A DNA stretch of 45,709 nucleotides from Phycisphaeraceae bacterium. Lineage in GTDB: Bacteria > Planctomycetota > Phycisphaerae > Phycisphaerales > UBA1924. The stretch is from positions 1 to 45,709 of the forward strand of contig JAJTHN010000044.1 of NCBI GenBank assembly GCA_021297895.1. Direction: 5' to 3'. The translations under genes and the position numbers were made by a program. Shown here piece by piece: positions 1-45,709 of this stretch (position 1 is its first letter; each line of letters opens with the position of its first letter). The notes under the pieces are model-generated. The model made no database searches. It saw only the letters and a program-made list of their open reading frames with translations, and was not told the origin of the DNA.

Positions 1-24
1 CCCCCCAAGCCCCCCCAAGCCCCC
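1..24. repeat. short C-rich direct repeat at window edge
   Basis: Two copies of the decamer CCCCCCAAGC follow one another and are followed by a partial third C-run. The repeat may continue beyond the left edge, so its length cannot be judged. No function is inferred. Confidence 0.5.
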
Positions 25-116
25 CGAGCCGGTGGCGTGTCACGGGATGTGACCGGCGCTACGATCCCGGATTCGGCCGAGCGCCTGTGCCCATCACGCG
101 TCTATCATTCTCTGCC

Positions 117-1607
117 ATGCCCCCACGCACATTGACCGTTGCGATGCTCCTGTTCACGCTCATCGGTGCGCCCGCCGCGGCCATCGCCGAGCCGCCAGAA
201 GCGGCCCGAAACCCCGGTCCCGCACCGGCCTCCGCGCCGGCGACGGCACCGGCCACCGGCCCCGGCGAAACCGACGACTCGGCCACCGTTGCCATCGGCG
301 ATCGCGGCCAGGCGATCGTCACCTTCGCCCGCAGCGTCGCCACCGCCGGATTCTCCGGTGCCGTGCTGGCGGCCAAGGACGGCCGGGTGATCGCCGCCAC
401 CGGCGTCGGCTTCGCGGATGAGTCGGGCACCGTGCCCAACACCCCCGCGACGCTGTTGGAAATCGCCTCGCTGAGCAAGCAGTTCACCGCCGCGGCCATC
501 CTGCGATTGCAGCAGGACGGCAAGCTGAACATCGATGACCCGATCGCCAGGCACCTGCCCGGCGTGCCCGAGGAGAGCGCATCGATCACGATCGCCCACC
601 TGCTGCACCACACCTCCGGCATCCCCGGCGGCAACTCCCAGGGTGCCGGCAGCGACCTTGCCGCCGTGCTCCCGCTGTTCCTCGAAGGCGGCCCGCGCCA
701 CACCCCCGGCACGCGATTCGAGTACTGGAATCAGGGCTACGCGCTGCTCGCCGAGATCATCACCCGCGCCAGCGGACAGGACTACCCCGTCTACTGCACG
801 CAAGCCATCTTCACCCCCGCCGGCCTGCGCGGCACGCTGTTCACCGGCGACGCCGCGCCCGCGGGCGCCGTGGTCGCCATCGGCCGCTCGGCCCGAGGCC
901 CGAGCCGCTCTGCGCTCGATCACCCCTACGGCGCGTACGGCTTCCAGTACCGGGGCATGGGCGGCGTGGTCGCCAGCGTGCGGGACCTCTACCGCTGGGA
1001 CCGTGCCCTGACCGGCTCGACGGTGCTCAACGACGCCCAGCGGCAAGTGCTCTTCACGCCCGGCCCGGGCGACTACGCGCTGGGCTGGCGCATCACCACC
1101 GGCCCGAGCGGCCGCACCACGCAGAGCCACGGCGGCGCTGTTCGCGGCTTTCTTGCCGAGATGCGGCGCTTGCCGCAGCACGATGCCTGCGTGATCGTGC
1201 TGGCCAACTCCGACGATGCTCCGGTCCGCGAGGTTGCCGCGGGCGTGGAGAGCCTTCTGTTCGGCGAGAAGCCGACCTGGACCCCGCCGGTCCCTCTGCC
1301 CGCCGAACTGGCGACCACCCTCGCCGGCGAATATCGCGATGCCCGAGGCCGCGTGGCGATCATCGAGCCCGGCGCCGCCCGCATCCGCATCCTCTGGGGC
1401 GGCTCGACCGGCGCCGGCCCGGTCACTCGGGGCACGCTCTCCGTCGACGACCAGAACGCCGTCACGATGTTCGACGGCCAGGACCGCATCCCGCTGACCT
1501 TCACCAAAGGCCCCGACGGCCGCGCCGCAACCCTGAGCCTCCCCGTCGGACCGAACGCCCCGCCGATGATCTTCACCCGCAGCCCCGCCGAGTCATCCGA
1601 CCGGTGA
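117..1607 (+). CDS. Secreted serine hydrolase, beta-lactamase/class C family
   Basis: About 496 residues from the ATG at 117; an in-frame GTG at 87 would add ten residues. ATG 117 is preferred because a signal peptide starts there: hydrophobic residues 6-24, with a likely cut after AAAIA. A Pro/Ala-rich linker follows. The serine hydrolase fold shows S118-L-S-K121 (nucleophile and general base), LLHHTSGI near 163-169, Y203-W-N205 and a late HGG motif (KTG equivalent). The last ~120 residues form the small beta-rich domain often fused to such enzymes. Members hydrolyse esters, D-amino peptides or beta-lactams, and the substrate cannot be read from sequence. It probably acts in the periplasm. 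Neither start has a clear Shine-Dalgarno sequence. Confidence 0.85.
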   Translation: MPPRTLTVAMLLFTLIGAPAAAIAEPPEAARNPGPAPASAPATAPATGPGETDDSATVAIGDRGQAIVTFARSVATAGFSGAVLAAKDGRVIAATGVGFADESGTVPNTPATLLEIASLSKQFTAAAILRLQQDGKLNIDDPIARHLPGVPEESASITIAHLLHHTSGIPGGNSQGAGSDLAAVLPLFLEGGPRHTPGTRFEYWNQGYALLAEIITRASGQDYPVYCTQAIFTPAGLRGTLFTGDAAPAGAVVAIGRSARGPSRSALDHPYGAYGFQYRGMGGVVASVRDLYRWDRALTGSTVLNDAQRQVLFTPGPGDYALGWRITTGPSGRTTQSHGGAVRGFLAEMRRLPQHDACVIVLANSDDAPVREVAAGVESLLFGEKPTWTPPVPLPAELATTLAGEYRDARGRVAIIEPGAARIRILWGGSTGAGPVTRGTLSVDDQNAVTMFDGQDRIPLTFTKGPDGRAATLSLPVGPNAPPMIFTRSPAESSDR

Positions 1608-1896
1608 CGGGCGATCACGGCGGCGGCGTGGTGCCGGACCTGCGCGAGCGACTGCTCGTGGCCTTGCCCGCGACGTTCGGTCACCGACGGACCGCGGCGT
1701 GGTTCCTCAGCAGTCTGAGCATGCACCGAGAGGTTTGTTCCCCGCAGCTTGAGGAGCAGGCCGTGCGGCTTGCGTCGGTGCCGGGCGGGGGGCTCCCTCG
1801 TGCCTCTGACGGCGCTCGGGTTCGAGCAGAGGGCTTTACGGCCGATTGGAGTCGGCGTTGTTGGCTGCACCAACGCGTCCAACACTGAGGCTCCGG

Positions 1897-3483
1897 TCAG
1901 GGTGCCGAGTCTTCGGTGCCGCGGCCACTTGGTCTGCTCGGCCGGTCAACCATGGCCTCCTTCGTCGGGAGCATGACCGTCACGCGGAAGCCCGTACCGG
2001 GCTCGAGCGACGCTTCGGCCGTTCCGCCAGCATCCTCGGCGATCGACCGCACCAGCGGCAGCCCCAAGCCGCTATGGCCGCCGTCGCCTCTGGTTGTGTC
2101 CTTTCGCCAGAACGGCTCGAAGACGTGCTGCAGATCTCTGGCGGTCAGGTCGACCGGCCAGTTGACGACGGTGACGGTGAGCCAACCTCCGTTGACCTGC
2201 GCGACCACCGCCATGGTGCCGCCGGGCTTGGTGTACTCCGCGGCGTTGCTCAGCAGGTTGCCGATGAGCATCTCGAAGGTCGCGGCTTCGAACTCGACCG
2301 TCAGGGCCTTGGGCACGTCCATCCCGACTGAAATGCCACGCTCGGCCAATCGTGGGCGGTGCGGGCGAAGCAGCTCCTGCACGAGCGTGTCGATCTGGAT
2401 CAGCGCGCTGCGGCCCCGCTCACGGCGCTGGCGAGCCAGCCGCAGGAGCGACTCGAGGGTCTTCTCCATTTGGAGCGACGTGGAAAGGACGCTCTCGAGG
2501 GCATCGCGTCCGGCCTGCTCGGTAACGATCTTTCGACCGACATCGGCCACGGCCCGAATCTCCGCCACGGGAGTCCGCAGCTCGTGCGCTGCGTTGGCCG
2601 AGAAGACCCGCTCGCGGTCGAGCGTGTTGCCCATCCGCTCGAGCAGGGAATTGACGGACCCGGCCAGGGGGGCGATCTCCTCGGGCAGTCCTTCGGTGGC
2701 GACGCGCTGATCGGTCCGTCTCTCGTCCAGCGCGAGCACCTCCGATGAGAGACGGGTGATCGACGAAAGCCCGCTGCGGAGAATCACCGCGACGGCGGCG
2801 CGGACAACCGCGAAAACCAGCACCAGCACGATCAGCACCGCGGCCATGATCGGGATGACAAACGCCCAGGTCACCCGGTTTTCGACGGCGACGGCGACCG
2901 TGATGCGCCGGTCATCGGCCGGCGCGGGGCGAACGCCATCGGGCCGCACCATCGGGTCCCACCGGATGTGCAGGATGCTCGCGCTGCGCCCATTGGGCAG
3001 CGTGGTGTCCGTGATCTCAAGCTCCTCGGCCGTCGGCAGGAGGGAATCGGGGTCGAGCATCTCGCGCGTCGGCACCGGGAGACTCTTCTCGCCGAGCGAG
3101 GCGGACTTGCCGAGGGTTGTCCCGTCGGCGGTCCAGACCTGAAAGTACCACCCGCTCTTGCTGTCGGCGAACCACTGGTCGGTGCCGATCGGGATGTAGC
3201 GAAAGACGTACGGCGGGGGCGACGCGGGCGAGCCCGTCGGTGTCGCGGCGGTTGAATCAGGTTCCGCGCGGCGATCGCTCGCGGAGTCGCGGCCGGGTTC
3301 GACCATCAGGCTGAGGCGGCCGGCGGTCGCAACGAGCTGGGACTGGATGGCGCCGTCGATGATGGCCAGCGTCCCGAGGAACATCCCCACGGCGCACAGC
3401 GCGCAGGTAACGGCGGCCAGCGCGGTGAGCCTCCGGGTGAGGCGTCTACGTATTGAGGGCGGGGGCTGTTTGCGAGAGGACAT
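1897..3483 (-). CDS. Sensor histidine kinase of two-component system
   Basis: 528 residues from the ATG at 3483, which overlaps the end of the upstream regulator gene by 38 bp, so the two are translationally coupled. Membrane segments lie at about residues 19-46 and 205-235 and enclose a periplasmic sensor domain with a Pro/Ser/Ala-rich insert. A short linker leads to the dimerisation helix with the phospho-acceptor motif NAAHELRTPVAEIRA. The ATPase domain has the N-box (GNLLSNAAEYT) and the G2 box (GHSGLGLPLV). The architecture resembles QseC/PmrB-type kinases paired with OmpR regulators. The signal is unknown. Being third in an operon with a beta-barrel protein suggests it monitors the envelope. 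Confidence 0.9.
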   Translation of the reverse strand: MSSRKQPPPSIRRRLTRRLTALAAVTCALCAVGMFLGTLAIIDGAIQSQLVATAGRLSLMVEPGRDSASDRRAEPDSTAATPTGSPASPPPYVFRYIPIGTDQWFADSKSGWYFQVWTADGTTLGKSASLGEKSLPVPTREMLDPDSLLPTAEELEITDTTLPNGRSASILHIRWDPMVRPDGVRPAPADDRRITVAVAVENRVTWAFVIPIMAAVLIVLVLVFAVVRAAVAVILRSGLSSITRLSSEVLALDERRTDQRVATEGLPEEIAPLAGSVNSLLERMGNTLDRERVFSANAAHELRTPVAEIRAVADVGRKIVTEQAGRDALESVLSTSLQMEKTLESLLRLARQRRERGRSALIQIDTLVQELLRPHRPRLAERGISVGMDVPKALTVEFEAATFEMLIGNLLSNAAEYTKPGGTMAVVAQVNGGWLTVTVVNWPVDLTARDLQHVFEPFWRKDTTRGDGGHSGLGLPLVRSIAEDAGGTAEASLEPGTGFRVTVMLPTKEAMVDRPSRPSGRGTEDSAP

Positions 3484-4135
3484 ATCCGACTCCGCGCTTG
3501 GTGTGAATGATCTCGGGTCGGCCGCCGGCGTTGAGCTTGGCCCGGAGGTGCGAGATCGCCGAGTCGACGGCGTTGCTCTGCACCTGCGTGCTCTGGTCGT
3601 AGATCGCTTCCTCGATCGCGGCACGCGAAGTCATCTTGCCGGCCCGGAGGGCCAGGCAGACCAGGATGGCGAACTCGCGTTTGGTCAGGTCGATCGGTGC
3701 GCCCGCGCGCGTGACCTGGCGGGCATCGGTGTCGATCATCAGGTCACCAACGACGATTCGTGCTGAAGCCTGCTGGTGCCGCCGCCGGATCATCGCCTCG
3801 ACTCGCGCCACGAGTTCCTCCATCGCAAACGGCTTGATGAGGTAGTCGTCGGCACCGGCGCGCAGGCCGGCGACGCGGTCGGCCACGGTGTCCCGCGCTG
3901 AGAGCACAAGCACCGCGGTCCGCACCGAATGCCGCCGCACCTCGCGGAGCACCTCCATGCCGTCCAGGACCGGCAGGCCGACGTCGAGCACCGCCGCGTC
4001 GTAGTCGCTGGTGCGCAGGTGGATGACCGCCCGGCGGCCGTCGCCGACCGCGTCGACGGCGTGCCCGGCGTTCTGAAGGGTTGCGACCAGCGCGCCGCGG
4101 AGTTTGTCAGAGTCTTCAACGATCAAGATGCGCAC
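3446..4135 (-). CDS. OmpR/PhoB-family response regulator
   Basis: 229 residues. The receiver domain (1-120) has the acidic pair E7/D8, the phospho-acceptor D51 in AAVLDVGLP and the conserved lysine in LIKPF. The C-terminal winged helix (about 130-225) has the typical LTKREFAILVCLA start and RGVGYVL hairpin. It should bind DNA after phosphorylation by the kinase encoded directly downstream, whose start codon lies inside this gene. The start is 23 bp after the stop of the beta-barrel gene, so all three genes are probably co-transcribed. Target promoters are unknown; autoregulation of the operon is plausible. Confidence 0.93.
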   Translation of the reverse strand: MRILIVEDSDKLRGALVATLQNAGHAVDAVGDGRRAVIHLRTSDYDAAVLDVGLPVLDGMEVLREVRRHSVRTAVLVLSARDTVADRVAGLRAGADDYLIKPFAMEELVARVEAMIRRRHQQASARIVVGDLMIDTDARQVTRAGAPIDLTKREFAILVCLALRAGKMTSRAAIEEAIYDQSTQVQSNAVDSAISHLRAKLNAGGRPEIIHTKRGVGYVLSQTAPALNT

Positions 4136-4158
4136 GGATCACGCCTCCATTCTCGTGC

Positions 4159-5169
4159 TCAGAACCCGATGGTTGCTCGCAGACCGAACGTCGGCGCCGA
4201 CTCTACGTCCTGCTTTCGGATGCGGACGCCGTTCTGGTTGAGAACCTCCAGCGAGCCGCTGAGAGCGACGCCGGCATAGGCGCCGATCTGCACCGCCGGT
4301 GTTGGCCGCCAGTCCGCCCCGATGGTCAGTGTTGTGGAATTGTCCCGGCCGACGCCGTTGGGAACCGGTCCCCTTTTGTCGAGGCGGAACTCGCCGCCGA
4401 AACCGATGCCGCCCAGGCTCAGGGCCAGATCGAGCTCGTCGCTGGCTTTGTAGGTAAGGGCCAGCCCGCCGGAGGCGACGCCCGACGAGCCCGTCGAGCC
4501 GAGGCCGAGCTTCCAGCGGCCGTCTTCATCCAGCGGCAGCGTCCACTCAAGAATCGGCAGCGGCAGCACGATCGTGTTGTCCTCAAGGCGTGTCTGCACG
4601 GCCAGCAGCACGCCGAGGCTGAGAGAACTGCTGAAGGCGTAGCTGGCCCCGACCGCGCCGCCGTAGGTCAGCGACTTGTTGAAGTCCGCGTCGCTGGTGC
4701 CGGAAGCGACGACGCTGCCGCCGCTGATGAGTGTCCAGCGCTCGTCGAGCTGATAGGCCGCCGAGAGGCCGAGCTCGACGGTGTTGACGTTCTTCCACGG
4801 CTTGAGGCCGCCGGCCAGCAGCGTTGGGTTCTTGAAGTCGTAGCTCTGGCGGCTCGCCCCGGCGTTGATGCCGAGCGTGAGCTTGTCGCTGACGGACCAC
4901 GAATAGCCCGCGTCGATGCCGATGGTCGCGCGCTGGACCTCCCCGCCGCCCTTGGTCTTGGCCGAGGCGATGAAGCCCGCTGTCAGCGAGAGCGAGAGCG
5001 ATGGCTCGTCGATCTTCTCGGTGAGCGGCATCGGGTCGGTGCTCGCCGGCTGCGCGGTGGCGATTGGCCGCTCCTCGGCCCCGGCCGGGAGATTCTGCGC
5101 GGCGCTCACGCTGGCAGAGAGCAGCGCGGTGGCGATCGAGACGTGATGGACGGTCGGGAACAGGGACAT
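4159..5169 (-). CDS. Outer-membrane beta-barrel protein, unknown function
   Basis: 336 residues from the ATG at 5169, which has a GGAG-type ribosome site upstream. The N-terminus is a signal peptide (HHVSIATALLSASVSAA). The mature part is rich in alternating polar/hydrophobic strands separated by short turns (for example LSLSLTAGF, LTLGINAG, VQIGAYAGVAL) and ends in Phe (RATIGF), as outer-membrane barrels do. About 14 strands can be guessed. It resembles generic porin or transporter-like barrels; no substrate can be assigned. It is the first gene of an operon with a response regulator and a histidine kinase, suggesting the pair controls, or is controlled by, this protein. Confidence 0.7.
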   Translation of the reverse strand: MSLFPTVHHVSIATALLSASVSAAQNLPAGAEERPIATAQPASTDPMPLTEKIDEPSLSLSLTAGFIASAKTKGGGEVQRATIGIDAGYSWSVSDKLTLGINAGASRQSYDFKNPTLLAGGLKPWKNVNTVELGLSAAYQLDERWTLISGGSVVASGTSDADFNKSLTYGGAVGASYAFSSSLSLGVLLAVQTRLEDNTIVLPLPILEWTLPLDEDGRWKLGLGSTGSSGVASGGLALTYKASDELDLALSLGGIGFGGEFRLDKRGPVPNGVGRDNSTTLTIGADWRPTPAVQIGAYAGVALSGSLEVLNQNGVRIRKQDVESAPTFGLRATIGF

Positions 5170-5991
5170 GTCGGGCTCCGGAAAAGTGCGGGCCAAAGGT
5201 GAGCGTGCCGACGCGTGCCGGCAGCAAGCCCGCACCGCCGCTCTCGCGACGGCGCGGGACGGAGGCTGAGTTCCGCTTTCTCAGCGGCGACGCTGAACGC
5301 TGGCGCCGAGCCTCCGGGCGCAGGCCATCAAGCCGGGATGTGTGATCGCCATGACACGGTCAGCAGCGCGGGGGCGTGGGCGGAGGGGTGGATGGAGGGG
5401 GGGGGGGCGAGCGTTCACGTGCGGTTTCCTGGTTCGGCGGCGATCGGCGAACATCAGCGGCTCGCGCATGCGGTCCGCACCGTCAGCCTGACGCATCGCG
5501 CCGGCTGGAGTGTCCGTACTTTCGCAAGCTCCCGGCGTCTTTCATTACGCGAACATGACAGCTCCCGAGCGATCGCGACCCCCGTTTACCCCCGGGGTAA
5601 CGCGCTGCCGGGCGCTGCAACCGCTGGCTGTGGATGCGGCGGCTGGGGTGGGGGAGTGAGGGGGTGAGGGCGCGTGAGATGGGCGCGCGGCACCGGTCCC
5701 GCGTCAGTGACTCGTCGTGGGCTCTGGCGTGGAGTCGGCGTCGCAGGACTGCCGAATGCGGAGCCGGACCTGTGTTGATCGAGCGTCGCGGCGAGCGAGC
5801 ACGGGGTCGGCACCACTTCCCGTTAAGCCCGACGAACCGGTCGCACGCCAATGGGTGCAGGCGGTGCCGCGACCCCGCCGCAGCACAACCGAGATGGCTT
5901 CTGCAAAGGAGCGGGGATCCCGCGTTGAGTGATCAGCGTAAAATGACCGAGTGGTTCCGAGTTCGTGGGTGCCCAGATCCGGAGCAAGAGT
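5170..5991. other. 822-bp intergenic region with G-rich tracts
   Basis: This lies between the divergent beta-barrel operon and the lipoprotein gene, and no convincing gene was found. Long open frames here lack domains, and their translations are low-complexity Arg/Pro/Ala. Visible structure: a G-rich run ending in eleven consecutive G (5397-5407), a second G-rich block (about 5633-5672) and a 15-bp palindrome TTACCCCCGGGGTAA (5586-5600). Promoters for both flanking genes must lie here, but none matches a clear -35/-10 pair. Confidence 0.6.
5586..5600. promoter_or_regulatory. 15-bp palindrome, possible operator
   Basis: TTACCCC and GGGGTAA form perfect inverted arms around a central C. It lies about 415 bp upstream of the beta-barrel operon and 390 bp upstream of the lipoprotein gene. 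A regulator binding site is only a possibility. Confidence 0.25.
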
Positions 5992-7221
5992 TTGCAACTG
6001 CTCAAATCGCTCTCGCTTCTTGTCTTGGTGTTTGCAGCAGCCGGTGGGGGCTGCGCCGTGGCACCCGAACGCACGAGTACCGCCGGTATGGTCGTCGGCA
6101 CGTCGGTCGGTGCCGGCTGGACCGCCGTTGCGCATGATCCCGGCGGAGGCCGCGGCTCGTGGAGCGCCCGCCGACCGGTCGTGATCCTCTGGGCGGACGG
6201 GTTTTGCGTCAGGCTGAGCTTTGGGCCGTTCTCCCGTGGCGTGAACGCAGGCGCCACACCCGAGTCGGCGGCGATCGCCAGCGAGCTCGGGCGATCCGGA
6301 GTTCTCACGCGTGCGATGGGCGCGGCCGAGTGGCACACCGGGAGCATGGCCGCCGACTCCTTGACGGTCTTCGACACCCGCAGCGCACGTTCGCACGGGT
6401 GGGATGGTTGGCTGGTCAGTCTCGATCATGACGGCTCGCACGCAGCGGGGGAGCCCGGCGGGCCGACATGGAACGCGTGGCGTGGTGTCGCCGGACCGAG
6501 CGAGCGTGCCGAGGATTTTGCGCAGATGTGGTCGCTACTTGAGCGGTCGCTCGCGATGGCCGCCATGAGCCTCCCGGCTTCGCGTCCCGACGATTCGGCA
6601 ATCGGCGAAGCGCGCCGTCGGCTCTCGGCACTCCCGAAGTCCGAAGGACTGCTCGGGCTGTTCGACACCGTCCGCCAGCGCGGCGATGCATCTCCGGGAC
6701 CGCTGCCCGATGTCCTCGCGTACACGCGGATCGACAGGATCAGCGGCGAGCCCGAGCGCACCGCGATTCTGTGGCCCGACGGCATGCTCTATCGCGTTGA
6801 GTCGGCCGATGGACGACAGCGAGAGTTCGTCGGACAGCTCGGGGCCGAGGCGTCGCGCCGGGTGTTTGCGCGGGCGGGCCGGTCGGCGGTGCTGGACCCG
6901 GGCCAGACGGTCATGGGCTTCGATGATCGCCGAGAGTCCGCCCTGGTCCTCCGCTCAGCGCACGGCGTCCGATGGGCGGTGTGGGACGAACACCTGGCCA
7001 GCGTGAACACCCGCGGCCTCAGTGTCAGCACGCCCGTCTGGGCGAGCGAGTGGGAACTGGTTGTCGACTGGCTGGTCCAAGCCCCCGCATCGGAGCTGAA
7101 CGCCGACGGATTCGACGCGGTCTCCCTGGAGACCCAGACAGCAGTGCTAGATCGCGTGCGGCAGTTGGGCGGTGGACGCCCGGAGGAGCTGTTCGATTCT
7201 CTTCGCAACACGCCACGGTGA
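5992..7221 (+). CDS. Putative lipoprotein, unknown function
   Basis: 409 residues if translation starts at TTG 5992, which has GGAG seven bases upstream. An in-frame GTG at 5965 lacks such a site. The N-terminus has a hydrophobic stretch ending in a lipobox-like AGGGC (Cys about residue 20), predicting lipid attachment after cleavage by signal peptidase II. The rest is soluble, with tryptophans in WDGWLVSLDHDG, WDEHLASVN and WASEWELVVDWL, and no recognised catalytic motif. Two halves carry similar statements of strand-rich sequence but no clear internal repeat. No family is recognised. It stands alone between long intergenic regions. Confidence 0.6.
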   Translation: MQLLKSLSLLVLVFAAAGGGCAVAPERTSTAGMVVGTSVGAGWTAVAHDPGGGRGSWSARRPVVILWADGFCVRLSFGPFSRGVNAGATPESAAIASELGRSGVLTRAMGAAEWHTGSMAADSLTVFDTRSARSHGWDGWLVSLDHDGSHAAGEPGGPTWNAWRGVAGPSERAEDFAQMWSLLERSLAMAAMSLPASRPDDSAIGEARRRLSALPKSEGLLGLFDTVRQRGDASPGPLPDVLAYTRIDRISGEPERTAILWPDGMLYRVESADGRQREFVGQLGAEASRRVFARAGRSAVLDPGQTVMGFDDRRESALVLRSAHGVRWAVWDEHLASVNTRGLSVSTPVWASEWELVVDWLVQAPASELNADGFDAVSLETQTAVLDRVRQLGGGRPEELFDSLRNTPR

Positions 7222-7841
7222 TTGCTGGCCGCGGGAGCGCGGCACCGGAGCCGTGCCGCCGACACCCCGGGCCGCGAGTGTGTTTCGTGCCGCTGTGGAG
7301 GCTTGCGAGATGAGCAATAGACGAAATTGTGATGACGTCGACCACGGGAGAACGCACCGGGTCGTCGCCACCCCCAAGGCCCTATGAAGCGACGGCACGT
7401 CAATGAGTGCAACGGGTGCCGCGCCGCCGCATTCAGCCCGAAGGGCTGCGGCGTTCCTAGCCGGGGGTCGAGCGAGTCGGCGAGCGCGACCCTTGGGTGG
7501 CCGCGGAGTGATTCAACCCTCAAGGGGTCATCGAAGCTGCGAACGTGGCGTGCAGCCCTTCAGACTGCGGGGCAAAGGGCGGCACGCACGCGTTGGCGAG
7601 CGCGTTCCGGGGGTGTCGCTCGACGACTCGCCGCACGCCCCGGCTAGGAACGGGCAGGCCTTCGGCTTGCTTGAGGGGTGGCGGGTGGGGCGTGAGGGTT
7701 GGAGGGTGGCGGGTGGGCTATAGGGGGCCGGGGGCCGGGGGGATGGAGGTCGGGGCGGGCGGTCGAGAGATGGGCCGCACTTGGGTCGGGAGCGCAGAAA
7801 CTGCGGAGGACGGCGGGTCTGTGCCGATACCGTTCTGACGT
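7222..7841. other. 620-bp intergenic region with repeat element and G-tracts
   Basis: No gene is supported. From the left: a short hairpin after the lipoprotein stop (CGGCAC/GTGCCG, 7240-7258), unremarkable DNA, the hairpin-rich inverted-repeat element (7435-7668), then a dense G-run block (7675-7763) leading to the FtsQ-like gene. Confidence 0.6.
7435..7668. repeat. Hairpin-rich inverted-repeat intergenic element
   Basis: A 15-bp perfect inverted repeat, CGTTCCTAGCCGGGG at 7452-7466 and its complement at 7638-7652, brackets about 170 bp. Each arm is flanked on the outside by a small hairpin: AGCCC-GAA-GGGCT at 7435-7447 and its rough mirror at 7656-7668. Further small hairpins lie inside (ACCC-TCAAG-GGGT at 7516-7528). 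The interior carries two similar GCGAGCGCG-type segments in opposite halves. There is no open frame with a transposase. Similar non-coding hairpin strings are, from memory, scattered in planctomycete genomes. It could be a MITE-like or structured-RNA element. Confidence 0.6.
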
Positions 7842-8804
7842 ATGGGCAAGGGTTCATCCTCCAAGTTCGGTGTTGCCGCGGGCGGGCTGGCGCGTCTCGG
7901 GCGGGCGGTGGCGGGCGTGACCACCGCGGCGTTGCTCGTGGGTCTTGTCGGGGGGTTGATCGTCGGTGAGAACGCGCTTGCGGCGCGGGCCGCGGAGTTG
8001 CGGGCGCTGAACTTCCGTCAGGCCGATGTGCAGATTCTCTGGCCAGCGGATCGTGAGGATCGCACGCGCGTGGCGGTGTGGATGAGCCGGTCGATCCGCG
8101 AGAACCTTCTGACGGTGGCGCGTTCGGCGGTGGATGCCAATCCGCTCGACGCCGCGGGGCTCGAGCGCGTCGCGAATGAGCTGCGGCGGACCGGATGGTT
8201 CATGACCGGGCCGGTGGCGCGGCGCGAGCCGGGAGGGCGCGTGATCATCTCCGGCGGCTGGCGCGCGCCCGTCGCCGTGGTGCGGTGGCAGGAGCGCGAT
8301 CACCTTGTCAGCGCCGGCGGCGAGCGGCTGCAACTGAGCTACCCCATCGGCACGGCCATGAGCGCGGGCCTGCGGGCGATCGTCGGCGCGAGCGAGCCGC
8401 CGCCGGAGGGCTACGGCGATGAGTGGACGGGGGGCGATGTCGATGCGGCGATCGCCCTGCTGGCGTACTTGCAGCAGGACCGCGAGGTCTACGCCCAGGT
8501 CACGGCGATCGATGTCTCGCGGTACGTGCCGGGGAACCGTCGGCACCTGATCGTGCAGACCCGCGAGGGTCGGCGCGTGCTGTGGGGCTCGCCCCCGCCG
8601 TCGGTCACGGGCACGGAGTTCAAGCCGGGCGAGCCGTCGGCGACGACGAAGATGAACAACCTGCGCGTGGTGCTGTTCAACCCCGAGGTCCGCAAGCGGC
8701 TCGGCGTGGTGTCGGCGGGTGCGATGGACCTCTCGCCGCTGATCGACCTGACCAACCCGGTGGCCCCGATGATCGACCGCTCGGCGAACGCGATCGGGAT
8801 CTGA
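7842..8804 (+). CDS. FtsQ-like single-pass membrane protein (tentative)
   Basis: 320 residues. There is one N-terminal membrane helix (about 22-45) followed by an extracytoplasmic region. The order matches the FtsQ/DivIB layout. A POTRA-like segment comes first (LERVANELRRTGWF then VARREPGGRVIIS). WRAPVAVV and a short strand with a glycine turn (LVSAGGERL) follow, corresponding to the FtsQ 'ErxPvA / dxxG' region. A late strand pair (VSRY...LIVQTREGRRVLWG) precedes a lysine-containing segment. FtsQ links the divisome to peptidoglycan synthesis. Similarity is by pattern only, and no dcw genes are adjacent. It could be another POTRA-containing envelope protein. Confidence 0.5.
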   Translation: MGKGSSSKFGVAAGGLARLGRAVAGVTTAALLVGLVGGLIVGENALAARAAELRALNFRQADVQILWPADREDRTRVAVWMSRSIRENLLTVARSAVDANPLDAAGLERVANELRRTGWFMTGPVARREPGGRVIISGGWRAPVAVVRWQERDHLVSAGGERLQLSYPIGTAMSAGLRAIVGASEPPPEGYGDEWTGGDVDAAIALLAYLQQDREVYAQVTAIDVSRYVPGNRRHLIVQTREGRRVLWGSPPPSVTGTEFKPGEPSATTKMNNLRVVLFNPEVRKRLGVVSAGAMDLSPLIDLTNPVAPMIDRSANAIGI

Positions 8805-9196
8805 GCAGGGTCGGGGGTGTGCGGGGGATGGGTGGCGGGAGGCGGGGGATGGGGGCTGAGCGGGCGGTCATGCGGTTGGTCGGGTGTGTGGCGGCGTGTC
8901 CGGCGGTGGATCGTTGAGTCGGGAGCCCTCATGAAGAGGCCCGACTCCTGCCGACATCGGGGCGCGAGCGATTGATTCCGAGGGTCCACGGAATCCCATA
9001 CATCGATGCGCACAGTATCTTGTCCACGGGGCGGGAAGGGTGGGCTAGCATGCCTTCTGTCCCGGGCGGGCGAGGGGCTTGGCGATGGTCGCTGAGCGGA
9101 TTTCTCGCCAAGTTTGGGTGTCCGCGCACGCGCCGGTCGATGAAGAATCTCCGGCTTGTGGCCGCCCGCCGAACCGCGAACGAAGACGGAAGCACC
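8805..9196. other. 392-bp intergenic region before sucA
   Basis: Contains a G-rich stretch just after the FtsQ-like gene (8816-8865). The region 8972-9196 is open in the sucA frame, but its translation does not resemble the E1 N-terminus, so it is treated as leader. A TTGTCC (9020-9025) and TAGCAT (9046-9051) pair is spaced 20 bp apart, too far for a confident promoter. The 14-mer TACATCGATGCGCA at 8999-9012 recurs inside sucA at 9260-9273. Confidence 0.5.
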
Positions 9197-12100
9197 ATGT
9201 CCAGCGCAGCACGCACCCTGGCCGCCATTCCCCCCGCCGTGAACGCCTGGAGCGCCGAGTACATCGATGCGCAATACGAGGCGTACCGTCGCGATCCTGC
9301 GTCGATCCCGGCCGATCTTGCGTCGTTCTTCGCCGGGTTCGATCTTGCCTCGGCCCGTGTCCCCGGCTCGACGACCTCTGCCGCCTCGCCGCTTGGGTCC
9401 AAGGTCGAGGAGTTGATCGTTGCCTATCGCGAGTTCGGGCACCTTGCCGCCAAGACGGATCCGCTCGGCCGCGTGCCGAGCGAGCCGGCGGTGCTCAGCC
9501 ATGCCCGTTACGGCATCGCCGACAGCGAGCTGGACAGTGTGGTGTCGACCGATGTGATGCCCGGTGGGCGTGCGGCGAGCGTGCGAGAGGTCATCGCGCA
9601 CCTCAAGCAGGCCTACTGCGGCCCCATCGGCGTCGAGTTCATGCACATCCCCGATGAGCGCGAGCGAGCGTGGTTCCTCAGGCGCTTCGAGCAGGGGCCG
9701 GTCGTGCCGGCGTTCAGCGCCGAAGATCGCGCGTTGATCCTCGAGCACCTGACCGGCGCTGAGGTCTTCGACAAGTTCCTGGGCAAGCGGTACCAGAGCA
9801 AGAAGCGATTCAGCCTCGAGGGCGGCGAGGCGCTCATCCCGCTGCTGAAGTGGCTCACGCAGCGCGCGGGGGAACTTGGCTGCGAAGAGATCGTCATGGG
9901 CATGGCCCATCGCGGGCGGCTGAGCGTGCTGCGCAACTACCTCGGCAAGAACCTGGTGAAGTTCTTCACCGAGTTCGAGGACAAGTGGCAGAACCCGGAG
10001 ACCGAACTCGGCGGGGATGTGAAGTATCACCGCGGATACTCGGGTGATCAGGTCCCGTTCACCAGCCGGCCGGCGGGGCGTGCGGTGCATCTGTCGATGC
10101 TCAACAACCCGAGCCACCTCGAGAGCGTCAACCCCATCGTCATGGGCCGGACCCGCGCCAAGCAGGACCGGATCGGCGACGCCGAGCGTCGCAAGATCGT
10201 GTCGCTGCTGATTCACGGCGATGCGGCCGTCGCGGGGCAGGGGATCGTCGCCGAATGTCTGGCGATGAGCCGGCTCGACGGCTACCACGTCGGCGGCACG
10301 ATCCATGTCGTGATCAACAACCAGGTCGGCTTCACGACCGATGCCCGCGATGCACGCAGCAGTCTCTACTGCACCGACATCGGCAAGATGATCAACACGC
10401 CGGTGCTGCACGTCAACGGCGATGAGCCGGAGGCCGTGGTCGCCGCGGCGATGATGTGCGTGGAGTACCGGGCGGAGTTCGGGCGCGACATCTTCGTCGA
10501 CCTGATCTGCTACCGCTTGCACGGGCACAACGAGCAGGACGAGCCGACGTACACGCAGCCGACGCTGTACGCGCAGATCAAGCAGCACCCGAGCCCGGCG
10601 CAGATCTATCGCGATCGGCTGATCGCCGCGGGCGTGGTCTCGGCCGCGCGTGCCGAGGCGATGATGCAGCAGCAGCAGGATGAGCTGGACGCCGCCCAGA
10701 AGCAGGCGCAGCTCGCGCCGGTGAACCCCGTGCCGCCGCCGGGCGAGGGCGGCTGGAAGGGCTTCACGGGCAGGTACGACTTTGATTCGCCCGCGACGGC
10801 GATCAGCAAAGATGAACTGGCGCAGATCGCGCGGGCTTTGTCGCGGACGCCCGAGGGCTTCAACCTCAACGGCAAACTCAAGGGTCTGCTCGAGAAGCGG
10901 GCGAACCTGGCGAACCTGGATGCGATGGTCGCGCACGCCGACGGCGAGATCCTGGCGATCGGCTCGCTGCTGCTGCAGGGCACGCCGGTGCGGCTGAGCG
11001 GGCAGGACTGCCGTCGCGGCACGTTCACGCAGCGTCACGCGGTTCTGCGCGATGAGAAGACCGATGAGCGGTACGTGCCGTTGAACAACCTGCGCGCGGG
11101 CCAGACCGCGATGCTGAGCGTGTTCGACAGCCCGCTGAGCGAGTTCGGTGTGATGGGCTTTGACTACGGCTACAGCCGCGGCAGCCCGCGAACGCTGGTG
11201 ATGTGGGAGGCGCAGTTCGGCGACTTCGTCAACGGCGCGCAGGTGATGATCGATCAGTACCTGGCCGCGAGCGAGGCCAAGTGGGACCGGTGGGGCGGTC
11301 TGGTTCTGCTGCTGCCGCACGGCTACGAAGGCCAGGGGCCTGAGCACTCGTCGGCGCGGCTGGAGCGGTTCCTCCAGTTGTGCGCGCAGGAGAACATGGA
11401 GGTCGTGTACCCGTCCAGCGGTGCGCAGATGTTCCACCTGCTGCGTCGCCAGGCGCTGCGGAAGTTCCGCAAGCCGCTGATCGTCATGTCGCCCAAGAAG
11501 TACCTGCGGAGCGACACGTTCGAGGCGCTGAAGGTGCCGACGAGCACGTCGCGTGAGCTGGTCGAGGGCGAGTTCCGCCACCTGATCGACGACGCCGCGT
11601 TCGAGGGCGCAAAGGCCAAGGGTGTCCGGCGCGTGGTGTACTGCACGGGCAAGATCTACCACGAGCTTGTCGCCCGGCGCAACGCCACGGGCGTGAGCGA
11701 TATCGCGCTGGTTCGCATCGAGCAGCTGTACCCGCTGCACGCGCGGATGCTCAAGCAGATCGACGCGAGGTATCCGTCCGCCGCCGAGCGCGTGTGGGTG
11801 CAGGAGGAGCCGCGAAACCAGGGCGCGTTCCTGTACATCGCCGATGCGCTGCGGGAAGCCGCGGGGATCAGCGTGCGGTACATCGGGCGTCCGGCCAGCG
11901 CCTCGCCGGCGACCGGCAGCGAGTACGCGCACTTCAAGCAGCAGGATCGGCTGCTCAGCGAGGCGATCGCGCCCTTGCCCACGGGCGGCGGGAGCAACGG
12001 CAGCCATGATGTCAAGCCCGCGCCGGAGTCCGGCAAGCCCGCGATCGCCAAGGCCGCCGCGGCCGCGGGCAAGCCGCAATCATCCAAGCGCCGGGGCTGA
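9197..12100 (+). CDS. sucA: 2-oxoglutarate dehydrogenase E1 component
   Basis: 967 residues from ATG 9197, the usual length. The first residues (NAWSAEYIDAQYEAYRRDP) match the E1 N-terminus that contacts the rest of the complex. The thiamine diphosphate domain shows GMAHRGRLSVL, YHRGYSGDQ, NNPSHLESVNPIVMG and IHGDAAVAGQGIVAE, plus the Mg/ThDP segment HVVINNQVGFTT and CYRLHGHNEQDEP. The C-terminal transketolase-like half has EAQFGDFVNGAQV. It decarboxylates 2-oxoglutarate and transfers the succinyl group to the lipoyl arm of E2, encoded 85 bp downstream. The last ~45 residues are a Gly/Ser/Ala/Lys-rich extension. An E3 (lpd) gene is not in the window. Confidence 0.97.
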   Translation: MSSAARTLAAIPPAVNAWSAEYIDAQYEAYRRDPASIPADLASFFAGFDLASARVPGSTTSAASPLGSKVEELIVAYREFGHLAAKTDPLGRVPSEPAVLSHARYGIADSELDSVVSTDVMPGGRAASVREVIAHLKQAYCGPIGVEFMHIPDERERAWFLRRFEQGPVVPAFSAEDRALILEHLTGAEVFDKFLGKRYQSKKRFSLEGGEALIPLLKWLTQRAGELGCEEIVMGMAHRGRLSVLRNYLGKNLVKFFTEFEDKWQNPETELGGDVKYHRGYSGDQVPFTSRPAGRAVHLSMLNNPSHLESVNPIVMGRTRAKQDRIGDAERRKIVSLLIHGDAAVAGQGIVAECLAMSRLDGYHVGGTIHVVINNQVGFTTDARDARSSLYCTDIGKMINTPVLHVNGDEPEAVVAAAMMCVEYRAEFGRDIFVDLICYRLHGHNEQDEPTYTQPTLYAQIKQHPSPAQIYRDRLIAAGVVSAARAEAMMQQQQDELDAAQKQAQLAPVNPVPPPGEGGWKGFTGRYDFDSPATAISKDELAQIARALSRTPEGFNLNGKLKGLLEKRANLANLDAMVAHADGEILAIGSLLLQGTPVRLSGQDCRRGTFTQRHAVLRDEKTDERYVPLNNLRAGQTAMLSVFDSPLSEFGVMGFDYGYSRGSPRTLVMWEAQFGDFVNGAQVMIDQYLAASEAKWDRWGGLVLLLPHGYEGQGPEHSSARLERFLQLCAQENMEVVYPSSGAQMFHLLRRQALRKFRKPLIVMSPKKYLRSDTFEALKVPTSTSRELVEGEFRHLIDDAAFEGAKAKGVRRVVYCTGKIYHELVARRNATGVSDIALVRIEQLYPLHARMLKQIDARYPSAAERVWVQEEPRNQGAFLYIADALREAAGISVRYIGRPASASPATGSEYAHFKQQDRLLSEAIAPLPTGGGSNGSHDVKPAPESGKPAIAKAAAAAGKPQSSKRRG

Positions 12101-12185
12101 GGCCCGGTGCGGAAGTCCGTTGATCTAGGATTGACTGTTCTCTCGCAGACCCGTTCACACGACCGCGCAACGCAAGGATCGCACC

Positions 12186-13490
12186 ATGCCCGTCGATGTC
12201 CTCATCCCCTCCGCCGGCGAAAGCGTCAACAAGGGCCTGCTGACCAGGTGGCTCAAGAAGGACGGCGACTACGTCAAGCGCGACGAGAGCATCCTCGAAC
12301 TCGAGACGGACAAGGTCACGCTCGAGGTTCCGGCGCCGGCCAGCGGCGTGTTGAGCACGAGCACGAAGGCCGGGAGCGAGGTGCTCATCGGCGCGAAGGT
12401 CGGGTCGATCGATGAAAAGGCCGCGGCACCCGCCGGAGGCGCCGCGGCGTCGCCCGCGCCTTCCGCCGCCGCGGCTCCCGCGCCGGCCCCGGCTGCGGCA
12501 CCCGCACCGGTGGCGGCCCCGGATCCCGTTGCTTCTGCCGCGGCCCATGCCGCCTCGGCCAATGGTCATCATGCCCGCGCGACCCCGCTGGCGGAGAAAC
12601 TGGCTCACGAGCACGGCGTGAACATCGATGTGATCGTCGGCACGGGCGCGGGCGGGAAGGTCCGCGAGCAAGACGTGCTCGCCGCGGTTCAGGCGCGGTC
12701 CACGCCCGGCGGCGGCGCAGCGGTTTCGACCAGGCCCGCGGCGACGATGGCGCCGTCGGCTCCGGCCGGCGGTTCGCGTCGCGAGCGGCTCTCGCCGCTG
12801 CGTGCCCGTATCGCCGAGCGGCTGGTGCAGGCCCAGCACACCGCCGCGATGCTGACGACGTTCAACGAAGTCGACATGTCGGCGATCATGGCCCTCCGCG
12901 GCAAGTTCAAGGAGGACTTCGAGAAGAAGCACGGCGTCGGGCTGGGGTTCATGTCGTTCTTCGTCACCGCGGCGTCGCAGGCGCTCAAGAAGTTCCCCCA
13001 GGTCAACGCGTATCTCGTCGCCGGTGCTGACGGCGCGATGGAGGTCGAGTTCCACGACGCGGCCCACATTGCCGTGGCGGTGAGCACGCCCAAGGGGCTG
13101 ACGGTGCCGGTGCTGCGCAACTGCCAGAGCCTGAGCTTCGCGCAGATCGAGTCGGGCATCAAGGATCTCGCGACCAAGGCCCGCGATGGGAAGCTTGCGC
13201 TCGATGATCTTCAGGGCGGCACCTTCACGATCACCAACGGCGGAATCTTCGGGTCGCTGCTCAGCACGCCCATTCTCAACGCGCCGCAGACGGCGATCCT
13301 GGGGATGCACACGATCAAGAACCGCCCGGTCGAGAACCCCGACAGGCCCGGCGAGATCGTCCTCCGGCCCATGATGTATCTGGCGCTGAGTTACGACCAC
13401 CGCCTGCTCGATGGCTCGGATGCGGTGTCGTTCCTCGTGGCGATCAAGAATGCGTTGGAAAAGCCTGAGCGGATGCTGCTGAATGTCTAA
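12186..13490 (+). CDS. sucB: 2-oxoglutarate dehydrogenase E2, dihydrolipoyl succinyltransferase
   Basis: 434 residues. Domains in order: lipoyl domain (1-77) with the lipoylated K43 in [11 protein letters not shown]; an Ala/Pro-rich swinging linker (about 79-122); a peripheral subunit-binding domain (about 125-165, [14 protein letters not shown] then [12 protein letters not shown]); and the catalytic acyltransferase core (200-434), ending in [12 protein letters not shown] with H405 and D409 as active-site residues. It transfers succinyl from the lipoyl arm to CoA in the TCA cycle. It follows sucA on the same strand and is probably co-transcribed. E3 must be encoded elsewhere. Confidence 0.97.
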
Positions 13491-13703
13491 GTGGTCCCCT
13501 AGGCAACAAGCCTGATAATCAAGGGTTTAGCAGCGGAAATTCGGGCAACTTCCGGTGTTGAAGCCACCTTTTGGCGTTTCGTTCGTAGATAAAGCGTCTG
13601 AGTTGTATCTGCCAATCCTCGTCGCGGCGTCGCGGCGTTGCGGTGGCTTGTTGGTCAATCCACGTTTTGCAAGGCGGAGACGTGGAGCATCGGAGGGTCG
13701 ACC

Positions 13704-14468
13704 ATGGTCAATCCCATCCACCCGCATGCATCGGCGGCGATCTCCAGCCCGGGCAGCGGCAATTCTTCGGTGGCCGCGGCTCGCGGACTTCCGGCGGCGG
13801 TGTCGCTGGGGATCAACGCCCGGGAAGTCTGGGATGCGCTGGCTCTGGACAGCGGCGCAGATGTCTGCGTCATCGATGGAGACGGACGTATCCTGTATAT
13901 CGCACCGCTGTGCTCATGGTGGGAGAAGGGCGCGAGTGATCAGTCGGCGATCGGGCGCACGATGCATGACTTGATCGACCGCGACAAGGCCGATGAGCGA
14001 CTGGGCATCATTCGTCTGGTGCTCAAGTCGCAGCGTCCCGTCGTGTCGTACTCGATCTGGCGCGGCATCCGCACCCGTTCGGTCTTCCGCCCGCTGTTCG
14101 ATGACGCGGGCATTGCCAGGAGCGTGCTTGTTCTCAGCCGCGGAATTGTCCCCGCGGATGAGGCGAGGCCGGGGCATCTTGAGCATCAGGTTGTCACGAT
14201 CCGTCATGAGGATCGCGGCGACCTGGCGCGTCTGACGCCCCGCGAGATCGAGGTGCTCTCGTACATCGCGCGCGGTCTTACGACGCAGCGGATCGCGGAT
14301 GTTCTTGGTCGCAGTCGCAAGACGATCGAGGCCCATCGTTTGGCGCTCGGCGCGAAACTCAACGCCCGAAACCGGGTCGAGCTTGCGCGCATCGCCATCG
14401 ATGCGGGGCTGATCGCTCCGGATTCGGCGGTGCTCGAGGCGCCTGATCGTCTCGCGAATCTTGAGTGA
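13704..14468 (+). CDS. PAS-LuxR transcriptional regulator
   Basis: 254 residues from ATG 13704, which has GGAGG seven bases upstream; an in-frame upstream ATG at 13638 lacks a site. Residues about 30-140 form a PAS-like sensor (LDSGADVCVIDGDGRILYI through SVFRPLFDDAGIARSVLVL). The C-terminus is a LuxR/FixJ helix-turn-helix: LTPREIEVLSYIARGLTTQ, then IADVLGRSRKTIEAHR. No receiver Asp or membrane segment is present, so it probably senses a cytoplasmic small molecule or redox/light cue and binds DNA directly. It stands alone, convergent with the next gene. The 213 bp upstream are less GC-rich than the surroundings and should hold the promoter. Confidence 0.8.
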   Translation: MVNPIHPHASAAISSPGSGNSSVAAARGLPAAVSLGINAREVWDALALDSGADVCVIDGDGRILYIAPLCSWWEKGASDQSAIGRTMHDLIDRDKADERLGIIRLVLKSQRPVVSYSIWRGIRTRSVFRPLFDDAGIARSVLVLSRGIVPADEARPGHLEHQVVTIRHEDRGDLARLTPREIEVLSYIARGLTTQRIADVLGRSRKTIEAHRLALGAKLNARNRVELARIAIDAGLIAPDSAVLEAPDRLANLE

Positions 14469-14470
14469 GC

Positions 14471-14494
14471 CGATTGCCGCGTTGCGGCGAATCG
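14471..14494. terminator. bidirectional hairpin between convergent genes
   Basis: CGATT-GCCGC (14471-14480) pairs with GCGGC-AATCG (14484-14494) around a GTT loop, with a single bulged G at 14489. It sits between the convergent stops at 14468 and 14499. There is no long U-tract, so its efficiency is uncertain. Confidence 0.4.
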
Positions 14495-14498
14495 CAAC

Positions 14499-16028
14499 TC
14501 ACTTTCCCACGGCGGTGCGCATCTCCGGTCGGCGATCGCGGAGCAACTCGACGGCTTCGGCGCTGTCGACCTTCACGCTCGCGCGGCTGCCGGAAACGGT
14601 CACGGGATTCGCGGCGTACGACCAACGGCCGTCCCTACGGACGATCGCACGCCAGGTCCCGGATGGAAGGTTTTCGGCACTCCACGTGCCATCGGCCCCG
14701 GCGGTCATGACGATCGAGCGCGAACGCCAGTCCATGGGACGATCCGGGTGCGGGGCCCGGCCGCGACGTTGAACGTCGTAGAGCTTGGCGACCTGCGAGG
14801 GGTAGACCTCGAGCACGCCCTTGCTGAACCACCAAACGTGGCCGCCGCCGCCGGTCTTGCGGACAAGATCGACGGAACGCTCAAGGTCGGCCCACGGAAC
14901 GGGGTTCGGCTCGCTTCCGAGGATCAGGATCCCGGCGAGCATGTCCTTGACGCGATCCGCCGCGTTGTACTTGCGGAGCATCTCGATCTGCTGGTTCCAC
15001 GTGCCCTCGAAGGCCTTGTAGTTGTACCGATAGCACTGCGGAATGAACTCGTCCCAGCGAGGCGCGACGCCCGCTCCCTTCCAGTTTGGCTCGCTGACCG
15101 AGAGCGAGTCCTTGCCGGTCCATGCGCCCCACTTGGGCCACTCAAGGAGATAGTTCTCGTAGCACCAGGGGTACGGTGCCGGGCTGAGCGAGACGATCAG
15201 GCCCGGGCGAGCGGCGCGGACTTCCTGCACGAACTTCTTGGCCGACTCGTTGACCTTGTCGGCGCGCCAGCGCATCCAGGCCTCGTCCTTCGGGTCCGTC
15301 GGCGGCATGGCGCCGTTGTGCTCCCGGGCGTAGATCTTCTTGGTGTAGTCGTCGTAGCCCATCGTGTAGTACGGCCAGACGATGCGGTCATCGAGTTGCA
15401 CGCCGTCGAGGTCGTAGTTGTCGACCGCCTCAAGGACCAGATCCAGCACGAATCGGCGTGCTTCCGGGTGGAGCGGGTTCATCCACACAAAGCCGTTGGG
15501 CGCGACCTCGTTGCCCTTCTGATCTCGGCTGAGCCACTCCTGCTTCATCCGGCGAAGGTGGTTGTCCGTGTCCTTGTGCGCGGCCATGAATCCGTACTCG
15601 AACCACGCGATGTACAGCAGGCCGTTCCGATGGGCTTCGATCAGGGTCTCTTCGAGCAGGTCGCGTCCGGGCTCCTTGATCTTGCTCGGGTCGTCGCTCG
15701 GGTCGCTCTTCATCAGCGCCGGTCGCCGGTCGACGCCGATGGTGCGCTGAAGAACCTTCGACGGGTACTGCGTGTAGCCGTTCTTCCACGTTTCCACGTA
15801 CACGGTGTTCAGGCCCATTTCAGCGAGCGTTCTCATGCTCGCGGCGGACTCTGCCGGACCGGCGATGGCGGTGTTGGCGGTCGTGGTTAGCCAGGTGCCG
15901 CGGACCTCCGGGCTGGCCAGTGGAGCGGCGGGGGCGGAGCGGTCGGCGTTCTGCGCGGCGCAGGCGGCGAGAACAACGGTCATCGCCAATGTGCCCGAAA
16001 GGACGCAAGCAAGAAACTTCGCGGTCAT
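14499..16028 (-). CDS. GH10-like (GHL10/DUF187) family lipoprotein
   Basis: About 509 residues from ATG 16028, which has GAGG eight bases upstream. An in-frame ATG at 16052 would place that site inside the gene. A lipobox (VVLAAC) follows the N-terminal hydrophobic segment, so a lipoprotein is likely. The body matches the GHL10 family: EVRGTWLTT at the start, LAEMGLNTVYVETW, and the strand YDLDGVQLDDRIVWPYY carrying acidic residues expected in the active site of a TIM barrel. Late conserved features are GGGGHVWWFSKG and a small beta domain. Such proteins act on polysaccharides or peptidoglycan-like glycans. The exact substrate is unknown. Confidence 0.8.
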   Translation of the reverse strand: MTAKFLACVLSGTLAMTVVLAACAAQNADRSAPAAPLASPEVRGTWLTTTANTAIAGPAESAASMRTLAEMGLNTVYVETWKNGYTQYPSKVLQRTIGVDRRPALMKSDPSDDPSKIKEPGRDLLEETLIEAHRNGLLYIAWFEYGFMAAHKDTDNHLRRMKQEWLSRDQKGNEVAPNGFVWMNPLHPEARRFVLDLVLEAVDNYDLDGVQLDDRIVWPYYTMGYDDYTKKIYAREHNGAMPPTDPKDEAWMRWRADKVNESAKKFVQEVRAARPGLIVSLSPAPYPWCYENYLLEWPKWGAWTGKDSLSVSEPNWKGAGVAPRWDEFIPQCYRYNYKAFEGTWNQQIEMLRKYNAADRVKDMLAGILILGSEPNPVPWADLERSVDLVRKTGGGGHVWWFSKGVLEVYPSQVAKLYDVQRRGRAPHPDRPMDWRSRSIVMTAGADGTWSAENLPSGTWRAIVRRDGRWSYAANPVTVSGSRASVKVDSAEAVELLRDRRPEMRTAVGK

Positions 16029-16123
16029 GGGTGTACCCTCGTGCTGCTTCATCGGGTTCGCGGGCGTGACGCGGGTGCGTCGGCCCGGGCGAGTCGGTCG
16101 AGGCAGTCAAGGACTGTATTCCC

Positions 16124-17134
16124 ATGGCGAGCAATGCGTTTCGTTTGGCGATCATCGGTGCGGGCGGCATCGCCGCGGCCCATGCAGCGGCGGTGAAGGA
16201 TTCGGGCGGTCGGCTCATGATCACGGCGGTGATCGACCCGGTGGCGGCCAACCGCGAAAAACTCGCGGGCGAGTTCGGTGCGGCGGCGTTCCCGAGCCAC
16301 GCGGAGTTCTTCGCCGCGAACAAGAAGAGCAAGATCGCCGACGGCGTGTTGATCGCAACGCCCCCGAGCATCCGCATCGACATCGTCACCGCTGCTCTGA
16401 AGCACGGCCTGCCGGTGCTCAGCGAGAAGCCCCTGGCGCACACGCTCGCGGATGCGAAGAAGCTCGCGGCGCTGTCGCGCAAGTTCAAGAAGACGCCGGC
16501 GTTTGTCGGCTACTGCCACCGCTTCAGCCCCGCGATTCTGGAGATGAAGGCGCAGCTGGCTTCGGGCAAGCTGGGGCGACTGACGCGCTTCGAGAACTTC
16601 TTTGCGTGCGACCTTCCCGGGCACGAGAAGAAGTGGTTCAGCGATCCGAAGGTTGCCGGCGGCGGCGCGCTGCTGGACATGGGCAGCCACTCGTTCGATC
16701 TGCTGCACTTCATGGTCGGCCCGAGCGACATCTCCGGCGCCTCGCTCGATCACAAGTGGAAGGGCCGTACCGAAACGGGCGGCGTGGTGCTGACGCGGGC
16801 GACGAAGAAGGGCGTGAACATCCCCGTTGGCGCAACGGGCGTGATCATCAGCGGCTGGGCCGAAACGAGCCGCTTCACCGTCGCGCTGCTGGGCGATCAG
16901 GGCATGCTCGCGTACGACTACGAGAAGCCCGAGGAGCTGGTTCACAAGGATTTGCTCGGCAAGGCGACGGTCACGCCGATCAAGACCTGCGGCGTGCGGT
17001 TCCTTGAGCAGTTGCTCGCGTTCGCCGATGCGGTGAGCAAGAAGAAGAACCCCGCCAGCAAGAACCTCGCGACGTTCGAGGACGCCTTCGCCGCGGCGGA
17101 GATGGACGCCAAGGCCCGCAAGAAGGCCAAGTAA
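16124..17134 (+). CDS. Gfo/Idh/MocA-family oxidoreductase
   Basis: 336 residues. The N-terminal Rossmann fold opens with IIGAGGIAAAHAAAV (dinucleotide-binding glycines), followed by the family motif SEKPLAHT (EKP). The C-terminal alpha/beta domain holds GGGALLDMGSHSFDLLHF, where the D/H pair is expected in the active site. Members oxidise or reduce sugars, inositols or cyclitols with NAD(P). The substrate is not evident. The gene is divergent from the GH10-like lipoprotein with 95 bp between, which suggests, but does not prove, a shared carbohydrate theme. A strong terminator follows. Confidence 0.9.
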   Translation: MASNAFRLAIIGAGGIAAAHAAAVKDSGGRLMITAVIDPVAANREKLAGEFGAAAFPSHAEFFAANKKSKIADGVLIATPPSIRIDIVTAALKHGLPVLSEKPLAHTLADAKKLAALSRKFKKTPAFVGYCHRFSPAILEMKAQLASGKLGRLTRFENFFACDLPGHEKKWFSDPKVAGGGALLDMGSHSFDLLHFMVGPSDISGASLDHKWKGRTETGGVVLTRATKKGVNIPVGATGVIISGWAETSRFTVALLGDQGMLAYDYEKPEELVHKDLLGKATVTPIKTCGVRFLEQLLAFADAVSKKKNPASKNLATFEDAFAAAEMDAKARKKAK

Positions 17135-17206
17135 GTCCGGATGCGATCCGCCGGAGCGTGCCCGCCTCGAATCGCGGATCGCGTCACGTGAAAACGATTC
17201 CTCGCC

Positions 17207-17240
17207 CGCCTCCCGGTCCTCCGGGAGGCGGCGTTGCTTT
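17207..17240 (+). terminator. Rho-independent terminator after the oxidoreductase gene
   Basis: A perfect 10-bp stem, CGCCTCCCGG (17207-17216) and CCGGGAGGCG (17221-17230), has a TCCT loop and is followed by a T-rich tail (GCGTTGCTTTT). It lies about 70 bp after the stop codon. Confidence 0.8.
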
Positions 17241-17280
17241 TGGCCGCGGCGACGGCGCGGAACGATGTAGATTCAACGGT

Positions 17281-18144
17281 TCAGATCGCATCGACCGCGT
17301 CGTCGTCGGCGGTGTCGTCGTCGTGGCTGAGCGTTGCGCCGGCACGCGGACCGATGCCGCTGAATCCATCAAGCAGAGCGCGTCGGCAGGCATCGGCGAG
17401 GGCCTGATGGAGTTTTTCGTGGTCGGGCATGGACTGGAGGCGGAGGTAAAGTTCCTCTGCAAGCGCGGCGCTCGAGCGCATCGGCGGCACATCGCGGATC
17501 GCCGCATCCCCGAGCGCTTCGTTGGCTTCCAGCAGCCAGCACGCGTCGGGGATGATCTGCTCGGGGTCGACCGTTGTTGGGTTCGCTGCCGCGGCCTTGA
17601 CCTTGGCCGCGCGTCCTGTTGCCGCACCGCCGGCGGATGAGCCCTTGGCCTTGCTCGACTTTCCGCCGTGCGTCGCGGCCGATGGGGCCGGCGGCTTGGG
17701 CGGCGCGATTCGCGTTCGAAGCGTGACCGGGCCGAGGGCCACCACCGGGCAGAGCCCGGCGCGCGTGGTCGGCTCGCGCACGACGACGATGATCGGAACC
17801 TCGGTCTTATCCGCCATTTCGCGGAGCAGCCGCCCATCGAGCCCGACGCGGGGCGGACGGACGAAGTAGAAGCCCGGCCTCAGGTCGCCCGGCGACGGCA
17901 ACGACGAGTCGATCACCGTCACGTTTCCCGCATCGCGTGCCAGGTCGCGCTTCTGTCGGCGTGCTTCCTGCAGCGGCAGGATGATCCTGGCCATGCGCTC
18001 GTAGTCGTGGGCGCGGTGCGCCGCGTCGAGGGCCTCCATGCAGAGCCGCTCGCACTCGAAGTACCGCCCGGCGATGAGCGACACGCTGGCCGACTCCATG
18101 GCCTGGTCGATCTGACGGAGGGTGTTCTCGCGGGTCTTGTTCAA
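17281..18144 (-). CDS. Conserved-looking protein of unknown function
   Basis: 287 residues. The N-terminal 75 residues look helical and tetratricopeptide-like (SLIAGRYFECERLCMEALDAA, then HDYERMARIILPLQEARRQ). A central part has strands (GFYFVRPPRV, VPIIVVVREPTTRAGLCPV). A low-complexity Ala/Lys/Ser/Gly linker (about 155-185) leads to a helical C-terminus (EQIIPDACWLLEANEALGD onward) and an acidic Asp-rich tail. There is no catalytic motif and no signal peptide, so it is probably cytoplasmic. It is last in the glycosyltransferase/LAB_N operon, 71 bp after the previous gene. The family is not recognised. Confidence 0.65.
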   Translation of the reverse strand: MNKTRENTLRQIDQAMESASVSLIAGRYFECERLCMEALDAAHRAHDYERMARIILPLQEARRQKRDLARDAGNVTVIDSSLPSPGDLRPGFYFVRPPRVGLDGRLLREMADKTEVPIIVVVREPTTRAGLCPVVALGPVTLRTRIAPPKPPAPSAATHGGKSSKAKGSSAGGAATGRAAKVKAAAANPTTVDPEQIIPDACWLLEANEALGDAAIRDVPPMRSSAALAEELYLRLQSMPDHEKLHQALADACRRALLDGFSGIGPRAGATLSHDDDTADDDAVDAI

Positions 18145-18215
18145 CGACGTGCTTCCGAGGGTTGACGGCGTGAGCGTGAGACCGGGGACGATGCGCGGCT
18201 CCGACCCGGAGCAGA

Positions 18216-18860
18216 TTAACGAGTTTTCAGCACCGTCGCTGCCATGTCCTTGAGGATCCGTCGCCAGGTGTCGGCCGCGTCGACCAGATCGTGGCCGAGC
18301 AAGTCGGCCAGGCCGGCCCAGTCCTTGGACTGCACCGCGGACTTGAGGTCCGCGAGCAGATCGACCAGCCGACCGACGTGTCCGGTGAGCAGTTCCACAC
18401 GCGAGTCGCGTTCACCAGCGGGCGTGGTGCCGGCGGAGACCAGGAAGTGCTCGAGGGGCAGGCCGACCAGACGCGTGCCCTCTTCAACGCCTCGGCGCAC
18501 CATTTCCCAGACGCCGACAATCTCCTCCAGTTGGGTGAAGGCCTTGTCGTACCGGCCGCCACGGAGATCCTCACAGACCTCGATCTGTGCGGTCTTGGCG
18601 CTCAAGAGCACATCGGCGAGTTCGCTGAATGTGGTCGACACGAGCGAGGTCGGTTCGGCGGACACGAACCGCACCTCGGCGTTGGGCATCTCTGTTTCTG
18701 GAGGGGACTCGAGCCAATCGTTCCGGCAGGGCTCGCCGTCGATGGTGGCCTCGACGATGACGCGGCGTGACGCCTCGGCGCTCTCGCGGGCCAGACTCAG
18801 GGCGACGCGAAGCGTGGGGCTTGGGAGCTTGAGTTCTGCACCGTCAAGGAAGGCCTTCAT
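18216..18860 (-). CDS. Helical protein of unknown function
   Basis: 214 residues from ATG 18860, whose first bases overlap the TGA of the upstream LAB_N gene (ATGA overlap), so the two are coupled. The N-terminal 70 residues suggest a beta/alpha domain (LRVALSLARESAEASRRVIV). The rest is strongly helical (TTFSELADVLLSAKTAQIEVCEDL onward, then LLTGHVGRLVDLLADLKSAV). There is no signal peptide, membrane segment or catalytic motif. The helical half resembles small chaperone or adaptor proteins in composition only. It belongs to the operon starting at 20346. Confidence 0.65.
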   Translation of the reverse strand: MKAFLDGAELKLPSPTLRVALSLARESAEASRRVIVEATIDGEPCRNDWLESPPETEMPNAEVRFVSAEPTSLVSTTFSELADVLLSAKTAQIEVCEDLRGGRYDKAFTQLEEIVGVWEMVRRGVEEGTRLVGLPLEHFLVSAGTTPAGERDSRVELLTGHVGRLVDLLADLKSAVQSKDWAGLADLLGHDLVDAADTWRRILKDMAATVLKTR

Positions 18861-19465
18861 GCGGATGCTCCGGTCTCGATGGCGGGTTGGCGCCGGCGAC
18901 GCTTGTGAATGAGGCGGATGTTCCGTGCATAGATGACGACACCGCTGGTCTGGCCCAGCACACCCACGATGTCCTGCCGCCATGCGAAGTATGCAAAGAG
19001 GGCGATGCCTCCCGCAAGGCTCAACCACCAGAACGCCTCGGGCACGACGCTCTGTTTCTGGCGTTCGCTGACGATCCATTGGATCATCATCCGCCCGAAA
19101 AACAGCCCTTGACCGGCAAAGCCAAGCACGATCCACGCCACCCCGACCCACGACGTGACGTTCAGAGCGCGGAAGGCGGTGTTGCCCAGCGATTGGCCGG
19201 CCTGCGCAAGGCCCTCCGGGCCGAGGATCCGCGAAAGCTCATCGGCCTCGAACGGGCCGGTGGGGGGCGCATCGCGAAAGAGCAGGCGATACGTCGTTCG
19301 CCCGTCGGACTCTCGGGCGGCCTCGAGTTCGCCTTTGAGCGAGCCGATAGTCAGGCGGGCGGTCTGGGCATCGGGGCGGAGTTCGTGCCGCACCTGCGGC
19401 CCGATGACGATCCAGAGCCCGAGCGCCAGCAGAGCGACCATCGCCAGTAGCGGTTCCCACTTCAT
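18857..19465 (-). CDS. LAB_N-domain membrane protein
   Basis: 202 residues from ATG 19465, overlapping the stop of the glycosyltransferase gene (ATGA). An N-terminal helix anchors a ~80-residue extracytoplasmic segment with strands (TYRLLFRDAPPTGPF). Two to three membrane helices follow and match the LAB_N domain, the region found at the N-terminus of some lipid-A-disaccharide synthases: GQGLFFGRMMIQWIVSER, then PEAFWWLSLAGGIALFAYF and GQTSGVVIYARNIRLI. In other bacteria free-standing LAB_N proteins lie beside family 2 glycosyltransferases, as here. They may help move or present a lipid-linked sugar. The function is not established. Confidence 0.85.
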   Translation of the reverse strand: MKWEPLLAMVALLALGLWIVIGPQVRHELRPDAQTARLTIGSLKGELEAARESDGRTTYRLLFRDAPPTGPFEADELSRILGPEGLAQAGQSLGNTAFRALNVTSWVGVAWIVLGFAGQGLFFGRMMIQWIVSERQKQSVVPEAFWWLSLAGGIALFAYFAWRQDIVGVLGQTSGVVIYARNIRLIHKRRRRQPAIETGASA

Positions 19466-20346
19466 GCGTGCGACCCCGCGGACGCGGCGTGGCTCGTGCT
19501 GTTCGCGGCGATCTGCTCGATGCGCCCCGGACGGGCCGGAGCGGTGGTGATGTCCGCCGAGAGCACGCCGCGGCGGCGGCTGGTCATCCATCGGATCGCG
19601 AAGCAGTCGATAAGCCCGGGGATGGCACGCTGGGTGATGCCCATGCCGTACTTGCTCACCCCGGCGGCTCTCTCGCGGTGGCGTACGGGCATCTCGACGA
19701 CGACATAGCCCATGGAGTGGGCGAGAAAGGGCATGAAGCGGTGCACGCCGCGGAACTCCAGCGGAAGGCGCAGCGCGACCTGTCGGCGCATGATGCGGAG
19801 AGAGCAGCCGGTATCGCGGACGACATCGCGCAGGATCAGCCGGCGGAAGAACCGCCCGACGCGGGAACTGGCGCGCCGGATGAAGTTGTCGCGCCGAGCG
19901 TGCGAGCGGTCGCCCTGCACAAAGTCCGCGTTGCGCTCTCGCGAGAGTTCGAGCATCGCGGGCAGATCTGCGGGGTCGTTCTGCAGGTCTGCATCGATGG
20001 TGGCGATGAACACGCCGCGGGCGGCGCGGATGCCGGCGTGAAACGCGGCGGACTGGCCGTTGCCCTTGCCCGGTGGCGTTTGGCGCATGCTCAGGCCGCG
20101 CAACCACGGGCGCGTCGGCATGTGCTCCGCGATGCGCGTGCGCGTCGCGTCGGTCGAGCCATCGTCAACGATGATCAGTTCGAAACTCACGCCCGCGACG
20201 CTGAGCGCACGACCGGTCTGCTCGACGAGTTGGGCGATGTTCTCGGCCTCGTTGTGGGCCGGGGCCACCACGGAGAGCGTGGGCCCTCCGGGCGTGGAGG
20301 CGGAATTTGCGTCGCCCGCGGGGTCGTCTTGATCGGCGTCGGCCAT
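19462..20346 (-). CDS. Family 2 glycosyltransferase, polyprenyl-phosphate type
   Basis: 294 residues. The GT-A fold begins with LSVVAPAHNEAENIAQLVEQ and IIVDDGSTDATR. The metal/nucleotide-sugar motif is IDADLQNDPADL, and a later acceptor-side motif is DTGCSLRIMRR. The arrangement resembles dolichyl/undecaprenyl-phosphate mannosyl- or glucosyltransferases (DPM1/ArnC/GtrB group). No C-terminal membrane helices are visible, so membrane association would come from the neighbouring LAB_N protein. It is the first gene of a four-gene minus-strand operon. The sugar transferred is unknown. Confidence 0.9.
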   Translation of the reverse strand: MADADQDDPAGDANSASTPGGPTLSVVAPAHNEAENIAQLVEQTGRALSVAGVSFELIIVDDGSTDATRTRIAEHMPTRPWLRGLSMRQTPPGKGNGQSAAFHAGIRAARGVFIATIDADLQNDPADLPAMLELSRERNADFVQGDRSHARRDNFIRRASSRVGRFFRRLILRDVVRDTGCSLRIMRRQVALRLPLEFRGVHRFMPFLAHSMGYVVVEMPVRHRERAAGVSKYGMGITQRAIPGLIDCFAIRWMTSRRRGVLSADITTAPARPGRIEQIAANSTSHAASAGSHA

Positions 20347-20504
20347 GAAGTCGGAGTCTATGCCGATGGGAGATGGGGCCGCGCCGGCAGGGGTGCCGAG
20401 CCGATGGCGGAAAGGGCTTCTAGAATCGGGCCAGCATCTGTCCCCGACCGAGCCGCGTGTTGTTCGCGGCGGCCGCGGCGGAGCCCGAAAGTCCGGAGTT
20501 GTTC

Positions 20505-20897
20505 ATGCACGTTCGACCGATCGATCCCGCCACCGCGTCCGTCTCGGTTCATGTCCACATGGAGGACCCCGAGTCGCTCTGCGGCAAGGCCCAGCCCACG
20601 ATGGTCGTCAAGGGCCACAAGGGCTGGAGCCTGCTCGAGGTCGCCATGGCCAACGGGATCAACATCGAGCACGCCTGCGGCGGGGTGTGCGCCTGCTCGA
20701 CGTGCCACGTGTACATCGAGAAGGGCGAGGATCAGATTTCCGAATCCACCGAGGCCGAGGAGGATCGAGTGGAGGAGGCCCCGGGCCTCCAGCGCAACAG
20801 CCGACTGAGCTGCCAGTGCATGATCAAGGGTGACGGCCCGATCCACATGCGCGTGCCGTCGTGGAACCGCAACGCGGTGAAGGAAGACGCGCACTGA
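20505..20897 (+). CDS. fdx: [2Fe-2S] ferredoxin, ISC/adrenodoxin type
   Basis: 130 residues from ATG 20505, with GGAG six bases upstream; an in-frame TTG at 20457 lacks a site. The cluster ligands are the cysteines of HACGGVCACSTCHVYI and a fourth Cys in LSCQCMIKG, in the CX5CX2C...C arrangement of ISC ferredoxins. An acidic loop (ESTEAEEDRVEEAPGL) matches the partner-binding helix of adrenodoxin-like proteins. It would supply electrons for Fe-S cluster assembly. iscX follows 58 bp downstream, supporting this role. Its start is about 158 bp from the divergent glycosyltransferase operon. Confidence 0.93.
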   Translation: MHVRPIDPATASVSVHVHMEDPESLCGKAQPTMVVKGHKGWSLLEVAMANGINIEHACGGVCACSTCHVYIEKGEDQISESTEAEEDRVEEAPGLQRNSRLSCQCMIKGDGPIHMRVPSWNRNAVKEDAH

Positions 20898-20955
20898 TAC
20901 GCCGCGGCCTGACGCGGACCAGGACCCCGCGAAGGCGATCGATGGGAGCCGATGC

Positions 20956-21192
20956 ATGGCACGGAGCGATGAGTTCGGCTGGCTGGATGTCGAGATGATC
21001 GCGGAGTTGCTCGCGGCTCATCACCGAGATGTCGATCCGTTGACGCTGCGATTTACGGCGCTGCGGGGGCTGGTCGAGAAACTTCCCGGATTCACGCCCG
21101 ATCCGGACCACCCTGTCAACGAGCGGATCCTTGAGACGATCCAGCAACTCTGGCATGAAGAGCGGCAGGGCATCTCGCGCGATGACGACTGA
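20956..21192 (+). CDS. iscX: Fe-S cluster assembly protein IscX
   Basis: 78 residues. It matches IscX (YfhJ) in length and pattern: an N-terminal helix FGWLDVEMIAELLAAHH, DVDPLTLRFTALRGLVEKL, an acidic stretch FTPDPDHPVNE and the end helix ILETIQQLWHEE. IscX binds iron and the cysteine desulfurase IscS and modulates cluster assembly. It lies directly after fdx, as in many isc operons. A GGGAG lies about eight bases upstream of the start. The other isc genes (iscS, iscU, hscA/B) are not in the window. Confidence 0.9.
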   Translation: MARSDEFGWLDVEMIAELLAAHHRDVDPLTLRFTALRGLVEKLPGFTPDPDHPVNERILETIQQLWHEERQGISRDDD

Positions 21193-21243
21193 ACGCATCA
21201 TGGGTGTCACGATCGATCCGCGGCAGTACGCGTCGATCTGCGG

Positions 21244-22026
21244 TCACGGACGGTGCAGCAGCACGAGCACGATGATGTCGTACGCGGCGTGCGTCGCGAC
21301 GACCACGCCAAAGCCGCGGGCCAGATAGAGGCTGGCGAAGAACACGCCCGCCGTGAAGTAGAAGATCAGCTTCCACCACTCGATCCCCGCCGGGCCGGTG
21401 ATCGGGTGATAGATCGCAAAGAGCAGCGATGAGACGACGATCGCCACGACCCGGGCGATGCTCTCGCTCTGGTCGAGCAGGTCCTTGACGATCGCGTGCA
21501 GCAGCGCGATCGCGATGAGGCGGAAGAGCAGTTCTTCGTACAGCCCCGCGCCGAGCGAAATCGCGACGCGAGCCCCGGTCGAGAGTGTGTGCAGGTCCGT
21601 TCCCGCGGCCAATGCTGCGGCGGCCTCGGCTCGCTGGAGCAACGCGGCGAAGACCACCAGTGGCAACGCCCAGAGAATCGACTCGAGCACCATTCCGACC
21701 AGCACAAGCGGGCGGAGGGTCCAGCGGTCCTTGCTGAAGATGTGCCAGGCGAGCAGGACCAGGAGCATCAGCGGCCCGGGGAGCATGAGCCCGATGACAC
21801 CAAAGAGCTCGAGAAAGCTGCTGAGCAGTCGATGAGCCAGAACGGTGCGCTGAATGCCCGAAGACCACTCGGTGAGATAGGTCAGGGCCATCACTTCGTA
21901 GGCGATGACCAGCGGCAGAAGGAGCACAAGGCTGTGCAGCGGGCGCGCAGAGAGCGACCAGTAGTCATCGCTCGCCCCTCGGAGGGTGGCCCGGTCGCTC
22001 CGCCTTGGCGTTCGGCGCATGGCCAT
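21244..22026 (-). CDS. CPBP-family intramembrane metalloprotease
   Basis: 260 residues with about seven hydrophobic membrane segments. The CPBP (Abi/CAAX protease-like) motifs are present: GLYEELLFRL (EExxxR), FAIYH (FxxxH) and a late THAAYD. These residues form the glutamate/histidine active site inside the membrane. Members cleave peptides in the bilayer, and the bacterial substrates are mostly unknown. The gene is minus-strand, downstream of rpsT by about 105 bp and convergent with iscX. Substrate and role cannot be inferred from context. Confidence 0.88.
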   Translation of the reverse strand: MAMRRTPRRSDRATLRGASDDYWSLSARPLHSLVLLLPLVIAYEVMALTYLTEWSSGIQRTVLAHRLLSSFLELFGVIGLMLPGPLMLLVLLAWHIFSKDRWTLRPLVLVGMVLESILWALPLVVFAALLQRAEAAAALAAGTDLHTLSTGARVAISLGAGLYEELLFRLIAIALLHAIVKDLLDQSESIARVVAIVVSSLLFAIYHPITGPAGIEWWKLIFYFTAGVFFASLYLARGFGVVVATHAAYDIIVLVLLHRP

Positions 22027-22131
22027 ATGCGGTGAGCGTACCTTCAGCGCAGCGGCCCGGCGGCTCGGCGGTGCCGCGGAGTGCCGGCATGAGCCCGGCG
22101 AACGCGAGCGAAAGAGGCAGTGGGGGCGAGA

Positions 22132-22461
22132 TTACTTCTTCGCGGCGGCCTTGTCGGCGCCGGAGCGCTTCGCGGGAGGCGCATCGACCTGACCGGCGGC
22201 CTTGCGAGCCTTGATGCGGGCGGCGAGGCGGCTCTTGCGGCGAGCGGCCTGATTCTTGTGGATCACGCCCTTGGCCGCGGTGCGGTCGATGGTCTTGCTG
22301 ACGGCCTTGAACGCCGCCTCGGCGTCCGCGAGCGACGCGTGCGCGAGCTTGTCCATGAGCTCCTTGACCGCCGTGCGCATCGCCTTCAGACGCCACTTGT
22401 TACGGGCACGGGCCTTGAGGTTCTGACGAACGCGCTTCTTCGCGGACAGTGAGTGAGCCAT
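22132..22461 (-). CDS. rpsT: 30S ribosomal protein S20
   Basis: 109 residues from ATG 22461. The start MAHSLSAKKRVRQNLKARA and the helical, Lys/Arg/Ala-rich body (RRKSRLAARIKARK) are typical of S20, which binds 16S rRNA early in 30S assembly. The C-terminus has an extra Ala/Lys-rich extension (APPAKRSGADKAAAKK). A sigma70-like promoter lies about 80 bp upstream, so the gene appears to have its own leader. Confidence 0.96.
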   Translation of the reverse strand: MAHSLSAKKRVRQNLKARARNKWRLKAMRTAVKELMDKLAHASLADAEAAFKAVSKTIDRTAAKGVIHKNQAARRKSRLAARIKARKAAGQVDAPPAKRSGADKAAAKK

Positions 22462-22550
22462 AGCGATCCAGGTCCTCGGTCGGCTTCCCGAAACCGGCGC
22501 ATCGGCCGGGGTCGAGCGCTCCACACGGAGGCTCGTCGGGAAAGGCCCGA

Positions 22551-22579
22551 ACGATAGAGCGCCACCGACCCCGATTCAA
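22551..22579 (-). promoter_or_regulatory. Likely sigma70 promoter of rpsT
   Basis: On the minus strand, TTGAAT (22579-22574) and TATCGT (22556-22551) are separated by exactly 17 bp. Transcription would start near 22544, giving a leader of about 80 nt before the rpsT start. Confidence 0.6.
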
Positions 22580-22632
22580 GCCCGAATATCTGCGTTCGTG
22601 CAGGAACCCTCGATCGGGAAATGTGCCCGCGC

Positions 22633-22661
22633 TTGCCTCCGGGCCGTAACGCCCTTACGCT
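22633..22661 (+). promoter_or_regulatory. Likely sigma70 promoter of tRNA-Arg
   Basis: TTGCCT (22633-22638) and TACGCT (22656-22661) have a 17-bp spacer and end about 10 bp before the tRNA 5' end, a spacing typical of stable-RNA promoters. Confidence 0.65.
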
Positions 22662-22671
22662 TGCTCTCCCT

Positions 22672-22745
22672 GCGGGCGTAGCTCAATTGGATAGAGCACC
22701 TGACTACGGATCAGGAGGTTAGGGGTTCGACTCCCTTCGCCCGTA
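22672..22745 (+). tRNA. tRNA-Arg (anticodon ACG)
   Basis: A 74-nt cloverleaf. The acceptor stem GCGGGCG pairs with CGCCCGT, with A as discriminator. The D arm is GCTC...GAGC, the anticodon stem is CCTGA/TCAGG with loop CTACGGA, so the anticodon ACG is at 22706-22708. The T arm contains GGTTCGA. The 3' CCA is not encoded. The anticodon A34 is expected to be modified to inosine, reading CGU/CGC/CGA. Confidence 0.96.
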
Positions 22746-23020
22746 TTGTGCAGGCCCTCCCGGTTTCGCCGGGGGGTCGCGTGTCCCGCTCACCTTCGGG
22801 TGTGCGACGCACCGACGTCCGCCGAATTCTGCCGCTCAGTGGCCATCGGTCGATTCGCTCGACCCTCGCGTCTTGGATCGACGGATTCTGAATCGCAACA
22901 TGGGCGGATTTGTACAACGATCGCTGGTCGGTCAAGATGCGAACGCGCAGCCGGGTCATCTGATGATGCCCATAGCGCGTCGGATTCACATTGATGCCAG
23001 CATCGGAGCGTGCATTGACG

Positions 23021-23740
23021 ATGGGAAAACACCATGAGCGCGTAACGCCTGATGCGCCCGCTGCACTGAGCTTGCGCGGGCTGCGGTTCGGGTACGGGCG
23101 GGGATGGACGATGCAGTTGCCGACGCTCGAGATCGGTGCTGGCGAGCAGGTGCTGCTCACCGGCGGTTCGGGCACGGGCAAGAGCACGCTCCTCCATCTG
23201 ATCGCCGGTCTGATCGATCCCGCCGAGGGCCGCGTGGAGATCGCCGGGCAGAGTGTTCACGCGCTCGCGGGCGCAAAGCGAGACCTGTTCCGCGGCCAGC
23301 ATGTCGGCATGATCTTCCAGACGTTTCATCTGCTCGAAGGCTTTACCGCGAGGGAAAACGTACTCGCGGCGCTGATGTTCAGCTCGATCCCGCCGCGCGA
23401 GCACGATCAGCGTGCGGCGGATCTGCTCGCCCGGCTCGGCGTGCAGCGCATCGATGCGGCCGCGGGCGAGCTGTCGGTCGGGCAGCAGCAGCGCGTCGCG
23501 GTGGCGCGAGCCGTCGCGTGCGGGCCCGCGCTCGTGCTGGCCGATGAGCCCACCGCGAGCCTCGATCCCGAGAACGCGGCCAGGGCGATGGATGTGATTC
23601 AGTCGGCCTGCCGCGATCAGAACGCCGCGCTGTTGTGCACGAGCCATGACCCGTCGATGGTCGCGCGGTTCCCGCGGAGTCTTGCGCTGGAGTCCATCGC
23701 GACGTTCGCTGGTGAGTCGAACCCGCAGGAGGCCCGCTGA
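23021..23740 (+). CDS. ABC transporter ATP-binding protein, MacB/LolD type
   Basis: About 239 residues from ATG 23021; in-frame starts at 22991/22994 are possible but have no ribosome site. Walker A is GGSGTGKST, the Q-loop is MIFQTFHLLEGFT, the signature is LSVGQQQR, Walker B is ALVLADEPTASLDP and the switch His is in TSHDPSM. The short length and sequence match the ATPase of FtsX-type (MacB/LolCDE-like) transporters. The stop overlaps the start of the permease gene (TGATG), so the two are coupled and form one transporter. A DUF3299 protein follows. Confidence 0.92.
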   Translation: MGKHHERVTPDAPAALSLRGLRFGYGRGWTMQLPTLEIGAGEQVLLTGGSGTGKSTLLHLIAGLIDPAEGRVEIAGQSVHALAGAKRDLFRGQHVGMIFQTFHLLEGFTARENVLAALMFSSIPPREHDQRAADLLARLGVQRIDAAAGELSVGQQQRVAVARAVACGPALVLADEPTASLDPENAARAMDVIQSACRDQNAALLCTSHDPSMVARFPRSLALESIATFAGESNPQEAR

Positions 23741-25017
23741 TGCCCATGACCGATATGTCCCTGGTCACGCGGTCGCTCCGGGCCCACAGGCTCTCGACGA
23801 TCGTGACCGCGCTGATGGTCGCCATCGGTGTGGCGCTGCTGATGGTGCTGCTGACCGTGCGGGACTCGGCATCCCGCGCGTTCCTTCGCGGCACGGGCAA
23901 CATGCACCTGCTCGTGAGCGCACAGGAAAGCCGGCTCGAGAGCGTGCTGAACTCCGTGTTCCACTCGGGCATTCCGCAGCGCGTTGTCACGTGGGACAAG
24001 TTTCAGGCCGTCGCATCGCTGCCGCCGGTGGATTGGGCGCTGGCAACGGTGCAGGGGGACAACTACCGCGGCTACGCGACCATGGGCGTGCAGTCTCCGT
24101 TTTTCGAGAAGTTTCTGCCGGATGGCGCGTCGCCCATGACGCTGGCCTCGGGGACTTTCTTCCGCGCGGGTGAAGCCGGGGTGTTCGATGTCGTGCTGGG
24201 TTCGTCCGCCGCGGCGGGAACGGGACTGAAGGTCGGCGACACGCTGACCATCACGCACGGCACCGACGAGAAGGGGCACGTTCACGACGAGTTCAAGTTC
24301 ACGGTCTCGGGTGTACTCTCGCCGACGGGCACGGCCCACGATCGCGTTGTGTTCGTGACCGCTGAGAGCAAGTGGATCGTCCACGCCGATGAGTTTCGGG
24401 CGCAAGCGGCGCGAGCCGCGGGCAAAAGCGAGCACGAGGAGCCGACCACGGCGAACCTCACACCCGCGGAAAAGCCGGTGACCGCGATCTATGTCAAGAT
24501 GCGTGCGACGCCGACGATCGCGCAGGTCGCGACAATTGTCCGGAACGAACTCGGTCTCACCGCGGCGTATCCGGCCAGCGAGATCCGTCGGCTGCTGGGC
24601 ATCGTCGGCAACGCCGACGTCGTGCTCATCGGCATCGCGATCATCGTGATGCTCTCCGGTGCTCTGAGCGTGATGCTGGCCCTGTACAACTCGATGGAGC
24701 ATCGCCGGCGACAGCTCGCGGTGCTGCGCGTGCTCGGCGCGAGTCAGGAGCGTCTGCTGAGCCTCGTGCTGTCCGAGAGCGCCGCGATCGGGCTGATCGG
24801 GGCGGTGATCGGGCTTGTCGTCGCGGCCATCGCCGGTCAGGTCACGGCGGCGTTTCTGTCCGGCGCGCTGGGCGTGCCGATTTCCGGGGCTGTCGATCCT
24901 GTGTGGGCCATCATCGTCGTTTCGGGTGCCGTGCTGCTGAGCGCTCTGGCCGGGCTCGTGCCCGCGATTCGCGCGTATCGCACGCCGGTGATCAGCAGTC
25001 TTCGGCCGATCGGATAA
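23740..25017 (+). CDS. FtsX-like ABC permease
   Basis: 425 residues. The layout is one N-terminal membrane helix (about 20-40), a large periplasmic domain, and three C-terminal helices (about 285-310, 340-365 and 385-410), as in FtsX/MacB/LolC permeases. The periplasmic part contains GDTLTITHGTDEKGHVHD and the motif GVLSPTGTAHDRVVFV. The latter occurs in permeases found next to DUF3299 genes, which have been linked to zinc transport (Zrg type; from memory). Histidines in this loop fit a metal-related role. The partner ATPase is upstream with a 1-bp overlap. The substrate is not proven. Confidence 0.85.
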   Translation: MPMTDMSLVTRSLRAHRLSTIVTALMVAIGVALLMVLLTVRDSASRAFLRGTGNMHLLVSAQESRLESVLNSVFHSGIPQRVVTWDKFQAVASLPPVDWALATVQGDNYRGYATMGVQSPFFEKFLPDGASPMTLASGTFFRAGEAGVFDVVLGSSAAAGTGLKVGDTLTITHGTDEKGHVHDEFKFTVSGVLSPTGTAHDRVVFVTAESKWIVHADEFRAQAARAAGKSEHEEPTTANLTPAEKPVTAIYVKMRATPTIAQVATIVRNELGLTAAYPASEIRRLLGIVGNADVVLIGIAIIVMLSGALSVMLALYNSMEHRRRQLAVLRVLGASQERLLSLVLSESAAIGLIGAVIGLVVAAIAGQVTAAFLSGALGVPISGAVDPVWAIIVVSGAVLLSALAGLVPAIRAYRTPVISSLRPIG

Positions 25018-25059
25018 ACTCGGCTACGCTCACCGGGAGGCGGACAGACGGGGCGAACC

Positions 25060-25989
25060 ATGCGAGTGTTCTGGGTCTTCATCTTGCTGCTGATCGTCGC
25101 TGGCGGAGCCGCGCTGGGCCTGCGCATGCGGTCGCAGAGTCCGGGCGGGGCGACGACTCCGATTTCCGAGCCGCCATCGGCCAGAGCGATGCCGGTGGCC
25201 ACCGACACGCGAACACCGGAGCCGCCTGCGACCAGCGTTGGGACCGATCGGGTCGCCCCGAAGAGCGGGCCGGCCGACGATGCGCTCGCGCCCGTCGCGA
25301 CGGCGGCGTCATCGGCGACCGAGCCGCCGCGGATCGAGGAACTGCTCCCCTCGCCGACGGCTTACGACCCGGAAGGGCTTTCGACCAGTGGCTCGACAAT
25401 GATCCTTCGAGAGGTTCCCGTTGGATTGACCAGCGACACGCCCGGTGCTCCGGCGGCGGAGGTCTCTGCTTCGGCGTTTGCGCTGCCGATGAGCGAGCGA
25501 TTCCCGGTTGAGCGCCTGTTTCCCGCCAAGGCCGAGCGCACGAGTGACGGCGCGGTGATGCTCGACGGTCGCTTTGCTGTTCCGGGTTCCGGCACGGTGG
25601 AGGATCCGTACCGCTTGTCGTGGGATCTTCTCGTTTCGGCCCAGGAGACCTACAAGCCGCGGCTTGGTCAGACGCGGCTGCCGCAGCGGGTCGCGTGGCT
25701 CGACGGAAAGCACGTGCGGGTGTCCGGCTTCATCGCTTTTCCGATCGCCAGCAACAACCCGCAAGAACTGCTGGTCATGCTCAATCAGTGGGACGGCTGC
25801 TGTCTCGGCGTGCCGCCCACGGCGTACGACGCCGCGGAAGTGAAGCTCGCGTCGCCGGCCTCTCCCGCGCAGCGAATGAGTGTCCACGGCACATTGACGG
25901 GCCGGATGAAGGTGGATCCGTACGAGGATCAGGGCTGGCTGCTCGGCTTGTACATCATCGAGGATGCAAAGCTCGTCGTCGATCAGTGA
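25060..25989 (+). CDS. DUF3299-domain protein, membrane-anchored
   Basis: 309 residues. An N-terminal membrane helix (WVFILLLIVAGGAALGL) is followed by a long Pro/Ala/Thr-rich linker and a C-terminal folded domain (about 190-309). The latter matches DUF3299: LDGKHVRVSGFIAFP, then LLVMLNQWDGCCLGVPPTAYDAAEV and a final beta strand. The cysteine pair in DGCCLGVPP is a conserved mark of the family and could bind metal or form a disulfide. It is 42 bp downstream of the ABC permease and convergent with the CheY-like gene. It is likely part of the same transporter system, possibly as a periplasmic accessory. Confidence 0.8.
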   Translation: MRVFWVFILLLIVAGGAALGLRMRSQSPGGATTPISEPPSARAMPVATDTRTPEPPATSVGTDRVAPKSGPADDALAPVATAASSATEPPRIEELLPSPTAYDPEGLSTSGSTMILREVPVGLTSDTPGAPAAEVSASAFALPMSERFPVERLFPAKAERTSDGAVMLDGRFAVPGSGTVEDPYRLSWDLLVSAQETYKPRLGQTRLPQRVAWLDGKHVRVSGFIAFPIASNNPQELLVMLNQWDGCCLGVPPTAYDAAEVKLASPASPAQRMSVHGTLTGRMKVDPYEDQGWLLGLYIIEDAKLVVDQ

Positions 25990-26007
25990 TCGGCCGACCA
26001 CGGTCCA

Positions 26008-26457
26008 TCAGGTCCGGCCCGGGGGCGGTACGTTGTACTGGCCCCAGTAGCGGTCGAGTTCATTGACGAGCCGCTGGAACTTCTCGAGGTCAACGGGCTT
26101 GACCACGTAGCTGTTTGCGCGATGGGCGTACGCGCGAGCGCGATCAGACTCGGCTTCGCTCGTTGTGAGCACGACGACAGGTATTGTGCAGAGCGAGGGA
26201 TTGTCCTTGATGAAGGACAGGACCTCGTGACCATCGATCTTGGGCAGCTTCAGATCCAGCAGCACGACATCCGGGCGAGGAGCGTCGGCAAAGGGCTCCG
26301 CTCGAGTGAGGTACGCGATCGCCTCTGCACCGTCACGCACCCGGGCCACGCTGTGGGCCGCGCCCTTGTCCTGAAGTTCGAGGAGCACCAGTTCGGCGTG
26401 CGAGTCATCGTCCTCAACCAACAGCAGATGCACGGGTCGTTCATGCGACCTCGGCAT
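26008..26457 (-). CDS. CheY-like response regulator, Rcp1 type
   Basis: 149 residues, receiver only. The motifs are LLVEDDDSHAELV (acidic patch), PDVVLLDLKLPKIDGHEVL (phospho-acceptor Asp), VLTTSEAESDR (Thr) and SYVVKPVDLEKFQ (Lys). This form, with NPSLCTIPVVVLTTS and the long helix alpha5, matches the Rcp1-like regulators that pair with phytochrome-type kinases. The start overlaps the 3' end of the upstream kinase gene by 17 bp, so the two are coupled and are cognate partners. There is no output domain, so it acts through protein contacts or a phosphorelay. Confidence 0.9.
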   Translation of the reverse strand: MPRSHERPVHLLLVEDDDSHAELVLLELQDKGAAHSVARVRDGAEAIAYLTRAEPFADAPRPDVVLLDLKLPKIDGHEVLSFIKDNPSLCTIPVVVLTTSEAESDRARAYAHRANSYVVKPVDLEKFQRLVNELDRYWGQYNVPPPGRT

Positions 26458-28030
26458 GACTGGGCTCCTTGGCCAGAAGTGTCTCTGGAAGCGAGAACCA
26501 GAAGGTCGCGCCGTCCGGAGGTGAAGACTCTACCCACGCCCTGCCGCCATGAAGGCCCGCGATCTTTCGCACGATCGCAAGGCCCACACCGGTTCCTGGA
26601 GAGGACGAGTCTAGGCGTTGAAAGAGCCCGAAAATCCGCTCGTGATGCACCGGCGGCACGCCCGGACCGTTGTCGCGCACGAAGAATCGAAGCTCTCCCT
26701 CGCCCCGTACGCAGCCGACGACGATGCGCCCGCCGGGCTTCGTGCAGGCGTAAATCAGCGCATTGCCGATCAGGTTGTCGAACACCTCGCCGATCTGGAT
26801 CGGGTCGGCCGTGATGAGCGGCATGCCGCACTGCACTTCCAGCGATGCACCGACGCTCGCCAGGCGTTCGGCATAGTCCTCGCCCAGGCCTGTCACGAGC
26901 CGATGGACGTCCACGGTCGATGACTTGTGCGTCACGCGTCCGATGCGGCTGAGTTCCAGCAGATCGTCGATGGTCAGGCAGAGTCTGGTCGTCGCGGAGC
27001 TGATCCGCTCGGCGAACAAGCGGACGCGGTCCCAGCGCTGCACATCCGCATCGCGGATGATGTGCCCGATGAACCCCGAAATCGTCACCAGAGGGCTCTT
27101 GAGATCGTGCGAAACCGTGTACACGAACTGCTCGAGCTCCTTATTCTTCGTGCGCAGGCGAGCGTTCAAGTCGTTCAAGTCCGCCTCTGCGCGCTTGCGT
27201 GAAGTGATATCGCGCGTCGTGATCGCTACACCGTTGCCCAGCGGCACGACCTGATGCTGGAGCCACCTGTCCGGCAGCTCGGGGATATTGATCGCAAACT
27301 CCTCGGAGAGCGGGATCCCGGTCCGCATGACGCGAACATACTTGTCAAAGAAGCCACCGGTCCGATTGATCGGGATCAACTCGCACAGACGCTGGCCCAC
27401 GATCTGGTCGCGACTCCGCCCGATGAGCTCGGCGCCGCGGGAGTTCACATCGCTGAAGACGAAGTCCACGGGTTCATCACCATCAGAGCCGGTGACGGCT
27501 TCAAGCAGGTAGAAGGCGTCAAGGCTGCCCTCCGCGGCCGTGCGATAGCGTTCCCGATTCTCGCGTTCCGCCTTCTCCGTGCGATGCCGCGAAATTGCCA
27601 GCGAGAGCACGCGTGCGACCGCGGTGATCAGATCGACTTCCGCCGCAGTCAGTTCGCGATCATCTTCCCAGAAGATACCGAGCACGCCGAGCGTCTCGCA
27701 CCCGGCGATGATCGGCACGTGAGCCGATAAGCGCACGTCTTCTGATGTCGGCACCGTCGCGCGGATCTGCCCCCGTTCGGTGACGATCTCCCGGGTCATG
27801 AAGGCCCGAGCCGCCGCGAAGCGATCATCCAGAGGAATCGTCGCGGAACCGGCAATGCCAGACGGCCACCCGACAGCCGCCCGCACCAAGAGACCGCTGC
27901 CATCGGGCTGGGGATTGGTGACTTTGACGTACCGGGCCTGAAGGACATCCGACAGCAATCGGACCGCGCGATGCATCAGCAGGTCAGTCGAGAGGGTCGC
28001 GAGCCCGAGTTCCGCCAATTCGGCGAGCAC
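26441..28030 (-). CDS. GAF-PAS sensor histidine kinase (N-terminus interrupted)
   Basis: 529 residues if started at GTG 28030, but that start has no ribosome site and lies inside a longer coding-like frame. A GAF domain comes first (about 1-175, with VKVTNPQPDGSGLLVRAAVG and ETLGVLGIFWEDDRELTAAE). A PAS domain follows (about 185-285). A short coiled stretch leads to a HisKA domain (VYTVSHDLKSPLVTISGF) and the ATPase domain (N-box FDNLIGNALIYAC, G1 RDNGPGVPP, G2 GTGVGLAIVRKIAG). The organisation resembles phytochrome-like kinases without a chromophore cysteine recognised. Upstream, in frame, lies a two-helix membrane anchor separated by one TGA at 28142-28144. Confidence 0.85.
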   Translation of the reverse strand: MLAELAELGLATLSTDLLMHRAVRLLSDVLQARYVKVTNPQPDGSGLLVRAAVGWPSGIAGSATIPLDDRFAAARAFMTREIVTERGQIRATVPTSEDVRLSAHVPIIAGCETLGVLGIFWEDDRELTAAEVDLITAVARVLSLAISRHRTEKAERENRERYRTAAEGSLDAFYLLEAVTGSDGDEPVDFVFSDVNSRGAELIGRSRDQIVGQRLCELIPINRTGGFFDKYVRVMRTGIPLSEEFAINIPELPDRWLQHQVVPLGNGVAITTRDITSRKRAEADLNDLNARLRTKNKELEQFVYTVSHDLKSPLVTISGFIGHIIRDADVQRWDRVRLFAERISSATTRLCLTIDDLLELSRIGRVTHKSSTVDVHRLVTGLGEDYAERLASVGASLEVQCGMPLITADPIQIGEVFDNLIGNALIYACTKPGGRIVVGCVRGEGELRFFVRDNGPGVPPVHHERIFGLFQRLDSSSPGTGVGLAIVRKIAGLHGGRAWVESSPPDGATFWFSLPETLLAKEPSHAEVA

Positions 28031-28141
28031 ATATTGCGCGGAGGTGGGGCGTTGTCCGCGGCGAGCCTGGATTTTGCGATAGATCCACGCAGTTGGGAGC
28101 GCAGCCGCGGCGGCAAGCAGTGCACCGCCGAGCGCGCCGAG

Positions 28142-28255
28142 TCAGACCGAGTTCGCCTCAACCGCCAAAGCGGTTGTGGTCACCCCCGCAAAGTAGGTGA
28201 TCGCCTGTCCGGCGAGGAGGGCGGTTCGACGGGATGGGCGGATGCGTTTTGACAC
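28142..28255 (-). CDS. Detached N-terminal membrane anchor of the sensor kinase
   Basis: From GTG 28255 a 37-residue frame runs to a TGA at 28142-28144: a basic start (SKRIRPSRRT) and a membrane helix (ALLAGQAITYFAGVTTTALAV). Directly past the TGA, in the same frame, a second helix (LGALGGALLAAAAALPTAW), IYRKIQARRGQ and then the annotated kinase continue with no other stop. Third positions stay GC-rich on both sides. This reads as one gene with an in-frame stop. Possible explanations are a nonsense mutation, recoding, restart downstream, or an assembly error. Confidence 0.45.
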   Translation of the reverse strand: MSKRIRPSRRTALLAGQAITYFAGVTTTALAVEANSV

Positions 28256-28632
28256 TGGAGAATAAGACTCAGGCTCAAGAATGGGCCTTCACGTAGAGGC
28301 TTGGCCCACTGCAAAAGTGCTCCCTACGAGGCCCATAACGTGTATCGGAACGATATTGATGATTCCGGGTCTCAGCAATGTGAATCTATAGAACCAAGCG
28401 GTTTCGCCTAGTCTATGCGGGGCAATCACTATGACCAATCATTGGAGTGCCATGACGAAGTCGCGGTGAAACCCACTGACTTGGGCCCGAGATTCCGGAT
28501 GCTGATAAAAACCGGGAAGTTGACCCAAGTTTGGCGGCGCTTTGGCCGACCAAAGTCAAGAGGGAGGCAGATGACCGCCCGTGGATGTCCCGGTCGGCCG
28601 ACAGCAGGAATCTCAGAACGGGAACCAGCCTT
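28256..28632. other. 377-bp divergent intergenic region, lower GC
   Basis: It separates the sensor kinase (minus) from the diguanylate cyclase (plus) and should hold both promoters. It is less GC-rich than the genes. No convincing -35/-10 pair, operator or RNA gene was identified. Short open frames here start without ribosome sites. Confidence 0.5.
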
Positions 28633-30246
<1,614 letters not shown>

Positions 30247-30323
30247 GTGGCGTGTTCTCGACCTTTGCGTTTCGCGAACCGGATGATCGACAAGCCCCGG
30301 CTCGGGCTTTGTGGAGCTGAACG

Positions 30324-30698
30324 ATGAATGACCCGGTCAGCACAGTTCACGGGCGACAGCAGCGGGCCGAGCCGCGGGAGAGATCCGTGGGTATCGAGGT
30401 CGTTGTCCATGGCAAGGGCCTCGCGGCGACCGCGTCTCTCGCGGATCGCTCGCGATCCGGGTGCCTGCTCCGGGTCGAGGGTGCATCGGAATCATGGCAG
30501 GGCCAGACGATCGAGGTGCGTCCGGCACAGGAGCATGGCCCGGCGCTGCTGATGCGCGTGGTGCGCGTGGCCGAGCGGAGCGAGTGCGGGATGCTGCTGG
30601 GGTGTCGACGCGTTCGCGCGACGCATGAAGGTGATCGCGGTCCGTCGATGCGGGTGCACGTGCGCGCCAGCCAGGTCGCGCGGCGTGCGGGGCGATGA
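30324..30698 (+). CDS. PilZ-domain protein, likely c-di-GMP receptor
   Basis: 124 residues, with GGAG about eight bases upstream of the start. The two PilZ binding motifs are visible: RxxxR as R14-A-E-P-R18, and DxSxxG as D41-R-S43-R-S-G46. Beta strands follow (TIEVRPAQ, LLMRVVRVAERSECGMLLGCRRV). Such single-domain proteins bind c-di-GMP and change partner activity. It lies just downstream of the GGEEF diguanylate cyclase, the likely source of its ligand, and probably shares its transcript. Its stop codon directly abuts the stop of the convergent nuclease gene. Confidence 0.8.
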   Translation: MNDPVSTVHGRQQRAEPRERSVGIEVVVHGKGLAATASLADRSRSGCLLRVEGASESWQGQTIEVRPAQEHGPALLMRVVRVAERSECGMLLGCRRVRATHEGDRGPSMRVHVRASQVARRAGR

Positions 30699-32111
30699 TC
30701 AGTCGAGCGTGAATGTCTGTCCGAGCTTCGGCAGGTGTGGCGATACGCCGAGCGTGCGACTGATCGCGTCGGCGAGGGCCTGACGCGGGCGATCTTCGCC
30801 GTGATTGAGGAACCAGTGCCGGGGCATTCGGCCGGCGGATGCGGCGCGGGCCCAGGCGATGAGCGAAGTTCGTCCGGCGTGCGCCGAGAACCCGCCCATG
30901 GTGTGGATCGACGCGCGCACGGCGATGACCTCGCCCATGATTCGGACTTGTGCCGCACCTTCGACCAGTCTGCGACCGAGCGAGCCGTGCGACTGGAACC
31001 CGGCGATGATGACGTGGTTCTGGGGCTTGTACAGGCCGTGGCGCAGGTGGTGCAGGATGCGTCCGCCCGTGCACATGCCCGCGGGTGCCATGATGATCGC
31101 GGGTCCGGAGATATTGTTGATCGCGCGTGATTCATCGCCGGTGCGGGTCAGGCGGAGCGAGGGGAACGTCAGCGGATTGCAGCCGAAGGCCATCGCTGCC
31201 TTGGACTCGTCGTCGAAGAGTTCGCGATGGCTCTGGTACAGGCGTGTGGCATCGACGGCCATGGGGCTGTCGACGAACACGGGCATGCCGTTGAGTTCGC
31301 CGCGGTGGTGCATCTGGCTGAGGTGGTAGATCAGCGACTGCGTGCGGCCGATGGCGAAAGTGGGGATGAGGATCTTGCCGCCTGACTTGCGCGCCTGATC
31401 GATGACGGATCGGAACTGCACGAGGGTCTCGTCGAGCGGGCGGTGGTCGCGATCGCCGTAGGTCGACTCGAGGATGATCGCATCGGCATCTGGCAGCGGA
31501 TGCGGATCGGGCAGGAGCGGGCTGCCGTTCTCTCCGATGTCCGCGGAGAAGTGGACGTTGCGGGTCTGGCCTTTATCGCTGAGTGTGAGCATGAGTGATG
31601 CCGAGCCGAGGATGTGCCCGGCATCAACGAAGCGCATGGACACTCCCGGGGCGACTTCCTGCGTCTTGCCGTAGGCGCACGATGCGAGTCTGCGGAGCGT
31701 CGCGGAGACGTCCTCATCGGTGTAGAGCGGGTCGATGCAGCGGGTCTGGAGCGGTCGTCCGCCGCGGGTCCGCCGGCGGAGGCAGCGGGTGGACTGCTCG
31801 ACCTGCAGGTAAGCGGAGTCGCGCAGGAGGATCTCGGTGAGTGCGATGGTGGGAGGGGTGCACCAGATCCTGCCGCGGAAGCCTCGACGCGTCAGCAGCG
31901 GGAGCCGTCCGGAGTGATCGAGGTGCGCGTGTGTGAGGATGACGGCGTCGAGCGTGGCGGGGTCGAAGGGCAGAGGTCTGCGATTGAGGGCCTCGGCGGC
32001 CGCGCCGCCCTGGAACATGCCGCAGTCGATCAGCACGCGAGCGCGTTCGGTCTGAACCAGCGTGCACGAACCGGTGACTCCGCCCGCCGCGCCGTGAAAC
32101 GTCAGTTGCAT
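30699..32111 (-). CDS. Beta-CASP metallo-beta-lactamase fold ribonuclease
   Basis: 470 residues from ATG 32111, which has AGGAG seven bases upstream. The metal-binding motif is THAHLDH (H61, H63, D65, H66), with FVDAGHILGSA later (motif 3). A beta-CASP insert contains ILIPTFAIGRTQSLIYHL, and the end part has the RNA-specificity domain (GFQSHGSLGRRLVEG, then GGFSAHAGRTSL). This matches the CPSF-73/YSH1-like bacterial family that cuts or trims RNA. It is cytoplasmic. It lies downstream of the MFS gene by 62 bp on the same strand and may be co-transcribed. Confidence 0.93.
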   Translation of the reverse strand: MQLTFHGAAGGVTGSCTLVQTERARVLIDCGMFQGGAAAEALNRRPLPFDPATLDAVILTHAHLDHSGRLPLLTRRGFRGRIWCTPPTIALTEILLRDSAYLQVEQSTRCLRRRTRGGRPLQTRCIDPLYTDEDVSATLRRLASCAYGKTQEVAPGVSMRFVDAGHILGSASLMLTLSDKGQTRNVHFSADIGENGSPLLPDPHPLPDADAIILESTYGDRDHRPLDETLVQFRSVIDQARKSGGKILIPTFAIGRTQSLIYHLSQMHHRGELNGMPVFVDSPMAVDATRLYQSHRELFDDESKAAMAFGCNPLTFPSLRLTRTGDESRAINNISGPAIIMAPAGMCTGGRILHHLRHGLYKPQNHVIIAGFQSHGSLGRRLVEGAAQVRIMGEVIAVRASIHTMGGFSAHAGRTSLIAWARAASAGRMPRHWFLNHGEDRPRQALADAISRTLGVSPHLPKLGQTFTLD

Positions 32112-32173
32112 GAAGAACTCCTGCGGTCCGCACGAGTGTATCGGCGAGTCAAGAGACCGTCGCGGCGCGCGGC

Positions 32174-33520
32174 CTACTTGCCGATGGAGCGCTCGTCGAT
32201 CCACGCGGCACTCTCGGGGCCGTCGAGATTCTCAGGCTTGACCTCGGCCGGCGGCTCGTTCTTGAGTACTCGGAGCAGCTTCCAGAGGAGGATGACCGTT
32301 GTGAAGCGGAGGAACGTTGAAAGCGAGAAGGCCCAGAAGTACGCGTTGAAGTCCTTGCCCAGCACGGCCAGAATCCAGCCGCCCAGAAGCGAGCCGAGGG
32401 TCATGGCGAGCGTGTTGAAGAAGAAGTAACTGCTCAAGATGGCGGTGCGTTCCTCCTCGGGCAAGTGATCCAGGAACAGCAGCCATGTGGCCAGTTCGAA
32501 GCATGCCCATACGACGCCGGAGAAGAGCTGAATGAGCAGGATGTAGTAAATGTTGTCGCTCAGCAGCACGAGCACGCTGATGGGCGCGACGCCGATGCCG
32601 CCGACGAGCAGGAGCGGAATCGGACCGGAGCGACGGGCGATTTTGCCCAGCAGCCCGAGCGCCAGGACTTTGCCGAGCAGCACCGTGCCAACCAGAGCCG
32701 CGTAGACGATGTACGAACGGCCCTGATGCTCGAGGAAGTAGGGGTTCATGAACGGCGCGGAGACGTTGGCCGCGAAGGTGACACAGAGCATGTAGAAGAT
32801 CAGACGGCCATCATGTCCCGACTTCTGGGAGCGGAACCGTCGAATCATCTGCAGGGGGCTGACGTAGCGCATGCCGCTGGGGAGCGGGTCGCGTTCGGTC
32901 TGGCGCATGAGCAGGGCGGTGCTGAGCGCCCGGCAGAGCAGCGCGAGGGCGAAAATGATCGCGAAGTACGGCAGTGCTGACGCCGGGTCGGCGATCTGAC
33001 GCAGAGGCTGCCAGTTCGTGGCCATGCCGAGCGCGGCGCCGCCCAAGAGGAATCCGGCGAGCGTGCCGGCCTGAAGTGAGCGGGATCGAAGGCCAAAGAA
33101 CCTGGCACGCACGGGACGGGGGACGTTGGTGCCGATCCAGGTGCTCCAGGCGGAGCCCGCGGATTGGCCGCTGGCCCAGTAGATCGAAGCGGCAAGGAGC
33201 AGGGCCCACGCGGGGATCGGGCCGATCATGGCGGCGACGATAAGCGGCGCGAACGACGCGGCCTGGATCCCGGCCATGAGGACGGTCCATCGCTTGTGCG
33301 AGCCGAGCCATCGAACGCCCTGAGCCGAAAGCAGTTGAAGGGACGCGCCGATCAGCGCCGGGGCCGTTGCGATGAGGCCACTGACGACCTCGCCCATGCT
33401 CAGGGCCAAGGCGAACGCGGGAATGAACAGCTCGCCGACGCCGACCATCACGCTGTACGCGGTCCCGTCGATCATGCTGCGACGGAGATCGGCACGGCGT
33501 GTCGAGACGGGGCGGCCCAC
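32174..33520 (-). CDS. MFS transporter
   Basis: 448 residues starting at GTG 33520; an in-frame ATG at 33475 is an alternative. About 12 hydrophobic membrane segments are visible (for example LFIPAFALALSMGEVVSGL, ILVLLSDNIYYILLIQLFSG and TLAMTLGSLLGGWILAVLG). Conserved loop features such as FFGLRSRSLQAG after helix 4 suggest the major facilitator superfamily. The substrate is unknown. It begins just after the terminator of the PEP-CTERM gene, and the nuclease gene follows. Confidence 0.85.
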   Translation of the reverse strand: MGRPVSTRRADLRRSMIDGTAYSVMVGVGELFIPAFALALSMGEVVSGLIATAPALIGASLQLLSAQGVRWLGSHKRWTVLMAGIQAASFAPLIVAAMIGPIPAWALLLAASIYWASGQSAGSAWSTWIGTNVPRPVRARFFGLRSRSLQAGTLAGFLLGGAALGMATNWQPLRQIADPASALPYFAIIFALALLCRALSTALLMRQTERDPLPSGMRYVSPLQMIRRFRSQKSGHDGRLIFYMLCVTFAANVSAPFMNPYFLEHQGRSYIVYAALVGTVLLGKVLALGLLGKIARRSGPIPLLLVGGIGVAPISVLVLLSDNIYYILLIQLFSGVVWACFELATWLLFLDHLPEEERTAILSSYFFFNTLAMTLGSLLGGWILAVLGKDFNAYFWAFSLSTFLRFTTVILLWKLLRVLKNEPPAEVKPENLDGPESAAWIDERSIGK

Positions 33521-33576
33521 GGGGCGGGAGCGTATGCGCGGCGGCGTGGCAGACCGGCTCCGTGTTCGCGCCGATC

Positions 33577-33611
33577 AAAAAAACACGGACCCGGCGATCA
33601 AGCCGGGTCCG
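33577..33611 (-). terminator. Rho-independent terminator of the PEP-CTERM gene
   Basis: On the minus strand, CGGACCCGGC and GCCGGGTCCG form a perfect 10-bp stem with a six-base loop, followed by U-rich sequence (seven A on the plus strand at 33577-33583). It lies about 35 bp after the stop codon. Confidence 0.85.
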
Positions 33612-33644
33612 CGATGGAGTACGAGATTCGGTTGTCTCGCGGAT

Positions 33645-34364
33645 TCAGGCGCGACGGCGACGGGAGGCAACCAGACCGCCCAGAGCAACCAGAGCGGCGA
33701 CGCCCGGCGTGGGGATGGTGCCGATGCCATCGGCGGCGAAGTCGGAGCCCGAGGGAGCGTTGTACTCAACCACGATCCGGTCGATGTCCGCGAAGTTGAT
33801 CGTCGGATTGCTCGCGACGAAGTCGGCGAACGAGAAGAGCGACTGGAAGGGGTTGGTCGAGGCGGGGACGTTCACCGTGACCGAGGCGGTCGCGGCGTTG
33901 GGCGTGCCCAGGGCGCTTGAGAGCACGATCGTGACGGGCATCGCCTGGTCGTTGCGGAGGAAGTCGATGGCGATAGCAGTGGCCGCGCCGGTCGACAGGT
34001 CGGTGGACATGTTGAACGCCGGGCCGCCGTAGGTCATGGTCACCTTCGGCGTGACGCCCGTGTCCGTGCTCAGGCTGAGCGAGCCGGAGAGCTTGGTCAC
34101 GACGCGGAGGCGGGAACGATCCTCGGGCTCGACATCGGCCGGGGGTAGACCGATGTACTCAAGAATCGACGAACGATGGCCGCCGAGCACGCCAGAAACT
34201 CCGGCCTGGGAAGCGGACGCGGTGGTGGAGATCGGGGCGTTGGTGTAGTCCACGGTCAGCGTGAACGCTGCGGACTGATAGTCATCGATCTGAACGACGA
34301 ACGCCGAGGCGGACGACGCGAGACCGGCGACAACAACAAAGGAGGCGATAGACGCAAGCTTCAC
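33645..34364 (-). CDS. Secreted protein with PEP-CTERM-like sorting tail
   Basis: 239 residues with an AGGAGG ribosome site. A signal peptide (IASFVVVAGLASSASA) is followed by a beta-strand-rich body and a C-terminal tail: PTPGVAAL, then a hydrophobic helix (ALVALGGLVA) and the basic end SRRRRA. This is the pattern of PEP-CTERM-type signals cut by an exosortase in Planctomycetota, though the motif reads PTPG rather than PEP. It is expected to be displayed or released at the outer surface. No exosortase gene is in the window. It is monocistronic, with its own promoter and terminator. Confidence 0.8.
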   Translation of the reverse strand: MKLASIASFVVVAGLASSASAFVVQIDDYQSAAFTLTVDYTNAPISTTASASQAGVSGVLGGHRSSILEYIGLPPADVEPEDRSRLRVVTKLSGSLSLSTDTGVTPKVTMTYGGPAFNMSTDLSTGAATAIAIDFLRNDQAMPVTIVLSSALGTPNAATASVTVNVPASTNPFQSLFSFADFVASNPTINFADIDRIVVEYNAPSGSDFAADGIGTIPTPGVAALVALGGLVASRRRRA

Positions 34365-34665
34365 ATTCTCTCCTCCTGCACACTCGATGGGCGACTCCGA
34401 GGGCGGGTCTGTGAAGGCACAATATGCGCGATGAAGCGGCGGGTGTCAACGAATCCGCGCAGAGAAGTGGCAAAGGTTTCAGAATATTGGACCAAAGGCA
34501 CCGATCCTGATGCGTCAGTGCATGGGAAGCCCTTAAATTACCCGAAACAGGTGGATGGCTGATCATGTTCCCGGCTCTGGCAGATCGGCCCGGTGGGGCT
34601 ACTCTGAAAGACCCAAAGCACCGTGATGCGATGTTCGGTGAATATCCGTGAATGGAGCAAGCCAA
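34365..34665. other. Divergent intergenic region before the mutase gene
   Basis: About 300 bp between the PEP-CTERM gene and the mutase. It contains the strong minus-strand promoter at 34421-34449. The mutase promoter is not obvious. No RNA gene or B12 riboswitch signature was recognised. Confidence 0.5.
34421..34449 (-). promoter_or_regulatory. Strong sigma70-like promoter of the PEP-CTERM gene
   Basis: A perfect -35 TTGACA (34449-34444) and -10 CATATT (34426-34421) are separated by 17 bp. Transcription would start near 34414, about 50 nt before the start codon. Confidence 0.7.
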
Positions 34666-36549
34666 ATGACGACGGCCCCGACCCCGGCGACGAAGTTACC
34701 CCAGGATCACCCCGCCGGCGCCGTATTCACGAACACCGGCCCCGCCTCCGGCGGTGTTCAGCCCGGGCGTGTGGATCCACAGGCCGTGACAATGAGTGGC
34801 ATCGTGCTGTCGCCGGCGTACGGGCCCAAGGACGCGGGAGGGCCCGGAGGCGGAACGGAGTCCCTTTCGACACCCGATGCGGTCGCGGCGAACATCGGCG
34901 AGCCAGGCAAGTTCCCGTTCACGCGCGGCCTTTTCTCGCAGGGGTATCGCACCCGCCTGTGGACGATGCGCCAGTTCGCCGGCTTCGGCAGCGCCGATGA
35001 CACGAACAATCGGTTCAAGTACCTGCTCGAGCAGGCCAAGGGCACGAGCGCCAACACCGGGCTGAGCACGGCCTTCGACCTGCCCACGCTCATGGGACGC
35101 GATAGCGACGATGCGCTCAGTGCCGGCGAGGTGGGCAAGTGCGGCGTGGCGATCAGTTCGATCGAGGACATGCACCGGCTGTACGCCGATATTCCGGTGG
35201 ACAAGGTGACGGTGTCGCAGACGATCAACGGACCGGCGTGTGTGATCTGGGCGATGTATCTCGCGCACGCATTGCAGCGCGGGATGAGCTGGTCGAACCT
35301 CGGCGGCACGCTTCAGAACGACATCCTCAAGGAGTTCCACGCTCAGAACGAGTTCATCTATCCGCCCGAGCCGAGCGTGAAGCTCGTCGTGGACACGATC
35401 GAGTTCCAGAGCAAGTTCCTGCCGAAGTGGAACAGCGTGAGCATCAGCGGCTACCACATCCGCGAGGCCGGCAGCACCGCGGTTCAGGAGTTGGCGTTCA
35501 CGCTCCGCGATGGGATGGAGTACGTGGAGGCGTGCCTCGAGCGCGGGATGCCGATCGATGAGTTCGCGCCGCGTCTGTCGTTCTTCTTCAACAGCCACAA
35601 CGAGTTCTTCGAGGAGATCTGCAAGCTGCGTGCGGCGCGGCGGATTTGGGCGAGGATGATGCGTGAGCGCTACAAGGCCGCGAGCGAGCGCTCGTGGTTC
35701 ATGAAGACCCACGTGCAGACCGCGGGCTGCTCGCTTACGGAGCAGCAGCCGATGAACAACATCGTCCGCGTCGCCTATCAGGCGATGGCGGCGGTCCTCG
35801 GCGGATGCCAGAGTCTGCACACCGACAGCATGGATGAGACGCTGGGCCTCCCGACGGAGCAGGCCGTGACCGTGGCGCTGCGGACGCAGCAGATCCTCGC
35901 GCACGAAACGGGCGTGACGCGCGTGGTCGATCCGCTCGGCGGCAGTTGGTTCATCGAGAACCTGACCGACACCGTCGAGTCCGGTGCGCTGGCGTACATC
36001 GCGGACATCGACGCGATGGGCACATACAGCAACGCGGCGCCGGGTGGCGAGCGCAAGGCGGGCGTGTTCGCGCCGCGGCAGGGCTACGGGCGGGGCGTGG
36101 TCAACGGGATCAACAAGGGCTACTTCCGCCGCCAGATCGCCGAGGCGAGCTATCGCTTCAGCGAGGAATGCGAGGCGGGGGATCGGATCACCGTCGGCAT
36201 GAACGCATACGTGGATCCTGACGAGAAGCGGCCGATCGAGATCCTCCAGATCCCGCACACGGTGGAAGTCGAGCAGTGCGATCGCCTGTCGAAGTTCAAG
36301 GCCGCCCGGGACAAGTCGAATGTGGCGCGTGCGCTCTTTAACATCCGCAGCGCCTGTCAGGGCAAGGCGTACACGCTGATCAACGACTTGCCCGGCATGG
36401 ACCGCCAGCAGGGCACGGGCACAGCGATGCACAAGACAAACGTCATGCCCGCGCTCATCGATGCGGCACTGGCGCACTGCACGCTGGGTGAGATGGTCCA
36501 GGCCATGGCGGACGTGTACGGACGGTACACGGGCGGGCCGGAGTGGTGA
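34666..36549 (+). CDS. B12-dependent acyl-CoA mutase large subunit, isobutyryl-CoA mutase-like
   Basis: 627 residues from ATG 34666, with GGAG eight bases upstream; a GTG at 34648 is in frame but lies before that site. It covers only the substrate-binding TIM barrel ([54 protein letters not shown]). No cobalamin-binding domain (DxHxxG) is present, so a separate small subunit is needed and is not in the window. The two residues that set substrate choice are Phe104 (Tyr89 in methylmalonyl-CoA mutase) and Gln227 (Arg207), both as in isobutyryl-CoA mutase. Ala136 replaces the Asp of 2-hydroxyisobutyryl-CoA mutase. Conversion of isobutyryl-CoA and n-butyryl-CoA is the likely reaction. Confidence 0.85.
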
Positions 36550-36608
36550 TGAGCCCTGGCATCAAACTGCGCGAACGGGAGTTGTGGGATCGGCGGGAAC
36601 GGGGCTGA

Positions 36609-37127
36609 TCAGGTCCGCGCGAGGCGTGCGATCGCTTCCTCACGCATGCGGTACACGGTCCACTCGCTCATCGGCTCGGCCCCGATCGAGCGGTAGAAGT
36701 CGATCGCGGGCGTGTTCCAGTCCAGCACGCTCCACTCCATGCGGACGCAGCCGCGACCAAGAGCGATTCGCGCCAGCGCGGTGAGCAGAGCCTTTCCGAG
36801 CCCTCGGCCGCGGGCGGCGGGTGTGACGTAGAGGTCCTCAAGGTAAAGGCCCGCGCGGCCCTTCCAAGTTGAGTAATTCATGAAGTAGAGCGCAAAGCCC
36901 TGCGGCGTGCCGTCGATATCGCCGAGGATCGCCTCGCACGTCGGCCCGCGGCCGAATCCGCGGCCAAAGAGTGATTCGTGGAGCATGGCTTCGGTCGCGA
37001 CGACCGCCTGCGGCTCGCGCTCGTACTCGGCCAGTTCGCGAACGAACCGCAGAATCGTCGGCACATCCGACGGCGTTGCGCTTCGGAGGTGGACGCCGGG
37101 AACGCTGGTGGCGAGTTCGCTGGTCAT
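36609..37127 (-). CDS. GNAT N-acetyltransferase, diamine/thialysine type
   Basis: 172 residues. The GNAT acetyl-CoA site is TPAARGRGLGKALL (Q/RxxGxG/A). The preceding strand GLYLEDLYV and the later WSVLDWNTPAIDFYRSIGA match the spermidine/spermine or thialysine N-acetyltransferase subfamily, as does FMNYSTWKGRAG. The substrate is therefore probably a small amine. It is 54 bp downstream of hutG on the same strand. Its link to histidine breakdown is only positional. Confidence 0.82.
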   Translation of the reverse strand: MTSELATSVPGVHLRSATPSDVPTILRFVRELAEYEREPQAVVATEAMLHESLFGRGFGRGPTCEAILGDIDGTPQGFALYFMNYSTWKGRAGLYLEDLYVTPAARGRGLGKALLTALARIALGRGCVRMEWSVLDWNTPAIDFYRSIGAEPMSEWTVYRMREEAIARLART

Positions 37128-37181
37128 GCTTCGGGGAGCGTACGCGCGACGGCTCCGCCCGTGCCCGCGGGGGATGCGGGT

Positions 37182-38207
37182 TCATCGATTGGTCTGCGCA
37201 CGCTCGCCGAGCCCCGCGATGAATCGGAGAAAGAGGTATGCCGCGACGCGTGCCGAACGGTGATCGGCGTCGTGCATCGGGTTGAGTTCCATGATGTCAA
37301 AGCACGCGACCAACGGGCAACGGCCCGCGGCGTGAGCATATTGCGCGACCTGTGCGACCGTGAGCCCGTCGGGGTTCAGGGCGCTGACGCCAGGCATCTG
37401 GGCCGCGTCGATGGCGTCGAGGTCGAGCGACACGAATGCGGAAGACGCGGGTGCTCCCGGCCCCGGGGTGGCTCTGCTTGCGGTGCTTTCGATCTGGCGC
37501 TGGGCCTGTTCGATGCTGAAGGCAACGTCCAGCTGCTCGCCGCCGTGATCGGTAAACCAGTCGTGATGATCGCGCGTGTTGACCAGCGGGCTGAGGCCCA
37601 CGACACTCAGGGCCGCGACGCCGGCGTGCTGCACCAGCGAGCGGAACGGCATGCCCGAGCCGGGCTCGGCTCGAACATCCAGATGCGCATCGACATAGAG
37701 CCCCGCGCGGACGCCGGATCTTCGGCACGCGGCGCGAGCGAACGCGAATGTCAGATCGTGGCCGCCCCCGATGCCGATGGGCAGAAGCCCCAGCGCGATG
37801 ATCGCCTCAGTTGCGGCCGTCACGCGATCGTGGGTCTCTTCGAGTGTTCGTCCGGGGACGATGTCGCCGGCGTCCAGAATGTGCGGCAGGGTGTGCTCGG
37901 CGTGATGGCCCGCGTTCGTGTCGGCGCGTCGCTCGGCGCGAGGGGTCCACGGTGCCGGCTGCGCGACGCCGAAGCGGACGAGTGCCGCGCGAAAAGCGTG
38001 CGGGCCTTCGCGGGCGCCTGGTCGCCCGTGGTTCATGATTACGCCGGTATCGTCGGCCAAGCCGAGAATGGCGGCCCGGCACTTGCTGACGTCCTCGGCA
38101 CCTCCCGGACGATCTGCGTAGTCTGCGCTGGCACGCTGAATCGTCGCGGCGTACTTCCCGGGCGCGACGGGCGGGTAAATCGGCGGATTGGTGAAGGGGA
38201 TGGGCAT
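37182..38207 (-). CDS. hutG: Formimidoylglutamase, arginase family
   Basis: 341 residues. Ureohydrolase metal motifs are visible: GIGGGHDLTF, YVDAHLDVR and SLDLDAID, giving the His/Asp set for the Mn pair. The gene follows hutU on the same strand (174 bp apart), which points to formimidoylglutamase, splitting N-formimidoyl-glutamate to glutamate and formamide. From the fold alone it could be an agmatinase or another arginase-family enzyme; the hut context decides. Early residues include GVIMNHGRPGAREGPHAFR, typical of the family. Confidence 0.85.
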   Translation of the reverse strand: MPIPFTNPPIYPPVAPGKYAATIQRASADYADRPGGAEDVSKCRAAILGLADDTGVIMNHGRPGAREGPHAFRAALVRFGVAQPAPWTPRAERRADTNAGHHAEHTLPHILDAGDIVPGRTLEETHDRVTAATEAIIALGLLPIGIGGGHDLTFAFARAACRRSGVRAGLYVDAHLDVRAEPGSGMPFRSLVQHAGVAALSVVGLSPLVNTRDHHDWFTDHGGEQLDVAFSIEQAQRQIESTASRATPGPGAPASSAFVSLDLDAIDAAQMPGVSALNPDGLTVAQVAQYAHAAGRCPLVACFDIMELNPMHDADHRSARVAAYLFLRFIAGLGERAQTNR

Positions 38208-38381
38208 TGTGAGGGATTCAGAAGCGCGGATGGGGCACTGTCTCTGAGCGATTCCCGCCGGATTCGGGCAAGCGACTACTGGGTTGGTGCCGCGGCTTCG
38301 CCGCGCGTTGTTCGGTGCGGCACACGCGAGCGGGGCCGATTCGCGGCGACGATGTGCTGCCGAGTGAGGCGTACGAGTTGA

Positions 38382-40160
38382 TCACCAGTTCCTCATCGGT
38401 ACCTTCAGGCCCTGCGCATCAGCGCAGGCGCGGGCTTCGTCATAGCCGGCATCCGCGTGACGGAAGACACCCATGCCCGGGTCGTTCGTGAGCACCCGCT
38501 CGATCCGTCGTGCGGCCTCGTGCGTGCCGTCGGCGACGATGACCTGTCCGGCGTGCTGGCTGAAGCCGATGCCTACGCCGCCGCCGTGGTGGAAACTCAC
38601 CCAGCTTGCGCCGCTGGCGATGTTGACCATGGCGTTGAGGATCGCCCAGTCGCTGATGGCGTCCGAGCCGTCCTTCATCGCCTCGGTCTCGCGGTTCGGG
38701 CTGGCGACCGAGCCGCAGTCGAGGTGATCGCGTCCGATGACGATCGGAGCCTTGACCGCGCCGGAGCGCACCAGGTCATTGAACAGCAGGCCGGCCTTGG
38801 CACGCGCGCCCTGGCCCAGCCAGCAGATACGCGCGGGCAGGCCCTGGAACGCGATGCGCTCCCCGGCCATCTTCAACCAGCGCTGCAATCCGGCGTTCTC
38901 GGGGAAGAGCTTGGCCAGTTCGCGGTCGGTGGTGCGGATGTCCGCTTCCTCGCCCGAGAGCGCGACCCAGCGGAACGGTCCGCGCCCGACGCAGAACTGC
39001 GGCCGGATGTACGCCGGCACGAAGCCCGGGAACGCGAAGGCATCGCTCACGCCCTGATCGAACGCACGCTGCCGGATGTTGTTGCCGTAGTCGAAGGTGA
39101 TCGCACCCGCGGCCTTGAGCCCGAGCATCGCGCGCACGTGGCGGGCCATCGTCGCGAGGCTGAAGCGCTCGTATTCGGCTGGCGAGACGCGACGGAGCGT
39201 CTCGGCTTCGGCCACCGTCAGTTCCGCGGGGACATAGGCCATGATGTCGTGCGCGCCGGTCTGGTCGGTGAGCACGTCTACCTTGATCTGCCTCAGCAGC
39301 AGACGCTCGAGCAGCTCCACCGCGTTGCAGGCAGCACCGATGCTCACGGCGCGGCCATCGGCGGCGGCCCGCACCGCGGCATCGATCGCGCCATCGACGC
39401 TGTCGGCGACTTCATCGAGATAGCGGTCCTTCTGTCGGCGGAGAAGCGCGGCTCGGTCAACATCCGCGATGAGGCACACGCCGTCGCACATCGTCACGGC
39501 GAGCGGCTGGGCCCCGCCCATCCCGCCGCATCCCGCGGTCACGACCAGTTTGCCGCGCATCGAGCCTGCGAAGTGCGTGTGGGCGCACTGGGCGAAGGTC
39601 TCGTACGTGCCCTGGACGATGCCTTGGGTGCCGATGTAGATCCACGAACCCGCGGTCATTTGCCCGAACATGATCAGGCCCTTGGCGGCGAGTTGATCGA
39701 AGTGCTCCTGCGTGGCCCAGTGGGGGACGAGGTTGCTGTTGGCGATGAGCACGCGGGGGGCATCGGGGTGCGTTCGCACCACGCCGACGGGCTTGCCCGA
39801 CTGCACAAGGAGCGTTTCGTCGGCTTCCAGGGCGCGGAGGCTCTCGACGATCGCGTCGAACGCCGGCCATGACCGTGCGGCCTGGCCGCGGCCGCCGTAG
39901 ACCACCAGCGTGCCGGGCTTCTCGCAGACCTCGGGATCGAGGTTATTCATCAGCATGCGCATCGCGGCCTCGGCCTGCCAGGTCTTGCAGGTGCGCATCG
40001 CCCCGCGCGGCGCGCGGATGACGCGGCCGCCGCTTGCTCCCGGCCCCGCCGCGCCATCGGCTCCGGAAGCACCAAAGCCGACCTCAAGCCCCGAGAGCGG
40101 GCGTGGCGGTGTGACTCTCGATGGACTCTCTGACGACACGGGCGCGTTTGGTGCGGTCAT
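38382..40160 (-). CDS. hutU: Urocanate hydratase
   Basis: 592 residues from ATG 40160; an upstream in-frame start at 40277 would add a non-conserved stretch. Motifs: [48 protein letters not shown] (NAD-binding glycines), and the active Cys in [14 protein letters not shown]. The C-terminus has [16 protein letters not shown]. It converts urocanate to imidazolone propionate with tightly bound NAD. The first ~45 residues are a Pro/Gly/Ala-rich extension not typical of the enzyme. hutG follows, but hutH and hutI are not in the window. Confidence 0.96.
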
Positions 40161-40295
40161 GTGCCAAGCGTACCACGAGACCGCTCTCCGGGAGGCGCAA
40201 CAGGGGCGAAAGCCTCGGGGCCAAGGGTCGATGGCCGGGCCGGGTACGGCCGCGGCCGGAGCATGCCGAGCGGGCACCTCGGCGGTTGGATGGGC

Positions 40296-40339
40296 AAAAA
40301 GACACCGACCCGCGTCGGCAAGCCGCGGCGGGTCGGTGT
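40296..40339 (-). terminator. Rho-independent terminator of infC
   Basis: On the minus strand a 12-bp stem (ACACCGACCCGC on the plus strand at 40302-40313 with GCGGGTCGGTGT at 40328-40339) encloses a smaller CGGC/GCCG hairpin. It is followed by a U-tract (five A on the plus strand, 40296-40300). It lies about 40 bp after the infC stop, separating infC from hutU. Confidence 0.85.
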
Positions 40340-40376
40340 GGTGGTCGAGGTTGTCCGATGCGATGTGGACGCTCGG

Positions 40377-41102
<726 letters not shown>

Positions 41103-41306
41103 GGTTCAATCTCCGAAAGTACGAGCGATCGCCCGGGCCGCACACGCGGTACCGACGAGCCATCGCGAGTTGGTCAGTTCACGCGCCGTCATGACGCGAT
41201 GCCGACACGGGCGGTCGATCGTCGATCAAACCTGAGCATGTCGGCAAGGCTCCGCAAACGGCAAGCAGTGGCTCCCCGGTTCGCCGGAGGCCTGAAGGTC
41301 ATCATA

Positions 41307-41334
41307 ACGATATCCGAAAATCCGCGTCGTGCAA
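41307..41334 (-). promoter_or_regulatory. Possible promoter of infC
   Basis: On the minus strand, TTGCAC (41334-41329) and TATCGT (41312-41307) are spaced by 16 bp. Transcription from near 41300 would give a ~198-nt leader before the AUC start, long enough for regulatory structure. Support is sequence only. Confidence 0.45.
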
Positions 41335-41391
41335 GCCCACAATCCGGATGGGCGGCAAATTCGACCTCTCGCCCCGACACGACCCGCCGGA

Positions 41392-42825
41392 TCAACTGGC
41401 CGCCTGGATGATGTTCGCCACCACGCTGGCCACCAGCAGGGCGCACATGAGCCAGAACTGCCAATTCAGCCCGTTGCCCGATCCGGCCGAGCGATCTTCG
41501 ACAATCGTCGCCGGCGCGGCACGCTCCGCCTCGGCGAGCTGGCTCAATTCCAGCCCCGCGGGCTCCTTATGGGCGATAGGCGGGTTCTTGCCCTGCCGCA
41601 CCGCTCGCAGGTCGACCAGCAGGTCTTTGCAGCTGGCGTAGCGCTGGCGCGGATCCTTGGCCATCATCATCTCGATGACCTCGCTGATCCGGGCGCTGAG
41701 TTTCGGGTTGACGTGGTCCGGCGGCACCAGCGGGCTCTTGAGGTGCTTGTGCATCACGTCCGAGGGGTTGCGCCCGTCGAACGGCACGTTGCCCGTGACC
41801 ATGTGGTACAGCGTTGCGCCGAGCGAGTAGATGTCCGTCGTCGGTGCGATGTTGATCTCGCCGCGGATCTGCTCGGGGCTGATGTAGTACGGTGTTCCGA
41901 AGGCCTTGCCGGCCTCGGCCTCGGCGGCTTCCTTATCGGTGATGGCTCGCGCAAGGCCCATGTCGGCCAGCTTCGCCACGCCCTCGCGGGTGATCATCAG
42001 GTTCTTGGGCTTGACGTCGCGGTGGATCAGGCCGCGTTCGTGCGCGTGCTGGAGGCTCTCGGCGATCTGGATCATCACGTCGATCGCGTCCATCTCGCTG
42101 AAGCGCTTGTGCTTGACGATGTCGTCAAAGACCGTGCGGCCGTCGACGAACTCCATCACGAAATAGTGGTACTCGCCCGCCTTGCCGACGTCGAACGCCT
42201 GCACAATGTTCGGGTGGTTGAGCTGCGCCGCGGCGCGGCCCTCGGCGTAGAAACGCTCGATGAACTGCGGGCTCTGCGTGAACTTGCGAGGAAGAACCTT
42301 GATCGCCACAAGGCGGTCCAGGCTGAGTTGGCGGGCCTTGTAGACGGTCGCCATTGCGCCGGCGCCCAGTTTGTCCAGCAGCTTGTACCCGGGGATCTGC
42401 TGGTTGCTGCGCTCGGCCTCGATCTGCTGACGGATGCGGTGCGCCTGCCGTCGCGTGATGTACTCGTTGGTGACCAGCAGGTGCATGAGCGTCTGTGCGC
42501 TCTGGTCCTCGGCGGTTCGGGCCTGTTCGATGCAGAGTTGGACTTCTTCGGGCGTGGCCAGCCCCTGATCAACGACGATGCGGCCGATCAGCGTGTCGAC
42601 GTTGCCCGCTCCGCGGGACTTTTCGTTCGGATCGCCGCCCTTTGAGCCGGACCGGGAGTCGCCGCTGGTCGGGGCACCGGACACCCTGCTGCCGCTGGCG
42701 TCGGTGCTGATGATGCCCGCGGGCTGGGTTGAGCCGTGGTTGACGTTCTCGAGCCCGCGCGAGCCGTCGCCGAGACCTGTGGAGGATCGGCTGGATGGGT
42801 CGTTCTGGCTGGATCCGGAGTTCAT
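41392..42825 (-). CDS. Membrane-anchored Ser/Thr protein kinase
   Basis: 477 residues from ATG 42825. After a disordered Ser/Gly-rich N-terminus (about 1-65) and a helical segment (IGRIVVDQGLATPEEVQLCI) comes the kinase domain (about 145-410): G-loop LGAGAMATVYKA, VAIKVLPR (Lys), HRDVKPKNLMI (catalytic Asp), and LADMGLAR, where DMG replaces DFG as often seen in planctomycetes. The activation part is TPYYISPEQI. A C-terminal membrane helix (FWLMCALLVASVVANIIQA) fixes it to the membrane with the kinase domain in the cytoplasm. Targets are unknown. It is separated from infC by about 290 bp. Confidence 0.93.
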   Translation of the reverse strand: MNSGSSQNDPSSRSSTGLGDGSRGLENVNHGSTQPAGIISTDASGSRVSGAPTSGDSRSGSKGGDPNEKSRGAGNVDTLIGRIVVDQGLATPEEVQLCIEQARTAEDQSAQTLMHLLVTNEYITRRQAHRIRQQIEAERSNQQIPGYKLLDKLGAGAMATVYKARQLSLDRLVAIKVLPRKFTQSPQFIERFYAEGRAAAQLNHPNIVQAFDVGKAGEYHYFVMEFVDGRTVFDDIVKHKRFSEMDAIDVMIQIAESLQHAHERGLIHRDVKPKNLMITREGVAKLADMGLARAITDKEAAEAEAGKAFGTPYYISPEQIRGEINIAPTTDIYSLGATLYHMVTGNVPFDGRNPSDVMHKHLKSPLVPPDHVNPKLSARISEVIEMMMAKDPRQRYASCKDLLVDLRAVRQGKNPPIAHKEPAGLELSQLAEAERAAPATIVEDRSAGSGNGLNWQFWLMCALLVASVVANIIQAAS

Positions 42826-43766
42826 GGTGCGTGCTGCATCCACAGAAAGAGTCGTCGGCACAAAGGGTCGCAAACTACAGGAATCGACCCGCCACTTGCC
42901 AACCCACCCGAGCCGCTCGGTCCGATCCGGGCCGCGGGGCCGGTCTCGAACCGTTCGGCGGGGCTAACGACGACCTGAGAACGACGCGCCCCGAGAGTGT
43001 GCATCGGCAAGGCGAGCATGCTACACAAGACGTACGGGTTGACGAACGTCGCTGTTTCAGGCGATGGAGTTTTCCACGACAACCCACCGATACGTCGGCC
43101 CCGTTCTGGGACTCGCGGCAGGGCCGAACGGTGGTACGGATAGAAGTCCCGCAGAAATTGCGCTGTGGTGATCCATGGGACTTCGCCCGGTCAGGGGATT
43201 CGGGGAGCCAGCGCGACGCGGTCGACGACCCTAAAGCTGCGGGATTCGTCAAGTTCATGCAAAAACACGCGAAGGATCGCGACGCCAATAGGTATTTGTG
43301 CGGGTATGTGGAGAAAGTGCGCAAATGGTGGACGCTGGACCGAGTTTCATTTATACTCGGGAGGTTGACGGGCCGATGCCCCTGAAGTCGTGGATTGGGT
43401 TTTCTTGAATCTTCATCAGATTCGTGGATCCGACCTGATCGTACTGACGGATGGAATGCACGTCCTTGGGCAACGTCGGCACGCATTCGCGACCAATGCC
43501 GACGAGATACGAAGTGTTCGGACAATTCGGTACACGTCTGCCAGGCGGGATTCAGGGTGTTGGCAGAACAGGGCCTGAGGTAGGCCTGAGTAGGCGTGTC
43601 GCCGAGGGTGAGTATTTGGGTATTCGGCGCATTCGCGTCGGGAGAATTGGCATCCATTGACATCTCGAGCCTCGTATATGTGTCTGTCGAGGTGCACTTT
43701 GCGAAGCGGGCGGCAGATTTGAGGAAGTAGACGACGTTTGATGACAACTCAGGAGCGATCTGAAAG
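42826..43766. other. 941-bp intergenic region, lower GC
   Basis: No protein gene is supported; open frames on both strands read as low-quality shadows rich in Arg, Ser and His. The composition is clearly less GC-rich than its neighbours. A sigma70-like promoter lies at 43329-43357, followed by a 10-codon open frame (43376-43408) with a GGGAGG upstream. The region could be a long leader or a degraded gene. No RNA family is recognised. Confidence 0.5.
43329..43357 (+). promoter_or_regulatory. Possible sigma70 promoter with long leader
   Basis: TGGACG (43329-43334) and TATACT (43352-43357) are spaced by 17 bp. A transcript from here would reach the small membrane protein gene after about 400 nt and pass a 10-codon frame at 43376-43408. 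Confidence 0.4.
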
Positions 43767-44174
43767 ATGGCCAACACGACGAACAATCCGCTAAAGTCCG
43801 CCGGAAGCCTGGTGGACGAGAAGGAATTCGCGGCCAAGAGCAAGGCCAAGGTGACCAGCTCCGGCGGTTCATCTGGGAACTCCGACAAGGTCAAGCTCGT
43901 CGGTGCGATCGTTTGCTTGCTCGCGGCTGGGGCGCTGATCGCCTGGCAGTTGGATCTCTTCGGTTCGCGGCCGAGCCCCGGTCAGCCTGTGCCGCCGGCG
44001 CCGGCAGTCGCGGCGAGCGGTCCTGCGGCTGCGGCTCCGAGTGGAGGTAGTGCGGGGGGCGCGCCGGCGCCGGCAACGCCCGAGGCGGTCGTTGCGCAGC
44101 GTCAGCGGGAGTTGGAAAAAATGGGCGTCAAGCCGGTGCCGATTGCGCCGGGAACGGCAATGCAGCAGAAGTGA
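43767..44174 (+). CDS. Small single-pass membrane protein, unknown
   Basis: 135 residues. A polar Ser/Lys-rich N-terminus (about 1-40), one membrane helix (VKLVGAIVCLLAAGALIAW, about 42-62), an Ala/Pro/Gly-rich linker and a short charged end (VAQRQRELEKMGVKPVPI). There are no catalytic motifs. The topology suggests the tail lies outside the cytoplasmic membrane. It sits 126 bp upstream of the prepilin gene, so a part in pilus or secretion assembly is possible by position only. Confidence 0.6.
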   Translation: MANTTNNPLKSAGSLVDEKEFAAKSKAKVTSSGGSSGNSDKVKLVGAIVCLLAAGALIAWQLDLFGSRPSPGQPVPPAPAVAASGPAAAAPSGGSAGGAPAPATPEAVVAQRQRELEKMGVKPVPIAPGTAMQQK

Positions 44175-44300
44175 CGGAGGCCATCAGTGGCTTCTCGAGT
44201 TTCATGAGTGCTTGGGTAAACTGGAGCGGCGTCATGCTCCGGTTGGGCTGTGTGACAGAGTGAACGGGAACGTGCGCGGAAGCGTCTGAAAGGGGCATCT

Positions 44301-45377
44301 ATGAATCGGTCGTCGAAGATGAATCGGTCGCGGATCTCTGGCAACAGGCTTGTTGCTGGCTTCACGCTCATCGAGCTGCTTGTCGTCATCGCGATCATCG
44401 CTCTGCTGGTGGCGATCCTGCTGCCGGCGCTGAACAATGCCCGCAAGACGGCACGGCTCGCGCTCTCGCTCTCGAACGTGCGATCGCAGTCGGCGGCGGC
44501 GAGCGGATATCGCACGGACTTCCAAGGACAGTTGCCGTTCCCGATCGCCGCGTGGGGAAACGGAGTGTTCCGTTTTGATCGCACGGGCAAGGGCTTTGCA
44601 AACACCGCGACTGCTGGACACTCTCACGCTGGCAAGAACGTCTCGGCACGCTATGCGGCAACGAACCCCGGCTTTGACATTCCCGCGGGTAATCGAACGC
44701 TGTCGACTTATCTTTCGACGGACGTGAGCCTCAATAGCAATATTGTCACCGTGTCAGATCGGTCGATCGAGATTGGCATTTGCCGCTCTCCCGCTGATCG
44801 AGGCTCGCCTTTCCGCGATGCGTCATCACCGCCTGGTCTGGGCCAGCCTGCAGAGGATCGCACAACGTCAACCTACGATCAGGTGGGCACCTCCTATCTG
44901 AACAATCAGTGGTGGTATCGGATTATGGCCCAGCGAATAACTGCGACTGGCCAACAGGCATTCCCGTTGATTGCGGATCCCTCATTCCCTGAGTCCAATA
45001 GTCCGCCGGATGGTAGTTATTTCAGATATATCGGTCGTCTTGCCCGGGAAGTGGCTCCGCGTCGAATTGACTCCGCGGCGTTCCAGCCTTCACGCTTTGT
45101 CTTTGCGACGGACAAGACGGCATTTCAATTCCAGTGGAACACGCCGAACGGGTTCAATCCGCCCGCAGCGGACCCGTACCAGAACTGGCCAAGCGAGTTC
45201 GGCGACCTGAACAAGAGCGTGATGGGCTTCTTGGATGGCTCCGCCAAGTACCAGGAGCTTTGGACGCCGCGAGGCATTTACCCCGCGGGCTTCCTGGCAG
45301 CACAGCCGGCAAGCACCGACGGTGCGTTCGCGGTCCGAAGTTACTTTGCTCCGGACTACACGTTCCTGCTCCCGTGA
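44301..45377 (+). CDS. Type II secretion/pilin-like prepilin, planctomycete type
   Basis: 358 residues; GAAAGG precedes the start, and an in-frame ATG at 44319 is also possible. A prepilin signal, VAGFTLIELLVVIAIIALL, with Glu at mature position 5, begins a long hydrophobic helix ending in LLPALNNARKTARLA. This form, with the prepilin peptidase cut site G/F, is abundant in Planctomycetota and is often grouped with DUF1559-like proteins. The rest is an extracytoplasmic globular part with aromatic-rich loops (NNQWWYRIM and FQWNTPNGF). A strong terminator follows. Confidence 0.9.
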   Translation: MNRSSKMNRSRISGNRLVAGFTLIELLVVIAIIALLVAILLPALNNARKTARLALSLSNVRSQSAAASGYRTDFQGQLPFPIAAWGNGVFRFDRTGKGFANTATAGHSHAGKNVSARYAATNPGFDIPAGNRTLSTYLSTDVSLNSNIVTVSDRSIEIGICRSPADRGSPFRDASSPPGLGQPAEDRTTSTYDQVGTSYLNNQWWYRIMAQRITATGQQAFPLIADPSFPESNSPPDGSYFRYIGRLAREVAPRRIDSAAFQPSRFVFATDKTAFQFQWNTPNGFNPPAADPYQNWPSEFGDLNKSVMGFLDGSAKYQELWTPRGIYPAGFLAAQPASTDGAFAVRSYFAPDYTFLLP

Positions 45378-45426
45378 TTCCGGGTGTGGTGGTGCCTGCG
45401 AAGGGCACCGCATGACGCAGATCCCA

Positions 45427-45463
45427 GACTCCCCGTGCTCCGACGGGGAGTCTGTTTGTTTTT
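45427..45463 (+). terminator. Rho-independent terminator of the prepilin gene
   Basis: GACTCCCCGT (45427-45436) and ACGGGGAGTC (45443-45452) form a perfect 10-bp stem with a six-base loop, followed by TGTTTGTTTTT. It is about 50 bp after the stop codon. Confidence 0.85.
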
Positions 45464-45591
45464 GGTTCAACTTACCAAGCCCCCGGAGTGATACGGATCG
45501 CCGTCGAATCTCGTGCGCGTACGGCGCATGATCGGGTTGCGCCGGGGTGAATCGGTGGCATAGTTGTCTCGGTACGGAGGCCGAGCAAAGA

Positions 45592-45709
45592 GTGCTCAAC
45601 CGCAGCCGCGGCTTCGTGCAGCGCTGGGCCTACGCCTATCGCGACGGCGGGATCGAGGCCCTCAAGGACAAGCCCCGCGGCGGCAGCGTCGGCAAGATCA
45701 GCGGCCAGA
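45592..45709 (+). mobile_element. IS630-like transposase fragment, cut by window edge
   Basis: From GTG 45592 the frame reads LNRSRGFVQRWAYAYRDG and continues as GIEALKDKPRGG, matching the helix-turn-helix of IS630-family transposases (VxRWxxRYxxxGxxGLxDxPRxG). The usual preceding ~40 residues are not visible in this frame upstream, so the N-terminus looks lost or shifted. The rest lies beyond the window. Whether the element is intact cannot be judged. Confidence 0.45.

Follow-up and report, generated by a model that had tools for sequence, protein, structure and literature searches.

The window analyzed here is the whole 45,709-nucleotide stretch of a contig from a Phycisphaeraceae bacterium (JAJTHN010000044.1). 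On its minus strand lies the open frame of a sensor kinase (26441..28030), which runs for 529 codons from GTG 28030 without a stop. With residues numbered from GTG 28255, a start codon further upstream in the same frame, Pfam places GAF_3 at 91-223, PAS_4 at 264-355, HisKA at 374-439, and HATPase_c at 484-592, each match being near full length. The HisKA (36.1 bits; cut-off 26.9) and HATPase_c (90.5 bits; cut-off 26.4) matches identify the product as a HisKA-type sensor histidine kinase. A single-domain response regulator (Response_reg, 9.6e-20) is encoded on the same strand at 26008..26457 and overlaps the 3′ end of the kinase; its position suggests that it is the partner of the kinase. The divergent neighbor encodes a receiver-GGDEF-HD protein. 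ARAGORN placed a tRNA-Glu (CTC) on the plus strand at window positions 30092-30168, within the HD-domain end of that gene; because this call has no Rfam support at the gathering score, it is probably false.

Upstream of GTG 28030, the kinase frame continues back to GTG 28255 and is broken only by a TGA at 28142..28144. Read from GTG 28255 to the stop codon at 26441-26443, the minus-strand frame comprises 37 codons, the TGA, and a further 566 codons, and the extension carries no second lesion. Its first half (28145..28255, minus strand; 37 codons) encodes a basic N-terminus and a first candidate membrane helix; its second half (28031..28141, minus strand) encodes a second candidate helix, a basic flank, and a linker into the GAF domain. 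The frame, both GTG codons, the lone TGA, and the final stop had been described in the initial annotation of this DNA and are all borne out by the sequence; the frame with its single in-frame TGA is a real observation.

The next usual start codon downstream of the TGA is GTG 28030. A scan of the intervening stretch for ATG, GTG, TTG, CTG, ATT, ATC, and ATA recovered only CTG 28120, ATC 28084, and ATC 28072 in frame, which agrees with the earlier statement that ATG and TTG are absent there. GAF_3 begins 15 residues past GTG 28030, so a start at that codon would retain the whole domain. The earlier description of GTG 28030 as lacking a ribosome site also holds; its duplex energy with the textbook anti-Shine-Dalgarno sequence is +1.9, and the share of 2,000 random positions that match or beat this value rounds to 1.0. 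The ribosome site of GTG 28255 is weak as well (−2.2, against a random median of −2.8). Between 27900 and 28700 no promoter-like site was detected; a single terminator-like site, against 0.5 expected, lies on the minus strand at 28528-28512.

The coding character of the extension was assessed with a 3-periodic, order-3 model giving log-odds in bits per 111 nt, trained on score-selected genes, the kinase body among them, from approximately 397 kb of this genome. In the kinase frame the extension scores +2.7 bits before the TGA and +0.7 bits after it; the best scores in the other five frames are −10.5 and −4.5, respectively, and the kinase frame is therefore the best of six in both halves. The 111 nt upstream of 28255 score −26.5 in the same frame, which places the beginning of the coding signal at GTG 28255, and GC content rises from 0.50 (28256-28366) to 0.64 (28145-28255). 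For comparison, codons 2-38 of 213 predicted genes of at least 600 nt have 5th, 10th, 25th, and 50th score percentiles of −0.8, 1.1, 4.8, and 8.8, and 2,741 overlapping open 111-nt stretches from gaps have 50th, 90th, 95th, and 99th percentiles of −12.9, −1.0, 2.2, and 13.0. The extension scores fall at approximately the 5th to 25th percentile of real N-termini; each half resembles coding sequence more than gap DNA, but ranks low among real genes. The initial annotation had reported GC-rich third positions throughout. This is accurate before the TGA (GC3 0.73) and fails after it (GC3 0.65, GC1 0.76); GC3 in the kinase body is 0.78. The frame preference in both halves, with the hairpin pattern described next, suggests that the extension is probably former coding sequence.

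The two hydrophobic candidate helices, with basic inside flanks, lie in one frame with the TGA between them. Their hydropathy is moderate: the first has a Kyte-Doolittle (KD) value of 1.21 over 18 residues with an N-flank charge of +5, and the second a value of 1.56 over 18 residues with a C-flank charge of +3. We formulated a hairpin rule that requires two 18-residue windows no more than 12 residues apart, each with hydropathy of at least 1.21 (the value of the weaker helix here), a charge of at least +3 on both outer flanks, and a loop without net positive charge; the rule was fixed after the sequence had been seen, and the resulting figures overstate the case. Among wrong-frame windows of 76 codons, 1 of 6,562 satisfied it in this genome and none of 18,274 in a relative (G036), the latter drawn from the 400 best-scoring of its 883 predicted genes; both counts exclude windows with two or more stops. 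Among predicted N-termini, 2 of 213 in this genome and 0 of 682 in G036 satisfied it, and shuffling the residues of the extension produced the pattern 2 times in 5,000. The window and N-terminus counts replace an earlier control on a longest-ORF gene set (1 of 7,777 wrong-frame windows and 1 of 235 N-termini); that set contains shadow frames and was also superseded, for coding scores, by the score-based set. The arrangement of basic residues, helix, short loop, helix, and basic residues is rare by chance. The earlier reading of this region as a basic start, a helix, the stop, a second helix, and a linker corresponds to a candidate pattern that is present in the frame, and the low coding score counts against it. 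Pfam assigned no family to the read-through extension above cut-off, the best being DUF6542 (18.8 bits against 27). A fold of residues 1-223 predicted from the single sequence, with helices at 9-34 and 37-65, had a mean pLDDT of 39.5 and was unusable.

To place the stop in context, we took proteins of approximately 150 or more residues predicted in 1.2 Mb of one same-family genome, aligned them to this genome (965,639 bases), and kept alignments of at least 35% identity over at least 80 columns, overlapping ones being dropped. Among the resulting 149 regions (47,369 residues), four contained a stop; in two of these it falls where the alignment ends and similarity beyond is slight, which leaves 2 of 149 with a single in-frame stop inside conserved sequence, one TAA and one TAG. 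A lone in-frame stop is therefore not exceptional in this assembly. The TAA lies in a conserved gene (L319, 2719-3534, minus strand) at residue 175 of 268 of the relative's protein, with 57 of 93 identities after the stop; its contig is only 3,952 bases long, and the stop is perhaps an assembly error. The TAG lies in a protein-kinase-like gene (L147, 5777-7489, plus strand) shortly after the DFG motif and is immediately followed by an ATG; similarity to the relative persists beyond it (74 of 173 identities). A smaller survey found in-frame stops in 1 of 56 regions. The first such survey, with 19 of 43 regions, was discarded because shadow frames had distorted it.

On the strength of the coding score, the hairpin pattern, and the base rate of in-frame stops, we consider, with moderate confidence, that the likeliest reading is a broken N-terminal two-helix anchor ahead of an otherwise intact kinase. 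The ancestral gene would have encoded a membrane-anchored sensor histidine kinase in which a short basic N-terminus led into a hairpin of two helices joined by a very short outside loop, with a linker connecting the hairpin to the GAF-PAS-HisKA-HATPase region; this kinase would have worked with the single-domain response regulator whose gene overlaps its own. A nonsense change located between the helices would now stop translation after 37 codons. The catalytic part is intact, and the cell may still produce it in soluble form, either from GTG 28030, which lies shortly before the GAF domain, or from another internal start. Of the three causes that the initial annotation had offered for the TGA, a nonsense mutation in an ancestral anchor is accordingly the best supported, and the case for the two others is weaker to differing degrees.

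The first of these is an error of assembly or sequencing, or a minority strain variant, such that the organism itself would carry an unbroken gene and a normal anchored kinase; we regard this as possible but improbable. The assembly is a draft (84 contigs, 97% complete), the two other conserved genes with single in-frame stops, one of them on the 3,952-base contig, could share such an origin, and the extension is free of any further lesion. In the reverse comparison, in which proteins from approximately 397 kb of this genome were aligned to a relative assembled as a single contig, none of 67 regions had an internal stop, and three had one at their ends; nevertheless, the two rates (2 of 149 and 0 of 67) do not differ meaningfully. 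None of the tests applied pointed to low quality at the site itself, which is far from the contig start, the window corresponding to contig bases 1-45709.

Slightly less probable, and in our view doubtful, is that the extension was never coding and represents a 5′ leader with a chance open frame, the gene being a soluble GAF-PAS kinase that starts at or near GTG 28030. The weak coding score, the GC3 of just 0.65 in the second half, and the poor ribosome site of GTG 28255 are in keeping with this, as is the frequency of comparable stretches elsewhere: upstream of the nearest in-frame stop, open stretches scoring at least −3 occur in 11 of 64 genes (the query and 10 others), a count made on the imperfect longest-ORF set with its shadow frames. 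Frame preference in both halves, the GC step at 28255, and the rarity of the hairpin speak for past coding instead, and GTG 28030 is equally devoid of a ribosome site.

Homologs bear on the same question. The full kinase returned no ortholog from 61 genomes or from a collection of bacterial and archaeal species (best 80 of 343 relatives), nor did its N-terminal half from 400, 397, and 392 genomes of the order, class, and phylum, sets that partly share genomes. Searches by DNA found no close relative among 163 family genomes or plasmids, nor did a short pattern in viral contigs. In the 61-genome search the strongest match apart from the query begins at residue 271, and none of those listed begins before residue 168. 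Among the matches listed for the kinase, its N-terminal half, and the DNA search of family genomes, none comes from a second genome of the same genus. The N-terminal half matches other genomes mainly over the GAF domain, at 21-36% identity. Two weak matches extend furthest into the extension: one in G856 (residues 20-145, E 2.5e-4) and one at L129 (residues 15-132, E 3.6e-4, with one TAG inside), the latter rejected as an apparent chance frame with a second stop just upstream.

The initial annotation had held that homologs beginning at the GAF domain, without upstream helices, would refute its reading. Such genes were sought among remote GAF homologs rather than orthologs, and nine were found: of 59 loci, 50 were matched, and in nine of these (23-29% identity; the count omits L117, whose E is 2.7, and L187, which is truncated by the locus end) GAF lies no more than approximately 60 codons from the first possible start, and no hydrophobic stretch precedes it. 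By Pfam, 35 GAF loci were recognized in this genome and in selected loci of relatives, one being the query and three others GAF-first; in L208, L213, and L222, GAF falls within 60 residues of the frame start, with no window above 0.83 before it. As these homologs are distant and have shuffled domains, they count only weakly against an anchor, lowering its prior. The order of membrane helices followed by GAF does exist, since in a relative's KdpD (L128, another of the 59 loci) the membrane domain DUF4118 (412-519) immediately precedes GAF_3 (542-658). A GAF-led alignment with this protein continues through its helices across the TGA, and the extension alone gives no alignment with them.

Programmed or leaky readthrough of the TGA, with insertion of selenocysteine, tryptophan, or another residue and a mixture of anchored and soluble kinase as the outcome, is very unlikely. 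The frame is otherwise open on either side of the TGA, and the base that follows is C, a leakier context than T. Several points were tested, and nothing was found in favor of this proposal, which the initial annotation had also raised. No SelA match was found in the genome (draft, 97% complete), and all seven hits to the tRNA-Sec model fall below its cut-off and are read by ARAGORN as Leu, Ser, Ser, Tyr, Trp, Leu, and His tRNAs; both components by which selenoprotein synthesis would be recognized are thus missing from the search results. TGA is the main stop, ending 139 of 174 long frames in the longest-ORF set, and among the 149 conserved regions it occurs only at the ends of two alignments. 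The tRNA-Trp that was found has the anticodon CCA and a 5-bp anticodon stem with five standard pairs; this and the predominance of TGA as a stop are not what UGA-to-Trp recoding would present, for which a UCA anticodon, or CCA with a 4-bp stem, and a rare TGA stop would be expected. PMC13092985 links UGA readthrough to a 4-bp anticodon stem or to changes at tRNA positions 9 and 24; by the numbering that we applied to it, the tRNA-Trp(CCA) has A9 and G24, and so neither of these changes. The readthrough context suggested for inspection also proved unremarkable, the 60 nt from the TGA folding no better than shuffles (z = 0.07), and Rfam found nothing within 25500-29500. A literature search recovered no papers on readthrough in histidine kinases or in Phycisphaerae. 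A still less probable variant treats the TGA as a switch that has been maintained, with a low level of readthrough giving the anchored form and an internal start the soluble one; if true, one kinase gene would yield products at two cellular locations. Finally, the 37-codon frame has the start, basic N-terminus, hydrophobic stretch, and stop of a separate small membrane protein or leader peptide beside an independently translated kinase, an idea that is scarcely credible given that the coding signal does not end at the TGA but continues into another candidate helix, itself flanked by basic residues, and that neither start has a good ribosome site.

If the broken anchor is the correct reading, the ancestral protein would resemble several known systems in part. 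ArcB is a sensor histidine kinase anchored by a short two-helix membrane hairpin. The predicted architecture is similar in its short hairpin, near absence of an outside domain, and succession of cytoplasmic sensor domains, HisKA, and HATPase_c; it differs in having GAF and PAS_4 as sensor domains, a hairpin interrupted by a stop, and a receiver on a protein of its own, and the NCBIfam ArcB model scores the kinase at 92.5 against a cut-off of 838. KdpD-type kinases such as L128 (KdpD, Usp, DUF4118, GAF_3, HisKA, HATPase_c) likewise have membrane helices, here candidate ones, directly ahead of a GAF and HisKA kinase. However, PAS_4 is added here, there are just two candidate helices, and these do not align with those of L128 on their own; Pfam gave no match to KdpD, Usp, or DUF4118 in the read-through kinase (E up to 0.01) or its first 94 residues (E up to 1), and the KdpD and DUF4118 domains are those by which the type is recognized. 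The predicted product from GTG 28030 is like soluble GAF-PAS histidine kinases, from which this locus differs by its coding-like two-helix extension upstream. As in single-stop pseudogenes, one stop interrupts an otherwise open frame with intact downstream domains; unlike in typical nonsense-interrupted genes, the stop is near the N-terminus and spares all recognized domains, so activity may remain.

The finding is ordinary: probably usual gene decay, or possibly an assembly error, with no sign of special decoding, and neither outcome alters general understanding. For annotation, it counsels caution, in that a kinase annotated as soluble may be the remnant of a membrane-anchored one, and its start should therefore be marked as uncertain. 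Should the organism truly carry the stop and the kinase have kept its activity, the locus would offer a modest natural example of a sensor that lost its anchor in a single step.
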